DNA of 64,000 bases from Brooklawnia cerclae (lineage in GTDB: Bacteria; Actinomycetota; Actinomycetes; Propionibacteriales; Propionibacteriaceae). The stretch lies in contig NZ_JAAMOZ010000001.1 of assembly GCF_011758645.1 (NCBI RefSeq), positions 1,178,001 to 1,242,000 of the forward strand, in the 5' to 3' direction. The stretch's first letter is position 1. Every line of letters begins with the position of its first letter. Positions 1 to 64,000 of the stretch are shown here, in pieces. The notes below the pieces were generated by a model that saw only the letters and a program-made list of their open reading frames with translations, had not been told where the DNA came from and did not search any database. The translations under genes and the position numbers were made by a program.

Positions 1-1443
1 GTCGTCATGGGCCTGGAGGTGCACGTCGAGCTGAACACCGCGTCCAAGATGTGGTGCGGTTGCGCCACCACCTACGGCGGGGCGCCCAACACCCACACCT
101 GCCCCGTCTGCCTGGGCCTGCCCGGTTCGCTGCCGGTCGTCAACGGCAAGGCCGTGGAGTCGGCGATCCGCATCGGGCTGGCGCTCGACTGCGGGATCGC
201 GGAGTGGTGCAGGTTCGCGCGCAAGAACTACTTCTATCCCGACATGCCCAAGGACTATCAGGTCAGCCAGTACGACGAGCCGCTGTGCTTCGACGGGGGC
301 GTCGACATCGAGTTCGACGGGGAGTCGTACCGGATCCCGATCGAGCGCGTGCACATGGAGGAGGACGCGGGCAAGCTCGTCCACGTGGGTGGCGCGGGCC
401 GCATCCAGGGCGCGGACTACTCGCTGGTCGACTACAACCGGGCGGGCGTCCCGTTGATGGAGATCGTCACCCGGCCGATCTTCGGCACGGGGACCAGGGG
501 GCCCGAGGTGGCGCGCGAGTACATGGCGTTCCTGCGCGATCTCATGCGGGCGCTCGGGGTGTCGGAGGCACGCATGGAACGCGGGAACATGCGATGCGAC
601 GCCAACGTGTCGCTCATGCCCAAGGGCGCCACGGAGCTGGGCATCCGCACCGAGACGAAGAACGTGAACTCCCTGAGATCGGTCGAGGCCGCTCTGCGCT
701 ACGAGATCTGCCGTCAGGGCGCGGTGCTGTCGTCGGGCGCCAGGGTGCGTCAGGAGACGCGGATGTGGCACGAGGAGGGTTTCACCACCGCCGGCCGGTC
801 CAAGGAGACCGCGGAGGACTACCGTTACTTCCCGGAGCCCGACCTCGTGCCGGTCGCGCCGAGCCGCGAGTGGGTCGAGGAACTGCGCGCCACGCTTCCC
901 GAGCCACCGGCCGCGCGCCGCGCCCGGCTGCAGGCGGAGTGGGGGTTCACCGATCTCGAGATGCGTGACGTGCTCGGAAACGAGGGCGCGCTCGATCTCG
1001 TCGAGCAGACGGTCGCCGCGGGCGCCGGCCCCGCTGCCGCGCGCAAGTGGTGGCTGACCGAGCTCGCCAGGCACGCGAACGAGGCCGGCATCGCGCTGGA
1101 CGAGGTGCCCATGACCCCGGCCCAGGTGACTGCGCTGCAGGCACTCGTGGACGACGGCACGCTCACCGACAAGCTCGCGCGCGTGGTGATCGAGGGTGTG
1201 CTCGCCGGTGAGGGCGACCCGGCCGAGGTGGTCGCGGCTCGCGGGCTGGCGGTCGTCTCCGACGAGGGGGCGCTGTCGAAGGCCGTGGACGAGGCGATCG
1301 CGGCTCATCCCGATGTCGCGCAGAAGATCCGCGACGGCAAGGTGCAGGCCGCCGGCGCCCTGATCGGTGCCGTCATGAAGGCCATGAGGGGGAAGGCCGA
1401 CGCGGCCCGGGTGCGAGAGCTCGTCCTCGAGAAGCTGGCCTGA
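1..1443 (+). CDS. gatB: GatB, Asp/Glu-tRNA amidotransferase subunit B (5'-truncated)
   Basis: This is the B subunit of the GatCAB amidotransferase, which converts Asp-tRNA(Asn) and/or Glu-tRNA(Gln) to the amidated forms. The reading frame is open from base 1 and enters directly into the family signature [10 protein letters not shown], so the first residues lie outside the window. The frame carries the zinc-region cysteines (CGC, CPVCLG near the start), the GatB catalytic core ([31 protein letters not shown]) and the C-terminal YqeY-like tail ending in a stop at 1441-1443. Only a few N-terminal residues should be missing. Its presence fits a non-discriminating AspRS, and the aspS gene at 59363 has the matching signature residue. 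Confidence 0.97.
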
Positions 1444-1458
1444 CCAGGAGTGCCGCAG

Positions 1459-1533
1459 ATGTTTCCGGGCCTGAGGGCGGCGTCCGCGAACCGATCGCCG
1501 TCGGAGGGGTCCTTGATCATGCAGGAGAATTGA
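1459..1533 (+). CDS. Possible 24-codon leader ORF before hisI
   Basis: Between gatB and hisI an ATG at 1459 is preceded by AGGAG (1446-1450) at good spacing. It opens 24 codons that end in TGA at 1531-1533, two bases before the hisI ATG. The peptide has no run of Trp or His, so it is not a classical attenuator leader. The placement would allow translational coupling to hisI. It is short and could be chance. Confidence 0.3.
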
Positions 1534-1535
1534 CC

Positions 1536-1922
1536 ATGCCTTTGGCCCAGCCGCTGCCCGCCGACATCGCCGGGCGGCTCAAGCGCACAGCCGACGGGCT
1601 CGTCCCGGCCGTGGTGCAGGACGCCACCAGCGGGCGCGTCCTCATGATGGCCTGGATGTCGGACGAGTCGCTCGCCGTCACCCTCGCGACGCGCCAGGCC
1701 ACCTACTGGTCGCGCAGCCGGCAGGAGTTGTGGCGCAAGGGCGCCACCAGCGGGCACACCCAGCACGTCCGCGAGGTCAGCATCGACTGCGACGGCGACA
1801 CGCTGCTGCTGCGTGTCGACCAGATCGGCCCGGCGTGCCACACGGGCACGACGAGTTGCTTCGATGCCGGCGGGGTGCTGCTGGCTGATGAACCATCTGC
1901 CCCTGACGAGGGGGAGCGGTGA
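1536..1922 (+). CDS. hisI: HisI, phosphoribosyl-AMP cyclohydrolase
   Basis: This enzyme opens the purine ring of phosphoribosyl-AMP, the third step of histidine synthesis. The frame has the family motifs [24 protein letters not shown] and SGHTQHV, and the metal-binding DCDGD and [10 protein letters not shown] segments. At about 128 residues it is the stand-alone cyclohydrolase; the HisE pyrophosphohydrolase domain is absent. I choose the ATG at 1536 because AGGAGA (1523-1528) is correctly spaced; an in-frame TTG at 1530 is too close to it. The stop overlaps the trpE GTG (GTGA). A his gene leading a trp operon is a known actinobacterial arrangement. Confidence 0.95.
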
Positions 1923-3478
1923 TCGATTCTCTCCGGATCAGCCCGACCCTGGACGAGTTCCGCGAGCAGGCCGCGCACCGGCGGGTGATCAGCGTCCACG
2001 CACGGCTGATCGCCGACGATCTGACACCGGTCGGCTGCTACCAGGCGTTGTGCGGCGATCGCCCCGGCACCTTCCTCTTCGAGTCTGCCGAGCAGGGCAC
2101 GTGGTCGCGCTGGTCGTTCATCGGCGTGAACGCCGGGGCCACCCTGATCGGCAGGAAGGGCGAGGCGCACTGGACAGGTCGCCCGATCACCGGCCTGCCC
2201 GTCTCCGGCAGCCCGCTCCAGATGCTCGACGCCACGCTCGGTGCCCTCCACACTCCGCGCGACCCCGAGCTGCCTCCCCTGACCTCGGGCATGGTCGGTT
2301 ATCTCGGATACGACCTGGTACGGGAGATGGAGGCCATCCCCGACACCGTGGACGACGACCTGGGCGTCCCCGACATGGTGATGATGCTGGCCTCCGACAT
2401 GGCGGTCCTCGACCATCATCGCGGCGAGGTCTGGCTGGTTGCCAACGCCATCAACTTCGACGCCTCGCCCGAGCGCGTCGACCAGGCCTGGAACGACGCC
2501 TGTGACCGCGTGCGGACGATGGCTGAGCGGCTGGCCGAGCCTCGTCCGAGCCTTCTGGCCGTGCGGGCGTCCCGGACCGAGCCCGAAGTCAGGCGGCAGC
2601 GCACCCCCGAACAGTTCCACGCCATGGTCGAGGCCGCTCGCGAACGGATCTTCGCCGGTGACATCTTCCAGGTGGTACCCAGCCAGCGCTTCGAGGTCGA
2701 CACCGATGCCGACCCGTTCGCGATCTACCGGGAGCTGCGGGTCACCAACCCGAGCCCCTACCTCTATCTGCTGCGGCTCGAGGACGACGGTGAGCGGTTC
2801 GCGCTCGTGGGGTCGAGCCCGGAGGCGCTGGTGACGGTCAAGGACGGGCTGGCCACCACCCGGCCGATCGCGGGCACCCGCCCCAGGGGGGCGAACCCGG
2901 CCGACGACCTGGCACTCGAGCACGAGCTGCTGGCCGACGAGAAGGAGCGCGCCGAGCACGTGATGCTCGTCGACCTGGGCCGCAACGACCTGGGCCGTGT
3001 GTGCGATCCGGGTACGGTCGAGGTGACCGAGTTCATGTCGGTGCACCGCTACAGCCATGTGATGCACCTGGAGGCGAGTGTCACCGGGCGCGTCCAGTCC
3101 GGGCGCAGCGCCCTCGACGTGACCATGGCCTGCTTCCCGGCGGGCACGCTGTCGGGGGCCCCCAAGGTCAGCGCCATGACGATCATCGACGGCCTGGAGT
3201 CCACTCGGCGTGGTCCCTACGGCGGGGTCGTCGGCTATCTCGACTTCGCGGGCGACTCGGACGCGGCCATCGCGATCCGCACCGCGCTGGTCAAGGACGG
3301 GGTGGCCTACGTCCAGGCCGGTGCCGGGATCGTGGCCGACTCGGTCCCCGAGCGTGAGGACGCCGAGTGCCGCAACAAGGCGGCGGCCGTGCTGGGGGCT
3401 GTCGCCCGGGCGAACGGCACCGTCGAGTTGTCACCTCGACCCGGTAGCCTCGACGGCAGGCGAGAGGGGGAAAGGTGA
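1919..3478 (+). CDS. trpE: TrpE, anthranilate synthase component I
   Basis: Converts chorismate to anthranilate using ammonia supplied by a TrpG partner, which is not in this window. The protein is 519 residues. The N-terminal segment contains [18 protein letters not shown], matching the region that forms the tryptophan feedback site (LLES-type motif). The chorismate-binding domain carries [20 protein letters not shown] and [16 protein letters not shown]. The GTG start overlaps the hisI stop by 4 bases, and the stop overlaps trpC in the same way, so translation is probably coupled. No trpG or trpD is adjacent. Confidence 0.97.
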
Positions 3479-4269
3479 GCGTCCTGGACGACATCATCGT
3501 CGGTGTGCGCGCGGACATGGCCGTGCGCGAGGCGGCGATCGGGCTGGACGAGCTGGTCGACCGCGCGTTCGCTGCGCCGGAGCCCCGTGATCCCTTGCCC
3601 GGGTTTCGTGCACCCGGCCTGTCGGTGATAGCCGAGGTCAAGCGTTCCAGCCCGTCGAAGGGTGCGCTGGCCGACATCCCCGATCCGGAGGAGCTCGCCT
3701 TGGCCTATGCGGCCGGTGGCGCCGCTGCGATCTCGGTGCTGACCGAGCGCCGCCGTTTCGGGGGGAGCCTCGATGATCTCGTGCGCATCCGCTCCCGGGT
3801 CGATCGGCCGATCCTGCGCAAGGATTTCACCGTCGAGCCGTACCAGATCTACGAGGCTCGGGCCCACGGCGCCGACCTCGTCCTGCTCATCGTCGCGGCC
3901 CTCGACGACGCCACGCTGGAGCGGCTGTACACGCTGTCGCTGGAACTGGGCCTGACCCCGCTCGTCGAGGTGCACACGCCGGACGAGGCACGGCGAGCCG
4001 CCGGGCTGGGTGCCGCACTGATCGGCATCAACAACCGCAACCTCAAGACACTGACCGTCGACCTCGGCATGTTCGAGCGGATCGTCCCGCTGGTGCCCGC
4101 AGGCGCGGTGAAGGTGGCCGAGTCCGGGATCCTCACCGCGGGTGACGCCGCACGCGTCCGCTCCGCCGGCGCCGACGTGATCCTCGTCGGTGAGGCACTC
4201 GTGACCCATGACAACCCCCGAGTGGCGATCGCCGAGTTGATCGCCGCCGCCGACGCTGGAACCAGGTGA
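3475..4269 (+). CDS. trpC: TrpC, indole-3-glycerol phosphate synthase
   Basis: Closes the indole ring from CdRP to indole-3-glycerol phosphate. The 264-residue TIM barrel shows the family residues in [11 protein letters not shown], the catalytic lysine in [16 protein letters not shown] and VAESGI. It is a single-function TrpC with no TrpF domain fused to it, so the preceding isomerase step must come from elsewhere (see the PriA-like hisA at 38114). The GTG start overlaps the trpE stop, and the stop overlaps the trpB GTG. Confidence 0.97.
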
Positions 4270-5555
4270 TGCCGACCATGACGATTGACCAGGGACGACC
4301 AGGAACCGGTGACGCGAGCCCGGGTGGGCTGCCCGACGCCCGAGGACACTTCGGTGAGTTCGGCGGCACCTTCGTGCCGGAGGCGTTGCACGCGGCGCTC
4401 GACGAGTTGATCCGCGCCTTCGAGGACTCGCGCACCGATCCGGAGTTCGCGGCGGAGCTCGCCGATCTGCAGGCGAACTACACCGGTCGGCCCAGTCCGA
4501 TCACCGAGGCCAAGCGGTTCAGCCAGTACTGCGGGAACGCCCGGGTGGTGCTCAAGCGCGAGGATCTCAACCACACCGGCTCGCACAAGATCAACAACGT
4601 GCTCGGCCAGGGCCTGCTGACCCGGCGCATGGGCAAGACCCGCGTGATCGCCGAGACGGGTGCGGGCCAGCACGGTGTGGCGACAGCCACCGTGGCCGCC
4701 CTGATGGGTTTCGAGTGCCGGGTCTACATGGGCAAGGTCGACACCGAGCGCCAGGCGCTCAACGTCGCCCGGATGCAGTTGCTCGGCGCCGAGGTCGTGG
4801 CGGTCGAGGCCGGCAGCCGCACCCTGAAGGACGCGATGAACGAGGCGATGCGCGACTGGGTGACCAACGTCGATACCACCCATTACCTCATCGGGTCGGT
4901 CAGCGGCCCTCATCCGTTCCCGATGATCGTTCGCGAGTTCCAGCGGGTGATCGGTGCCGAGGCGCGCGTCCAGGTGCGCGAGCGGTTCGGGCAGTTGCCC
5001 GACGCGGTCTGCGCCTGTGTCGGCGGCGGATCCAACGCCATGGGGATCTTCGCCGACTTCATCGAGGACGAAGGTGTGGCGCTCTACGGCTTCGAGGCCG
5101 GGGGATCGGGGATCGAGACCGGCCTGCATGCCGCGGCGATCAACGGCGGCAGCGTCGGGGTTCTGCACGGCACCCGCACCTACGTGCTGCAGGACGCCGA
5201 CGGACAGACGATCGAGTCGCACTCGATCTCGGCAGGACTGGACTATCCGGGCGTCGGCCCGGAGCACTCGTGGCTGGCGCGAACCGGCCGGGCGACCTAC
5301 GAGACCATCACCGACGCGGAGGCCATGGACGCGTTCCTGCTCCTCAGCCGCACGGAGGGAATCATGCCGGCGATCGAGTCGGCCCACGCCGTGGCCGGGG
5401 CGCGGCGCCTGGGCCTGCGTATCGCCGAACAGGATCCGGACGCCCGCCCGTTGATCCTCATCAACATCTCGGGGCGTGGAGACAAGGACGTGGACACGGC
5501 CATGGCGTATTTCGGCGTCCGTGGCGAGGCGGACCATTCGACAGGAGCGTTGTGA
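4266..5555 (+). CDS. trpB: TrpB, tryptophan synthase beta chain
   Basis: PLP enzyme joining indole and serine to make tryptophan, working as a complex with TrpA. The 429-residue frame has the PLP lysine in HTGSHKINN, the substrate loop ETGAGQHG and the phosphate-binding [12 protein letters not shown]. The reading frame starts at GTG 4266, overlapping the trpC stop; ATGs at 4269 and 4278 are also in frame, and which one is used is unclear. The stop at 5553-5555 overlaps the trpA ATG by one base. Confidence 0.97.
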
Positions 5556-6427
5556 TGAGCACCACGGTCGACCCCCGGCTCGGCATCAGCGGGCATGTGC
5601 TGCGGGACGCGAAGGCTGCCGGACGCGCCGCCCTGGTCGGTTACCTCCCCGTCGGCTATCCCGACGTCGACCACTCGATCGAGGCCATGCGCGCGCTGGC
5701 GCAGGGAACCGACGGGATCGGCGTCGACATGGTCGAGATCGGCATGCCGTACTCCGATCCGATGATGGACGGGCTGGCGATCCAGCACGCCACCACCCGG
5801 GCGCTGGAGCGCGGGGTACGCACCCATGATGTGTTCCGGGCCGTCGAGGCGGTGGCCGTGGCCGGGGCCGTGCCGCTGGTGATGATCTACTGGAACCTCG
5901 TCGAGCAGTACGGGGTGGAGGCCTTCGCCCGCGACCTGGCAGCGGCGGGCGGCGCGGGTCTCATCACCCCCGACCTGACGCCCGACGAGGCAGGGCCGTG
6001 GCTCGACGCCTCCGACGCCCAGGGACTCGACCGGGTCTTCCTGATCGCGCCGAGTTCGACCGACGAGCGGATCGCGATGACGATGGCGAACTGCCGGGGC
6101 TGGGTGTACGCGACCTCGGTGATGGGGGTCACCGGGGTGCGGACGCAGACCTCGTCCGCGGCGCCGGTGATCGTCGATCGTGCCCGCGCAGCCGACCCGA
6201 GCCTTCCCGTCGGGGTCGGGCTCGGGGTGTCCAACGGCGATCAGGCTTCTGTCGTCGGGTCTTACGCCGATGCCGTGATCGTCGGCTCCGCGCTGGTCAA
6301 GTGCCTGATCGACGCGGAGGACGCGGGCAGCGCCGATCTGGTTCGGTTGCGCGAGCGCGTCGCCGACCTGGCCGCCGGGGTACGTCGTCCGGTCGTGCCG
6401 GACGACGCGACCGTGCGCGGGGGGTGA
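5555..6427 (+). CDS. trpA: TrpA, tryptophan synthase alpha chain
   Basis: Cleaves indole-3-glycerol phosphate to indole, which is channelled to TrpB. The protein is about 290 residues from ATG 5555. Its frame is open much further upstream, but that part is antigenic shadow of trpB, and the one-base overlap with the trpB stop sets the start. Catalytic Glu and Asp are visible in VEIGMPYSDPMMDG. Other family motifs are GLITPDLTPDEA, FLIAPSSTDERI and VGLGVSNGDQ with VGSALVK. Confidence 0.96.
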   Translation: MSTTVDPRLGISGHVLRDAKAAGRAALVGYLPVGYPDVDHSIEAMRALAQGTDGIGVDMVEIGMPYSDPMMDGLAIQHATTRALERGVRTHDVFRAVEAVAVAGAVPLVMIYWNLVEQYGVEAFARDLAAAGGAGLITPDLTPDEAGPWLDASDAQGLDRVFLIAPSSTDERIAMTMANCRGWVYATSVMGVTGVRTQTSSAAPVIVDRARAADPSLPVGVGLGVSNGDQASVVGSYADAVIVGSALVKCLIDAEDAGSADLVRLRERVADLAAGVRRPVVPDDATVRGG

Positions 6428-6431
6428 GCAG

Positions 6432-7316
6432 ATGATCCTCCTGGAGATTCCGAGCCCGCCGTCGCGGGGGTTCTTCATCGGGCCCTTCGAGATCCGCTAC
6501 TACGCGCTGTTCATCCTCGCGGGCATCTTCCTCGCGGCCTGGCTCGGCAGCAAGCGGTTCGTGGCGCGCGGCGGCAGCAGCGAGAAGTTCGACGCGTCGG
6601 TGCTGGTCACCGTGCTGGTCGGCATCGTCGGGGCGCGGCTGTACCACGTGATCACCGACTACCAGCTGTACTTCGGGCCGGGACGCAACCCTTGGCAGGC
6701 GTTCAACATCCGGGCGGGTGGCCTGGGCATCTGGGGTGGGGTGGCCCTCGGAGCGGTCGCACTGTGGTTCATGTGCCGCCGGTATCGCCTCGACTTCGGG
6801 TCGTTCGCCGACGTGCTGGCCCCGGGCGTGCTGTTCGCGCAGGCGATCGGGCGGCTGGGCAACTGGTTCAACCAGGAGCTCTTCGGGCGTCCCACCACGT
6901 TGCCGTGGGGCCTGCACATCGATCCTCAGTACCGGCCGGACGGTTACGAGCAGTACGACACGTTCCACCCCACGTTCCTCTACGAGCTGGTCTGGGACAC
7001 GGCCGGGGGCTTCGTCCTGCTGTGGGTCGAGCGCCGGTTCAAGTTGGGGCGAGGCAAACTGTTCACCGCCTACGTGGCCTGGTACACGTTCGGGCGGTTC
7101 TTCATCGAGGCACTCCGCATCGACCCCGTCAACCACGTCGGGGCCTTCCGGCTGAACAACTATGTCTCGGTGATTGTGTTCGTCGCGGCAGTCGCTACGC
7201 TGGTGTGGCAGCTGCGTCGTGTCCCTGGCGTGCGGCTCTGGCCGTTCGGCTTCGCCGTGCCCCAGGGATCACTGGTACCGGCCCGACCTCGCCCAGAGCG
7301 CGCGGCCACCGACTAA
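6432..7316 (+). CDS. lgt: Lgt, prolipoprotein diacylglyceryl transferase
   Basis: Integral membrane enzyme that transfers diacylglycerol to the lipobox cysteine of prolipoproteins. The 294-residue protein has several hydrophobic segments and the signatures IRAGGLGIWGG, IGRLGNWFNQELFG and HPTFLYE. It follows trpA by four bases, the position it holds in other actinobacterial trp operons, so it is probably cotranscribed. The C-terminal tail after the last membrane segment is short and basic. Confidence 0.96.
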   Translation: MILLEIPSPPSRGFFIGPFEIRYYALFILAGIFLAAWLGSKRFVARGGSSEKFDASVLVTVLVGIVGARLYHVITDYQLYFGPGRNPWQAFNIRAGGLGIWGGVALGAVALWFMCRRYRLDFGSFADVLAPGVLFAQAIGRLGNWFNQELFGRPTTLPWGLHIDPQYRPDGYEQYDTFHPTFLYELVWDTAGGFVLLWVERRFKLGRGKLFTAYVAWYTFGRFFIEALRIDPVNHVGAFRLNNYVSVIVFVAAVATLVWQLRRVPGVRLWPFGFAVPQGSLVPARPRPERAATD

Positions 7317-7340
7317 AACACTGGTCCACATTGCGGCCAA

Positions 7341-7356
7341 GTAACGACCCCGTAAC
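7341..7356 (+). promoter_or_regulatory. Putative GlnR box upstream of gltB
   Basis: The sequence GTAAC, six bases, GTAAC lies about 60 bp before the gltB start. It matches the known actinobacterial GlnR box layout (gTnAc-n6-GaAAc) with one deviation in the second half-site. A candidate -10 hexamer TACGCT follows at about 7367. GlnR control of glutamate synthase would be expected, but the regulator itself is not in the window. Confidence 0.55.
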
Positions 7357-7415
7357 CGCGCCTGCCTACGCTCGGTTCGTTTCATGCCCCGACGGGGCGA
7401 GGAATGGGAGGACAG

Positions 7416-11942
<4,527 letters not shown>

Positions 11943-11971
11943 CGTGACGACGAGACGATTGGAGGCCACTC

Positions 11972-13435
11972 GTGGCTGACCCGACTGGTTTCATGACGAC
12001 TCCGCGCGAGGTCGCGGGGCGGCGCCCGACCGACGAGCGTGTCGGCGACTGGGACGAGGTCTACCCCGGCACACCCGGGCTCGCGCTGCTGCCGATCATC
12101 AGCAAGCAGGCCGGACGCTGCATGGACTGCGGCATCCCGTTCTGTCATAACGGCTGTCCGCTGGGTAACCTGATCCCGGAGTGGAACGACCTGCTGTGGC
12201 GCGACGAGTGGCAGGACGCGCTCGACCGGTTGCACGCGACGAACAACTTCCCGGAGTTCACCGGGCGCCTGTGCCCGGCACCGTGTGAGACCGCCTGTGT
12301 CGAGGGCATCAACCGTGACCCCGTGACCATCAAGAACATCGAGGTCTCGATCATCGACAAGGGATGGGCCGACCGCCGCGTCACTCCGCAACTGGCCGAC
12401 TGGCACACCCTGAAGACAGTCGCGGTCGTCGGGTCGGGTCCCTCCGGGCTCGCCGTGGCTCAGCAGCTCACGAGGGCCGGGCACACGGTCGTCGTGTACG
12501 AGCGGGCGGACGCGATCGGCGGCCTTATGCGCTACGGCATCCCGAACTTCAAGATGGAGAAGTCGGTGCTCGATCGCCGGCTCAAGCAGATGACGCTGGA
12601 GGGCACCACCTTCAAGCCGTCGACCAACATCGGCATCGACATCACCGGCGAGCAGCTCCTGGAACGGTTCGACGCCGTCGTCCTCGCGATCGGCTCCACC
12701 CGCCCGCGTGATCTCAAGGCGCCGGGCCGCGAGCTGGCCGGCATCCACCAGGCGATGGAGTACCTGCCGCAGGCGACCAAGGCTCTCACCCGTGAGGTGC
12801 CCGACCAGATCACCGCGGAGGGCAAGGACGTCGTCGTTATCGGCGGCGGCGACACCTCCAACGACTGCCTCGGCACCGCGCTGCGGCAGGGCGCCCGGTC
12901 GGTGACGCAGCTGGAGATCATGCCTCATCCGCCGGCCGATCGTCCCGACTCGCAGCCGTGGCCGACCTATCCGATGATCTACCGGGTGGCTTCGGCGAAC
13001 GAGGAGGGCGGCGAGCGTCTCTACAGCGTGAACACCGCGGAGTTCCTCGGCGAGAACGGCGCGGTCAGCGGGCTGCGCATCGTCGAGGTCGGGGGACCGC
13101 AGACCAGGTTCGCGCCCATCGAGGGCACCGAGCGCGTGATCCCGGCCCAGCTCGTGCTGCTGGCGATGGGCTTCCTCGGCCCGGAGGCCGATGGCGTCGT
13201 CTCCCAGCTGGGGGTGGATCTGGACGAGCGCGGGAACATCGTGCGCGACCACAACTATCAGACCGCGATCCCCGGGGTTTTCGCCTGCGGCGACGCCGGA
13301 CGCGGCCAGTCGTTGATCGTCTGGGCGATAGCCGAGGGCAGAAGCTGCGCCAACGGCGTGGACGCGTTCCTGACCGGCGAGACCAGTGCGCTTCCGCGCC
13401 CGATCAACCCGTCCGACCGGCAGTTGATGGCCTGA
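11972..13435 (+). CDS. gltD: GltD, glutamate synthase small subunit
   Basis: Flavoprotein that passes electrons from NADPH through FAD and 4Fe-4S clusters to GltB. The 487-residue protein has the N-terminal cysteine sets CMDCGIPFCHNGCP and CPAPCETAC, a first dinucleotide fold (VVGSGPSGLAVA), a second (VVIGGGDTSNDC) and the C-terminal GVFACGDAGRGQSLIVWAI. The start is GTG 11972, with GGAGG at 11961-11965. It sits 29 bases after gltB and is surely cotranscribed with it. Confidence 0.97.
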   Translation: MADPTGFMTTPREVAGRRPTDERVGDWDEVYPGTPGLALLPIISKQAGRCMDCGIPFCHNGCPLGNLIPEWNDLLWRDEWQDALDRLHATNNFPEFTGRLCPAPCETACVEGINRDPVTIKNIEVSIIDKGWADRRVTPQLADWHTLKTVAVVGSGPSGLAVAQQLTRAGHTVVVYERADAIGGLMRYGIPNFKMEKSVLDRRLKQMTLEGTTFKPSTNIGIDITGEQLLERFDAVVLAIGSTRPRDLKAPGRELAGIHQAMEYLPQATKALTREVPDQITAEGKDVVVIGGGDTSNDCLGTALRQGARSVTQLEIMPHPPADRPDSQPWPTYPMIYRVASANEEGGERLYSVNTAEFLGENGAVSGLRIVEVGGPQTRFAPIEGTERVIPAQLVLLAMGFLGPEADGVVSQLGVDLDERGNIVRDHNYQTAIPGVFACGDAGRGQSLIVWAIAEGRSCANGVDAFLTGETSALPRPINPSDRQLMA

Positions 13436-13454
13436 GGCGGGCGGTCAGTCTGGT

Positions 13455-13724
13455 TCAGCGCGGACGGTAGATGTCAGAACGGTGATCGATGGCGACAATC
13501 GTGACGCGGCCGTCGTCGATGCGGTAGATGACGCGGTAGTCACCGCGGCGAGCGCTGTGCAGGCCCTCCATGTCGAGGCGCGGTGCTTTGCCCACGCGGC
13601 GCGGGTTGTCGGCCAGCGGGCCGTAGACGAACTCGATCACCGCGAGACTCACTCGTTCGGGTAGCCGCTGGAGTGCGCGCTTGGCTCGCGGGGACCAGGC
13701 GATCGGATGTGGTTCGTCAGTCAC
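13455..13724 (-). CDS. RelE/ParE-family toxin
   Basis: An 89-residue protein with the compact RelE/ParE pattern: WSPRAKRALQRLPERV near the N terminus, PLADNPRRVGKAPRL in the middle, and the C-terminal RRGDYRVIYRIDDGRV followed by DHRSDIYR. Known members are mRNA interferases or gyrase poisons blocked by a cognate antitoxin. The GTG start overlaps the stop of the Phd-type gene by 8 bases, the normal antitoxin-first order. RelE-like endonuclease action is more likely than ParE action from the basic C-terminal core, but I cannot settle it. Confidence 0.85.
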   Translation of the reverse strand: MTDEPHPIAWSPRAKRALQRLPERVSLAVIEFVYGPLADNPRRVGKAPRLDMEGLHSARRGDYRVIYRIDDGRVTIVAIDHRSDIYRPR

Positions 13725-14001
13725 GGCTGATCAACCGGAGCGCTGCGTCCTTGTCCAGAACCTCGGCCGACTCGTTCGTGAGCTCGTCGAGGCTGTCGCG
13801 GATCTCTGCGAGCAGCGCCGGACGGGCCAGGATGTCGAGTGTCTCTTCCAGCGACTCCAGGTCGTCGATGCTCACCACGACGGCCGCGGGCCTGCCGTGC
13901 TTGGTGATCACCACTCGGTGGTGTTCACGCTCCACCTGGTCCACCAACTCCGAGAGATGGTTCTTGGCGTCTCTCAAAGCCATCTGCGGGTCGACCGACA
14001 T
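13717..14001 (-). CDS. Phd/YefM-family antitoxin
   Basis: A 94-residue antitoxin. The N-terminal DNA-binding and dimerisation part has the family pattern MALRDAKNHLSELVDQVE followed by VVITKHGRPAAVVVS. The C-terminal half is acidic and helical and should wrap the toxin. The frame is open to a TTG at 14037, but ATG 14001 is preferred because a -35/-10 pair places the transcription start at or next to it. A palindrome covers the promoter, in keeping with the autorepression known for this family. Confidence 0.87.
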   Translation of the reverse strand: MSVDPQMALRDAKNHLSELVDQVEREHHRVVITKHGRPAAVVVSIDDLESLEETLDILARPALLAEIRDSLDELTNESAEVLDKDAALRLISRD

Positions 14002-14008
14002 GGCCACA

Positions 14009-14037
14009 AGTGTAGCTACAGTGTGCACCTCGATCAA
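14009..14037 (-). promoter_or_regulatory. Leaderless promoter and palindromic operator of the antitoxin-toxin pair
   Basis: On the minus strand TTGATC (14037-14032) and TACACT (14014-14009) are 17 bp apart. The -10 ends seven bases before the ATG at 14001, so the transcript would have no leader. A perfect 10-bp palindrome, TGTAGCTACA (14011-14020), overlaps the -10 box and would let the Phd-like protein block RNA polymerase. Confidence 0.6.
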
Positions 14038-14167
14038 TTGGCGACATCACCGATGACGCAGCCGTGTGACATAGTGACATCGTGCTCGGGGACCGGCCAT
14101 GCGCTGCCGACCCGCGCTGTGCCGTCGGGCGGCGAGCCCTCACAGTCGACCCACAAGGGGGTATCCC

Positions 14168-14545
14168 ATGAGTGGTGACGATCGCAAAGGTGGAGAGTCT
14201 CGTGGAAGGACTGGCAGAGTTCTGCCCCTGGTGATCTACATTCTCACAGGTCTCGTCATCGGGTTCGCTGCATCCATCGGATATCTGAATGCGTCGATGG
14301 CTGTCGGCAAACACGTGATAGTCAACGTGACAGAAGAGGGCATACGACTGGGCTATCTCAACGGCATGATCGGAAGGATATGGCTATCAGGAGCGCTTCT
14401 CTTCTTGGGCGGAGTCGTCTTGGTCGGGTTCAAGCGAAAGTGGATATTTGTGGTCGCGCTTCTGGTTATGCAGGTCGCTGCGGCCGTCATAATGTCCTAT
14501 TACGACGCCGAAATGATAGAAGTGGTGGAAGGGATCATAAAGTAG
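14168..14545 (+). CDS. Small membrane protein of unknown function
   Basis: A 125-residue protein with a short charged N terminus and three likely membrane segments: LPLVIYILTGLVIGFAAS, IWLSGALLFLGGVVLVGF and WIFVVALLVMQVAAAVI. The last is followed by an acidic tail. ATG 14168 is chosen because AAGGGGG lies at 14153-14160. Codon use includes several ATA and AAG/AAA choices unlike the housekeeping genes nearby, which fits an acquired segment. I do not recognise the family, and no neighbour fixes its role. Confidence 0.6.
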   Translation: MSGDDRKGGESRGRTGRVLPLVIYILTGLVIGFAASIGYLNASMAVGKHVIVNVTEEGIRLGYLNGMIGRIWLSGALLFLGGVVLVGFKRKWIFVVALLVMQVAAAVIMSYYDAEMIEVVEGIIK

Positions 14546-14584
14546 TGGCTTTGCCCACGCGGTGCGGGTGATCTGCCGCTGAGG

Positions 14585-14830
14585 TCACGAGGACAGCAGG
14601 ACAGTGCGTTCCGGGTGTTCGGCGGCCAGGTCTGCGTCGAATGTGGCCACTTTCGCGTCGTGATGGGCAGCCAGGCCGACCAGATAGGCATCGGTCACCT
14701 GCCGGTGAGCCCGGACCCGGTCGAGATCGATGTGGGAGTAGGAGACGGAGTCGGGCCAGAACCGGCATCGCGGGTGCTGGTGGAAGCTGGCCAGAAGGGC
14801 CACGGGCCGTCTGAGATGCCTGTGTGCCAT
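14585..14830 (-). pseudogene. Truncated VapC-like PIN-domain toxin (C-terminal part)
   Basis: The frame encodes a stretch that matches the C-terminal half of VapC toxins: RCRFWPDSVSYSHIDLDRV, then HRQVTDAYLVGLAAHHDAK and VATFDADLA. The Asp of VTDAYL is one of the conserved PIN acidic residues. The N-terminal half, with the first metal-binding Asp, is missing: upstream the frame runs into sequence unlike VapC that overlaps the start of the kinase gene. There is also no VapB partner. I infer a decayed toxin. The end of the real homology near 14830 is approximate. Confidence 0.6.
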
Positions 14831-14848
14831 CTGTGACACGATGACGTC

Positions 14849-16024
14849 ATGATCGAGACATGGCCGGAGGTTGCCGATTCCCATCGGCCGGGGGAGACGG
14901 TTCGCGGCTCGGTTGGGACAACACCCGACCAACGTTGGACGATCGTGGCGGCCGTGATTCTCGGGGGCATGTATGTCAGTTCGGGGCTGCCTCGCGAGAG
15001 CGACTGGCTGGCGGCTGCGATGCAGATCGGGATCCTGGTGGCGGTGGCTTTCTCAGGCTGTCGCTTGGCCGTCTCGGCGACGGGGACCGGCACTCTGTTG
15101 CTTCTGGCGTATGTCGCGAGACCCAGTACGGACATCACTTTCTCGGCACTGGGTGGCTATGTGATTCTCGTGGCCGCGCTGGCTGATCGGCGAAGGCTGT
15201 TCGCCCTGCTGTGGTCGGCGGTCTACCTGATCCTGATGGGGATGCACCAGACCGTCAGCGCCACAACGTGGCACACGTGGAGGGACTTGATGGGCAACTT
15301 CGTCTTGTTGGCCGTGGTCTTCACGATCGTTGGTGAGGTAGTCGGTGTCTCCCGTCAGCGCCGCCGGGCCAGGAGCGTCAGGGAAGCGCAAAAGGTACGC
15401 CGAACACTGCAATCCGCGGCGCGGGCCATGCATGATTCCATCGCGCAGTCTGCTGCCCAGGCTCTATGGCTCACCCGGGAGGCCCGTCAGGAACTTGATG
15501 ATGGGTCGTCGCATGAGGCGCTTCTTGTTGCTGAGAATGCCTGCGAAAGAGTCGTCGACCAAACCCGGGAGATGATGGCCTCCTTGCAACAGGGGCGAGA
15601 CATCATGTCGTCCAGCGCCGACCATGCGGAACAGGTGCGATGTGTTCTCGAATCCCAAGCCCGTCAGCTGGGCCGGAGCGGTCGCGTTGTCGTGTGGGAA
15701 TGTGATCTTCCCCCACAGGCTTCGGCTGAGGTGATCTCGGGGCTCTCAGCCGTGGCCGTGGAGGCGACCAGGAACATGGTGAAACACGGCGGGGAGCAGG
15801 GCGAATACGAGTGCTCGATTCGCTGGGATCGAGCCGCTGGTGTGGTGCGGGGTGCCTTCAGTAATCCGGTGGACGTCCCAGGGGGAAGGGCGATCTCGAC
15901 CGGCCTTGGGCTGGTGATCATGGCCGATGAAGTGCGCGCACTGGGTGGCATGATATCCACTGGGACGCGAGATGGGCGGTGGATAGTGGAGTTCAGCATT
16001 CCTGTGGGAGACGATGATGCCTGA
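14849..16024 (+). CDS. NarL-type sensor histidine kinase
   Basis: A 391-residue sensor kinase. Residues about 30-165 hold four or five membrane segments with very short extracytoplasmic loops, as in intramembrane-sensing kinases. The HisKA_3-type phosphorylation site is His195 in RAMHDSIAQSAAQAL. The ATPase domain follows, with the N box EATRNMVKHGG and the G box STGLGLVIMADEV. There is no clear Shine-Dalgarno sequence at ATG 14849, and the ATG is part of a short palindrome (ATGACGTCAT). The gene overlaps the response regulator by 8 bases and converges on an ABC transporter set, its most likely output or partner. Confidence 0.88.
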   Translation: MIETWPEVADSHRPGETVRGSVGTTPDQRWTIVAAVILGGMYVSSGLPRESDWLAAAMQIGILVAVAFSGCRLAVSATGTGTLLLLAYVARPSTDITFSALGGYVILVAALADRRRLFALLWSAVYLILMGMHQTVSATTWHTWRDLMGNFVLLAVVFTIVGEVVGVSRQRRRARSVREAQKVRRTLQSAARAMHDSIAQSAAQALWLTREARQELDDGSSHEALLVAENACERVVDQTREMMASLQQGRDIMSSSADHAEQVRCVLESQARQLGRSGRVVVWECDLPPQASAEVISGLSAVAVEATRNMVKHGGEQGEYECSIRWDRAAGVVRGAFSNPVDVPGGRAISTGLGLVIMADEVRALGGMISTGTRDGRWIVEFSIPVGDDDA

Positions 16025-16586
16025 GCGGGCCAAGCGGGCTCTGGTTGTTGACGACGATCCCATCGTCCGCGATGCCGTGGCACGTATGCTCGCACGGCGT
16101 GGTGCGGTGGAAATCGTGGACACCCTCGGCGATGGCTTCGAGGTGATCGCGTATTGCGATGGCAACAAGGTGGATGCTGTCTTGATGGATGCCCGGATGC
16201 CGGGCTTGGATGGGCTTTCGGCCTCGGCCGATCTCAAGACTCGTCATCCGGAGCTTCGTGTGGTGCTCTTCTCGTCCTATGATTCAGGCACCACCCAGAA
16301 CCAGGCACGGGCATCGATGGCGGACGCATTCGTGTCGAAGTCCGCGTCCATTGACGAGATTGAAGCGGCGCTACTGGGCACCGGTGAGCGTTCCGTCCTG
16401 ACCGGTCGTGAGTGCGAGGTGGTAGTACTTGCGGCGGAGGGACTGACAAGCCAGCAGATCGGCCGCAGGCTGGGCATCGGCGAATCTACAGTGAAAGCAC
16501 ATATCGCATCGGGGCTACGAAAGAGCGGGGCCAAGTCGCGGACGCAGTTGGTCAGGTGGGCGATCGAGAATGGCTACATCACATAG
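16017..16586 (+). CDS. LuxR/NarL-family response regulator
   Basis: A 189-residue regulator. The receiver domain has the acidic pocket VVDDDP, the phospho-acceptor Asp58 in VLMDARMPGLDG and the conserved lysine in AFVSKSAS. The C-terminal LuxR-type HTH is LTGRECEVVVLAAEGLTS, then QQIGRRLGIGESTVKAHI. ATG 16017 suits GGGAG at 16006-16010; ATG 16014 is also in frame. It overlaps the kinase gene and is surely its partner. The targets are unknown, but the neighbouring secreted-protein/ABC operon is the obvious candidate. Confidence 0.9.
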   Translation: MPERAKRALVVDDDPIVRDAVARMLARRGAVEIVDTLGDGFEVIAYCDGNKVDAVLMDARMPGLDGLSASADLKTRHPELRVVLFSSYDSGTTQNQARASMADAFVSKSASIDEIEAALLGTGERSVLTGRECEVVVLAAEGLTSQQIGRRLGIGESTVKAHIASGLRKSGAKSRTQLVRWAIENGYIT

Positions 16587-16605
16587 CCGGGGTGTCGACA
16601 GCCTC

Positions 16606-16625
16606 CGAACCACCTGAATGGTTCG
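16606..16625. terminator. Hairpin between convergent genes
   Basis: A perfect 7-bp inverted repeat CGAACCA/TGGTTCG with a 6-base loop lies between the response regulator stop (16586) and the stop of the convergent permease (16626). It could end transcription from both sides. There is no strong U tract, so the strength is uncertain. Confidence 0.5.
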
Positions 16626-17468
16626 TCACTGCGGCAAGAGGTCTCGTCGGTTGAAGGACCACAGGCCCACACCGATCGTCACGAGAATGACCGCCGCCAG
16701 GATCGCGCACATGGGTGCGGTTTTCACGCCTTGGGTGTCGAAGGCACCGTTGCGTGCCACCATCGCGAAATCGCCGACGAGAAGCTTGGAGCGGCTCAAC
16801 GACGAGACCGCGAGGTAGCTGACCACCAGCAGGAAGGCAAGCATAGGCCGCAGGGTAAGGGCAAGGACCATCTGAACGGTCGACATGGCCAATGAGAGCA
16901 GCACCGGCACCGCGAGCAGACCGTAGGCCTCGGCCGTGGTGACCTGCGACATGTCCAGCCCGTTGATGACCGCTCCCACGTCGGGGCGGGGCGCTGCGGT
17001 CATCCCGTCGAATACGAGACTGAATACCAGCCATACCAGCGCGGCGACTGCGTAGAACGTGAGCACGGTGAACACCAGCCACAGCCATTTGGCCACCCAC
17101 CAATCCGTGCGGCTTCCCACACAGTGGAGCGTGTGGACGGAGTAGCCGCTCAGGCCTTTGGCCGGATACGAGGCAACGAGCAGCGCCAGCAGAACCTGCG
17201 GCAACAGCCATGTGATGGGCAGCACGAGGCCGTCGTGGTCCGCGGCAGGGGTAGGCACACCGTTGAGTGCGTGCAGGGCGTAGTCGATCCACGCGGGGGT
17301 CTGATCCGGGAGGGATACGTCACCGGTGCGTCGGGCCTGATCGCACAGCAGGGCGAACACGGCGGCTGCGACCAGGTAGTTCAAGATATTCGAGCGAACG
17401 CCTACCTGCAGATCGTGCGCGAAGGCTGCGAAAAGCCGGCGGGCACGGCCGTGGTCAGAGCGACTCAT
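16626..17468 (-). CDS. ABC-2 type transporter permease (second)
   Basis: A 280-residue membrane protein with about six hydrophobic segments, for example YLVAAAVFALLC, LPITWLLPQVLLALLVAS, WLWLVFTVLTFYAVAALVW, LLAVPVLLSLAMSTVQMVL and MCAILAAVILVTIGVGLW. This is the layout of an ABC-2 export permease. It overlaps the preceding permease gene by 14 bases and is the last gene of the operon. Codon use is less GC-biased than in the flanking housekeeping genes. The substrate cannot be read from the sequence; the secreted protein at the head of the operon is a candidate, as is an immunity role. Confidence 0.75.
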   Translation of the reverse strand: MSRSDHGRARRLFAAFAHDLQVGVRSNILNYLVAAAVFALLCDQARRTGDVSLPDQTPAWIDYALHALNGVPTPAADHDGLVLPITWLLPQVLLALLVASYPAKGLSGYSVHTLHCVGSRTDWWVAKWLWLVFTVLTFYAVAALVWLVFSLVFDGMTAAPRPDVGAVINGLDMSQVTTAEAYGLLAVPVLLSLAMSTVQMVLALTLRPMLAFLLVVSYLAVSSLSRSKLLVGDFAMVARNGAFDTQGVKTAPMCAILAAVILVTIGVGLWSFNRRDLLPQ

Positions 17469-18285
17469 CGACCCTTGACCTTAGGGCCACGAATCCGGCC
17501 GCAAGGGCCGTCACCACGAGCCACTCGACAGCCATTGCTCCGAATCCGATGCCGACAGTTGTCTGGTGGGCGTTCACGAGTTCCATCGGGGAGAATCTGG
17601 ATCCTGCACCCTCGGGGATCGCAGCAAGGGCGAACTCGGCGACCCAAAGGATGATGAACGGGGTCGCCACGACCAGAATCCGATTTGCCACGATGTAGCC
17701 CGCTACCACAGACATCAGCCCGATCGATCCAGCCCACAAGAAGTTCACCAGGACGTATGCCAGCACATATACCAGCGGGTGCTCGTAGAACAGACCGCTC
17801 CACATGCCTGTCTCGGGGATGCCGAACACAGTTGCCTCGGGGCGTATCGCGGGCAGGAACATCGCCGTCAGGCACAGATCCAGCAGCAAAGGGAAGGCCA
17901 CCGCCACGCCTGCCGACACGAAGACGGCCACGGCTTTCGCTCGGTAATACCGGCCGCGCGGCGCGCGCGTGACCACATTGATGTCGTAGCCCGAGCGCCG
18001 GTCGTCGAAGAGCGAGGCCCCGAACGGCAGGGCCGCGAGCAGTGGGAGCAGAAACAGAAACAGGAGGCCGGCCATCTCGCTCATGTCGTAGCCCAGCCAG
18101 AACCGGTACAGGGAGTGCGGGTAGGAAGGGGAGAGCGCGGACTTTCGCTCGACGCTCATCTGCGACAGCGGGATCACCTGTGTCATGTGCAGAGTCACCA
18201 CCGCGAGCCCAGCAGCCAACGCCAGCAGCATGGAGCGGCCGGTGAAGGCCCGCTTGAGTTCGATCATCAGCAGTCTTCCTGACAT
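17455..18285 (-). CDS. ABC-2 type transporter permease (first)
   Basis: A 276-residue membrane protein with six likely segments: SMLLALAAGLAVVTLHM, AGLLFLFLLPLLAALPFG, AVAVFVSAGVAVAFPLLL, LAYVLVNFLWAGSIGLMSVV, ILVVATPFIILWVAEFALA and EWLVVTALAAGFVALR. A large extracytoplasmic loop lies between the first two. It probably forms a heterodimeric channel with the next gene, driven by the ATPase at 18880-19581. The ATG at 18285 is 10 bases after the upstream stop. Confidence 0.77.
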   Translation of the reverse strand: MSGRLLMIELKRAFTGRSMLLALAAGLAVVTLHMTQVIPLSQMSVERKSALSPSYPHSLYRFWLGYDMSEMAGLLFLFLLPLLAALPFGASLFDDRRSGYDINVVTRAPRGRYYRAKAVAVFVSAGVAVAFPLLLDLCLTAMFLPAIRPEATVFGIPETGMWSGLFYEHPLVYVLAYVLVNFLWAGSIGLMSVVAGYIVANRILVVATPFIILWVAEFALAAIPEGAGSRFSPMELVNAHQTTVGIGFGAMAVEWLVVTALAAGFVALRSRVDESL

Positions 18286-18295
18286 GGTCGTCCGT

Positions 18296-18880
18296 TCACC
18301 TGCCCACGTCAGGCAGACGCAGTTCGTACTTGTCTGGGTATGTCATCAGGCTCAGTGTGAAGGACCGCTCGTCCACCGTGTCCCATTCGGCCTGCTCGAA
18401 CTGATGATCATAGAGGTTGTAAGGCAAGCTCAAGCGGGCTTCCTCTCCGGCAGGGATATTCGACGGCCTTCCAGCGGGATTCGCTGCCTGTATACCTCCG
18501 AGATCGACTCCGTTGTACCAGGGCCCGGACCACAAGCTGAAGAACAGTATCGAATCGAGTGTTTCAGAACCCATCGGTTCGGTCGTCTCGTTGCGGAGCG
18601 TGATGTCGACCAGCATCAGCTTCACGGTGCCAATACGGTCTTCACTGGTCGGCGTATAGCCGTTGAGGACTTCCGGAATCTGCGAGCCGTCGATGAGGCG
18701 TGCACCGGTAAGGGTGATCGTCAAGCCGTTGATGGTGAGGGGTTCGCTGGGCAGTGCCGTGTGAGTCTCAGGCTGCGGCCACCTGGCGTTGACATCGGCG
18801 ATCCGCCACGTGACGCAAACTCCGAGGGTGGCGACCAACACGGCGGCAAGAAGCCAGCGGATCGGCAGTTTTCCTCGCAC
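18296..18880 (-). CDS. Membrane-anchored extracytoplasmic protein in the ABC operon
   Basis: A 194-residue protein with a single N-terminal membrane segment (WLLAAVLVATLGVCVTW) followed by an extracytoplasmic domain rich in beta-strand patterns (INGLTITLTGARLIDGS, GTVKLMLVDITLRNETTEP). The pattern of a strand pair followed by VDITLRNETTEP resembles DUF4352-like immunoglobulin folds, though this is only a resemblance. There is no lipobox. The GTG start overlaps the ATPase stop by one base. A role as accessory or immunity subunit of the transporter is an inference from position. Confidence 0.65.
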   Translation of the reverse strand: MRGKLPIRWLLAAVLVATLGVCVTWRIADVNARWPQPETHTALPSEPLTINGLTITLTGARLIDGSQIPEVLNGYTPTSEDRIGTVKLMLVDITLRNETTEPMGSETLDSILFFSLWSGPWYNGVDLGGIQAANPAGRPSNIPAGEEARLSLPYNLYDHQFEQAEWDTVDERSFTLSLMTYPDKYELRLPDVGR

Positions 18881-19581
18881 TATTGCCGCCCTCCAGTCGA
18901 TTCCGTGGGCTCCTCGGTGCGGCCGTGATGCGCGGCGAGACGCCCCTCGGAGATCTCGAAGACCTCGTCCGACAGAAACTCAAGCTCCGCGCGGTCGTGC
19001 GAGGCGAGAACCACGAGCGCGCCCTCGTCGCGGTGGCGTGTGAGCAGACCACGCAATTGCGCCACCCCATCGCGGTCGAGGCCGTTGGTCGGCTCGTCCA
19101 CAACGATGAGGCGCGGTCTCTCCATGAGCGCGGCGGCGATGCCGAGGCGCTGCTTCATGCCGAGGGAGAACTTACGGAAGACGCGCTGGTCGTCGGCCCT
19201 CAATCCGACGTCGGTCAGAGTCTGGCGCAGGCTCGCCTCAGTAGCGACGCCACGAATCATGGCAAGCAGCCGAAGGTTCTGCAGGGCTGTGTACTGGGGG
19301 AGGAACGCGGGGTTCTCGATCAGGGCGCCCGTGCTGTCAGGGAAGGCCAAACCCTTACCCAGCAGGCGATCGTCGATCGCGATCTCGCCGCTGGTCGGCC
19401 GGATCAGCCCGCAGATCGCACGCATGAGCATGGTCTTTCCCGACCCGTTGGGGCCTCGAAGCCCGTAGATGCGACCGCCCGCTAGGGTCATGCTCATGTC
19501 GTCGAGGACGACAGCACCCTTGATGACCTTGGTGACATGACTCAGGTTGATTCTCATAGCGGGGCGTTGGCCTCCGTTCAC
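18880..19581 (-). CDS. ABC transporter ATP-binding protein
   Basis: A 233-residue ATPase. It has Walker A GPNGSGKT, the Q-loop region ENPAFLPQYTALQNL, signature FSLGMKQRLGIA, Walker B RLIVVDEPTNGLD and the switch histidine in LASHDRAE. The LGMKQR-type signature is usual in ABC-2 exporters and in bacteriocin resistance/export systems. The start is GTG 19581, with AAGGAGG seven bases upstream; an ATG eight codons in is an alternative. It follows a secreted-protein gene and leads three membrane components. Confidence 0.92.
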   Translation of the reverse strand: MNGGQRPAMRINLSHVTKVIKGAVVLDDMSMTLAGGRIYGLRGPNGSGKTMLMRAICGLIRPTSGEIAIDDRLLGKGLAFPDSTGALIENPAFLPQYTALQNLRLLAMIRGVATEASLRQTLTDVGLRADDQRVFRKFSLGMKQRLGIAAALMERPRLIVVDEPTNGLDRDGVAQLRGLLTRHRDEGALVVLASHDRAELEFLSDEVFEISEGRLAAHHGRTEEPTESTGGRQ

Positions 19582-19635
19582 TCCAGCCTCCTTGAGGTAG
19601 TGGGCAGCAACGTGGCGCTGCGAGCCTAGCGGACA

Positions 19636-19675
19636 CCGGGGTGTGCTGCCTGGTGCGATGTGGGCAGCACCCCGG
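19636..19675 (-). terminator. Strong hairpin between the secreted-protein gene and the ABC genes
   Basis: Arms at 19636-19650 and 19663-19675 pair over 13 bp with a 2-base bulge (core GTGCTGCC/GGCAGCAC, extended by CCGG). The hairpin begins 25 bases after the secreted-protein stop and has no U tract. It could be a partial terminator or mRNA stabiliser, so that the secreted protein is made in excess over the transporter. Confidence 0.5.
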
Positions 19676-19699
19676 CGTCCGAGTCCGGCCCGATCGGCG

Positions 19700-20149
19700 T
19701 CAGCAGTAGTCCGGGCTCCACAGGCCGTTGGCCTTGAGCCCGATGGGTCCGATCTTCCTGGCGCCGATTGACGCCTGGGTGTATCCCCACTCGCGCACGT
19801 AGTTCGTCAGCGTGTACGTGTTGCCCTGCCGGATCTCGTAGCTGTGGCCGTCGCTCACGTCGATGTATGAGCCGTTGGAGTACGCCGAGGCCCATGCGAC
19901 GTAGGTCCTGCCCGCCTCGTTGTACTGGGCATTCAGATACACATACGACGTGTTGTCCTTGTATCTGGCCGGCGTGTACTGGGTGTCGCTGATGATGGGC
20001 CAAGAGAACGAGAACGACGAGTCTGTGCAACTCGCGTGCGCCACTTGGCTGGTCGTTACCGATACGAGCGGGATGGCGAGAAGTGCGCAGATCGCGGCAC
20101 CCGCGACCCGCTTCCTGGTGTTGGTTGTGTGGTGCGTCTGACTGGTCAT
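19700..20149 (-). CDS. Small secreted protein with two terminal cysteines
   Basis: A 149-residue precursor. It has a basic n-region (NTRKR), a hydrophobic core (VAGAAICALLAIPLV) and a probable signal-peptidase site after VAHA (residue 39). The mature protein of about 110 residues has just two cysteines, at position 2 of the mature chain (Cys41) and as the very last residue (Cys149), so one disulfide could tie the two ends together. It is rich in Tyr, Ser and Asn, with motifs ARYKDNTSYVYLN and GLWSPDYC. The general look recalls small Gram-positive secreted beta proteins (DUF2712-like), which I could not verify. A bacteriocin, signal or surface protein are all possible. The start has AGGTG nearby. 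Confidence 0.75.
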   Translation of the reverse strand: MTSQTHHTTNTRKRVAGAAICALLAIPLVSVTTSQVAHASCTDSSFSFSWPIISDTQYTPARYKDNTSYVYLNAQYNEAGRTYVAWASAYSNGSYIDVSDGHSYEIRQGNTYTLTNYVREWGYTQASIGARKIGPIGLKANGLWSPDYC

Positions 20150-20336
20150 CTTTCACCTATCGATCGAATGGGGGGTGACACGGGGACCTTCTGAACAGAG
20201 CCCTTGTTGACCAAGCACGGCAGGGCTCAACAAACTGAAATGACTCGACGATGGATGGGGCTGGAGATCTCTCCCGTGCGGTGAAGCTCGAGAAACAACC
20301 GCACGACAAGATCCTCCGCCGCCAGATGGTCGCGCG
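20150..20336. other. Leader/promoter region of the secreted-protein gene with overlapping inverted repeats
   Basis: No gene is apparent here. Two inverted repeats share bases: GAGCCCT (20198-20204) with AGGGCTC (20222-20228), and TTGTTGA (20204-20210) with TCAACAA (20227-20233). As RNA on the minus strand the two stems would be mutually exclusive; as DNA they could be a regulator site. They lie 50-85 bases before the start codon of the secreted protein. Confidence 0.4.
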
Positions 20337-20687
20337 CTAGTGGACTTTCGGAGGAGGCACATCAAGCCGGGCGAGGCGGGTCCCAGACCTGATGGACGGA
20401 TGGGCACCCCCAACGATGGCCTGCGACGGCAGGCTTGCTGGTTCGTTGGGCTTGCACCCGGGGAGCCAGGGGAACCACGTGCAGAGGTCCGTGTCCGACG
20501 CGGCAGCGACCGGTGATCTGGCTATGCCTACGGTGAGTTCAGTGCGACTGGCATCCGGACGGGAATGCCACAAGCGAAGGGCAGTGAGTTGGGATTCATA
20601 TGTCACGAACGGATGAGCGAGGGTGACGAGCGCAATGAGGACGGCGAGGCCCAGGAATGCCAGCCGACGAGCGTAAGTGTGGTCCAC
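20337..20687 (-). CDS. Possible small membrane-anchored or secreted protein
   Basis: A 116-codon frame with a basic N terminus (YARRLAFLG), one hydrophobic segment (LAFLGLAVLIALVTLAHPF) and an extracytoplasmic tail with a cysteine pair in DTDLCTWFPWLPGCKP. It lies upstream of the secreted-protein gene on the same strand. The GTG at 20687 has no convincing ribosome site, and another frame upstream (20603-20866) also looks membrane-like (FALFAKGLLVGAYPTAAAS), so a frameshifted longer gene is possible. Not a recognised family. Confidence 0.4.
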   Translation of the reverse strand: MDHTYARRLAFLGLAVLIALVTLAHPFVTYESQLTALRLWHSRPDASRTELTVGIARSPVAAASDTDLCTWFPWLPGCKPNEPASLPSQAIVGGAHPSIRSGTRLARLDVPPPKVH

Positions 20688-20948
20688 AGGAGGGATGCTG
20701 CCGCAGTCGGGTAAGCCCCCACCAGTAGACCTTTGGCGAAGAGAGCGAACTCGCTGGCGTTAGCGAACCAGCCAGCGTGGACGCGTCCTGCGCGGTCACG
20801 CGGCCCGCGTGAAATTCGCGCGGGCGCCGTGGCTTCCCGCAGGCCGTATACCGCCCGCCGGAGCACACAGCACCCGCGCGAAGTCAGGCGGCCCGCCGGA
20901 AACGCACGGCACCCGCCAAAGCGTCCGCCGGACGCAACGACCGGACGA

Positions 20949-22268
20949 TCAGTTCCGCGTCCCGGCCCAGTAGGTGCCGTCGGGGAAGCTGAACTCGGCG
21001 ATCGACTCGGTGAACATCTCGGTGTTGTAGCCGGGGTCGCCGGTCACCTGGTAGCGGCCGTTCGCGACCTTGACCGGGTTGACGAAGTGCTCGTGCAGGT
21101 TGTCGACGTACTCGGTGATGTTGCGGTCCCACGAGCCCGAGACAGCCACGTAGTCGAGCATCGATGCGTGGTGCACCATCTCGCACAGCCCGACCCCGCC
21201 CGCGTGCGGGCACACCGGCACGTCGAAGTGCTTGGCGAGCAGCAGCACCGCGAGGATCTCGTTGAGCGAGGCGAGGCGGCCCGCGTCCACCTGGCAGTAG
21301 TCCATGGCGCCCGACTCGAGGAATTGCTTGAACATCACCCGGTTGTGGCAGTGCTCGCCCGTGGCCACGCCGATGGGGGCTACCGCGTCCCGGATCTTCT
21401 TGTGGCCGAGGATGTCGTCGGGGCTGGTGGGCTCCTCGATCCACTTGAGGTCGAACTGCGCCAGGTGCCCGACCCAGTCGATCGCCGTGGGAACGTCCCA
21501 CACCTGGTTGGCGTCGATCATGAGGGGTCGGTCGGGGCCGATGGTCTCGCGGGCCAGTCGACAACGGCGGATGTCGTCGTCGATGCTGCCGCCGACCTTG
21601 AGTTTCACCGCGGTGAAGCCGAGCTTCTCCTGCTCACCGATGATGCGCACCATCTTCTCGTCCGAGTAGCCGAGCCACCCGGCGGCGGTGGTGTAGGCGG
21701 GGTAGCCCTGCGCCTCGAGCTGCGCGATGCGCTCGCCGCGGGTCGGAGCCGCGTCCTGCAGGATCTCGAGCGCGCGTTCGCGCGGGAGCACGTCGGACAG
21801 GTAGCGCAGGTCGGCGATGTCGACGAGCTGCTCGGGCGGCATCTCGGCCAGCAGGCGCCACACCGGCTTGCCCGCGAGGCGCCCGGCGAGGTCCCACGCG
21901 GCGTTCATCACGGCCGACAGAGCAAGGTGGACGACACCCTTCTCGGGCCCGAGCCAGCGCATCTGCGAGTCCTCGCTGAACGACAGGTAGGTGCCGCCCA
22001 TGTCGTTCACCATGGCGTTGACGTCGCGTCCGACCAGCCGCTGGGCGAGTTCGCGCGCGGCCATGCACACGATGTCGTTGCCGCGTCCGATGGTGAAGGT
22101 GATGCCGTACCCGCGAAGCTCCTTGCCAGCGGCGTCTGTGCCGTCGGTGTGGAGGGTCACGTAGGTGGCCGAGTAGTCGCCGTCCTTGTTCATCGCGTCC
22201 GAGCCGTCGGCTTGCAGGGACGTGGGGAATCGGACGTCGGCGACCTCGAACGAGGTGATTGTTGGCAC
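20949..22268 (-). CDS. L-fuconate dehydratase (enolase superfamily)
   Basis: A 439-residue mandelate-racemase-type enzyme, expected to dehydrate L-fuconate to 2-keto-3-deoxy-L-fuconate in non-phosphorylated fucose breakdown. Visible features are the N-terminal YGITFTIGRGND segment, RWLGPEKGVVHLALSAV, the KxK motif in AVKLKVGG, metal ligands in MIDANQ, WIEEPT and GEHCHN, and the catalytic His in CPHAGGVGLCE. These match the FucD/ENOSF1 group. The start is GTG 22268 with AAGGAG upstream. No other fucose gene is nearby, so the assignment rests on the family motifs. Confidence 0.85.
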   Translation of the reverse strand: MPTITSFEVADVRFPTSLQADGSDAMNKDGDYSATYVTLHTDGTDAAGKELRGYGITFTIGRGNDIVCMAARELAQRLVGRDVNAMVNDMGGTYLSFSEDSQMRWLGPEKGVVHLALSAVMNAAWDLAGRLAGKPVWRLLAEMPPEQLVDIADLRYLSDVLPRERALEILQDAAPTRGERIAQLEAQGYPAYTTAAGWLGYSDEKMVRIIGEQEKLGFTAVKLKVGGSIDDDIRRCRLARETIGPDRPLMIDANQVWDVPTAIDWVGHLAQFDLKWIEEPTSPDDILGHKKIRDAVAPIGVATGEHCHNRVMFKQFLESGAMDYCQVDAGRLASLNEILAVLLLAKHFDVPVCPHAGGVGLCEMVHHASMLDYVAVSGSWDRNITEYVDNLHEHFVNPVKVANGRYQVTGDPGYNTEMFTESIAEFSFPDGTYWAGTRN

Positions 22269-22296
22269 GGATGAACTCCTTGGTTGGTCGGTCGTG

Positions 22297-23265
22297 TCAG
22301 TGGGTGAAAACGATCTTGCCGAACGCCTCGCCGGCCAAGAGCCGGGCGAACCCGGTGCGGGCCTGCGACAGCGGAAGCACGGTGTCGATGACGGGCTCGA
22401 TGCGGTGGTGGGCCATAAAACGGAGCAGGTCCGTCAGCTCCTCACGGGTGCCGGCCGTCGATCCCTGGACGCGGAGTTCCCGGAAGAAGACCTTCGTCAG
22501 TTCCGCCCGCGTGGGAGCGTCCCCGCTGGTGGCTCCGCAGGTGACCAGGGTGCCGCCGGGCCGCAGCACGTTGATCGAATGGCTCCAGGTCGCGGCGCCG
22601 ACGTTGTCGATGACCGCGTCCACCTTCTCGGGCAGGCGGGCGCCGGCCTCGAACACCCGCTCGGCTCCCAGCGCCAGCGCACGGTCACGTCTGGCCGCGT
22701 CCCGGCTGGTGGCGAAGACCCGGATACCCGCGGCACTGGCCAGCTGGATGGCTGCGGAGTTCACTCCACCGCCACTGCCCTGCACGAGCACGAGATCGCC
22801 GGGACGCACGCCCGCCTGGGTGAACAGCATGCGATAGGCGGTGAGCCATGCCACCGGGGCGACCGCCGCGACCTCCCAGGGCAGGTCGGCCGGTTTCGGG
22901 ACGAGGTTGCTCGCGGGCACCAGGAGGCGCTCGGCGAACGTGCCGTCCACGCCCTCCGACAGGAGGGTCCGGCGTGGGTCGAGGGGCTCGGGGCCCTGCC
23001 ATCCGGTGCTGGTCACGATGGGGTGGACGACGACCTCGTTGCCGTCCGGGTCGAGGCCGGCGGCGTCGCATCCCAGGATGCGCGGCAACTGGTCGGCGGA
23101 CAGGCCCACGCCGCGCAACGACCAGAGGTCGTGGTGGTTGAGGCTGGTGACCTTCGGGGTGACGACGACCCACCCGTCGCGGGGCTGCGGGTCGGGGTGC
23201 TCGCCGATGGTCAGACCCTGCAGCGGGTCGGAGGGGGACAGGCTGGTGGCCTGGACAGCTAGCAT
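22297..23265 (-). CDS. Zinc-type MDR alcohol dehydrogenase / quinone oxidoreductase-like
   Basis: A 322-residue medium-chain dehydrogenase/reductase. The GroES-like N-terminal part includes SLNHHDLWSLRG and ILGCDAAG. The Rossmann part has the pattern VLVQGSGGGVNSAAIQLA and DAVIDNVG, and the C terminus has GKIVFTH. The structural zinc cysteine cluster is absent, so it is more like the quinone reductase branch. It ends-to-starts 28 bases from the L-fuconate dehydratase gene and may be cotranscribed. The ATG at 23265 has TAGCGT (23278-23273) seven bases upstream and no Shine-Dalgarno, suggesting a leaderless mRNA. Confidence 0.8.
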   Translation of the reverse strand: MLAVQATSLSPSDPLQGLTIGEHPDPQPRDGWVVVTPKVTSLNHHDLWSLRGVGLSADQLPRILGCDAAGLDPDGNEVVVHPIVTSTGWQGPEPLDPRRTLLSEGVDGTFAERLLVPASNLVPKPADLPWEVAAVAPVAWLTAYRMLFTQAGVRPGDLVLVQGSGGGVNSAAIQLASAAGIRVFATSRDAARRDRALALGAERVFEAGARLPEKVDAVIDNVGAATWSHSINVLRPGGTLVTCGATSGDAPTRAELTKVFFRELRVQGSTAGTREELTDLLRFMAHHRIEPVIDTVLPLSQARTGFARLLAGEAFGKIVFTH

Positions 23266-23326
23266 GGCCCAAACGCTACACGTCGGGACGCCGGGGAAAC
23301 CGCGCGTCCGGCCCCGCCCGCACGGG

Positions 23327-23716
23327 CTAGAACAGGCGCGCGCCGGGCGACTCGACGATCTGCTTGCCGAACGGGAAGCACGTCACGGGGATGAGCTTGA
23401 TGTTCGCGATGGCCAGCGGGATGCCGATGATGGTGACGGCCTGTGCCGCCGCGGTGGTGATGTGGCCGATGGCGAGCCAGAGCCCGGCCACGAGGAACCA
23501 GACGATGTTCATGAGCGCCGAGCCGGCACCGGCGCCTGGCTTGGGGACGACTTCACGGCCGAACGGCCATACGACGTAGCTGGCCATCCGGAAGCATGCG
23601 ACGCCGGCCGGGATCGTGACGACGAAGATGCAGGCGATGATCCCGAAGAAGACGTAGGCGATGAAGAGCTCCAGGCCCGCCAGCAGGAACCAGATGACGT
23701 TGAGCAGGGTTCGCAT
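23327..23716 (-). CDS. YccF domain-containing inner membrane protein
   Basis: A 129-residue protein made of two repeats of the YccF (DUF307) unit: NVIWFLLAGLELFIAYVFFG, then IPAGVACFRMASYVVWPFG, followed by NIVWFLVAGLWLAIGH and IPLAIANIKLIPVTCFPFG. Four membrane segments are expected. Function unknown in the family. ATG 23716 is preferred over earlier codons because AAGGAG lies at proper distance. It is divergent from the MarR gene. Confidence 0.88.
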   Translation of the reverse strand: MRTLLNVIWFLLAGLELFIAYVFFGIIACIFVVTIPAGVACFRMASYVVWPFGREVVPKPGAGAGSALMNIVWFLVAGLWLAIGHITTAAAQAVTIIGIPLAIANIKLIPVTCFPFGKQIVESPGARLF

Positions 23717-23845
23717 GGTCGCTCCTTGTGATGGGCCGGCCGGGGTGATGGGCCGACCGGGTGACTCACAGGTGCAGGGTTGCACGGGTGGTCCACAGAA
23801 TTGTCCCACGCCGCCCGTCCCGGCGTGACCCGCTACGATAGGCAG

Positions 23846-24373
23846 GTGGTTAGTTCCGGAAAGTTAGAGAATGATCAAGCCGGTTCACCACCCGCCACCG
23901 TGGACGATCCGGTCGCCCCGACGACGGCGGCCCAGCTCGATTCCTTGAGCGACGACCTGCGTGCCGCGGTCGGCAAGCTCTGGCGGAGGATCCGCAGCGA
24001 ACGCGGGTCCGGGCAACTGAACGAGTTGCAGTACTCGGTGCTCGCCTTCCTCGTGCGGACAGGTCCGCGTACCTTCACCGAGATGGCCGAGTTCGTCCAG
24101 GTGAGCCCGCCGTCCATCACGCGGACCGCGGACCGTCTGGTCGGGCTCGGGCTGGCCCAGCGTGAACGGGACGAGTCCGACGCCCGGGTCTTCCGCCTGG
24201 CGGCGACCGGGACGGGCGAGGAGTTCGTCAGTGACGTGCATCGCCGGCGCTCCGAGTGGCTCGCCGGTGCCCTGGACGGGTTGACCGACGAGCAGCGGCT
24301 GCTGGTCGCCGACGCGGCTCCGATCCTCCGCGCGCTCGCCGAATCGGGGGAGCCGGGCGGGCAGGGACGATGA
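23846..24373 (+). CDS. MarR-family transcriptional regulator
   Basis: A roughly 175-residue winged-helix regulator with the MarR core: LQYSVLAFLVRTGPRTFTEM, then AEFVQVSPPSITRTADRLVG and RDESDARVFRLAATGTGEEF (wing and following strand). An acidic, Pro-rich N-terminal tail precedes it. GTG 23846 is my start: TACGAT (23834-23839) ends six bases before it and there is no proper Shine-Dalgarno, so a leaderless mRNA is likely. Its stop overlaps the following MFS gene (ATGA), so it probably controls that exporter. Confidence 0.88.
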   Translation: MVSSGKLENDQAGSPPATVDDPVAPTTAAQLDSLSDDLRAAVGKLWRRIRSERGSGQLNELQYSVLAFLVRTGPRTFTEMAEFVQVSPPSITRTADRLVGLGLAQRERDESDARVFRLAATGTGEEFVSDVHRRRSEWLAGALDGLTDEQRLLVADAAPILRALAESGEPGGQGR

Positions 24374-25863
24374 GCGAGGCGCTGCGATCGTTCGCCGTCC
24401 GTAACTACCGGATCTGGTTCGCCGGGGCGCTGGTCTCCAACATCGGCACGTGGCTCCAGCGGACGGCCCAGGACTGGATCGTCATCAACGACCTCACCGA
24501 CAACGACGCCGTTGCGGTCGGCTTCACCATGGCCCTCCAGTTCGGCCCGCAGGTGCTGTTCATCCCGGTGTCGGGGTTCATGGCCGACCATTTCGACACC
24601 CGCAAGCTGCTGATGCTCACCCAGGCCCTCCAGGCGGTCCTCGCCTTCGGTCTGGGGGCCGTGGTGGTCACCGGCCACGCGACACTCCCGCTGGTGTATC
24701 TGTTCGCGCTGCTGCTCGGCATCGTGAGCGCGCTCGATTCCCCGCCCCGCCAGGTCTTCGTCTCCGAACTGGTGGACGAGCGCCTCATCGGCAACGCGGT
24801 GTCGTTGAACTCCGCGTCGTTCAACCTGGGCCGCATGGTCGGCCCGGCCGTGGCCGGTCTTCTGGTCGCCTGGCTCGGGGCGGGGTGGGCGTTCCTGATC
24901 AACGGGATGACCTTCGCCGCGGTCCTCGCCTCCCTGTGGTGGATCCGTGACGGGGAGTTGCTGCACCCTGAGCGGGCCGAGCGTGCCAAAGGCGCCCTGC
25001 TGGAAGGGTTCCGCTACGTCAGGCGCCGGACCGACCTGATGGCGGTCATGATCCTCATCCTGATCGCCGAGACGTTCAGCCTGAACTTCCCCGTGTTCAT
25101 CGCCGCGATGTGCACGGTGGTGTTCCATCTGGGCGCGGAGCACTTCGGCCTGTTCAACTCCGCACTGGCCCTCGGCTCGGTGGCGGGGGCACTGCTGGCC
25201 GCGCGGCATGACCGTCCGCGGTTGCGTGTGATCGTCGTCGCATGTGCCGGCATGGGACTGGCGTTGGCGGTGGGCTCGGCCATGCCGGTCGCGTGGGCGT
25301 TCGCGCTCGCCCTGCCGCTGGGCGGGATGTGCATGCAACTGATGACGGCCTCGGCCAACGGATATGTTCAGCTGTCGACCAATCCCGAGATGCGGGGTCG
25401 GGTCATGGCCGTCTACATGGCGGTGCTCACCGGCGGTACCCCGATCGGCGCGCCGATCATGGGCTGGATCGCCGACGTGTTCGGGCCGCGGTCGTCGGTG
25501 CTCGTCGGGGCGGTGGCTGCCGTGATCGCCGCCGTGTGCGGCGTGGCCTGGCTGGCGATGCGCATGAGGCTCGACGCCGAGATCGGCTTGCCGCGCGGCC
25601 CGCGCATCCACATCGAGGTCGTGCCCCGGGTCTTCCGGGGTCGATCCGCTGTGCTACGCGTCCCGGCCCTCGCGGAGCCCGCGCCGCTCGACGAGGACGG
25701 CGGGCAGGTAGCCGACGAGTCCCGCGGCGCCGACGAGTCCCGCACAGACCATGGCGGGACCGTTGCCCCAGCGCTCGGCGAAGGCTCCCAGAAGGGGATA
25801 GAAGACCAGGACGCCGATGGATGTGGCCATCGAGTCGACCGAGAGCACGGTTGCACGGTTTGA
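24370..25863 (+). CDS. MFS transporter (EntS/MFS_3-like)
   Basis: A 497-residue 12-segment transporter. The start MSEALRSFAVRNYRIWFAG and LVSNIGTWLQRTAQDW are typical of MFS_3/EntS-like drug and siderophore exporters, and the loop-2/3 motif GFMADHFDTRKLL is present. ATG 24370 overlaps the marR stop. The last membrane segment (VLVGAVAAVIAAVCGVAW) ends near 25566. About 95 further residues follow, hydrophilic and without family features, and their last 210 bp are antisense to the end of the convergent MFS gene. The tail may be an extension from a lost stop codon. Confidence 0.88.
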   Translation: MSEALRSFAVRNYRIWFAGALVSNIGTWLQRTAQDWIVINDLTDNDAVAVGFTMALQFGPQVLFIPVSGFMADHFDTRKLLMLTQALQAVLAFGLGAVVVTGHATLPLVYLFALLLGIVSALDSPPRQVFVSELVDERLIGNAVSLNSASFNLGRMVGPAVAGLLVAWLGAGWAFLINGMTFAAVLASLWWIRDGELLHPERAERAKGALLEGFRYVRRRTDLMAVMILILIAETFSLNFPVFIAAMCTVVFHLGAEHFGLFNSALALGSVAGALLAARHDRPRLRVIVVACAGMGLALAVGSAMPVAWAFALALPLGGMCMQLMTASANGYVQLSTNPEMRGRVMAVYMAVLTGGTPIGAPIMGWIADVFGPRSSVLVGAVAAVIAAVCGVAWLAMRMRLDAEIGLPRGPRIHIEVVPRVFRGRSAVLRVPALAEPAPLDEDGGQVADESRGADESRTDHGGTVAPALGEGSQKGIEDQDADGCGHRVDREHGCTV

Positions 25864-26934
25864 CGCGTCCGCCTGGTCGTGCAGCAGGGTCGCGTGCGCC
25901 GTGCCGTTGGCGCCGTGCAAGGAATAGGTGACCAGGTAGGCCCCGGCCAGTGACGCCGCACCGGGCATCACCCCCATGAGGGCGGCGGCAATGCCGTGGG
26001 CCAGCCGGGAGACCAGAGCCGTGCGAGCGAATCCCAGGATGCGCCCGAAGCGTCCGGCCAGCCAGGACGCCAGTGCGAATCCCAGCCAGCCCACGGCCAC
26101 CAGCGGCCCGAGCCAGACGCCCGCGCGGGCCTCGCTGCCGAGGAAATCGGCCAGGCGCAGGGGCATGAGGTTCTCCTGGGCGAACATCGCCACGACCCAG
26201 AGTGTCTCGGCCACGAGCAAACCGCGCAGCACCCCGCTGGATCGCAGGAGACGCAGCCCGCTCGCGATCACCCCAGGGGTCGCACGCACGGACGCCAGAA
26301 CCTGCGCGCGGCGATCGTCGGTGGACGCGCCGGACCGCCCGGAGGTGGTACGCGGCTCGGACATGAGGCCGATGATCATCGCCAGATCGACCGCCTGGCC
26401 GATGACGAGCAGCACGACGGGCAGGTCGAGCGCGGACGCGTCCCGGAAAGGATGCCAGGCGATGAGCCCCCCGCTCAGCAACGAACCGGAGGCGATGCCG
26501 ATCCCCAGCAGCGCATGCGAACGCGCCAGTGCCGTTCCCACCGGACGTCCCGGCTCGATCGCGCGCACGGCGTCGACGAACCATGCCTCCAGCGGGCCCG
26601 AGTCGAGCGCCCGGAAGACACCCATGAGCGCCGAGGCGAGCACGAACGCAGCGAAATCGTGCGCGAGCAGGTAGGCGAGGCCGCTGAGGACGCCGAAAGC
26701 GCCCGCCACCACCAGCACGGGCTTTCGTCCCAGCGCGTCGGCGAATCCGGAGGTCGGCAGCTCCAGGAGAAGGATGATCGCTCCCTGGACCGCCGAGTAG
26801 ACGCCGATCTGGGCGACGGTGAGCCCTCGCTCGGTCGCCAGCAGGGTGTATACACCCGCAACCAGTCCGATCGGGAACCAGCGCGCGAAGGTGAGGGCCC
26901 AGAAGACACGCTCGACGTGCCGGATGCTCGGCAT
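25654..26934 (-). CDS. MFS transporter paired with ArsR-type regulator
   Basis: A 426-residue MFS protein with twelve likely membrane segments. It has ARWFPIGLVAGVYTLLATER near the start, the loop motif GFADALGRKPVLVVAGAFG and ALDSGPLEAWFVDAV. ATG 26934 lies four bases after the stop of the ArsR-type gene, so the two form an operon; an ATG at 26979 lies inside the regulator gene and is less likely. Its last 210 bp overlap the convergent MFS gene, but here they encode the final membrane segment, so this frame is the constrained one. Confidence 0.87.
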   Translation of the reverse strand: MPSIRHVERVFWALTFARWFPIGLVAGVYTLLATERGLTVAQIGVYSAVQGAIILLLELPTSGFADALGRKPVLVVAGAFGVLSGLAYLLAHDFAAFVLASALMGVFRALDSGPLEAWFVDAVRAIEPGRPVGTALARSHALLGIGIASGSLLSGGLIAWHPFRDASALDLPVVLLVIGQAVDLAMIIGLMSEPRTTSGRSGASTDDRRAQVLASVRATPGVIASGLRLLRSSGVLRGLLVAETLWVVAMFAQENLMPLRLADFLGSEARAGVWLGPLVAVGWLGFALASWLAGRFGRILGFARTALVSRLAHGIAAALMGVMPGAASLAGAYLVTYSLHGANGTAHATLLHDQADASNRATVLSVDSMATSIGVLVFYPLLGAFAERWGNGPAMVCAGLVGAAGLVGYLPAVLVERRGLREGRDA

Positions 26935-26938
26935 GGGT

Positions 26939-27568
26939 TCAGTCCGACTCGTCGGCGGGCTCGGGGGAGCCGCCGGCATCCGGTGGGGGAGCGGCCGGGT
27001 CGTACGGTGCGGCTACGTAGTGGAAGACGATTCTGGTCGCCTCGGGATCGGCCTGACCGGCATGCCGGTAGCGCGCGAGCAGTGCCTCGAACTCGTCGCT
27101 GAACCGGCGGAGTTGCTCGGCGGTCACGACCAGGGAGTCGTCGCCGTACCCGAGGACGTCGCGCCAGCGGACCGGCCAGTCGAGCTCGTGATCGCGGTAG
27201 GCCTCTTGGCGCTCCACGAGCAGCCGCAGGTAGTGGCTTTCGAGCCAGTCCATGGCGACGCGCGCGTCCTCGTCGGCGTCCAGTTCGCTGCGCCGCCAGG
27301 AGTGCCCGCGGGTGGCCGCTTTCCACACGCGTTCGCGCGCGGTGCCCTCGTCGGTCTCGACCACCAGGCCCACCTCGGCGAGACGGCGGAGGTGATAGCT
27401 GGTCGCGCCGGAGTTGGTTCCCAGTCTGCGGGCCAACCCGGTAGCGGTGTCGGGGCCTCCTGTGCGCAGCGCGCTGACGAGCCGTGACCGCAGCGGGTGG
27501 GCGAGTGCTTTCACGCCGGCCGCGTCCAGATGGATGGTCGTGTCCTTCTGGGATTCCGTCGGTTCCAT
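26939..27568 (-). CDS. ArsR/HTH_20-type transcriptional regulator
   Basis: A 209-residue regulator with a winged helix in KALAHPLRSRLVSALRTGG, ATGLARRLGTNSGATSYHLRRL and AEVGLVVE. A C-terminal helical domain of unknown ligand follows, ending in a Pro/Asp-rich tail. ATG 27568 is chosen because a promoter places the transcript start at or beside it; a GTG at 27577 lies inside the -10 box. The gene precedes an MFS transporter in one operon, and a large symmetric operator covers its own promoter, so autoregulation with export control is likely. Confidence 0.88.
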   Translation of the reverse strand: MEPTESQKDTTIHLDAAGVKALAHPLRSRLVSALRTGGPDTATGLARRLGTNSGATSYHLRRLAEVGLVVETDEGTARERVWKAATRGHSWRRSELDADEDARVAMDWLESHYLRLLVERQEAYRDHELDWPVRWRDVLGYGDDSLVVTAEQLRRFSDEFEALLARYRHAGQADPEATRIVFHYVAAPYDPAAPPPDAGGSPEPADESD

Positions 27569-27572
27569 GGAA

Positions 27573-27603
27573 TGCACAATACCTTTGCAAAGAAATTGTG
27601 CAA
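27573..27603 (-). promoter_or_regulatory. Leaderless promoter with a nested 30-bp palindromic operator
   Basis: On the minus strand TTGCAC (27603-27598) and TATTGT (27581-27576) are 16 bp apart, and the -10 ends seven bases before the ATG at 27568. The region is a palindrome: outer arms TGCACAAT (27573-27580) and ATTGTGCA (27595-27602), with a perfect inner CTTTGCAAAG (27583-27592). In all 26 of 30 positions are symmetric, matching three helical turns. It should be the site of the ArsR-type protein. Confidence 0.72.
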
Positions 27604-27798
27604 GTGATGGAACGGGTCGTCCGGGGGTGAAGGGGACTCCGTCTGGCGGTGGAGTCGTGACACGACTTCCTCAACTGCGTGCGCGAGATCCTCCGGCTAC
27701 GCCGAATGCTCGTATGGGGGACAAGGCAGTGCGAATCGGGTCAGTTCTGTCACGCGACCGCTCCGGTCGAACGACGCTCCGGTGGTGTGCCTGCCCGG

Positions 27799-28365
27799 TC
27801 AGACGGCCGACCGGGGCCCACTGCCGGGGTCGGCGTCCTGGGCCAGCAGGTCGCCCCTGATCCGGGCCGGGGCCGCCCCCAGCTTCTCCACGAGTGCGTG
27901 CACTCTGGGGTCGTCCAGGCAGCACGCGGCCACGACCGCCGGGGTGACGGGACGGCCCCGCGTGCCCTTGACGTGTACCACCGCCGCTTCGAGGGCCTTC
28001 TTCGCGCCGGGGGAGAACTCCATCGCCCCGCCTCCTCTCGTCCCACTCCGCCGTGAGGACCACGGCTTGCGCGACGAAGGCAGCGGCCCGATCTCCCGCA
28101 CGAGTTGCGGCACGTCGATGCCGATGCTCTCCAGGGCGTCGACCTCGGTGATCGACAGGCCGGCGAAGCCCTCGCCCGACATGCCTCGCCGGAGTGCGGC
28201 AGCGTCGACGCCGTGACGGCCCAGCACGGCCGTGACCTGATCGTCGGCGGTGCAGGCGCCGATCAACAGGTGACCGGCGCCGAGCGTCGTATGCCCCATG
28301 TCGTGCGCCTGGGCGACGGCAGCCGTCACGGCCTCGCGGGCGCCGTTGGCGAATCGGTTGAACAT
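27799..28365 (-). CDS. Clp N-terminal (ClpC/ClpA N) domain protein
   Basis: A 188-residue protein made of two ClpN-type repeats with no AAA+ module. The first repeat contains MFNRFANGAREAVTAAVAQA and HTTLGAGHLLIGACTA. The second has FSPGAKKALEAAVVHVKG and PVTPAVVAACCLDDP. ClpN domains bind substrates or adaptors of ClpC, so this free pair could be an adaptor, a decoy or a sensor. The ATG at 28365 has GAGGAG upstream and is nine bases after the HTH gene. ClpN/HTH pairs occur in other actinobacteria as far as I recall. Confidence 0.82.
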   Translation of the reverse strand: MFNRFANGAREAVTAAVAQAHDMGHTTLGAGHLLIGACTADDQVTAVLGRHGVDAAALRRGMSGEGFAGLSITEVDALESIGIDVPQLVREIGPLPSSRKPWSSRRSGTRGGGAMEFSPGAKKALEAAVVHVKGTRGRPVTPAVVAACCLDDPRVHALVEKLGAAPARIRGDLLAQDADPGSGPRSAV

Positions 28366-28374
28366 CTGGGCTCC

Positions 28375-28587
28375 TCAGCGGTCGATGTGGGCGTATTTCT
28401 TGTGCACTGCCTGCTTGGTCACGTCGAGATGTGTGGCGATGAGCTGCCACGACCATCCGGAGGCGCGGGCCCGGGCGACTTCGCGGGCTTCCAGGGAGTC
28501 CGCGAGATGCCGGAGGGCCACGGCGGCGCGGAGTCCTTCGCCGATGTCGGGGCTCTGCCCGTGAAGCTGGGCGATCGTCTCATCCAT
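28375..28587 (-). CDS. Small helix-turn-helix protein
   Basis: A 70-residue protein: an amphipathic, partly acidic N-terminal half followed by an HTH, with ARASGWSWQLIATHLDVTKQ and AVHKKYAHIDR. The SWxxIAxHLxVTKQAVHKKY pattern is that of HTH proteins found beside ClpN-domain proteins. ATG 28587 is preferred, with a -10 seven bases upstream; the upstream in-frame ATG at 28611 would lie within the promoter. Two inverted-repeat sites at the promoter are likely targets of this protein. Confidence 0.8.
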   Translation of the reverse strand: MDETIAQLHGQSPDIGEGLRAAVALRHLADSLEAREVARARASGWSWQLIATHLDVTKQAVHKKYAHIDR

Positions 28588-28590
28588 GGC

Positions 28591-28635
28591 GTCAACCGTA
28601 GTTGACATCATGGGAGGGTGTCAATGCTGGTTGAC
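28591..28635 (-). promoter_or_regulatory. Leaderless promoter with two inverted-repeat operators
   Basis: Operator 1 is GTCAAC-4 bp-GTTGAC (28591-28606). Operator 2 is GTCAA-6 bp-TTGAC (28620-28635). Their centres are 29 bp apart. On the minus strand the promoter TTGACA (28624-28619), 18-bp spacer, TACGGT (28600-28595) is covered by both sites, and the -10 ends seven bases before ATG 28587. The sites also sit about 95 bp before the divergent dnaE gene. Confidence 0.7.
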
Positions 28636-28727
28636 GTAACTTCGGCGTCGCGGTCGTGGCGCACCACCGATTTGTCGTGCGGCGCGGGTAGGGTGTTGCA
28701 GGTTCGGACGAAGGGGAAGGCTGAGGC

Positions 28728-31700
28728 ATGGCGACCGGTTTCGTTCACTTGCACAACCACACCGATTTCTCGATGCTGGATGGTGCGGCCCGCGTGGATG
28801 ACCTGATGGCCGAGGCGAAACGGCAGGGCATGCCCGCGCTGGCCATCACCGATCACGGCAACATGTTCGGGGCCTACGAGTTCTACAAGACGGCCAAGAA
28901 GTACGAGATCAATCCGATCATCGGCCTGGAGGCCTATCTCACTCCTGGCACGCCGCGCTGGGAACGCAAACGGGTCCAGTTCGGTGACGGTACCGGCGAC
29001 GACGTCGCGGCCAAGGGCGCCTACACCCACATGACCATCTGGAGCGAGAACCGCGCCGGAATGCACAACCTGTTCAAGCTGTCGAGCCGCTCCAGCCTGG
29101 AGGGCTACTTCTACAAGCCGCGTGCCGACCGCGAACTCCTGTCCGAGTACCACGAAGGGTTGATCGCCACCAGCGGCTGCCCGTCGGGCGAGGTACAGAC
29201 CTACTTGCGCCTGGGTATGTACGACAAGGCCGTCGCCTCGGCCGCGGAGTTCCAGTCGATCTTCGGGCGCGAGAACTTCTTCGTCGAGTTGATGGACCAC
29301 GGCCTGTCCATCGAGCGCAGGGTCAGGGAGGACCTGGTCCGCCTCGCGCGCCAGATCGGTGCACCGCTGGTGGCCACCAACGACCTGCACTACGTACGCG
29401 CCGAGGACGCGCAGGCCCAGGACATCCTGCTCTGTGTCTCCTCCGGGTCGCGGCTGTCGGAGCCCAACCGCTTCAAGTTCGACGGGACGGGCTACTACCT
29501 GCGGTCGGCCGACGAGATGCGCACGCTGTTCAGCAACTACCCCGAGGCCTGTGACAGCACCCTGGCCATCGCCGAGCGCTGCGAGACGCATTTCGACGAG
29601 GGAAACGGCACGTTCATGCCGCAGTTCCCCGTGCCCGAGGGCCAGACGGAAGAGAGCTGGTTCCGTCACGAGGCCGAGGAAGGACTCGTCCGGCGCTACG
29701 GCGACCCGCTGCCCACGCACATCCGCGAGCGTGCCGACTACGAGATGGGCATCATCCTGCAGAAGGGCTACCCGGGCTACTACCTGGTGGTCGCCGACTA
29801 CATCGGCTGGGCGAAGCGCCACGGCATCCGCGTCGGGCCCGGCCGAGGCTCGGGTGCAGGCTCGATCATCGCCTACGCCATGGGCATCACCGATCTCGAC
29901 CCGTTGCCGTACGGCCTGCTGTTCGAGCGGTTCCTCAACCCGGAGCGACCGTCGTTGCCCGACTTCGACGTCGACTTCGACGAGCGTCGGCGCGACGAGG
30001 TGATCGAGTACGTCAGCCAGCGTTACGGACGCGACCACGTGGCCCAGATCGTCACCTACGGCACGATCAAGGCGAAGCAGGCGGTGAAGGATTCGGCGCG
30101 CGTCCTCGACAAGCCCTTCTCGGTCGGCGAGCGCATCACCAAGGCCATGCCGGCGGCGGTGATGGGCAAGGACGTGCCGCTCAAGCAGATCTTCAACTCC
30201 GAGCATCCCCGCTACGCCGAGGGCGGAGAGTTCCGGGAGCTGTACGAGGCCGATCCCGAGGTGCAGGAGGTGGTCACCACCGCTCAGGGCATCGAGGGAC
30301 TGAAGCGTCAGTGGGGTGTGCACGCCTGCGGTGTCATCATGGGGTCGGTTCCGCTGACCGACGTGATCCCGGTGATGAAACGTGAGCAGGACGGCGCGAT
30401 CATCACCCAGTTCGACTACCCCAGTGCGGAGTCGCTGGGCCTGGTCAAGATGGACTTCCTCGGGTTGCGGAACCTCACGGTCATCGGCGACGCCCTGCAC
30501 AACATCAAGCGCAACCAGGGCGTCGAGGTCGCGCTGGAGACGATCCCGCTGGACGACCCGGCCACCTTCGAGCTGCTCCAGAGGGGCGACACCCTCGGCG
30601 TCTTCCAGCTGGACGGCGGGCCCATGCGGGCATTGCTGCGGTCCATGCGTCCCGACAAGTTCGAGGACATCTCCGCAGTCGGCGCTCTCTACCGGCCCGG
30701 GCCGATGGGCGCCGACTCCCACAACAAGTACGCGCGGCGCAAGACCGGCCGCGAGCCGGTGACCCCGATCCACCCGGAGCTCGCCGAGCCACTCGCCGAC
30801 ATCCTGGACGAGACCTACGGCCTGATCGTCTACCAGGAGCAGGTCATGGCGATCGCGCAGCGCCTGGCCGGCTACACGCTGGGCGCCGCAGACCTGCTCC
30901 GTCGCGTGATGGGCAAGAAGAAGAAGAAGGAGCTGGACGCCCAGTACGACCGGTTCAAGGACGGCATGCTCGAGCGGGGCTACTCCGAGAACGCCTTCCA
31001 GACGGTCTGGGACATCCTCGTCCCGTTCAGCGACTACGCGTTCAACAAGTCGCACTCGGCGGCCTACGGCCTGGTCAGCTACCAGACGGCATGGCTGAAG
31101 GCCAACTACCCGACCGAGTACATGGCGGCGTTGCTGCAGTCGGTGCGCAACGACAAGGACAAGTCGGCCGAGTACCTCGCCGAGTGCCGGCGTATGGGCA
31201 TCCGCGTGCTGTCGCCCGACGTCAACGACTCCGAGGGCATGTTCACCGCCGTCGGCGAGGACATCCGTTTCGGCCTGACGGCCATCCGCAACGTCGGCTC
31301 GAACGTCGTGGACGCCATCGAGAGCGCCCGCATCGAGCACGGACGGGCGACGAGCTTCCATGGTTTCCTCGACAACATGCCGCTGGTGGTGTGCAACAAG
31401 CGAGTGATCGAGTCGTTGATCAAGGCCGGCGCGTTCGACTCTCTGGAGCACTCGCGGCGTGGCCTCATGGAGATCTACGAGGAAGCGATCGATCAGGTGG
31501 TCGAACTCAAGCGCAACGAGGAGCACGGCCAGGACAGCCTCCTGGGCAGCTTCGGGACCGACGAGCCCACCTCCGCGGTGATCCACACCCCGATCCCCGA
31601 CGTGGAGGACTGGGACAAGCGCACCCGCCTGGCCTTCGAGCGCGAGATGCTCGGGCTGTATGTGTCGGATCATCCGCTCAATGGTCTCGAGCACGTCATC

Positions 31701-32243
31701 GCCACGGAGCGCAGCACGACGATCGCCGGGCTCAGCGAGCGCGGCGAGGCGGGCTCCACCCACACGATCTGCGGGATGATCACCCAGGTGCAGCGCCGTC
31801 AGACGCGGCAGGGGCGCATGTGGGCGACGATCGCGGTGGAGGACTTGGACGCCGCGGTCAACGTGTCGGTGTTCCCGAACGTCTACGACCAGGTGGCATC
31901 GGCCCTGGTGCCCGACTCGATCGTCCGGGTCAAGGGACGGCTCAGCGTGCGGGACGAGACGATCGAGATGCACGCCGACAGCGTGGTGGGGCTCGACCTC
32001 AGCTCGGACGAGTCGCGCCCGGTCGTGATCCAGCTACGTGCGAATCGCTGCACTCCGGCGGTCGTCGAGCGGTTGAGGGGAGTTCTCGGTGCGCATTCCG
32101 GGGCCACGGAGGTGCGCCTGCGTCTCGTGAGCCGCGAGAAGACCACCACCCTCAAGGTGGGCGACGAATGGCGGGTGACACCGTCGCAGCCTCTGATCGC
32201 CGACCTCAAGGCGCTGTTGGGTCCGTCCTGCCTCGCCGTCTAG
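28728..32243 (+). CDS. dnaE: DnaE, DNA polymerase III alpha subunit
   Basis: The replicative polymerase, 1171 residues, the usual size of actinobacterial DnaE1. The PHP domain starts with FVHLHNHTDFSMLDGA and includes ITDHGNMFGAYEF. The polymerase core has RVGPGRGSGAGSIIAYAMG and PDFDVDFDERRRDEV, which hold the catalytic aspartates. A tandem HhH region and an OB-fold domain (THTICGMITQVQRRQTR) follow. There is no intein. The gene diverges from the HTH/ClpN pair. The start ATG at 28728 has GAAGGGGAAGG upstream. Confidence 0.98.
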   Translation: MATGFVHLHNHTDFSMLDGAARVDDLMAEAKRQGMPALAITDHGNMFGAYEFYKTAKKYEINPIIGLEAYLTPGTPRWERKRVQFGDGTGDDVAAKGAYTHMTIWSENRAGMHNLFKLSSRSSLEGYFYKPRADRELLSEYHEGLIATSGCPSGEVQTYLRLGMYDKAVASAAEFQSIFGRENFFVELMDHGLSIERRVREDLVRLARQIGAPLVATNDLHYVRAEDAQAQDILLCVSSGSRLSEPNRFKFDGTGYYLRSADEMRTLFSNYPEACDSTLAIAERCETHFDEGNGTFMPQFPVPEGQTEESWFRHEAEEGLVRRYGDPLPTHIRERADYEMGIILQKGYPGYYLVVADYIGWAKRHGIRVGPGRGSGAGSIIAYAMGITDLDPLPYGLLFERFLNPERPSLPDFDVDFDERRRDEVIEYVSQRYGRDHVAQIVTYGTIKAKQAVKDSARVLDKPFSVGERITKAMPAAVMGKDVPLKQIFNSEHPRYAEGGEFRELYEADPEVQEVVTTAQGIEGLKRQWGVHACGVIMGSVPLTDVIPVMKREQDGAIITQFDYPSAESLGLVKMDFLGLRNLTVIGDALHNIKRNQGVEVALETIPLDDPATFELLQRGDTLGVFQLDGGPMRALLRSMRPDKFEDISAVGALYRPGPMGADSHNKYARRKTGREPVTPIHPELAEPLADILDETYGLIVYQEQVMAIAQRLAGYTLGAADLLRRVMGKKKKKELDAQYDRFKDGMLERGYSENAFQTVWDILVPFSDYAFNKSHSAAYGLVSYQTAWLKANYPTEYMAALLQSVRNDKDKSAEYLAECRRMGIRVLSPDVNDSEGMFTAVGEDIRFGLTAIRNVGSNVVDAIESARIEHGRATSFHGFLDNMPLVVCNKRVIESLIKAGAFDSLEHSRRGLMEIYEEAIDQVVELKRNEEHGQDSLLGSFGTDEPTSAVIHTPIPDVEDWDKRTRLAFEREMLGLYVSDHPLNGLEHVIATERSTTIAGLSERGEAGSTHTICGMITQVQRRQTRQGRMWATIAVEDLDAAVNVSVFPNVYDQVASALVPDSIVRVKGRLSVRDETIEMHADSVVGLDLSSDESRPVVIQLRANRCTPAVVERLRGVLGAHSGATEVRLRLVSREKTTTLKVGDEWRVTPSQPLIADLKALLGPSCLAV

Positions 32244-32286
32244 AGTTGTCGCGAAATCGGCGGATCGGGAGCGTTGATGGCGAACC

Positions 32287-32913
32287 ATGGTGATGGCAGG
32301 CGGTAGGGCCGGGCGCGTCCTCGGACGCGCCCGCGCACTCAAGGCATGGGCGGCCGCCTTCGCGGGGCCGACGTGGCGCCGTGCCCTGATCTTCGCCGGG
32401 GTCGTCGTCCTCGTCGGGGTTCTCGGCGGGCTGGTATGGCACGCGTACGTCACGTTGCCGGTGTACTCGGCCAGCGAGGACGGGACGGTCAAGATCACCG
32501 AGCGCGCACAGAGCCAGATCTTCGCCACCGACGCCCTGTTCATCATCATCGGCCTGCTGGCCGGGGTCGCCCTGGGTTTCATCGCCTGGCAGGCGTTCAA
32601 GTCGCTGGGATGGCCGGTCGGAGTGATCGCGGTCGGCGGCGGCCTGGCGGCGGCCCTCATCTGTTGGGGTGTGGGAGTGCTCCAGGGTCCGCAGGATTTC
32701 GCGCAGCGCGTGGCCGTCGCGCTCCCGGGGCAGTCGATACCCGTCGACTTCGAGCTCCACACCCCCTCGGCGGTTTTCGTCTGGGCACTGGGGGCGATCG
32801 TCCCGGTGATGCTCTACGCGAACCTCACCCGCGAGGACGATCCGGTGTGGTCCCACTCCCGGCGTGCGGTCGCGGCACGCGACGGGGAACCCGCGGAGAC
32901 GCAGCGTCCCTGA
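32287..32913 (+). CDS. Four-segment membrane protein, function unknown
   Basis: A 208-residue protein with four clear membrane segments: ALIFAGVVVLVGVLGGLVW, ALFIIIGLLAGVALGFIAW, VGVIAVGGGLAAALICWGV and VFVWALGAIVPVMLYANL. A basic N terminus (GRAGRVLGRARALKAW) suggests a cytoplasmic start. The extracytoplasmic loop between the first two carries SASEDGTVKITERAQSQIFA. This layout is like the actinobacterial DUF2567 group, which I state with low confidence. It lies 43 bases after dnaE. The exact start is unsure, since ATGs at 32287 and 32293 both fit. Confidence 0.7.
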   Translation: MVMAGGRAGRVLGRARALKAWAAAFAGPTWRRALIFAGVVVLVGVLGGLVWHAYVTLPVYSASEDGTVKITERAQSQIFATDALFIIIGLLAGVALGFIAWQAFKSLGWPVGVIAVGGGLAAALICWGVGVLQGPQDFAQRVAVALPGQSIPVDFELHTPSAVFVWALGAIVPVMLYANLTREDDPVWSHSRRAVAARDGEPAETQRP

Positions 32914-32971
32914 CCGCCGGTGACGCAACCCGGCGGGATCACCGGCCGTCGGACCGCGGTCGACTCGCTGC

Positions 32972-33469
32972 TCAGTCGCGGCCGATCTCGGCGTAGCGAG
33001 CCTTCAGCAACCCGACCAGGTCGTCCGGGGCCAGCTCGATCGACAGCCCGCGGCGGCCGCCGGACACGAGGATCGTCGCATGCGAGCGGGCGGACGCGTC
33101 CACGATCACCGGCATGCGCCGTTTCTGACCGATGGGCGAGATACCGCCCACCACGTAACCGGTGACCCGCTCCGCATCGGCGGGGTCGGCCATGGCTGCC
33201 TTCTTCGCCCCGGCTGCGTGCGCGAGTGCCTTGAGGTCGAGGTGGCCGCTCACCGGCACGACCGCGCACACCAGGGGATCGCCGCCGCCGGTGAGTTCGG
33301 CCACCAGCGTCTTGAACGTGCGTTCGGGATCGGTGCCGAGTTGCTCCACCGTCTCCTCGCCGAAGTGATGGTCGAGCGGGTCGTGCTCGTACTCGTGGGC
33401 GGTGAACCGGACGTGCGCGCGGGTCAGGGCAAGGGTGGCCGGCGTGCCGGCCGAGGCGTGACGTGCCAT
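32972..33469 (-). CDS. ybaK: YbaK/EbsC-type Cys-tRNA(Pro) deacylase
   Basis: A 165-residue trans-editing enzyme that hydrolyses mischarged Cys-tRNA(Pro). It has the family pattern EETVEQLGTDPERTFKTLVAEL with the conserved lysine, VVPVSGHLDLKALAHAAGAKKA and the GGISPIGQKRRMPVIVD signature. The length is normal. It starts one base after the DUF554 gene ends, so the two form an operon. Confidence 0.92.
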   Translation of the reverse strand: MARHASAGTPATLALTRAHVRFTAHEYEHDPLDHHFGEETVEQLGTDPERTFKTLVAELTGGGDPLVCAVVPVSGHLDLKALAHAAGAKKAAMADPADAERVTGYVVGGISPIGQKRRMPVIVDASARSHATILVSGGRRGLSIELAPDDLVGLLKARYAEIGRD

Positions 33470-33470
33470 G

Positions 33471-34244
33471 TCACAGCACCATACTCGCGAGCCAGACGGC
33501 CACCGGTGTCACGATCAGGCCGGGGAGCATGTCGGCCACGCGCACGTTCTTGATGTCGAGCAGTCGGAGCCCCAGTCCGCCCAGGATGACGCCTCCCGCC
33601 ACGGTGAGGGCGTCGATCTGTGCCAGGGGCAGCACGTCCCCGAGCGCCCAGCCGACGACGGTCAGCGCGCCCTGCAGCACCGCGACCGTGATGACCGAGG
33701 CCATCACACCCCCGCCCAGGGACGCCGCGAAGGCCATGGCCGCGAAGAAGTCGAGGCACGACTTGACCAGGAGTTGGTCGGGTCCGCGTCCGAGCCCGTC
33801 GTTGATCGCTCCGAGGAACGTGAGCGGGCCGACGCAGAAGATCAGGGATGCCGTGACGAATCCGTCGACGAAGCGGGCCTCGGCCTTGTGGGCGTCGATC
33901 TCGTCGCGCCCGCGGACCAGACGGCGGCGGAGGAACGCCCCGAGACCCGCGATGCGGTCCTCCAGCTTGAGCGCGGATCCGGCGATCGTCCCGAGCAGGA
34001 GCCCGATCATGATGACGATCGTGGCCGCGCTGCCGACCGCGTCCCCGAGATCGTCGCCGGCGAGTGGGACGATGGACGTGCCGGCGATGACCAGGGTCAA
34101 CAGCCCCAGTGCATCGGTCACGGTGGTGCGTATGCGGGCGCTCAACCGGTCGCCGAAGAGCATACCGAGCCCCGATCCGGCCAGCACGGCGATCACGTTG
34201 ACGATGGTGCCGAGGCCTATGATCTGGGTGGTCACACGCGTCAT
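33471..34244 (-). CDS. DUF554 family membrane protein
   Basis: A 257-residue membrane protein. It has the DUF554 features: an N-terminal GTIVNVIAVLAGSGLGMLFG, then LTLVIAGTSIVPL, DGFVTASLIFCVGPLTFLGAIND and KSCLDFFAAMAFAASLGGGV, and a C-terminal GGVILGGLGLRLLDIKNVRVAD. The family function is unknown; a small-molecule transporter is often supposed. ATG 34244 has AGGTG six bases upstream. The frame continues upstream through hisD, but that is a shadow on the other strand. It diverges from hisD. Confidence 0.9.
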   Translation of the reverse strand: MTRVTTQIIGLGTIVNVIAVLAGSGLGMLFGDRLSARIRTTVTDALGLLTLVIAGTSIVPLAGDDLGDAVGSAATIVIMIGLLLGTIAGSALKLEDRIAGLGAFLRRRLVRGRDEIDAHKAEARFVDGFVTASLIFCVGPLTFLGAINDGLGRGPDQLLVKSCLDFFAAMAFAASLGGGVMASVITVAVLQGALTVVGWALGDVLPLAQIDALTVAGGVILGGLGLRLLDIKNVRVADMLPGLIVTPVAVWLASMVL

Positions 34245-34322
34245 CCCATCACCTGGCGGCCGGACGTGTCGAGTTGCCGGGCCGCTGCGATGGTCGCGTG
34301 GCGCCTCGCGGCGGGCGGTCAC

Positions 34323-34328
34323 TAGAAT
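34323..34328 (+). promoter_or_regulatory. -10 box of the hisDCBHA operon (leaderless)
   Basis: TAGAAT lies six bases before the hisD GTG. No -35 hexamer is convincing. The spacing puts the transcription start at or one base before the initiation codon. Confidence 0.55.
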
Positions 34329-34334
34329 TGACGG

Positions 34335-35645
34335 GTGCTCAGTCTCATCGATCTGTCCTCGCAGCGTCTCGACGATTACTCCTCCGTGCTCCCGCGGGGG
34401 AAGTTCGACGTCGAGCATGCGGTCGAGACCGTGCGTCCCATCTGCGACGCGGTGCGCACCGAGGGTGAGGCGGCACTGAGGCGCTTCAGCGAGCAGTTCG
34501 ACCATGTCGTCCCCGAGCGGCTTCGCGTCCCGGCCGAGGCGCTGGCCGCGGCACTCGACGGGCTCGATCCCGCTGTGCGTGAGGCGATCGAGATATCGAT
34601 CGCCCGCCGGCGGGCCGTGTGTGAGGCGATCGAGAGCGAGGACGCCTGGCGCAGCATCGAGATCGTCCCCGGCGCCGTGGTCGGCAACCGGGTGGTGCCG
34701 GTCGGCCGGGTAGGTCTCTACGTGCCGGGTGGCCTGGCGCCGTTGGCGTCGAGCGTGGTCATGAACGTGGTGCCCGCCCAGGTCGCGGGCGTTCCTTCCC
34801 TGGCGGTGGCCACGCCTCCGCAGGCCGAGTTCGGCGGGCTGCCGCACCCGGTGACGCTCGCGGTGTGCGCGCTGCTCGGCGTGGACGAGGTGTACGCGGT
34901 CGGGGGTGCCCAGGCCATCGCGATGTTCGCCCACGGGGTCCCCGAGCTGTGCCGACGTGTCGACATGGTGACCGGCCCCGGGAACATCTACGTCGTCGCC
35001 GCCAAGCGCTTGCTGCGCGGTGTGGTGGGTATCGACGCCGAGGCGGGCCCGACCGAGATCGCGGTCCTCGCGGACGATTCCGCCGACCCGGCCTACGTGG
35101 CCGCCGACCTGATCAGCCAGGCCGAGCACGACCCGATGGCCGGATCGGTGCTGGTGACGACCAGCCGCGAACTCGCGGACGCCGTGCGGATCGAGGTCGC
35201 TCGACAGGTGGACCTGCTGGCAACCGCGGAGCGACTGAAGGTCGCGTTGACAGGGGATCAATCGGGGATCGTGCTCGTCGCCGACCTCGACCAGGGCCTG
35301 GCGGTGGTGGACGCCTACGCCGCCGAGCACCTCGAGATCCAGACGCGGGACGCCGCCTCGGTCGCCGAACGCGTGCACAACGCGGGCGCCATCTTCGTCG
35401 GATCGTGGTCGCCGGTGCCGCTGGGGGATTACAGCGCCGGGTCGACCCACGTGCTCCCGACCGGTGGGGCGGCGCGGTACTCGTCCGGGCTGACGGTGCG
35501 CAGCTTCAAACGGTCGATCCACGTGATCGACTACGACGCGGCCGCGCTGGCCGAGATCGGCCCGCATGTGGTCGACTTCGCTCATGCCGAACGGCTCCCG
35601 GGCCACGCCCGGGCTATCACGATCAGGACGGAGGAGGCCCGATGA
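34335..35645 (+). CDS. hisD: HisD, histidinol dehydrogenase
   Basis: Two-step NAD-dependent oxidation of histidinol to histidine. The 436-residue protein has [20 protein letters not shown], the signature [26 protein letters not shown] and [18 protein letters not shown], which hold the zinc and catalytic residues. The start is GTG 34335, which has no ribosome site but has TAGAAT (34323-34328) six bases upstream, so the his transcript probably is leaderless. The stop overlaps the hisC ATG. Confidence 0.97.
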
Positions 35646-36814
35646 CCGGCGATCGTCCCGGTGCGGACACGCGCCCGGCAGCTGTCGACCCCGGCCGCAG
35701 GATCACGCTCGCCCAGTTGCCGCTTCGTCCCGAACTCGTGGGGGAGGAGCCGTACGGTGCTCCGCAACTCCAGGTGCCGGTGGCGCTGAACGTCAACGAG
35801 AACCCCTACCCGCCGAGTACGAGGATTCGCCTGCAGATGGCCGAGGCGATGCTCGAGGTCGCGCGCACGGTCAACCGGTACCCCGATCGGGAGGCGTTGG
35901 GGCTGCGCGGCGACCTCGCGTCCTACCTGGGCTTCGGGCTGAGCGCCGACAACGTCTGGGCGGCCAACGGCAGCAACGAGGTCATGACGCACCTGCTGCA
36001 GGCATTCGGCGGCCCGGGTCGCCTGCTCCTGGCTTTCACCCCCACGTACTCGATGTACCCCGAGTACGCCCGCAACACCCACACCGGTTACGTGACCGTG
36101 CCGCGCCGCGACGACTTCACCCTCGACGCGGATCTCATCGTCGGCGCGGTCGCCGAGCACCGGCCCGACATCGTGCTCATCTGCACGCCGAACAACCCGA
36201 CCGGCACCCGCACCCCGGTGAGCGTCATCGCGGAGGTCTGCGAGCGCGTCGACTGCCTGGTGGTGGTGGACGAGGCCTATCAGGAGTTCGCCGAGGTGCC
36301 GGAGGACTCGGCGCTGGCGCTCCTGCCGCGGTTCGGGAAGCTCGTCGTCTCGCGGACGATGAGCAAGGCGTTCGCTCTGGCCGGCGGGCGGGTCGGCTAC
36401 CTGGCCGCGGCTCCCGCGATCGTGGACGCGTGCCGCATCGTCCGGCTGCCCTATCATCTGTCGGCGCAGACGCAGGCCATGGCGCGGGTCGCCCTGGCCC
36501 ACTCGCGGGAGATGCTCGCCCAGGTCGACAAGCTGCGCGACCAGTGCCAGCAGGTACAGGTGTGGCTGAAGGCGCACGGGTTCGAGGTCGTGCCCAGCCA
36601 GTCGAACTTCTGTCTGTTCGGCCGGTTCCTCGACCGACACGCCGCGTGGCAGGCGTTGCTCGACCGCGGCGTCCTCATCCGCGAGGTGGGGCCGGCCGGG
36701 TTCCTGCGTGTGTCGGCCGGGACTCCCGCCGAGATGGCAGCCTTCCGCGACGCCCTGACCGCCATCCGGCCCGATCACCCCGTGGCCGCGTTCGGCGAAC
36801 CGATCCCCGCCTGA
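35642..36814 (+). CDS. hisC: HisC, histidinol-phosphate aminotransferase
   Basis: PLP aminotransferase for imidazole acetol phosphate, about 390 residues. Features are [53 protein letters not shown] and the PLP lysine in [18 protein letters not shown], plus [12 protein letters not shown] near the end. ATG 35642 overlaps the hisD stop by four bases. The open frame upstream of it is a shadow of hisD. Confidence 0.96.
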
Positions 36815-36857
36815 GGCTCGCCTCCGCCCATCCGTCACTCAAACAGGAGGTTCCCTG

Positions 36858-37472
36858 ATGAGCACCAACCGCGTCGCCGAGGTGCACCGCGTCACGAGCG
36901 AGTCGGACGTCACCGTTCGGCTCGATCTGGACGGCACGGGTGCGTCCGAGATCAGCACGGGCATCGGCTTCTACGACCACATGCTGACCGCGCTGAGCAA
37001 GCACTCGCTGGTCGACCTGGAGGTCACGACCATCGGCGACGTGGAAGTGGACGGGCACCACAGTATCGAGGACACGGCCATCGCGATCGGCCAGGGGCTG
37101 GCCAGTGCGCTGGGCGACAAGCGCGGCATCGCGAGGTTCGGGGACGCGATCGTCCCGCTGGACGAGGCGCTCGCCCAGTGCGTCGTCGACGTGGCCGGGC
37201 GCCCGTATGCCGTGGTCACCGGTGAGCCAGAGGCGCAGGTGTACGCCCGGATCGGCGGCACCCAGCCGCTGTACGCCGGATCGATGACCCGGCACGTCTT
37301 CGAGTCACTGGCCCTGAACGCGGGCCTGTGCGTCCACCTGACGCTGCTCGCGGGACGGGAACCCCACCACATCGTCGAAGCCCAGTTCAAGGCGTTCGCC
37401 CGGGCGTTGCGCCGGGCGATCGAGCCCGATCCGCGGGTGACCGGCATCCCGAGCACGAAGGGTGCGTTGTGA
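36858..37472 (+). CDS. hisB: HisB, imidazoleglycerol-phosphate dehydratase
   Basis: A 204-residue monofunctional dehydratase with no histidinol-phosphatase domain. The manganese-binding motifs are [30 protein letters not shown] and, in the second half, [14 protein letters not shown] and the C-terminal [15 protein letters not shown]. The ATG at 36858 follows a good AGGAGG. The stop overlaps the hisH GTG. Confidence 0.97.
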
Positions 37473-38104
37473 ACGCCAAGCGCGTCGGTGTGCTCGACTA
37501 CGGCTCGGGCAACCTGCATTCGGCCTGCCGGGCACTCGAGGCCGCGGGCGCCAGTGTCGTGCTCAGCTCACGAGCCGCCGAACTGCGGCCCCTGGACGCA
37601 CTCGTCGTCCCCGGGGTGGGCGCGTTCGAGGCCTGCATGCGGCAGTTGGTCGCCGTGGGAGGCGACGACCTGGTGCGCGAGTGGGTGGCATCGGAACGCG
37701 ACCTCCTCGGGATCTGCGTCGGCCACCAGGTGCTGTTCGCACACGGGGTCGAGCACGGCGTCAGCGCCGAGGGCATCGGGACCTTTCCCGGCACGGTGGA
37801 AAGGCTCGCCTCGCCGCGCCTGCCGCACATGGGCTGGAACCTCGTGGACACCGGCGGGTACGACGGGGTCTTCGACGGCGTCGCGGACCAGCGGTTCTAC
37901 TTCGTCCACTCGTACGCGGCACACGAACACGACGCTCAGGGCGTCGCCTGCCTGCCCTCCGACGCCCACGTCGCCGTGACGGAGCACGAGGGAGACCGTT
38001 TCGTGGCAGCCGTCCAGTGGCACGGGGTGACCAGCACACAGTTCCACCCGGAGAAGTCGGGGGCCGCAGGGGCCTGTCTGCTCCGGGCTTGGCTGATGGG
38101 TTAG
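37469..38104 (+). CDS. hisH: HisH, imidazole glycerol phosphate synthase glutaminase subunit
   Basis: Class I glutamine amidotransferase that feeds ammonia to HisF, 211 residues. The nucleophile is the Cys of [12 protein letters not shown]. The oxyanion-strand motif is [16 protein letters not shown] and the His/Glu pair lies in [11 protein letters not shown]. The GTG at 37469 overlaps the hisB stop by four bases; the frame upstream is a shadow. No hisF follows in this cluster, so the synthase subunit must be encoded elsewhere. Confidence 0.95.
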
Positions 38105-38107
38105 GGT
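38102..38107 (+). promoter_or_regulatory. Possible internal leaderless -10 box for hisA
   Basis: TAGGGT begins on the hisH stop codon (TAG) and ends six bases before the hisA GTG, which has no Shine-Dalgarno. The box would let hisA be made apart from the rest of the operon. No -35 element is evident. Confidence 0.4.
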
Positions 38108-38113
38108 CATTAC

Positions 38114-38896
38114 GTGGCAACGACAATCCATGAGGATGCGCCCGCCGGCGGTGCCCACCTGCTCCTGCTCCCCGCTGTGGATGTGCAGGCTGGCAAGGCA
38201 GTTCAGCTGGTGCAGGGCGAGGCTGGCACCGAACGGGTGTTCGGGGAGCCCCTGGAGGCGGCCACCCGTTGGCAGGACGAGGGTGCGGAGTGGCTCCATC
38301 TCGTCGACCTGGATGCCGCCTTCGGGCGGGGGAGCAACGCCGAGGCGATCGCCGAGGTGGTCTCCACCATGCACATCAATGTCGAGCTGTCGGGTGGCAT
38401 CCGGGACGACGCGTCCCTCGAACGAGCCCTGGCGACCGGGGCCCGCCGCGTGAACGTGGGCACGGCCGCACTCGAGAATCCGGAATGGTGTGAGCGCATC
38501 ATCGCCTCGTACGGTGATCGCATCGCCATCGGCCTCGACGTGCGTGGCCAGAAGCTAGCGGCACGGGGCTGGACCGAGTCGGGTGGCGATGTCTTCGAGA
38601 CGGTCAAGCGCATGACGGATGCCGGCTGCGAGCGGTTCGTCGTCACCGACGTGGCCTCCGACGGCATGTTGACCGGCCCGAACTTCGAGCTCCTGGGCGC
38701 CGTGTGCGCGCGGACGACGGCCCGGGTGGTCGCCAGCGGTGGCATCTCGTCCCTGGAGGACATCCGCATGCTCCGCGGCCTCGTGCCGATCGGGGTGGAG
38801 GGCGCCATCATCGGCACCGCTCTCTACGTGGGCAACTTCACGCTCGGGGAGGCCCTGGCCGAGGCTGGGAGCCTCCAGCCCGACGCCGGTCGATAG
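38114..38896 (+). CDS. hisA: PriA-like HisA, phosphoribosyl isomerase
   Basis: Isomerises ProFAR to PRFAR in histidine synthesis. In actinobacteria the same barrel (PriA) also does the TrpF step. The 260-residue protein has the PriA look: [13 protein letters not shown] with catalytic Asp23, [50 protein letters not shown] and [24 protein letters not shown] matches the PriA loop that holds Arg and Trp. Gln31 stands where an Arg is usual (AVRLVQG). No trpF exists in this window, so dual activity is likely but not shown. Start is GTG 38114 without a ribosome site. Confidence 0.9.
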
Positions 38897-38921
38897 CCCG
38901 CTCGGTAGTCTGTGAGCCGCC

Positions 38922-39944
38922 ATGAGCGAGCAGCCGTCCTGGAGTGAGGCCATCGTCGAGGGAAGCCTCGACTGGTCGTTCCTGAAGCGCGACGACCTCT
39001 ACGAGATCGCCGAGCTGTGCGCCGCGATCGCCTACATCGACGATCCGGCGCAGCCGAGAGATCTTGCCGACCTGTTGCGCGACTACGACATGCCCCATGC
39101 CCACGCCGATGTGCACGCGGTGGTGGGCCGCGACGGGGGCGGGACGATCGTCGCCTACGCCTGGAACCACATCAGCCCGTCGAACAGCCCGCTGCCCCAC
39201 GTGTGGATGGAGTTCGGCGTCCATCCCGCCTGGCGTTACCACAAGATCGGGCTCCGCCTGGTCGAGTGGGCGATCGATCGTGCCCGCGTGTGGTACCGGC
39301 ACATCCGCCAGGCCCATCCGGGCATCGGGCCGTTGTGGGCGGGTGCCGCGGTGGACGAGTCGTCCCGGGTCGCCGACGATCTGCGTGAGAACGGCACCCT
39401 GGCCCCGCAGCGCTGGTACTTCGACGCGCACCGATCCCTGATGGACTCGCCGCTGCCGTCGGCCCCGGTGCCGTCCGGCATCGAGTTGCGGATCTTCGAT
39501 CCTGAGTGGTCGGAAAAGGTGCGGCGCGCGCACAACGACGCCTTCAGTACGCGGCGCGGTGCCCACGACGTGGGCGAGGAACAGTGGGAGGCCTCACTGG
39601 CCAGGCCCGACTTCCGGCCCCGGTGGTCGTGGATCGCGGTCGACACGACGGCCGAGACGCCGGAGGTCGTCGGGTATGCGCTGAACAGCGAGATCCATGA
39701 CTCCGAGACGGGCTGGCGTGAGGGCTGGACGGAGCGCTTCGGCGTCTGCCCGCGTAACAGGAGGGCCGGGCTGGGGCGTTCCCTGCTGGTGGCGTCCATG
39801 CGTACTTTCGTGGAACAGGGCTGCACCCTGGCGGGGGTGGGCGTCGACACCGACGATCCGTCCCGCGCCGAGCGTCTGTTCGGGACGCTCGGTTACACCT
39901 TCGACGATCGGGTCGTGCTGTTCGGCAGGTCGTTCTCCGACTGA
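38922..39944 (+). CDS. Tandem-GNAT acetyltransferase
   Basis: A 340-residue protein with two GNAT folds. The second is the better preserved, with acetyl-CoA loop RFGVCPRNRRAGLGRSLLVAS and the C-terminal GVGVDTDDPSRAERLFGTLGYTF. The first has VWMEFGVHPAWRYHKIGLRL. The double layout recalls mycothiol synthase and related actinobacterial N-acetyltransferases, but the substrate is unclear. TAGTCT (38906-38911) lies ten bases before the ATG and there is no strong ribosome site. It is not a his gene in spite of its position. Confidence 0.82.
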   Translation: MSEQPSWSEAIVEGSLDWSFLKRDDLYEIAELCAAIAYIDDPAQPRDLADLLRDYDMPHAHADVHAVVGRDGGGTIVAYAWNHISPSNSPLPHVWMEFGVHPAWRYHKIGLRLVEWAIDRARVWYRHIRQAHPGIGPLWAGAAVDESSRVADDLRENGTLAPQRWYFDAHRSLMDSPLPSAPVPSGIELRIFDPEWSEKVRRAHNDAFSTRRGAHDVGEEQWEASLARPDFRPRWSWIAVDTTAETPEVVGYALNSEIHDSETGWREGWTERFGVCPRNRRAGLGRSLLVASMRTFVEQGCTLAGVGVDTDDPSRAERLFGTLGYTFDDRVVLFGRSFSD

Positions 39945-39972
39945 GGTCGGCGGCCGTCTCGATCGTGCTCCC

Positions 39973-39986
39973 GAGCGTGTCGAAGG
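39973..39986. repeat. Degenerate copy of the TGAGCCTGTCGAA repeat
   Basis: GAGCGTGTCGAAGG differs by one base from the core seen at 57597-57610 and in the array at 62080. It lies between the GNAT gene and yebC, with no inverted partner. Confidence 0.35.
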
Positions 39987-40021
39987 ATTCCGTGTTCCCC
40001 GACATGAACCGGCAGGGGTGT

Positions 40022-40051
40022 TTCACGTCGATGACCCGCGTCGACTACACT
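40022..40051 (+). promoter_or_regulatory. Promoter of yebC
   Basis: TTCACG (40022-40027) and TACACT (40046-40051) lie 18 bp apart and about 30 bp before the yebC ATG, which has a GGGGAG ribosome site. This is one of the few conventional leadered promoters in the window. Confidence 0.5.
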
Positions 40052-40083
40052 GTCCACGGTTCGGAGCAGGATAGGGGAGTTGC

Positions 40084-40884
40084 ATGAGTGGGCATTCCAA
40101 GTGGGCCACCACCAAGCACAAGAAGGCGGCCATCGATGCCAAGCGCGGCAAGCTGTTCGCCAAGCTGATCAAGAACATCGAGGTCGCGGCGCGCGTCGGC
40201 GGTGGCGATCCTGCTGGGAACCCGACTCTTTACGACGCCATCCAGAAGGCGAAGAAGAGTTCGGTGCCCAACGACAACATCGATCGCGCCGTCAAGCGCG
40301 GCTCCGGTGAGGGCTCCGAAGCGGTCAACTACGAGTCGATCATGTACGAGGCCTACGGGCCGGCCGGCGTGGCGATCCTCATCGAATGCCTCACCGACAA
40401 CCGCAACCGTGCGATCTCCGATGTGCGTGTGGCCGTCACCCGCAACGGCGGGACGATGGCCGACGGCGGCTCGGTGCAGCGGCTGTTCGCGCGCAAGGGA
40501 GTCGTGACCGTCGGCGTCCAGCAGGAGACACCCGGCGAGGGACGCAAGACCACGACGCGCACGATCACCGAGGACGACCTGCTGGAAGCCACGCTGGAGG
40601 CCAACGCGGAGGACATCGAAGAGGTCGGTGATGTCTTCGAGGTGACCAGCGACCCCAACGACATGGTCGAGGTGCGCAAGGCGGTTCAGGCCGCGGGCAT
40701 CGACTACGACGCGGCCGACGTGCAGTTCGTGGCCAGCTTCGACCAGATCATCGATCGGGTCGAGGACGCGGAGAAGCTCGATCGGATCGTGGACGCGCTG
40801 GAGGATCTCGACGACGTCCAGAACGTCTTCACCAACGCCGACTACAGCGACGAGGTGCAGGCCGCGCTGGAGGCGGAGGACTGA
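40084..40884 (+). CDS. yebC: YebC/PmpR family protein
   Basis: A 266-residue member of the YebC/TACO1 family, whose members either bind DNA or aid translation of polyproline stretches. It starts [20 protein letters not shown] with the invariant GHSKW and KHKK, followed by [30 protein letters not shown] and [29 protein letters not shown] is the domain-2 segment. It precedes ruvC-ruvA-ruvB as in most actinobacteria. Confidence 0.95.
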
Positions 40885-41067
40885 GCCCCCGGGCCGCGCG
40901 GCGCCGTCGAGCCCGGCCGCCTCGGCGCGCCTGGGAATCGGGGACACCGTCGGCCTCTAGAATCCGAACATGTGTTCGGGTCGGCGGACGCGTCCCTGGC
41001 CGGGGACGCGTGTCGAGCAGCCGGTGAGCCTGATGGGCCCGACGGGTCCGATGAGGGGGTGCGGTTC

Positions 41068-41592
41068 GTGCGGGTGATGGGTGTCGATCCCGGGTTGACC
41101 CGCTGCGGCGTCGGCGTCATCGACGGCGCGGCCGGGGCCCCGCCCCGACTGGTGGACGTCGGAGTCGTCCGCACACCGAGCGACCTCGATCACGCGTTGC
41201 GCCTGCTGGCCATCGAGCGTGGGTTGGAGGAATGGACCACGCGCCTGCGTCCGGACGCTGTCGCGGTGGAGCGTGTGTTCGCCCAGCACAACCTCATGAC
41301 CGTGGCGGGCACCGCCCAGGCGGCCGGAATCGCGATGCTCGTCGCGGCCCGGCACGGCATACCCGTCGTCCTGCACACGCCGTCGGAGGTCAAGGCCGCG
41401 ATCACCGGTTCCGGCCGCGCCGACAAGGCGCAGGTCGGGACGATGGTGGCGCGTGTGCTCCACCTGTCGGAGCCCCCGAAGCCCGCGGACGCCGCGGACG
41501 CCGTCGCGCTCGCCCTGTGTCACCTGTGGCGGGGCGGTTCGGTCAACAGATACGCCGCGGCCGTGAAGGCCCACGAGGCGGTCCGCAGGTGA
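41068..41592 (+). CDS. ruvC: RuvC, Holliday junction resolvase
   Basis: Endonuclease that resolves Holliday junctions. The core has [17 protein letters not shown] with the first catalytic Asp, [12 protein letters not shown] with the Glu, and [12 protein letters not shown] with the last Asp pair. The frame is open from 40972, but the start is put at GTG 41068, about 8 bases after GAGGGGG; GTG 41059, GTG 41074 and ATG 41077 are alternatives. Length is then about 174 residues, normal for the family. Confidence 0.93.
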
Positions 41593-41614
41593 CCGCGAGG
41601 ACGCGAGGACCACG

Positions 41615-42226
41615 ATGATCGCCCAGCTCACCGGGAAGCCCGCCGCGCTCGGCCCGAACTGGGTCGTCCTCGACGTCGGAGGGGTCGGGTTCCGCGTGCA
41701 GTGCACCCCGGTCACCGCGGCGGGACTGCGCCCGTCCGAGTCGGCGACACTGGCGACGTCCCTGATCGTCCGCCAGGAGGCGCTGACGCTCTACGGGTTC
41801 GCGAGCGCCTCCGAGCGCGACGTGTTCGAACTCCTGCAGGTGGCCAGCGGCGTCGGGCCCAGGATCGCACTGGCGGCACTGAGCGTCCTCACCCCCGACC
41901 AGTTGGCGCGGGCGATCCAGGCCGAGGACCTCGCCGCTCTCACCAAGGTCCCCGGCATCGGCCGCAAGGGTGCGGAGAAGATCGTGGTGGAGTTGCGCGA
42001 CCGGGTCGCGTCCCTGGTCACCGAGCCGGATGATCGGCCCCGGGTCGCCAGCCTGGCGGACGAGCCCTGGCGGGCACAGGTGAGTGCGGGTCTTCAGGGC
42101 CTCGGCTGGTCGCAGCGGGACGCGGAGCAGGCCTGCGACCGGGTCGCCGCGCTGGTGGACGACGACCCGGACGTGAGCCTGGCGACGCTGATGAAGGCGG
42201 CGCTGCAATCGCTGGCCCGGGTGTGA
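41615..42226 (+). CDS. ruvA: RuvA, Holliday junction DNA helicase subunit
   Basis: Tetrameric junction-binding protein, 203 residues. The OB-fold domain starts MIAQLTGKPAAL, with LDVGGVGFRVQC. The two HhH motifs are FELLQVASGVGPRIALAAL and LTKVPGIGRKGAEKIVVEL. The C-terminal domain (AGLQGLGWSQRDAEQA) contacts RuvB. It is 22 bases after ruvC. Confidence 0.96.
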   Translation: MIAQLTGKPAALGPNWVVLDVGGVGFRVQCTPVTAAGLRPSESATLATSLIVRQEALTLYGFASASERDVFELLQVASGVGPRIALAALSVLTPDQLARAIQAEDLAALTKVPGIGRKGAEKIVVELRDRVASLVTEPDDRPRVASLADEPWRAQVSAGLQGLGWSQRDAEQACDRVAALVDDDPDVSLATLMKAALQSLARV

Positions 42227-42238
42227 GCGGGTGATCCG

Positions 42239-43300
42239 ATGACCCCACGCGAGGATGAGACCGAGGCCGCCAGGACCTCTCCGGTGGACCCCTGGCCCAC
42301 GCCGGACGAGCGGGCGGCCGACGCGACCCTTCGCCCCGGCACCCTGAGCGAGTTCGAGGGCCAGCCGCGCGTCGTGGACCAACTCGGGCTGGTGCTCGAG
42401 GCCGCGAGGCACCGGGGGCACACCCCCGACCATGTGCTGCTGTCCGGGCCGCCGGGCCTGGGCAAGACGACGCTGGCCATGATCATCGCCACCGAGATGG
42501 GCGCACCCCTGCGTATCACCTCGGGGCCGGCGATCCAGCACGCGGGCGACCTCGCGGCCATCCTGTCGGGGCTCACCGAGGGCGAGGTGCTGTTCCTCGA
42601 CGAGATCCATCGGATGAGCCGGCCCGCGGAGGAGATGCTCTATCTGGCGATGGAGGACTTCCGCGTCGACGTCGTCGTCGGCAAGGGACCGGGCGCGACG
42701 GCCATCCCGATCGAGATCCCGCCGTTCACCCTGGTCGGCGCCACGACCAGGGCCGGGCTGCTGCCGGGACCGCTGCGCGACAGGTTCGGGTTCACCGCCC
42801 AGCTCGACTTCTACGAGGCCGCCGACCTCGAACGCATCGTCGTGCGGTCGGCCGCCCGGCTCGGCATCGAGGTGGACGACGCGTCCGCCGCCGAGATCGC
42901 ACGCCGGTCGCGTGGGACGCCCCGGATCGCCAACAGGCTGCTGAGGCGCGTCCGCGACTACGCGCAGGTGCACAACGGCGGAGCCGTGACGCTGGAGTTG
43001 TCCCGGGGCGCTCTGGAACTGTACGAGGTCGATCCGCTCGGGCTCGACCGGCTCGACCGGGCCGTGCTCGAGGCCATCTGCCGCAAGTTCGGCGGGGGAC
43101 CGGTCGGGGTGTCGACCCTGGCCATCAGCGTCGGGGAGGAGACCGAGACCATCGAGGAGGTCGCCGAACCGTTCCTGGTGCGCCTGGGTTTCATCATGCG
43201 TACCCCGCGCGGCCGGATCGCCACCCCGGCAGGATGGCGCCACATCGGGTTGGTTCCGCCCGATCGGTCGGGTGGCGCGCAGCCCGACCTGTTCGCCTGA
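42239..43300 (+). CDS. ruvB: RuvB, Holliday junction DNA helicase motor
   Basis: Hexameric AAA+ motor, 353 residues. Walker A is [10 protein letters not shown], Walker [11 protein letters not shown], sensor 1 [11 protein letters not shown] and the arginine finger region GPLRDRFGF. The winged-helix domain with [15 protein letters not shown] and [10 protein letters not shown] is near the end. Twelve bases separate it from ruvA, completing the ruvCAB unit. No intein is present. Confidence 0.97.
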
Positions 43301-43450
43301 CGGCTCCGAGCCTGTGGGTCGGCTGTGGCTCCCGGGCTCGAATGCCGGGATGGCGTGAGGACTCGGTAGTATCGGTGCGGTGCGTCGTCCGTGCGGCGTG
43401 GCCGAGAAAATCTCCGAACCGAACGGTTCTGCTCCAGTTAGGTGCTGCAT

Positions 43451-44110
43451 ATGGAACTGCTGATCATCATGGTCGTCTTCATCGGCCTGATGTACGTGCT
43501 GATGGTGCTTCCCCAGAAGAGAAAGGCGGATCAGCAGAAGAAGCTGCTGAACGAGATCCAGCCGGGCACCCGGGTCATGCTCAACACCGGCATGTTCGGG
43601 ACGGTCAGGGTCACCGGTGACCAGCAGATGGTCGTCGAGTTGGCCCCAGGGGTCGAGGTCACCGTCGTGAAGCAGGCGGTCCTCCGCACGACGACCGCCG
43701 ACGAGGAGGAGTTCGAGTACTCGGATCCGGACGCGGTGACCACCGGAGACCAGGACGCCGACGTCGAGGACGCGTCGGTGGCCGACGACGATCAGCTGTG
43801 GCAGCTGAACCCCGAGGACGCCGCCGGCGTCGAAGCCGTCCAGGTCGGCGACGATCAGGAGACCGACATCCCGGCAGCGGTCGTCGACACCGATCCCGAG
43901 CAGCCCTCCGATGTGGCGCCCGCCACCGCCGATGCGGCCTACACGCCGAACTACACCGAGCCGACCTACATCGAGCCGGCCTACACGCCGGCAGACGCCG
44001 AGCCGGTCGGCACCGAGCACACCGACACGGCCGAGGACATCGCCGATCAGACAAGCGCATCGTCCGGCGACAAGGGCCCGGACGACAGCGAAACCCGCCC
44101 GGCCCGCTGA
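43451..44110 (+). CDS. yajC: YajC, preprotein translocase accessory subunit with a long acidic tail
   Basis: Small subunit of the SecDF-YajC complex. The N-terminal membrane segment is ELLIIMVVFIGLMYVLMV, followed by LPQKRKADQQKKLLNEI and the conserved GTRVMLNTGMFGTV core. About 120 further residues are low-complexity, rich in Asp, Glu, Pro, Thr and Ala (QLWQLNPEDAAG, YTEPTYIEPAYTPAD), whereas usual YajC is about 100 residues. ATG 43451 is preferred to the in-frame GTG at 43442. Confidence 0.9.
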   Translation: MELLIIMVVFIGLMYVLMVLPQKRKADQQKKLLNEIQPGTRVMLNTGMFGTVRVTGDQQMVVELAPGVEVTVVKQAVLRTTTADEEEFEYSDPDAVTTGDQDADVEDASVADDDQLWQLNPEDAAGVEAVQVGDDQETDIPAAVVDTDPEQPSDVAPATADAAYTPNYTEPTYIEPAYTPADAEPVGTEHTDTAEDIADQTSASSGDKGPDDSETRPAR

Positions 44111-44125
44111 CGGGGGCGCATCCGA

Positions 44126-45952
44126 GTGGCCACGACCAATGACTACAAGCCGGGACGCATGCTCCTGGCGTTCGCGGCGATCGTCTGCCTGCTGTACGCG
44201 CTGATGGCGGTCGTCGGCTCCTGGACCCCACGCCTGGGCCTCGATCTGCGGGGTGGTACGACCATCACGCTGACGGCGGCTGCCTCCGACGGAGGAGGCG
44301 ACGTCCCCCGGGAGAACCTGGAGATGGCGCGGACCATCATCCAGAAGCGAGTCGACTCCCTCGGCGTGGGCGAGGCGTCCGTCACGATCCAGGGCGACAA
44401 CCAGATCGAGGTCGCGGTCCCCAATGTCAACAGCGACGAGCTCGTCGAGCTCGTCGGCAGCACGGCCCAGCTGAGCTTCCGGCCGGTCATCGCCGTGCAG
44501 CAGGTCGAATCGTCCACCGCCTCCGCATCGCCGAGCGCGTCGTCATCCTCGTCCGCATCATCGGACGAGACGGCGTCGTCGGGCGAGACATCGAGTTCGG
44601 AGACCTCGGCCCCGTCGTCGTCGGCCACCTCGTCCAGCGAGGCCACATCCGCCCCGGCCAGCACGGCCGAGCGTCGTCCCGTGCCGGCACTTCCGACCGA
44701 GCCGCCGACTCCGTACAGCCCCAGGCCGACCACGCCCGGGACCGAGGAGCAGACTCTCGACGAGAAGCTGGGCTACACGCCGACCGAGCAGGACGCCGAG
44801 GAGTTCTACGCGTTCCAGTGCGGTGACGACTTCCCCGACGTGAGCGATCAGCCGCTCATCGCCTGCAGCCAGGACGGCACCGCGAAGTACTTCCTCGGGC
44901 CGGTCATCATCGACGGCGACCAGGTCACCGACGCGACGGCCGGAGTTCCGCAGGGTCAGCTGACCTGGGTGGTGTCGCTGTCGTTCGACGACGAGGGATC
45001 GCAGACCTTCGCGGACGCCACCGAGGCACTCTCGGCGAACCAGTCGCCGCAGAACCAGTTCGCGATCGTCCTCGACGGTGAAGTCGTCTCGGCGCCGTCG
45101 GTGAGCGAGCAGATCACAGGTGGCCAGGCCCAGATCAGCGGCGGGAGCATCACCGAGGACAGTGCCCGGTCGCTGGCCTCCACGCTGCGTTACGGCGCCC
45201 TGCCGATCGAGTTGGAGACCAGCTCGGTGGACACCGTGTCGCCCACGCTGGGCGGCAACCAGATGACGGCGGGCATCATCGCCGGCATCATCGGCCTGAG
45301 CCTCGTCGTGGCCTACAGCCTGATCTACTACCGGGGCCTCACCGTGGTCGTGGTCGGGTCGCTCGTCGCAGCGGCGATCGTGACCTACGCCGTCATGGTG
45401 TTGCTCGGGTCGGCGGTGGGCTTCGCCCTGAACCTGCCGGGCATCGCCGGCGCGATCGTGGCCATCGGCGTGACGGCGGACTCCTTCATCGTCTACTTCG
45501 AACGGATACGTGACGAGATCCGCGACGGGCACAGTCTGCGCCATTCGATCGAATCAGGCTGGCACAAGGCACGGAACACGATCCTCATGGCCGATGGCGT
45601 GCAACTGCTCGCGGCGGTCGTCCTGTACGCGCTGGCCTTCGGCAGCGTCAAGGGCTTCGCGTTCACGCTGGGCATCACCACGGCCATCGACCTGTTCCTC
45701 GTCGTGTTCTTCAGCCACCCGATGATGACCATCCTCGGCCGGACGCGGTTCTTCGGCGAGGGACACAAGTGGTCCGGGTTCGACCCCGAGCACCTGGGGG
45801 TGTCCCGGGCGTCCATGCTCGGACGACGGGCCAGCTCGCGCAGACGTACGCGTCCCGACACGACCGGGGGTGCGTCCGCGAGACGCTCGGGCACGACCAC
45901 CACCGCCGGCGGCCCGACGGACAACACGACCAAGGAGGCCGCCGATGAGTGA
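44126..45952 (+). CDS. secD: SecD, protein translocase subunit
   Basis: RND-type subunit that pulls exported chains using the proton gradient, 608 residues. The N terminus has one membrane segment, then LGLDLRGGTTITLTA and KRVDSLGVGEASV. A Ser/Thr/Ala/Glu-rich linker (about residues 130-190) splits the P1 domain, as in many actinobacterial SecD proteins. The C-terminal membrane half has LGGNQMTAGIIAGIIGLS, IGVTADSFIVYFERIRDE and the last segment VVFFSHPMMTILG. The start is GTG 44126. The stop overlaps secF by 8 bases. Confidence 0.95.
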   Translation: MATTNDYKPGRMLLAFAAIVCLLYALMAVVGSWTPRLGLDLRGGTTITLTAAASDGGGDVPRENLEMARTIIQKRVDSLGVGEASVTIQGDNQIEVAVPNVNSDELVELVGSTAQLSFRPVIAVQQVESSTASASPSASSSSSASSDETASSGETSSSETSAPSSSATSSSEATSAPASTAERRPVPALPTEPPTPYSPRPTTPGTEEQTLDEKLGYTPTEQDAEEFYAFQCGDDFPDVSDQPLIACSQDGTAKYFLGPVIIDGDQVTDATAGVPQGQLTWVVSLSFDDEGSQTFADATEALSANQSPQNQFAIVLDGEVVSAPSVSEQITGGQAQISGGSITEDSARSLASTLRYGALPIELETSSVDTVSPTLGGNQMTAGIIAGIIGLSLVVAYSLIYYRGLTVVVVGSLVAAAIVTYAVMVLLGSAVGFALNLPGIAGAIVAIGVTADSFIVYFERIRDEIRDGHSLRHSIESGWHKARNTILMADGVQLLAAVVLYALAFGSVKGFAFTLGITTAIDLFLVVFFSHPMMTILGRTRFFGEGHKWSGFDPEHLGVSRASMLGRRASSRRRTRPDTTGGASARRSGTTTTAGGPTDNTTKEAADE

Positions 45953-47150
45953 CACGATGACCCGGACGGACAAGCCGTCCCCGTCGTTCTCGCACCGCCT
46001 CTACACCGGTGACTTCGAGTTCGACTTCATGAAGCATCGGCGCGCCTGGTACACCTTCAGCGCGGTGCTGATCCTGATCTCGCTCCTGGCCGTCGGCCTG
46101 CGGGGTCTCAACCTGGGCATCGAGTTCGTCGGCGGGTCGGTCTTCCAGGCACCCGCCCAGGTGCAGTCCGACACGATCGACCGCTTCACCGCGGCCGTCG
46201 ACGACGCGGGGGTCTCCGAGCTGGACGCCCAGGTCAACAGCGTCGGCTCCGACACCGTCCGTGTCCAGACCCGGAGCCTGACCAACGAGGAGGTCACCGA
46301 GGTACGAGCGGCGATCGCCGACGAGGCGGGGGTCTCGCAGGACGACGTCGCCTACAGCCTCATCGGGCCGTCCTGGGGCGAACAACTCACCAAGCAGGCC
46401 CTGGGTGCCCTGGTCGTCTTCCTTGTCCTGGTCGGGTTGCTGATCTGGATCTACTTCCGTGAGTGGAAGATGTCGGTGTCGGCCCTGATCGCGCTGGCCC
46501 ACGACCTCATCGTGACCGTCGGCCTGTACGCGCTGGTCGGCTTCTCCGTGATGCCGTCCACGGTGATCGCCGTGCTGACGATCCTCGGCTATTCGCTGTA
46601 CGACACGGTCGTGGTCTTCGACATGGTGCGGGAGAAGACCCGCGACATCAAGAGCCAGCAGCGCACCTACACGCAGGCGGCGAACGCGGCCATCAACCAG
46701 GTGCTCGTCCGGTCGATCAACACGACGATCATCGCGGTGCTTCCCGTGATCGCCATCCTGGTGGCGGGCGTGGTCGTGCTCGGCGGCGACGGGCCGCTGG
46801 CCGATCTCGGCCTGGCGATGCTGATCGGCATGGTGTCGGGTGCCTATTCCTCGATCTTCCTCGCCACCCCGCTGCTGGCCCACCTGCGCGAACGTGAGCC
46901 CGAGATGCGCCGCCACCGGGCGGCCCTCGAGAAGAACCGCACTCGGGCTCGGGCTCGGGTGAGCGCGGCGGTGACGGACGCGGAGGTCTCTCCCGCGAGC
47001 ATGCCGCTCGCGGCGACCCCGGCATCGGGCACGTTGGAGTTCGCCGAGGAGGAGGTGCCTGTCCCGGTCGTGGACGACGTCCTCGACCCGGACGAGACCC
47101 AGTCCAGGAACCAGCCGAGGAAGAGCTCGCGTTCGAACAGGAAGAAGTGA
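45945..47150 (+). CDS. secF: SecF, protein translocase subunit
   Basis: The second RND-type subunit of the SecDF complex, 401 residues. It has six membrane segments, the N-terminal YTFSAVLILISLLAVG, GLNLGIEFVGGSVFQ, LIALAHDLIVTVGLYAL, GYSLYDTVVVFDMVREK and VLVRSINTTIIAVLPV. The long cytoplasmic tail is basic and ends [13 protein letters not shown] 45945 overlaps the end of secD. The frame upstream is a shadow of secD. The stop overlaps the apt GTG. Confidence 0.95.
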   Translation: MSDTMTRTDKPSPSFSHRLYTGDFEFDFMKHRRAWYTFSAVLILISLLAVGLRGLNLGIEFVGGSVFQAPAQVQSDTIDRFTAAVDDAGVSELDAQVNSVGSDTVRVQTRSLTNEEVTEVRAAIADEAGVSQDDVAYSLIGPSWGEQLTKQALGALVVFLVLVGLLIWIYFREWKMSVSALIALAHDLIVTVGLYALVGFSVMPSTVIAVLTILGYSLYDTVVVFDMVREKTRDIKSQQRTYTQAANAAINQVLVRSINTTIIAVLPVIAILVAGVVVLGGDGPLADLGLAMLIGMVSGAYSSIFLATPLLAHLREREPEMRRHRAALEKNRTRARARVSAAVTDAEVSPASMPLAATPASGTLEFAEEEVPVPVVDDVLDPDETQSRNQPRKSSRSNRKK

Positions 47151-47710
47151 TGGAGCCCATGAAGCCCGAGACGTCCGACCCCCGTGTGGAGCATGCCGCG
47201 AGCCTGATCCGCAACGTGCCCGACTTCCCCAAGCCCGGGATCCAGTTCAAGGACATCACGCCCCTGCTCGGGGACTCGGGTGCGTTCGAGGGCGTCATCG
47301 ACGTCCTCGCGGAGTCGGCTCCCGCGGGCATCGACGCGGTGTGCGGTGTGGAGTCCCGTGGCTTCCTGTTCGGAGCCCCGCTCGCTCTGCGGCTCGGGGT
47401 CGGGTTCGTGCCGATTCGCAAGCCGGGCAAGCTGCCGGGCACCGTGGTGGAGGAGCACTTCGACCTCGAGTACGGCTCGAGTGTGCTGGCCATGCACATC
47501 GACGGGATCCAGGCCGGCCAGCGCGTGCTGCTGGTCGACGACCTGCTCGCCACGGGGGGCACATTGTGCGCCTCCGGCAAGCTGATCCATCGGCTGGGGG
47601 CCGAGGTGGCGCAGGTTCAGGTGGTCATCGAGCTGGCCGATCTCGGCGGACGCGCCAACCTCGCCACGTGCGGACTAAACGAGGTGCTGGCGTTGTTACA
47701 AACCCCGTAA
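47147..47710 (+). CDS. apt: Apt, adenine phosphoribosyltransferase
   Basis: Salvages adenine with PRPP to AMP, 187 residues. Features are [34 protein letters not shown], the flexible loop [12 protein letters not shown] and the PRPP-binding [13 protein letters not shown]. The frame starts at GTG 47147, which overlaps the secF stop; ATG 47150 is also in frame. The secD-secF-apt-rel order is standard for actinobacteria. Confidence 0.95.
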
Positions 47711-47831
47711 GGCGGGCGACCGAGCCGAAGTCGTCCGCGGCGCGACGGGTCCCCGGACGGGCGTTCGGTGTACGGGGTTGTGGTTGGGGCTACACTCGTC
47801 GTTACGCAACTCGGCGAAAGGGGGCACCAAG

Positions 47832-50195
47832 TTGTCTGGAGACAGCGTCTACGGGCCCTACGGGTCGGGTGAGGGCATTCCGGGCGCACCGCAATCGGCC
47901 ACACTCGAGCGGGTCGCGGCAGGCCCCGAGCAGCCTCGTCTGCGCATGCGCCAGCGCTTCGCGCGTTTCGGCGCGGTCAATCGCACGCCGCAGTCAGCCG
48001 TTCTCGATCCGTTGTTCGCGGTGGTACGGGCCAATCACCCGAAGACCGATCTCGAGCAGTTGGAGCGCGCCTACCACACGGCCGAGCACTATCACCGTGG
48101 CCAGACCCGCAAGAGCGGCGAGCCCTACATCACCCATCCGCTCGCGGTGGCGACGATCCTGGCCGAACTGGGCATGACCGAGGCCACGCTGTCGGCGGCC
48201 CTGCTGCACGACACCGTGGAGGACACGAGCTACACGCTGGAGCAGTTGCGGACCGATTTCGGGGACGAGATCGCCACGCTGGTCGACGGTGTGACCAAGC
48301 TCGACAAGCTCACCTACGGGGAGTCGGCGAAGGCCGAGACGATCCGCAAACTGGTCGTGGCCACCGCGCGCGACGTACGCGTGCTCGTCATCAAGCTCGC
48401 CGACCGGCTGCACAACATGAGGACGATCTCGTTCCTGCGGCCCGACAAGCAACTGCGGATCGCCAAGGACACGCTGGAGATCTTCGCCCCGCTGGCCCAT
48501 CGCCTGGGCATGAACGCGATCAAGTGGGAGCTGGAGGACCTCTCGTTCGCGACGCTGCAACCCAAGGTCTACGACGAGATCGTCCATCTCGTCGCCGAGG
48601 CCGCGCCGCAGCGCGAGCGGCAACTGCGCGAGGTCATCGATCAGGCCAAGAAGGACCTGGTCGACGCCGGCATCAAGGCGACCGTCTACGGGCGTCCGAA
48701 GCATTACTACTCGATCTACCAGAAGATGGTGGTACGCGGGCGCGAGTTCTCCGACATCTACGACCTGGTCGGGCTGCGTGTCCTGGTCGACACGCCCCGC
48801 GACTGCTACGCGGCCCTGGGCGTCCTGCACACGCGGTGGAACCCGCTGCCCGGCAGGTTCAAGGACTACATCGCCCTGCCGAAGTACAACATGTACCAGT
48901 CGCTGCACACGACGGTGCTCGGCCCCGGCAACCGCCCGGTGGAGTTCCAGATCCGCACGCACGAGATGCACCAGCGCGCCGAGTACGGCGTCGCCGCGCA
49001 CTGGAAGTACAAGGAGGATCCGAGCGCCAAGCATGCCGGCAAGCCCGGTGAGGGACACCTCGATCCCGAGGGCGAACAGCTCTCGTGGGTGTACCAGCTG
49101 AATCAGTGGCAGCGCGAGACCGAGGACCCGGGGGAGTTCCTCGACTCCCTGCGGTTCGAGCTGAACGCCAGCGAGGTCTACGTGTTCACCCCGAAGGGTG
49201 ACGTCATCGCGCTCCCGAAGGGCGCCACGCCGGTCGACCTCGCCTACGCCATCCACAGCCAGGTGGGCGACCGGTGTATCGGTGCCCGTGTGGGCGGTCG
49301 GCTCGTCCCGTTGGACACCCCGCTCAACAACGGGGACATCTGCGAGATCCTCGTGTCCCGCGCCGAGAACGCCGGCCCCAGCCGCGACTGGCTGAGTTTC
49401 GTGGTGAGCCAGCGGGCGCGCTCGAAGATCAAGCAGCACTTCACCCGAGAGCGCCGCGAGGAGGCGGTCGAGCAGGGCAAGGACGCGCTCGCCAAACAAC
49501 TGCGCAGGTCGGGGCTCCCGCTGCAACGGCTGCTGACCCTTGAGCACCTCACCTCTGTGGCCGACACCTACCGGCTCCCGGACGTGAACGCCCTGTACGC
49601 CGCGATCGGCGAGGGCAACGTGGGGCCGCAGAGCGTCGTCCTGCGGCTTGTCGAGACCGAGGGTGGCCTGGAAGAGGCTGTCACGGAGGGGCTGGAGGAC
49701 AAGACCCCCACAGCCCCGCGCCGCAAGTCGGGGGCCACCAGCGATGTCGGTGTGATCGTCGACGGCCAGCCCGACATGTGGGTGAAACTGGCCAAGTGCT
49801 GCACGCCGTTGCCCGGCGATGCGATCCTCGGCTTCGTGACGCGCGAGAACGGCGTGTCGGTGCACAGGCGGGACTGCACGAACGCGGCCAGCCTGCTGGC
49901 GCAGCCCGAACGCATCGTCCAGGTGGAGTGGGCGGCGTCACCGGGCGTCGGCTACCTGGTGGCGATCCAGGTCGAGGCGCTCGATCGCACCGGTCTGCTC
50001 TCGGAGGTCACCAAGGCCCTGGGCGATCAGGGGATATCCATCACGTCGGCAGTCGTCAGCACGACGAAGGATCGGCTGGCCAAGGTGCGGCTGACCTTCG
50101 AGTGCAGCGATCCCAAGCATCTGGCGGACGTCACCTCGCAACTCCGCCACGTGTCGGGCGTCTACGACGTCTCGCGGGTGAGCCAGGGCGGCTAG
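47832..50195 (+). CDS. rel: Rel, bifunctional (p)ppGpp synthetase/hydrolase
   Basis: Makes and degrades the stringent alarmone, about 787 residues. The hydrolase HD domain has [17 protein letters not shown] and [14 protein letters not shown]. The synthetase has [14 protein letters not shown] and [19 protein letters not shown], where RFKD is the bifunctional-type signature. A TGS domain ([18 protein letters not shown]) and the C-terminal ACT domain follow. The start is TTG 47832, seven bases after AAAGGGGG; a GTG at 47778 is in frame but lies within the promoter. TACACT (47791-47796) is the likely -10. Confidence 0.95.
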
Positions 50196-50235
50196 AAGAC
50201 GCCCCAGGACGAGCCCAAGCCAGATCCACGAGCAA

Positions 50236-50267
50236 GGCGCCCGCACTCGCCATTGAGTGCGGGCGCC
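50236..50267. terminator. Strong bidirectional hairpin between rel and the DUF349 gene
   Basis: A perfect 13-bp stem (GGCGCCCGCACTC, 50236-50248, with its complement 50255-50267) and a 6-base loop lies between two convergent genes. There is no long U tract on either strand, which is common for actinobacterial terminators. Confidence 0.75.
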
Positions 50268-50276
50268 TGCCCTTGA

Positions 50277-51521
50277 TCAGGCGGTGAACTCGTCCAGGGC
50301 GCGCTGGGCCTGAGCGAGCCACTCGTTGTAGGTCTCGATCGACTCCCGGGTCTTGGCCGCCTTGCGGTGGTCGCCCCGGGCCTCGGCCGCTTCCGCCTGC
50401 TTCGCCAGCTTGTTGATCTGCTCGGTGAACATCTCGACCGTGTCGGCGGCACGCTTGCGGGCCTCGGGATCGGTGCGGCGCCACTCGTCGTCCTCGGCAG
50501 CCTTGATGGCCTGCTCGATCGCCCGGACGCGGTTGTCGAGGGGACGGATCGCGTCGCGCGGCACCTTGCCGTAGGCGTTGTAGCGGGTGAGGAAGTCGCG
50601 GAACGCCTCGCGGGCGGCCTTGACGTCCGACACGGGGAGGATGGTTCCCTCCGCCTCGCCGAGCAGTTGTTCCTTGGCGGTCTGGTTGTCGCGGAACTCG
50701 GCTTCCTCCTGCTCGAAGGCCGCCGACCTGGCGTTGAAGAACTGGTCCTGCAGCCCACGGAACTCGGCCCACAGCTTGTCGTCGATGTCGCGGTTGGCGC
50801 CGCCGGCCGCCTTCCAGCTCTGCATGAGGTCGCGGAACTCGGCTGCGGTCGCCGACCAGTCGGTCGAGTCCGCGATCTGCCTGGCCCGCTCGATGATCTG
50901 TTCCTTCGCCTTCCGCGCGTCCTCACGCCGCTCGTTCTCGCTGGCGAACTGGGACTTGCGGCGGCGCGTGTAGGTGGTGCGTGCGCCGCTGAACCGGTGC
51001 CACAGCTCGTCGTCGGTCGCCCGGTCGATTCGGGGCAGTGCCTTCCACTGATCCAGCAGGGAGCGGAACCGGTTGACGCCACCGCGCCAGTCGTTGCCTG
51101 CCGCGAGCTTCTCGGCCTCGGCAACCATGGCCTCCTTGGCGGCGCGGGTCTGCTCGTTCTGCTGGGCGCGCTGTGCCTTGCGCTCCTCCTGCTTGGCGGC
51201 CAATAGAGGGACGAGCCCCTCCAGCTTCGCCGTGAGACTCTCGAGGTCGCCGACTGCGTTGGCCTCGGCGATCGCACCCCTCAGGTGGTTGACGGTCTTG
51301 CGGGCCTCCTCCGGCGACACTGAACCCGAGGAGACGCGGCTGACGAGCAGGCCCACCTCGGTTTCCAGCGATTCGAAGCGACGGACGAAGAACGCGAGCG
51401 CCTCGGACTTGTCGACATCGGGGACTTGACCGACCCTGCGTTCGCCCGCGGAGGTGACGACGTACACCGTGCCGTCGTCCTCAACGCGTCCGAAGCTGGC
51501 CGGCCCTGCACTTTCGCTCAT
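50277..51521 (-). CDS. DUF349 domain protein
   Basis: A 414-residue protein of mostly charged helices, with repeats of the DUF349 unit: GGVNRFRSLLDQWKALPRID, then DDELWHRFSGARTTYTRRR, FRDLMQSWKAAGGANRDIDD, KLWAEFRGLQDQFFNARS and FRDFLTRYNAYGKVPRDAI. The N-terminal part is a small beta module (GTVYVVTSAGERRVGQV). Long helical segments suggest a coiled-coil or elongated shape. The role is unknown in the family; it is conserved in actinobacteria next to rel or hisS. ATG 51521. Confidence 0.87.
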   Translation of the reverse strand: MSESAGPASFGRVEDDGTVYVVTSAGERRVGQVPDVDKSEALAFFVRRFESLETEVGLLVSRVSSGSVSPEEARKTVNHLRGAIAEANAVGDLESLTAKLEGLVPLLAAKQEERKAQRAQQNEQTRAAKEAMVAEAEKLAAGNDWRGGVNRFRSLLDQWKALPRIDRATDDELWHRFSGARTTYTRRRKSQFASENERREDARKAKEQIIERARQIADSTDWSATAAEFRDLMQSWKAAGGANRDIDDKLWAEFRGLQDQFFNARSAAFEQEEAEFRDNQTAKEQLLGEAEGTILPVSDVKAAREAFRDFLTRYNAYGKVPRDAIRPLDNRVRAIEQAIKAAEDDEWRRTDPEARKRAADTVEMFTEQINKLAKQAEAAEARGDHRKAAKTRESIETYNEWLAQAQRALDEFTA

Positions 51522-51551
51522 GGGTCCATCTTGCCCGATAGGCTGGCATTT

Positions 51552-52289
51552 GTGTTCATCGAGTCGTTCGTGGTCGGTCCGTGGCAGACCAACACCTATG
51601 TGATCGCATCCGACGAAAAGGTCTCCGGAACCTCCAGGGCGGGCGTGGTCATCGATCCCGGGGTGGGATCACGCGAACAGACCGAGGTTCTCCTGGCCCG
51701 TCATGGCCTGTGGCTCGCCGCGGTGGTGTGCACCCACGGTCACCTCGACCACGTCGCCGATGCCGCCGATCTCGCCGATGCTCACGCCGTCCCCTTGTTC
51801 TGCCACCCGGCTGATCGTGTGATGCTCACCGATCCCGTGGCGGGATTGGGCGCCGATTCGCTGCCACTGATCCGCTACGTCCTCCAGGGACGCTCCACCC
51901 TGCCCGAGCCTCATGATCTGAGGGAGATATCGGACGGTCAGGTACTCGAGCTCGCGGGCCTGCGTCTACGCGCGATCCATGCCCCGGGGCACACGCCCGG
52001 CTCCGTGGTGTTCCTGGCCGACGACGCGGGTGCGCCCGTCGTCTTCGGCGGCGACGTCCTGTTCGCCGGGACGATCGGGCGCGTCGACCTGCCGGGCGGC
52101 TCCATGCCCACGATGATGGCCTCGCTCGGCCGGCTGGTGCGGGAGATCCCGGCAGTGGCGCGTATCCTTCCGGGGCATGGTCCGGCCACGACGATGGCTC
52201 GTGAGCTGGCCAGCAACCCGTACCTCGTGCAGGTCGCCCCGTCGGCCGGCACGGCCACCGCCGAGATGCCCAAGGAGGCGACCGACTGA
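51552..52289 (+). CDS. MBL-fold metallo-hydrolase (glyoxalase II-like)
   Basis: A 245-residue metallo-beta-lactamase fold. The main metal motif is CTHGHLDHVADAADL, with the third ligand in HAPGHTPGSVVFLADD and GGDVLFAGTIGRVDLPGG after it, and LPGHGPATTMARE at the end. This is the glyoxalase II/YcbL-type pattern. GTG 51552 is the start: TAGGCT (51539-51544) ends seven bases before it and there is no Shine-Dalgarno. The stop overlaps the hisS ATG by one base. Confidence 0.88.
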   Translation: MFIESFVVGPWQTNTYVIASDEKVSGTSRAGVVIDPGVGSREQTEVLLARHGLWLAAVVCTHGHLDHVADAADLADAHAVPLFCHPADRVMLTDPVAGLGADSLPLIRYVLQGRSTLPEPHDLREISDGQVLELAGLRLRAIHAPGHTPGSVVFLADDAGAPVVFGGDVLFAGTIGRVDLPGGSMPTMMASLGRLVREIPAVARILPGHGPATTMARELASNPYLVQVAPSAGTATAEMPKEATD

Positions 52290-53623
52290 TGGCTCGTCCG
52301 AAGCCACTGTCCGGATTCCCCGAGTTCCTGCCCGCCCAGCGCATGGTCGAGCAGGCCGTCGTCGACGTGCTGCGAGAAACCTTCGAGCTGCACGGCTTCG
52401 CGAACATCGAGACCCGGGCCGTGGAGCCCATGGAGGCGCTCACCAGCAAGGGCGAGATCACCAAGGAGGTCTATGTCGTCCGCCGGCTGCATGCGACGCC
52501 GGACGAGACCGACGACCTCGGGCTGCACTTCGATCTCACGGTGCCGCTGGCCCGCTATGTGCTGGAGAACTCGGGGCACCTGGTGTTCCCGTTCCGCCGC
52601 TACCAGATCCAGAAGGTGTGGCGCGGGGAGCGTCCCCAGGAGGGCCGGTACCGCGAGTTCACGCAGGCCGACATCGACATCGTGGGCGAGAACACGCTGG
52701 CCGAGCACCACGACGTCGAGGCGCCGCTGGTCATGTTGGAGGCCCTCGAGCGGCTGCACACCGGTCTGGGGCTGCCGCCGGTGCGCATGCACGTCAACAA
52801 CCGCAAGCTGTCGGAGGGCTTCTACCGGGGCCTGGGCATCACCGAGCCCGCGGCGGTGCTCCAGCGCGTCGACAAGTTCGACAAGATCGGCCCGCAGGCC
52901 GTGAAGGAACTGCTCACCGGCGAGCTCGGACTGTCCGGCGACGTGGCCGACAAGTGCGTGGAGCTGGCGACGATCAGCACGGACGACGCCTCGTTCGTCG
53001 ATCGGGTGCGCGAGCTCGGGGTGCACTCCGAGATGCTGGACGAGGGCCTCGACGCGCTGGCACGCGTCCTGTCGGCCGCGAACCGCCGGCTTCCGGGGCG
53101 CATGGTCGCCGACCTGAAGATCGCTCGGGGCCTCGACTACTACACCGGCACGGTGTACGAGACCGAGTTGGTCGGGCACGAGGCCATGGGTTCGGTGAGC
53201 TCGGGCGGACGTTACGACGCGCTGGCCACCGATGGCAAGCGCACCTATCCAGGGGTCGGCATCTCGCTGGGTCTCACCCGGCTGCTCGGCCCGATGCTGG
53301 GCCGCGGGGAACTCGCCGCGTCGCGTCCGGTGCCCAGCTGTGTGCTGGTGGCGGTGGACGACGACCAGACCCGGGGTGTGGCGATGGATGTGGCCTCGGC
53401 GCTGCGCTTCCGTGGAATCCCGTGTGAGGTGGCCGCCAAGGCCGACAAGTACGGCAAGCAGATCCGCCAGGCGGATCGCCGCGGGATCCCGTACGTCTGG
53501 TTCGGTGGGCTCCAGGGTGAGGTGAAGGACATTCGCTCGGGCGACCAGGTCGCGGCGGACGCCACGGTGTGGCAGCCACCCGAACGCGATCTTCGTCCCT
53601 CGGTGCTGGCCTTCGACGCCTGA
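52289..53623 (+). CDS. hisS: HisRS, histidyl-tRNA synthetase
   Basis: A 444-residue class II synthetase. Motif 1 region: GFPEFLPAQRMVEQAV. Motif 2: RRYQIQKVWRGERPQEGRYREF. HisA-type histidine-binding motif: ARGLDYYTGTVYETE. Motif 3: GVGISLGLTRLLGPML. The C-terminal anticodon domain includes GIPCEVAAKADKYGKQIRQ and GIPYVWFGG. Overlap with the MBL gene (TGATG) suggests coupled translation. Confidence 0.96.
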   Translation: MARPKPLSGFPEFLPAQRMVEQAVVDVLRETFELHGFANIETRAVEPMEALTSKGEITKEVYVVRRLHATPDETDDLGLHFDLTVPLARYVLENSGHLVFPFRRYQIQKVWRGERPQEGRYREFTQADIDIVGENTLAEHHDVEAPLVMLEALERLHTGLGLPPVRMHVNNRKLSEGFYRGLGITEPAAVLQRVDKFDKIGPQAVKELLTGELGLSGDVADKCVELATISTDDASFVDRVRELGVHSEMLDEGLDALARVLSAANRRLPGRMVADLKIARGLDYYTGTVYETELVGHEAMGSVSSGGRYDALATDGKRTYPGVGISLGLTRLLGPMLGRGELAASRPVPSCVLVAVDDDQTRGVAMDVASALRFRGIPCEVAAKADKYGKQIRQADRRGIPYVWFGGLQGEVKDIRSGDQVAADATVWQPPERDLRPSVLAFDA

Positions 53624-53629
53624 GCGCGG

Positions 53630-53669
53630 ACCCTCGGCTACGCGCCTGCCCACGCGACGAGCCGAGGGT
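53630..53669 (+). terminator. Hairpin downstream of hisS
   Basis: Perfect 10-bp arms ACCCTCGGCT (53630-53639) and AGCCGAGGGT (53660-53669) enclose a 20-base loop that can itself pair (GCG/CGC). It lies seven bases after the hisS stop and before the FMN riboswitch, so it separates the two units. Confidence 0.6.
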
Positions 53670-53712
53670 GGACACGGGTTGTGGCGCGAGCTAGCCTGTG
53701 GCCAGTTGCACA

Positions 53713-53850
53713 CCACGTGCTTCGGGGTCGGTGAAAGTCCGAACCGGCGGTGACAGTCCGCGACCCGGAACCCTGCTGAGCAGGGCGACGGTTGACCTGG
53801 TGGAATTCCGGGACCGACGGTGAGAGTCCGGATGGGAGAAGTACACGTGG
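53713..53850 (+). ncRNA. FMN riboswitch (RFN element) of the rib operon
   Basis: The closing stem pairs CCACGTGCTTC near 53713 with GAAGTACACGTGG ending at 53850. The conserved RFN elements are visible in order: GGTCGGTGAAAGTCCGAACC, CGGCGGTGACAGTCCGCGA, GCAGGGCGACGGTTGACC, TGGTGGAATTCCGGGACC and CGACGGTGAGAGTCCGGAT, followed by GGGAGAAG. It lies directly upstream of ribD and should repress on FMN binding. Confidence 0.93.
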
Positions 53851-53959
53851 CGCCGGGTTGTCCTGGCTAGGCCCGTCGGGCCTTCGCCGCGGCATCCCGG
53901 CGTGCAGGTCGTGCCCGTCCGACCTGAATCCCCGGAGCCAGATCTCAGGGGCTGAGGAC
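53851..53959 (+). promoter_or_regulatory. Expression platform of the FMN riboswitch
   Basis: After the aptamer are several hairpins: GGCCC/GGGCC (53870-53882), AGGTCG/CGACCT (53906-53925) and a longer-range CGCCGGG (53851-53857)/CCCGGCG (53896-53902). No U tract follows, so translational control at the ribD ribosome site (near 53946-53956) is as likely as termination. Confidence 0.5.
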
Positions 53960-55030
53960 ATGGGCTGTCAGGCCGGCCGGGCACACGCCGCCGTATCCGA
54001 CGGTGAGATCCGCGCGATGAGGCGCGCGTTAACGCTGGCGAGGCTGGGCCCGCTCCATGATCCGAACCCGCGGGTCGGGTGTGTTCTCGTCTCGACCGGG
54101 GGCGAGGCTCTGGCGGAGGGCTGGCACGGCGGGGCGGGAACCCCTCATGCGGAGGTTGCCGCCCTCCGGCGCGCTCGTGAGCGCGGCATCGACGTGCGCG
54201 GCGCGACGGCTGTGGTCACCCTGGAGCCCTGTGCTCATACCGGCCGGACGGGGCCGTGCGCCCGCGCGCTCGTCGAGGCCGGGGTGGGCCGCGTTCTGGT
54301 CAGCGTGGACGATCCGTCGGCGCTCGCCGGTGGGGGCGCCGGGGTTCTCCGCGCGGCAGGTGTCGACATGGTGACCGACGTCCTGCGCGCCGAGGGACTC
54401 GATCTGCTGGGCCACTGGTACGACGCCGCACGGCTCGCGCGTCCCTGGGTCGTCCTCAAGACCGCCACGACGCTCGACGGACGCGTCGGTGCGGCGGACG
54501 GCTCCAGCCGGTGGATCACCGGCCCGCAGGCACGAGCGCACGCCCACGGCGTTCGTGCGCGATCGGACGCCATCGTCGTCGGCATCCGGACGGTGTTGTG
54601 CGATGATCCCGCGCTGAGCGCGCGTATCCCCGGGGAACCGGAGGCCCATCAGCCGCTGCGGGTCGTCGTCGGCAGGCGCGACATCCCACCGGACGCCGCC
54701 GTCCACGGGCCCGGAGCCGACCTGCTCCACCTGCGTACGCATGATCCCGCCCGGGTGCTGGCCGTGTTGTTCGAGCGCGGCGTCCACGAACTGGTCGTCG
54801 AGGGCGGGCCGACGCTCGCCTCGGGATTCCTGCGCGCCGGCCTGGTGGACGAGATCCACGCCTACATCGCGCCGGTGGTGCTCGGCGCCGGGCCGGCGGC
54901 GATAGGCGACGTCGGCATCGGCACCATCGCCGAGGCAGCACGCTTCACGACTCGGCACTGCGAACGTCTCGGCGACGACGTCCTGATCGTCGCCACATCC
55001 GCGCATTCATCCAACGACAAGGAGTATTGA
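53960..55030 (+). CDS. ribD: RibD, bifunctional deaminase/reductase
   Basis: Carries out the deamination and side-chain reduction steps of riboflavin synthesis, about 356 residues. The deaminase has the zinc motifs GTPHAEVAALRRA and EPCAHTGRTGPC. The reductase part has LKTATTLDGRVGAADGSSRW, ITGPQARAHAHGVRARSDAI, VVGIRTVL and the EGGPTLASGFLRAGLVDE loop. ATG 53960 is the start; the frame is open farther upstream in the riboswitch. The stop overlaps the ribE ATG by one base. Confidence 0.95.
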   Translation: MGCQAGRAHAAVSDGEIRAMRRALTLARLGPLHDPNPRVGCVLVSTGGEALAEGWHGGAGTPHAEVAALRRARERGIDVRGATAVVTLEPCAHTGRTGPCARALVEAGVGRVLVSVDDPSALAGGGAGVLRAAGVDMVTDVLRAEGLDLLGHWYDAARLARPWVVLKTATTLDGRVGAADGSSRWITGPQARAHAHGVRARSDAIVVGIRTVLCDDPALSARIPGEPEAHQPLRVVVGRRDIPPDAAVHGPGADLLHLRTHDPARVLAVLFERGVHELVVEGGPTLASGFLRAGLVDEIHAYIAPVVLGAGPAAIGDVGIGTIAEAARFTTRHCERLGDDVLIVATSAHSSNDKEY

Positions 55031-55686
55031 TGTTCACCGGAATCATCGAGGAACTGGGCACGATCACCTCCGTCCACCCCGAGGACGGCGGCGGCGTCTC
55101 GCTGGCCATCCGGGGCCCGCTGGTCACCGGCGATGCCAGGCGCGGCGACTCGATCTGCGTCAGCGGGGCATGCCTCACCGTCGTCGACCGGAGTCGTGGC
55201 GATCAGCGGCCGGGCGACGGCGAATTCTGCGTGGACGTCATGCCGGAGACGCTGCGGCGCACCGCCATCGGGACGCTCGGCGTGGGATCTCGGGTCAACC
55301 TGGAAAGGTCCGTGCGCGCCGACGCGCGCCTGCACGGGCACATCGTCCAGGGCCACGTCGACGGTGTCGGTGAGCTCACGGAGCGCCGGGACGAGGACGG
55401 ATGGATCCGGCTGGAGGTACGGGTCCCGGACGCGCTCGCGGGCCTGGTCGCCGAGAAGGGCTCGGTGGCCCTCAACGGGGTGTCACTGACGGTGACCCAC
55501 GTCGACGGCTCGTCACTGGGCGTCGCGCTGATTCCCGAGACGCTGCGCGTCACGAACCTCGGGCTTCTCGCCGTGGGTGATCCGGTCAACATCGAGGTCG
55601 ACGTGTTGGCGCGCTATGTCGCGCGGCTGCTGGAGGTGGACCCGGCCCGGGCCGGGGAGTCTCCGGCGGAAGGGGACGACCTGTGA
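55030..55686 (+). CDS. ribE: RibE, riboflavin synthase alpha subunit
   Basis: Dismutates lumazine to riboflavin, 218 residues. It begins with the invariant MFTGIIEELG and contains two lumazine-binding repeats: ICVSGACLTVVD, VNLERSVRADARLHGHIVQG and, in the second repeat, VALNGVSLTVTHVD and IPETLRVTNLG. ATG 55030 is preferred over the TTG at 55027. The stop overlaps the ribBA GTG. Confidence 0.96.
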   Translation: MFTGIIEELGTITSVHPEDGGGVSLAIRGPLVTGDARRGDSICVSGACLTVVDRSRGDQRPGDGEFCVDVMPETLRRTAIGTLGVGSRVNLERSVRADARLHGHIVQGHVDGVGELTERRDEDGWIRLEVRVPDALAGLVAEKGSVALNGVSLTVTHVDGSSLGVALIPETLRVTNLGLLAVGDPVNIEVDVLARYVARLLEVDPARAGESPAEGDDL

Positions 55687-57080
55687 ACCGCGAACAGCAG
55701 ACCGCAGCCGGCGATGTCCCTGTCTCGCAGGCCGGTGACCGTATGGGGCAGGCCCGGCGTCGCGTCGAGAGAGCGCTGGCAGAGCTGCGACGGGGCCGCC
55801 CCGTCCTCGTCGCGGATTCGGCGTCGCGAGAGGACGAGGTCGACGCCGTCCTCGCGGCGGACCTGGCGACTCCCGCCTGGATCGGTTGGATGGTTCGCCG
55901 GACCTCGGGATACCTGTGCGTCCCCATGACCCGGGAACGGACCGATCGCCTGGAGCTGCCGCTCATGGTGCCGGGGAGCCAGGACCGGTTGCGCACGGCA
56001 TACACCGTCACCGCGGACGCTGCGACGGGGGTGAGCACCGGCATCAGTGCCCATGATCGCGCGCGAACCGCCCGTGTGCTCGCGGCCGGCGAGACCACCG
56101 CGGGCGATCTCACCAGGCCGGGTCATATGCTGCCGCTCCAGGCCGTGCCCGGCGGGGTCCGGGAGCGCGGCGGGCACACCGAGGCGGCCGTCGACCTGTG
56201 CCGACTGGCAGGACGAGCACCGGTCGCGGTCATCGGCGAGCTGGTCAGGGACGATGGCTCGATGCTCCGGCTGGCGGGGGCGCAGGAGCTGGCCAGGCGG
56301 TCGGGCCTCGTCCTGCTCACCGTGGAGGACCTGGTCACGGACCTCGACGCGCGTCAGGCGCGGACGGACGGGCACGGGGCCGTCCCGGCGGATGCGTTCG
56401 AGAGTTCGGCCGGATCCGGCCAGGTGACTCGCGTGGCACAGGCGCATCTGCCCACGCGACACGGGTTGTTCACGGTGATCGCCTACCGGGACGATGCGCT
56501 CGGCACGGAACATGTGGCGCTGGTGGCGGAGGGCACCGGCGCGGAGGTGCCTGGCGAGTCGGCTGCGACGACCGCGCGAGCTACGGGCGACCGGCCTGCG
56601 CTGGTACGCGTCCATTCGGAATGCCTCACCGGTGACGCGTTCCACTCGCTGCGCTGCGACTGCGGCGCCCAGTTGGAGCGCGCGATGGACCTCATCGCGG
56701 CTCAGGGCGGGGTGCTGATTCGGCTGGGTGGCCACGAGGGACGAGGCATCGGGATCGCGGAGAAGGTCCGTGCCTACGCATTGCAGGACCGGGGGCGCGA
56801 CACGGCGCAGGCGAACCTCGACCTCGGCTGGCCCGTCGACCTGCGCGAGTACAGCGCGGCGGCCGACATCCTGCGCGACCTCGGCCTTCGGCGCGTCCGG
56901 CTGCTGACGAACAACCCGGACAAGGTCCGGGGGATGACCGGCGAGGGGATCGACGTGGTGGAGCGGGTGCCGCTGGTCGTGGGGATCACGGAGGACAACA
57001 TCGGATACATGCGCACGAAGGCGGCGTCCATGGGTCACTGGCTGGGCGCGGAGGTTCCGACGGCGGGGAGGGCCTCATGA
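55683..57080 (+). CDS. ribBA: RibBA, DHBP synthase / GTP cyclohydrolase II
   Basis: Bifunctional enzyme, 465 residues, supplying both precursors of riboflavin. The DHBP synthase half keeps [29 protein letters not shown] and GHTEAAVDL, but its acidic loop reads [11 protein letters not shown] where DDEDRENEGD is usual: Arg49, Glu50, Glu52 and Asp54 are kept, while two acidic positions before them are Ser/Ala. The cyclohydrolase half has the zinc cysteines of [38 protein letters not shown] and LLTNNPDKV. It starts at GTG 55683. Confidence 0.93.
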
Positions 57081-57598
57081 GCGGGCAGGGCGCGCCGGTT
57101 CTCGCGGCGCAGGGGAAGGGCCTGCGCGTGGTCGTCGTGGCTGCCAGTTGGCATGAGCGCGTGATGGAGGGTCTCATCGCAGGAGCGCGCCGTGGGCTCG
57201 CGGAGACCGGTGTCGAGGACGTGAGGCTCGTGCGGGTTCCCGGATCGTTCGAACTGCCGGTCGTGGCGCTGGCCGCGGCGCGGTCCGGTGCCGATGCCGT
57301 CGTCGCCCTGGGTGTCGTCGTCCGCGGGGGGACTCCGCACTTCGACTACGTGTGCCAGGCCGCGACGCAGGGGCTGACCGAGGTCGCACTGCGTACCGGT
57401 GTCCCGGTCGGGTTCGGGGTTCTGACCTGCGACGACGACTCGCAGGCATTCGACCGCGCGGGGTTCGAGGACTCCCGTGAGGACAAGGGTTACGAGGCGG
57501 CTCAGGCCGCGGTGGCGACGGCCGGCGTGCTCCGGGGAATGGAACGGCGCACCTCTGACGCCCACTTACCTAAGGAAACGCTGATCAACGATCCCTGA
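57077..57598 (+). CDS. ribH: RibH, lumazine synthase, with a C terminus from an inserted element
   Basis: Condenses DHBP and ARP to lumazine, 173 residues. It has [54 protein letters not shown] with the catalytic histidine, and [20 protein letters not shown] 57077 overlaps the ribBA stop. The last nine residues (PKETLINDP) and the stop lie in the MITE-like element starting at 57569, exactly at a codon boundary. The natural end of the protein probably was a little earlier or different. Confidence 0.95.
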
Positions 57599-57687
57599 GC
57601 CTGTCGAAGGGTCGTGGAACTGTCATCCGGCAACGGGCTTCGACAGGCTCAGCCAGCGTTGCCCACATTGATCAGTGATTCCCTAAG
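57569..57687. mobile_element. MITE-like element at the 3' end of ribH
   Basis: A 119-bp element with imperfect 20-bp terminal inverted repeats (57569-57588 and 57668-57687, 16 of 20 matching; core CTGATCAA/TTGATCAG). Inside it lies a perfect 15-bp inverted repeat, CTGAGCCTGTCGAAG (57595-57609) and its complement (57638-57652), able to form a long hairpin. No transposase is encoded and I found no clear target duplication. The stop codon of ribH falls inside it, and it may act as the operon terminator. Confidence 0.6.
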
Positions 57688-57738
57688 ACCGATCTGTCAG
57701 GGGAGGGGCCTGTCGGACAGCCCCGGGAATGAACGCAG

Positions 57739-59127
57739 TCAGGCGCCGTAGACCACCAGGTCGCCGTGGGACCCCGGCGGCAACGACGCGTCCCACGGGG
57801 TGTCGTCGGAGGTCATCATGAACGCGGGACGACCGGGCAGGCGCACCAGGCAGGGATGCGGGATACCCGATTCGTACGGCGCCTGGACGCGTCCGATCCG
57901 GGACATGTCCAGACGGTAGACGGGGTAGTCCCGCGCCTTGGCATCGGACGCCAGCAGCAGCGGCTCCCCGCGCTCGCGGACGAACAGCGTCCCCTCGGTC
58001 TGGAGGTGCATCGTGTCGGCCCCGATCCGGTCGAAGGCGGCGTGCGGGTCGTCGGCGCGGCGCCTGGCCAGCGCGGGCCGGAACTCGAACTCGGGGACGA
58101 AGCGCCAGCATTCGGTGAATCCGACGTAGTCGTAGCCGGCGTAGCGGGTGAGCGACGGGTCCCAGCAGGAGACGTCGGTCGGAAGCGGGAAGGGTTCGGC
58201 GTCGACCACCTGGACGCCGGGGCCGGGCAGACCGGGCAGCGCGGCCCGCCGGACGAGGACCTGCGGATCGGCCGGATCGAACGTGCCCCAGGTGGAGACG
58301 ATGGCGTCGGCGCCCTCGTCCTGGACGATCAACTGCCCGGCGTGGTCGCCGACGATCAGCCCGTCGCGGGCGAAGAAGACGGCCGCCTCCGGTGAAGGAT
58401 CGAGCGGGTTCGCCGGGTCGATGGAGAACAGTCCCCAGTGGGCGCACGTGACGTCGCCGGGTCCGGCGCAGGTGAAGGTCACCAGGACGCGTCCCTCGCG
58501 CAGCACCGCGGCCCCGAACGCGTCGGTCACCAACTGGGGATCGCGCAGCCCCACGTGGCCGAAGGCCCCGGCGGCCGCCGAAGCGACCTCGGCCCAGGCG
58601 TAGGTCAGAGTCGAGACGACATCGGCCCGGCGGAGATCGCCGAAGAGGTCGGCGGGAACCTGGGTCTGCGCCGTGGGACGAGTCCCGTCCCACACGGTCG
58701 CCGTCGTGCCGGTCAGGGTTAGTGTCGCGGTGCCGGAGGGCAGCGGCGAGTCCGCGAGCACCGCGGAGCCGGGTGCCCACCCGGCGCGCAGGACGAGCCG
58801 GGCGCCCTCGACACCGCAGAGCAGGGCCGCGTCATCGGGGCCGACCAGGCCGAAGCGTGCCTGCGGACCCAGCCCTTCTGCTCGGACGCTGAGGTGCGCC
58901 GCGACCGGCCCCACGTCGGTGAGCGTCAGCTCGCCGGCGGGAACGTCGCGGGCGGTGACCTGGACGAGGGCGTCGGGGAGCAGATCGAACGGACGCGTGG
59001 CCGAGCGCCGCTCCAGGTGCAGGCTGGCGAAGAGCGGGGTCTGGTGCAGCGGCGGCGTCGGTGGCTGCTCGGGAATCGGGCCGGCCTGCGGACGCTCGCG
59101 TCGCAGACCCCCGAATGGCTTGCGCAT
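57739..59127 (-). CDS. Unassigned protein with beta-propeller/glycosidase-like repeats
   Basis: A 462-residue protein I do not recognise. It begins RKPFGGLRRER, followed by a Pro-rich stretch, and then repeats of a strand pattern (VLVTFTCAGPGDVTCAHWG, VFFARDGLIVGDHAGQLIVQ, ADAIVSTWGTFDP) that recalls GH43/GH32-type five-bladed propellers. There is no signal peptide and no obvious catalytic triad. ATG 59127 has TACAGT six bases upstream and no ribosome site. It may be an intracellular carbohydrate-related enzyme; this is a guess from fold appearance. Confidence 0.7.
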   Translation of the reverse strand: MRKPFGGLRRERPQAGPIPEQPPTPPLHQTPLFASLHLERRSATRPFDLLPDALVQVTARDVPAGELTLTDVGPVAAHLSVRAEGLGPQARFGLVGPDDAALLCGVEGARLVLRAGWAPGSAVLADSPLPSGTATLTLTGTTATVWDGTRPTAQTQVPADLFGDLRRADVVSTLTYAWAEVASAAAGAFGHVGLRDPQLVTDAFGAAVLREGRVLVTFTCAGPGDVTCAHWGLFSIDPANPLDPSPEAAVFFARDGLIVGDHAGQLIVQDEGADAIVSTWGTFDPADPQVLVRRAALPGLPGPGVQVVDAEPFPLPTDVSCWDPSLTRYAGYDYVGFTECWRFVPEFEFRPALARRRADDPHAAFDRIGADTMHLQTEGTLFVRERGEPLLLASDAKARDYPVYRLDMSRIGRVQAPYESGIPHPCLVRLPGRPAFMMTSDDTPWDASLPPGSHGDLVVYGA

Positions 59128-59129
59128 GG

Positions 59130-59145
59130 TACGACTGTAGTCGTA
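59130..59145 (-). promoter_or_regulatory. Palindrome over the leaderless promoter of the unassigned gene
   Basis: TACGACT-GT-AGTCGTA is a 16-bp inverted repeat with 7-bp perfect arms. On the minus strand it contains TACAGT (59139-59134), the likely -10, six bases before the ATG at 59127. A repressor bound here would directly block initiation. No regulator gene is adjacent. Confidence 0.5.
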
Positions 59146-59362
59146 GGGGGCGTCAGGGTGACAGGCCGACACGACGGGTGATATCGCCTGTTCTCGCTCC
59201 TCACGTGGCTCTCGGAGGTGGGCGGTCGACGCGGGGTTGCTGCGGGGCCTCCGGCGGACGATCGCACGTCCGGAACCACCGGTTCGGGGGTACGGCCGGT
59301 GGGCCCGTAGACTGGGCCGCACGTGTGCGCACTGTCGATGCGCGTGCCAGAAAGGAATAGTA

Positions 59363-61201
59363 ATGCTCCGCACCCACAACGCCGGGACGCTCCGCGCGTC
59401 CGGAATCGGCACCACCGTGACCCTGGCCGGGTGGGTGGATGCTCGGCGAGACCACGGCGGCGTCGTCTTCGTCGACCTGCGCGATGCCTCGGGCATCGTT
59501 CAGTGCGTGGTGCGGGAGGAACTCGTCGATTCCCTGGGCGCGCACAGATTGCGCAATGAGTTCTGCATCAGCGTCACCGGCGTGGTGGAGGCCCGCTCGG
59601 AGGACACGGTGAACCCGAACATGGCCACCGGCGAGGTCGAGGTGGTGGTGGGCGCCCTCGACGTGCTGAACGCCGCTGCCCCGTTGCCGTTCCCGATCGA
59701 CGAGCGGGTCAACGTCGGTGAGGACGCCCGGCTGAAGTACCGCTATCTCGACCTTCGGCGCCCGCGTCAGGCCGAGGCGCTGCGTCTGCGCTCGCGCGTC
59801 ACCCACACCATCCGGCAGGCGCTGGACAGCCACGATTTCGTCGACATCGAGACACCGACCCTGACGCGCTCGACGCCCGAGGGCGCGCGCGACTTCCTCG
59901 TCCCCGCCCGCTTGCACCCGGGCAAGTGGTACGCGCTTCCCCAGAGCCCCCAGCTGTTCAAGCAGCTGCTGATGGTCGCCGGGCTCGAGCGCTACTACCA
60001 GATCGCGCGCTGCTACCGCGACGAGGACTTCCGCGCCGATCGCCAGCCCGAGTTCACCCAGCTCGACGTCGAGATGAGCTTCGTCGACCAGGAGGACGTG
60101 ATCGCGGTCGCCGAGGACGTCATGGCGGCGGTCTGGAAGCTCATCGACGTGGAACTGCCGCGTCCCATGCCGCGCCTGACCTGGCACGAGGCGATGGACG
60201 ACTACGGCTCGGACAAGCCCGACCTTCGCTTCGGCAACAAGATCCGCGAGGTGACGGCGTTCTTCACCGACACCCCGTTCCGCGTCTTCCAGGCTCCCTA
60301 CGTCGGCTGCGTGGTCATGCCGGGCGGCGCGTCCCTTCCCCGGCGCCAGTTCGACGCCTGGCAGGAGTGGGCCAAGCAGCGCGGTGCCCGGGGGCTGGCC
60401 TACATCACGGTGGGTGCCGACGGAACGCTCGCGGGCCCGGTCGCCAAGAACATCTCGGACGCGGAGAAGGCCGGTATCGCCGAGCAGGCCGGTGCCCAGC
60501 CGGGCGACGCCATCTTCTTCGCCGCGGGCGAGCGGGAATCGTCCCAGGAACTGCTGGGGGCGGCGCGCCTCGAGATCGCCCGGCGCTGCGACCTGATCCC
60601 CGAGGGCTCCTGGGCCTTCTGCTGGGTGGTGGACGCGCCCATGTTCAAGCCCGCCAGCGCGGCGGTCGCCGAGGGCGACGTCGCGGTGGGCAGCGGGAAG
60701 TGGACGGCCGTCCACCACGCGTTCACCTCGCCCAAGCCGGAGTCCATGGACACCTTCGACACCGATCCGGCATCGGCCCTGTCGTACGGGTACGACTTCG
60801 TGTGCAACGGCGTCGAGGTCGGTGGCGGGTCCATCCGTATCCACCGCCGCGACGTGCAGGAGCGGGTGTTCGCGGTGATGGGTATCACGCCCGAGCAGGC
60901 GCAGGAGAAGTTCGGCTTCCTGCTCGATGCCTTCCAGTTCGGCGCGCCCCCGCACGGTGGCATCGCCTGGGGGCTCGACCGGCTCGTCATGCTGCTCGGC
61001 GGGTTCGACACGATCCGCGACGTCATCGCCTTCCCGAAGTCCGGTGGCGGTTTCGACCCGCTGACCCAGGCCCCGGCCACCATCACGGTGCAGCAGCGCC
61101 GCGAGTCGGGGGTCGATTTCAAGCCACAGCCGAAGAAGAAGGACGGCCCGTCCGACGCGAACGGCGCCGAGCGAGCCGGTGAGGGCGCACATGTCGGCTG
61201 A
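59363..61201 (+). CDS. aspS: AspRS, aspartyl-tRNA synthetase (probably non-discriminating)
   Basis: A 612-residue bacterial-type AspRS. The anticodon OB domain has [19 protein letters not shown], in which His31 is the residue reported for non-discriminating AspRS (Leu in the discriminating type). The catalytic motifs are RHRYLDLRR-like [57 protein letters not shown] and [20 protein letters not shown]. The GAD insertion is present. ATG 59363 has AAAGGA upstream. Misacylated Asp-tRNA(Asn) would be repaired by GatCAB, whose B subunit is at the left end. Confidence 0.95.
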
Positions 61202-61271
61202 GCGGGCCACGGGTCGGGCGGCGTCCCCGCCGTTCACCAACCGGCCACCCGGCGACGCTACGGTCGGCCCC

Positions 61272-62051
61272 ATGACGAGCGAACCGAACTGGGTGGGGTT
61301 GGACGGAGTGGTGAACATGCGCGACCTCGGGGGGCGCACCACCACCGACGGGCGGATCGTACGGTCCCGTGTGGTCCTGCGATCCGACAATCTTCAGGAC
61401 CTTCCGCCCTCCTCGGTGCGGGTGCTGCTGGACGATTACGAGTTGAGTGACGTCGTCGACCTGCGCACCAACCGGGAGCGCAGGCTGTCGGGTCCCTCCC
61501 CGGTCGACTTCCGGGTCAGCGTCCATGCCCTGAGCCTGTACCCCGAGGACGACCCGGACTCGCTCGTCCCTCCCTGGCAGGAGGACCTGGCGACCATCGA
61601 CCCCTACGAGGCGGTGGACTTCGCGCAGGGAATGGCGCGTCACTACCTCGGCTACCTGCGTGTGCGCGGCGACAACGTGATCAGCGCGCTCCGGGTCGTG
61701 TCGCACTCGGCCGGTGCCGTCGTCGTGAACTGTGCCGCCGGCAAGGACCGCACCGGGACGACCTGCGCGGCTCTGCTGCTGACCCTCGGCGTGCCCGGTG
61801 AGCAGGTGGTGGCCGACTACGCCGCCAGCAACGAGCGCGTGCCCGCGATCCTGGAGCGGCTGGGCGAGGGGGCGACCGCGGGCTCGTCCGATCACGAGGT
61901 CGCCGTCAAGGCCCAGTCGACCCCGCCCGAGGTCATGGAGAGCCTCCTCGGATACCTCGACACCGACTTCGGGGGCATCGGCGGCTGGCTCGACCGCTAC
62001 GGGTGGACGCAGGACGACCAGACCCTCTTGGAGACGCGGCTGCTCGGCTGA
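61272..62051 (+). CDS. Tyrosine-protein phosphatase (Y_phosphatase3)
   Basis: A 259-residue phosphatase of the dual-specificity-like type found in actinobacteria, with the P loop VNCAAGKDRTGTT (Cys-x5-Arg). It also has the conserved N-terminal GLDGVVNMRDLGGRTT and VLRSDNLQDLPPSSVRVLLD. It could act on phosphotyrosine proteins or phosphoinositides. ATG 61272 is the start, seven bases after TACGGT (61259-61264), with no ribosome site. The frame is open upstream into the end of aspS. Confidence 0.88.
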   Translation: MTSEPNWVGLDGVVNMRDLGGRTTTDGRIVRSRVVLRSDNLQDLPPSSVRVLLDDYELSDVVDLRTNRERRLSGPSPVDFRVSVHALSLYPEDDPDSLVPPWQEDLATIDPYEAVDFAQGMARHYLGYLRVRGDNVISALRVVSHSAGAVVVNCAAGKDRTGTTCAALLLTLGVPGEQVVADYAASNERVPAILERLGEGATAGSSDHEVAVKAQSTPPEVMESLLGYLDTDFGGIGGWLDRYGWTQDDQTLLETRLLG

Positions 62052-62052
62052 C

Positions 62053-62077
62053 GTTCCTTTCGACAGGCTCAAGGAAC
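62053..62077 (+). terminator. Hairpin after the phosphatase gene
   Basis: GTTCCTT (62053-62059) and AAGGAAC (62071-62077) form a 7-bp stem with an 11-base loop, starting two bases after the phosphatase stop. The loop contains TCGACAGGCTC, the core of the neighbouring repeat array. Confidence 0.5.
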
Positions 62078-62079
62078 GC

Positions 62080-62331
62080 TCGTTGAGCCTGTCGAAACGT
62101 TCGTTGCCCATCGACAGGCTCAGGACCCGCTTGTCGAAACGTTCGTTGAGCTTGTCGAAACGCTCGTTGAGCTTGTCGAAACGTTCGTTGCCCTTCGACA
62201 AGCTCAGGACCCGCTTGTCGAAACGTTCGTTGCCCATCGACAAGCTCAGGACCCGCTTGTCGAAACGTTCGTTGAGCTTGTCGAAACGTTCGTTGCCCTT
62301 CGGCAGGTTCAGGACCCGCTTGTCGAAACGG
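62080..62331. repeat. 252-bp array of twelve 21-bp modules
   Basis: The tract divides exactly into 21-bp modules (A) and 42-bp double modules (B) in the order A-B-A-A-B-B-A-B. A is TCGTTGAGCTTGTCGAAACGT with small variants. B has a first half with TTCGACAAGCTC and a second half with CGCTTGTCGAAACG, an inverted pair that can form a hairpin (up to 10 bp). Twelve core sites thus lie 21 bp apart, two helical turns. It fills the gap between the phosphatase gene and rarA. It is contiguous with no spacers, so it is not CRISPR. Confidence 0.85.
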
Positions 62332-62377
62332 CTTCGGCACAAGCGTGCGTCCCGCTACGTGGGGTAGCGTCGTTGCG

Positions 62378-63751
62378 ATGAGCGAGGACCTGTTCGGCAT
62401 GGTGGACGACACCACCCCGGCGCCCCGAGGGGGGTCGCTGTCGGAGGCCGGCCACGCCCAGCTCCCGCTGGCCGTGCGCATGCGTCCGCGGACCGTCGAC
62501 GAGATCGTCGGCCAGCAGCACCTGCTCGCTCCCGGCTCGCCGCTGCGGCGTCTCGCCGAGGGTACCGGAGCGATGTCGGTGTTCCTGTGGGGGCCTCCGG
62601 GGGTCGGCAAGACGACGATCGCGGCGGTGGTGTCGCATCAGACGAAGCGCCGGTTCGTCGAGATCTCCGCCGTCACTGCGGGGGTCAAGGAGGTACGCGC
62701 CCAACTCGACGCGGCACGGCGCGAGCTGGCCCGAGGCCTGGCCACGGTGCTGTTCGTGGACGAGGTGCACCGCTTCAACAAAGCCCAGCAGGATGTGCTG
62801 CTGCCCGCCGTCGAGAACCGGCTGGTCACCCTGATCGCGGCCACGACCGAGAACCCGAGCTTCAGCGTCATCGCGCCGCTACTGAGCCGTTCCCTCGTCC
62901 TCACCCTGAAGCCCCTGACCGACGACGACCTGACCGTGCTCGTCGAGCGTGCGCTGGCCGACGAGCGTGGGCTCGGGGGACGCTACGAGTTGTCGGACGA
63001 GGCGCGCACGGCCATGCTTGCCATGGCCGGTGGGGACGCACGGCGCGTCCTGACCTATCTGGAGGAGGCGGCGCGCAGTGCCGACGCCACCGCGTCCACG
63101 ACGATCGACCTGGCCACACTGGAGAAGTCGGTCGATCGAGCGGCCGTGCGCTACGACGCGCACGGCGACCAGCACTACGACGTGACGAGCGCGTTCATCA
63201 AATCGGTGCGCGGCTCCGACGTGGATGCCGCCCTTCACTGGCTGGCCAGGATGATCGAGGCGGGGGAGGATCCGAGGTTCATCGCCCGGCGTCTGGTGGT
63301 GCTGGCCAGCGAGGACGTCGGCATGGCCGCGCCCGGGGTGCTGCAGACCTGCGTGGCCGCCGCTCAGGCCGTGCAGCTGATCGGGATGCCCGAGGCCCGG
63401 ATCAATCTCGCGCAGGCGACCATCGCCGCGGCGACGGCACCCAAGTCGAACGCGGTCGTCCTGGCGATCGACGAGGCCATCGCCGACGTCCGGGCGGGAC
63501 GCATCGGACAGGTACCGCCCCACCTGCGCGATGCGCACTACTCGTCCGCCGGCAACTACGGCCACGGGGTGGGCTACAAGTACGCGCACGACTTCCCGCA
63601 CGGGGTGGCGTCCCAGCAGTACCTGCCCGACGAACTGACCGGGCGGCACTACTACCGGCCCACCGACCACGGCAACGAGATGGCGATCGGCGAGCGCCTG
63701 GAGATGATCCGGCGACTGCTCGGAAACCCCGGCGAGCACGAATCCGGCTAG
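62378..63751 (+). CDS. rarA: RarA (MgsA), recombination-factor AAA+ protein
   Basis: A 457-residue AAA+ ATPase related to clamp loaders and RuvB, acting at stalled forks. It has [20 protein letters not shown], Walker [15 protein letters not shown], Walker [16 protein letters not shown] and [17 protein letters not shown]. The C-terminal MgsA domain has [18 protein letters not shown] and [23 protein letters not shown] 62378 has TAGCGT (62365-62370) seven bases upstream, so it is probably leaderless. It lies just after the repeat array. Confidence 0.95.
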
Positions 63752-63816
63752 GGAAGTCGGCCAGCCCGGAGGCTGCCGGGCCGTGCGGATGCCTGAAGTG
63801 ACTACAGTCCTGACGC

Positions 63817-64000
63817 ATGGGTGACGACGAGATCGCACGATTCGACCCGTACGCTGCCGAGAACTCCCCGCGCGCCCGTCCGCTGGAATACCCGGGTGCG
63901 AGGCCGTCCATGTCGGCGTTGATCACCAGGACCGCCGTGTGGCAGATCCGCGCCCGCGACGGTGATCCGCTCGGGTCGCCGAGCCCGAGCGGGCTTCGGC
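63817..64000 (+). CDS. Start of an unidentified protein (truncated by the window)
   Basis: From ATG 63817 the frame stays open to the end, 61 codons. It begins GDDEIARFDPYAAENSP and then has RPLEYPGARPSMSALITR; the rest is outside. TACAGT (63803-63808) lies eight bases upstream, which supports the start by the leaderless pattern of this region. I do not recognise the protein. Confidence 0.55.
   Translation, partial: MGDDEIARFDPYAAENSPRARPLEYPGARPSMSALITRTAVWQIRARDGDPLGSPSPSGLR

Follow-up and report, generated by a model that had tools for sequence, protein, structure and literature searches.

A recurrent gene set for a small secreted protein and a LanFEG-like ABC-2 transporter on an inserted island of Brooklawnia cerclae: a possible bacteriocin-like system

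We analyzed a 64,000-nucleotide stretch of the Brooklawnia cerclae genome (contig NZ_JAAMOZ010000001.1, positions 1,178,001 to 1,242,000), hereafter the window, in which genes for a small secreted protein, an ABC ATPase, a membrane-anchored protein and two permeases face genes for a kinase and a response regulator (Table 1). An ORF check of the window confirmed all of the gene positions given by an earlier sequence-only reading of this DNA. The ATPase reading frame is open to 19581, with the ATG at 19557 being an alternative start, and the last permease gene and the regulator gene converge tail-to-tail with a gap of 39 bp. Hydropathy analysis gave a single hydrophobic segment both in the secreted protein (residues 13-34) and in the anchored protein (residues 4-25), and about 7 and 6 segments in permeases 1 and 2, respectively. 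Neither permease 1 nor the anchored protein has a Pfam match of its own; relatives of the latter are found directly after the ATPase at two related loci (L003 and L004), where they are annotated DUF5028. The set resides on an insertion that is absent from three congeners, in which gltD and the mandelate-racemase-like gene adjoin. Pfam and NCBIfam scans of the island proteins gave no lantibiotic precursor or modification match, and no peptidase-ABC exporter of the double-glycine type was present among the island proteins scanned.

Table 1. Features of the inserted island (coordinates are those of the window)
Feature	Position	Strand	Basis or remark
Inserted island, 7.5 kb	13436..20948		between gltD and mandelate-racemase-like gene
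ParE toxin / Phd-YefM antitoxin pair, inside island	13455..14037	-	
Sensor histidine kinase, divergent	14849..16024	+	weak Pfam matches
NarL/LuxR-type response regulator	16014..16586	+	Pfam Response_reg and GerE over cut-off
ABC-2-type permease 2, DUF2705 (PF10920)	16626..17468	-	Pfam 39.7 bits, over cut-off of 22.4
ABC-2-type permease 1	17455..18285	-	about 7 hydrophobic segments; profile matches in 52/60 loci
Membrane-anchored extracellular protein	18296..18880	-	one hydrophobic segment
ABC ATPase, LanF-like, Glu at Q-loop position	18880..19557	-	Pfam ABC_tran over cut-off; NCBIfam galliderm_ABC TIGR03740 best
Secreted WSPD-motif protein, 149 aa	19700..20149	-	motif family; weak Pfam DUF2712 match

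The hydrophobic leader of the secreted protein is of the Sec type, as it is in relatives of this protein, which agrees with the earlier observation that no double-glycine leader is present. Cutting after AHA, a site judged by eye and not by a predictor, gives a predicted mature chain of 110 aa and 12.4 kDa that contains two cysteines, one at residue 2 and one as the last residue. The sequence-only reading had proposed that a single disulfide closes this chain end to end. The window protein does have a cysteine at both of these places, but in 34 of 73 distinct relatives cysteine is absent after residue 30 and only one of the 73 has cysteine as its final residue. Thus, closure by an end-to-end disulfide is not shared across the family, and a disulfide-closed ring was rejected as a family feature; what characterizes the family is a C-terminal G-x-W-S-P-D motif. 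The window protein matches DUF2712 (PF10916) at 17.1 bits (E 0.0089), which is below the gathering cut-off of 22, and 5 of 18 aligned members, the window protein included, match this model at E ≤ 1 (best 5.5e-12). No solved structure related by sequence was found, with the best match in one search being a fibrinogen chain at E 0.074 and a second search giving none. Two structure models, predicted from the window protein together with proteins of related loci (three sequences per job), were poor (pLDDT 47 and 44), and a fold search with these models gave no match at E ≤ 0.001. Against PHROGs nothing scored better than E 0.1, PADLOC gave no match, and single-protein scans of genome contigs and viral contigs returned nothing close, with one scan returning only its query's own contig. 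A match in a Listeria 'phage' was not counted as phage since it carries chromosomal-type genes.

Relatives of the secreted protein were found in Bacillota and in other actinomycetes with a patchy, mobile distribution, and similar gene sets were found again in dozens of genomes, indicating that the set is more than a chance arrangement. Specifically, an ATPase of the window type (over 200 bits) lies within 4 kb of the secreted relative at 54 of 60 loci, and four of the six loci that lack one stop at contig edges. Across the 60 loci the ATPase was found on the same strand in 53, permease 1 in 52, permease 2 in 39 and the anchored protein in 24. The set of secreted gene and ABC-2 genes that the sequence-only reading had put forward is therefore supported as recurrent. 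Homologues without an ABC neighbor, which it had named as the case against it, also occur: the 14 kb retrieved for the chromosomal locus L199 include a secreted homologue but no ATPase, and on each of the three small Bacillus plasmids examined the secreted gene adjoins a signal peptidase gene and is not accompanied by an ABC gene. The linkage is also one-way: when loci were fetched by the ATPase, 76 of 80 lacked a secreted relative, and of 34 of their genomes searched with A3, 30 have none anywhere. When near-duplicates were removed, leaving 47 of 58 cassettes, the secreted protein and permease 1 were seen to co-diverge beyond what the ATPase accounts for (partial r 0.46, a value reached in 0 of 2000 permutations), an effect that may alternatively be caused by shared ancestry. 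Cassettes are present on a plasmid, in prophage-like surroundings and on an island, tandem copies occur in three Bacillus loci, and some cassettes adjoin agr, Rap-like or Rgg-like genes. On a Lactococcus plasmid the cassette adjoins genes for a Blp-type bacteriocin, HlyD and a peptidase-ABC exporter. Finally, DUF2705 is not general in the family; 9 of 44 genomes of the genus Bacillus match it, 4 of them over the cut-off, and WSPD cassettes are also present in several genomes that have no match (e.g. G656, G713 and G687).

When scored with 199 families, the window ATPase best matched the lantibiotic-protection model galliderm_ABC (TIGR03740) at 180.4 bits, below the cut-off of 309.75, versus 87.3 bits with the 972-type ABC model. 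LanF proteins have Glu instead of Gln in the Q-loop, forming an E-loop. This Glu is present in the window ATPase and in 65 of 68 ATPases of sets with the secreted gene, but it is just as common (73 of 76) in related ATPases that have no secreted gene with them; among more distant ABC ATPases it is found in 6 of 35. The Glu therefore appears to mark the wider ATPase group, and was not retained as a sign of immunity here.

The kinase matches Pfam models below their cut-offs (HisKA_3, 15.5 bits versus 24; HATPase_c, 12.9 versus 26.4), and matches to it at E ≤ 1e-8 occur in 6 of 396 genomes of the phylum, its own included. No relative of the window kinase was observed near the secreted gene in the 67 scorable loci (of 73), and a NarL-type regulator occurs at 2 of these 67, about 4 kb away and on the opposite strand. 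A search for a promoter motif common to the secreted and kinase genes gave nothing beyond a single 8-base match in two stretches of 200 bases. The converging pair of putative kinase and regulator described earlier is present in the window but is not a conserved part of the set.

The best reading of these results, to which we assign a probability of roughly 0.45, is that of a horizontally acquired bacteriocin-like system comprised of a Sec-secreted toxin, LanFEG-like self-protection and a regulator pair. The 149-aa precursor would exit via the Sec pathway, and cleavage by signal peptidase would leave an unmodified protein of about 12 kDa, with the envelope of related bacteria as its target. Together with both permeases, the ATPase would constitute a LanFEG-like transporter that clears this protein from the producer's own membrane, with the anchored protein possibly serving as an additional immunity factor in the position of a LanI, and the kinase and regulator would turn the set on. 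Favoring such a system are the ATPase linked to most secreted relatives, the best fit of the window ATPase to the lantibiotic-protection model, the divergence of the secreted protein with permease 1, the Blp-type neighbors in Lactococcus, the regulatory neighbors, the tandem copies and the mobile places of the cassettes. The Bacillus subtilis yybN operon, moreover, is given in the available text of PMC2978689 as a Rok target beside sboA, sunA, sdpA and yydH, in a list that also includes comK, rok, bhlA, yxaJ and ykuJ. Weighing against it, there is no proven bacteriocin among the relatives, structure and fold searches gave no significant match, most ATPase-fetched loci are without a secreted relative, the Q-loop Glu does not discriminate, the Bacillus plasmids have the secreted gene alone, the ATPase falls under the TIGR03740 cut-off and the co-divergence could reflect ancestry. 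As to the earlier suggestion of a bacteriocin-like or signal system, the recurrent secreted and ABC-2 set is retained as plausibly bacteriocin-like, but the two-component pair is not supported as a core part.

Four other readings were weighed. We regard as unlikely a defense operon in which the ABC transporter expels foreign antimicrobial peptides and the secreted protein serves as helper or decoy, not as a weapon. Cpr resistance operons, as described in the available part of PMC5786555, likewise combine a LanFEG-like transporter with a two-component pair, related ATPases are widespread without the secreted gene, and solo secreted genes would do no harm; however, where present the secreted gene is mostly ABC-linked, its product diverges with permease 1 and it sometimes occurs in tandem. 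A density or kin signal that is sensed or cleared by the ABC and anchored proteins and read by a regulator appears more doubtful still, as about 110 residues is large for a signal, most of the 67 scored loci lack the query regulators, the regulator types vary, and bacteriocin operons have the same kinds of regulators as the agr, Rap-like and Rgg-like neighbors that would support it. The pair in the window is likewise congruent with signaling, as are the Bacillus plasmids on which a solo secreted gene and a Rap gene occur together.

The sequence-only reading had taken the transporter to be dedicated to exporting the secreted protein, which we now think very improbable. The genes are adjacent, and YybJ2KL is classed among exporters of unknown function in the accessible text of PMC11466899, but the Sec-type leader of the window protein and its relatives and the best match of the ATPase to a lantibiotic-protection model indicate that protection fits better than export, and solo copies instead adjoin a gene for signal peptidase. 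A role at the envelope or surface (as an adhesin or in binding wall or lipid), with the ABC genes being a partner unrelated to killing, also has very little probability. It draws on these same solo copies and on a paper on curing of plasmid pS499, the available text of which reports no toxicity, although hypothetical proteins were not its subject. The patchy mobile distribution, the LanF-like ATPase and the bacteriocin neighbors on one plasmid argue against such a role.

The lactococcin 972 system consists in outline of a Sec-secreted, unmodified product with ABC genes, and the window set resembles this outline. Kinship was rejected given that PF09683 had no match at E ≤ 10 for the window protein and none at E ≤ 1 for 18 members, that hhalign gave a probability of 0.2-0.3% (11 of 15 fetched loci were aligned, with 4 left out for having no clean ORF) and that the ATPase scored lower with the 972-type model. 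Along with the absence of modification-gene matches, this upholds the earlier view that the set is neither of the lantibiotic nor of the lactococcin-972 type.

The window set is distantly related to DUF2712/DUF2705 and, we infer, to the yybN operon, which locus L232 appears to match. In this yybN-yybM-yybL-yybK-yybJ operon the secreted gene is first, followed by membrane proteins including DUF2705 and then the ATPase, an order that differs in the window, which adds the anchored protein and the two-component pair and has one membrane subunit fewer. YybN-type proteins end in G-x-W-D-E-E whereas the window family ends in WSPD, and the two subfamily profiles exhibit a weak hhalign match (probability 82%, E 1e-5) that covers 31 columns only. 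The operon is thought to be horizontally acquired in the available portions of PMC2978689 and PMC11841835, and a 2024 review terms it 'of unknown function'. The natto plasmids pTA1015 and pTA1040 have a homologous small secreted gene that adjoins a signal peptidase gene but differ from the window in that no ABC cassette is seen on the plasmid. A tentative possibility is that the WSPD proteins belong with YybN to a single undescribed family of bacteriocins in Bacillota and Actinomycetota, unmodified, secreted by Sec and roughly 10-14 kDa in size, each with its own co-diverging LanFEG-like immunity cassette, which if true would account for both the yybN operon and the natto-plasmid genes.

A stray actinomycete island is in this way connected with a B. 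subtilis operon, with secreted genes of the classic natto plasmids and with cassettes found in gut anaerobes and lactic acid bacteria. A model organism is available for testing the antibacterial hypothesis. If true, it would add a broad group of protein bacteriocins secreted by Sec that would tend to escape mining by leader type or modification enzyme. A similar layout is that of LanFEG with LanI: the window likewise has one ATPase, two ABC-2 permeases (about 7 and 6 hydrophobic segments, versus about six transmembrane segments in LanFEG) and a membrane-linked extracellular protein. It differs in having no lantibiotic modification enzymes and in that its secreted product is a protein of about 110 aa with a Sec-type leader.

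The secreted gene and the ABC set are linked in one direction only: the secreted gene predicts an ABC set nearby, but an ABC set does not predict the secreted gene. We assembled 60 context loci holding secreted-profile matches (from the phylum, the Bacillus genus, the Lachnospiraceae family, the Enterococcus order and the genomes of ATPase loci), some of them near-identical, and 54 have an ATPase of >200 bits within 4 kb, a count that includes the weakest two matches of the Lachnospiraceae-family search (loci L219 and L220). The ATPase is on the same strand in 53 of the 60, and matches within 5 kb were obtained for permease 1 in 52, for permease 2 in 39 and for the anchored protein in 24. Four of the six loci without such an ATPase stop at a contig edge, another (L199) shows no ATPase across 14 kb, and L218 is probably a false match. 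In the reverse direction, a secreted relative occurs in only 4 of 80 loci fetched by ATPase (L013, L018, L029, L035), and in 4 of the 34 genomes of such loci searched with the earlier profile A3. The co-occurrence that the sequence-only reading proposed to check holds from the side of the secreted gene and not from that of the ATPase. Three Bacillus loci carry tandem secreted copies (3, 3 and 2).

Homologues lacking an ABC neighbour, which that reading had counted against itself, do occur, at L199 and on plasmids. With the B. inaquosorum protein as query, 35 plasmid records matched, 29 from Bacillus; on the three Bacillus plasmids examined (B. velezensis L007, pTA1015, pTA1040) the secreted gene adjoins a signal peptidase gene and no ABC gene is seen. 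On the natto plasmids pTA1015 and pTA1040 (L236, L237) a WSPD-family gene lies immediately upstream of the signal peptidase gene. Both Lactococcus plasmids examined carry ABC genes. A simple toxin-immunity pair is argued against most strongly by these solo plasmid copies and by the many related ABC sets that lack a secreted gene; the solo copies could be squared with such a pair if the plasmid hosts had a protection set on the chromosome.

The ABC set had been taken for the secreted protein's own exporter, a role that is not supported; it fits better as a putative protection system. This is because the secreted protein has a Sec-type leader, because the top NCBIfam model for the window ATPase (the only one scanned) is a lantibiotic-protection subunit, at a score below cut-off, because the layout matches that of the lantibiotic self-protection transporter LanFEG with its partner LanI, and because divergence of the secreted protein tracks that of permease 1 (partial r 0.46 with ATPase distance allowed for, 0 of 2000 permutations, 47 cassettes). 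A Glu at the Q-loop position (an 'E-loop', a term not matched in the literature searched), a residue linked to immunity, was tried as a further sign. It is present in 65 of 68 cassette-type ATPases (4 of the 68 from loci without the secreted gene), as against 6 of the 35 more distant ABC ATPases. The control fails: where the locus has no secreted relative, 73 of 76 related ATPases also have it. The Glu marks the ATPase group.

An ORF check confirmed the positions of the seven window genes. With cleavage placed by eye behind the sequence AHA, the predicted mature secreted chain has 110 residues (12.4 kDa) and two cysteines, at residue 2 and at the last residue; structure models predict strands, at low confidence only. 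The window ATPase exceeds its Pfam cut-off, permease 2 matches DUF2705 (39.7 bits, cut-off 22.4), the regulator is clearly NarL/LuxR type, the kinase match is weak, and permease 1 and the anchored protein are without any Pfam match. The regulator and permease 2 genes are convergent.

Features of the window and of related loci
Sequence	Feature	Positions	Strand	Remark
Window	ParE toxin / Phd-YefM antitoxin pair	13455-14037	minus	left end of island
Window	PIN-domain (VapC-like) gene remnant	14585-14932	minus	in island; E 0.0015, under Pfam cut-off; overlaps kinase start region
Window	secreted protein	19700-20149	minus	one hydrophobic leader segment
Window	116-aa ORF	20337-20687	minus	upstream of secreted gene; one hydrophobic segment, short Cys-bounded stretch; no Pfam match
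L005 (Lachnospira plasmid)	overlap of agrD-like ORF with start of WSPD ORF	1767-2242		secreted ORF begins inside agrD-like ORF, different frame
L035	two tandem small secreted proteins	6702-7586		C-terminal G-S-W-R-S-N; near related ATPase; weak family members
L233 (viral contig)	YybN-type cassette	1717-6636		prophage cargo directly after lysin-like gene (named by eye)
L239 (Lactococcus plasmid)	cassette	1531-10819		adjoins Blp-family bacteriocin, HlyD, peptidase-ABC exporter
L240 (unannotated Listeria 'phage' record)	YybN-type cassette			record resembles bacterial chromosomal DNA

K64, Y71, W144 and D147 (window numbering) are invariant in an 18-member alignment, most members of which end in G-x-W-S-P-D, and among 73 distinct relatives, the window left out, 69 have W-x-x-D near the C-terminus. 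The end-to-end disulfide did not extend to the family: 34 of the 73 have no Cys beyond residue 30 and one has a C-terminal Cys, so the predicted bond may be limited to the window protein alone.

As a query, the window protein found no relative among 95 other genomes of its genus, family and order. Profile searches (E <= 0.001) found secreted relatives in 5 of the 346 phylum genomes covered (the window's own among them), 13 of 44 in the genus of Bacillus inaquosorum, 17 of 200 in the family of Lachnospiraceae bacterium IMSAGC_012 and 14 of 198 in the order of Enterococcus moraviensis. By tblastn, cassettes, their proteins mostly annotated as hypothetical, lie on plasmids of Vescimonas, Collinsella, Carnobacterium, Lactiplantibacillus, Lachnospira and Priestia; a Ruminococcus plasmid region has the ABC genes (the secreted relative was sought there by profile search only). 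This patchy, partly plasmid-borne spread fits horizontal transfer. In a 68-row ATPase tree the window falls inside a supported set of 25 (95/93), beside 16 clostridial rows and 8 other-class actinomycete rows; from two of these, Collinsella and Adlercreutzia, we infer that the others are Coriobacteriia.

Within the genus (8 genomes, own included), gltD adjoins a mandelate-racemase-like gene in three congeners (G006, G002, G007) with a gap of ~170-200 bases by tblastn ends, relative to 7.5 kb in the window, the span of an inserted island; the other four, without a close racemase, are uninformative. The inserted genes have a G+C of 0.56-0.67 versus 0.68-0.71 in four measured flanking genes, but their third-position G+C (0.63-0.86) lies inside the spread of 33 long window ORFs elsewhere, which makes composition by itself only a modest argument for insertion.

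The two-component system is a local choice of the window rather than a conserved part of the set. Using example regulators from these loci as queries, with 67 of 73 loci scorable, no relative of the window kinase was found near the secreted gene (0/67), and a NarL-type regulator occurred at two loci, ~4 kb off on the opposite strand. Other types, each count including its source locus, were Rap-like (4, source L018), LytTR regulators (4) and AgrB (3; source L005), membrane LuxR (2) and Rgg-like (1); Rap-like and Rgg-like are names given by eye, Rap being annotated on Bacillus plasmids. In L005, AgrB, a LytTR regulator and a kinase come after the cassette.

The nearest known operon is B. subtilis yybN-M-L-K-J. 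The B. subtilis control genome matches both DUF2712 and DUF2705, and in G715, of the same genus, a DUF2712 protein (134.4 bits, cut-off 22), three membrane proteins, with DUF2705 at E 7.5e-76, and an ATPase lie in an order that we infer to be this operon. The sboA, sdp and yyd loci make antimicrobials. The Rok targets listed in one source include the yybN operon together with sboA-alb, sunA, sdpABC and yydH-J, as well as comK, rok, bhlA, yxaJ and ykuJ (PMC2978689), and YybJ2KL is tabulated elsewhere with unknown function (PMC11466899). We recognised no functional study of the yybN operon genes, DUF2712, DUF2705 or DUF5028/WxPxxD in the literature covered, most subscription journals lying outside it. 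The window set resembles this operon in its gene set and in a weak DUF2712 score (17.1 bits, below the 22-bit Pfam cut-off), which, with a WSPD to YybN-type profile match of 82% probability across 31 columns only, argue for kinship. LanFEG and LanI are described as an expelling transporter with a membrane-linked binder (PMC5786555), and the window set has the same layout of transporter and membrane-linked protein.
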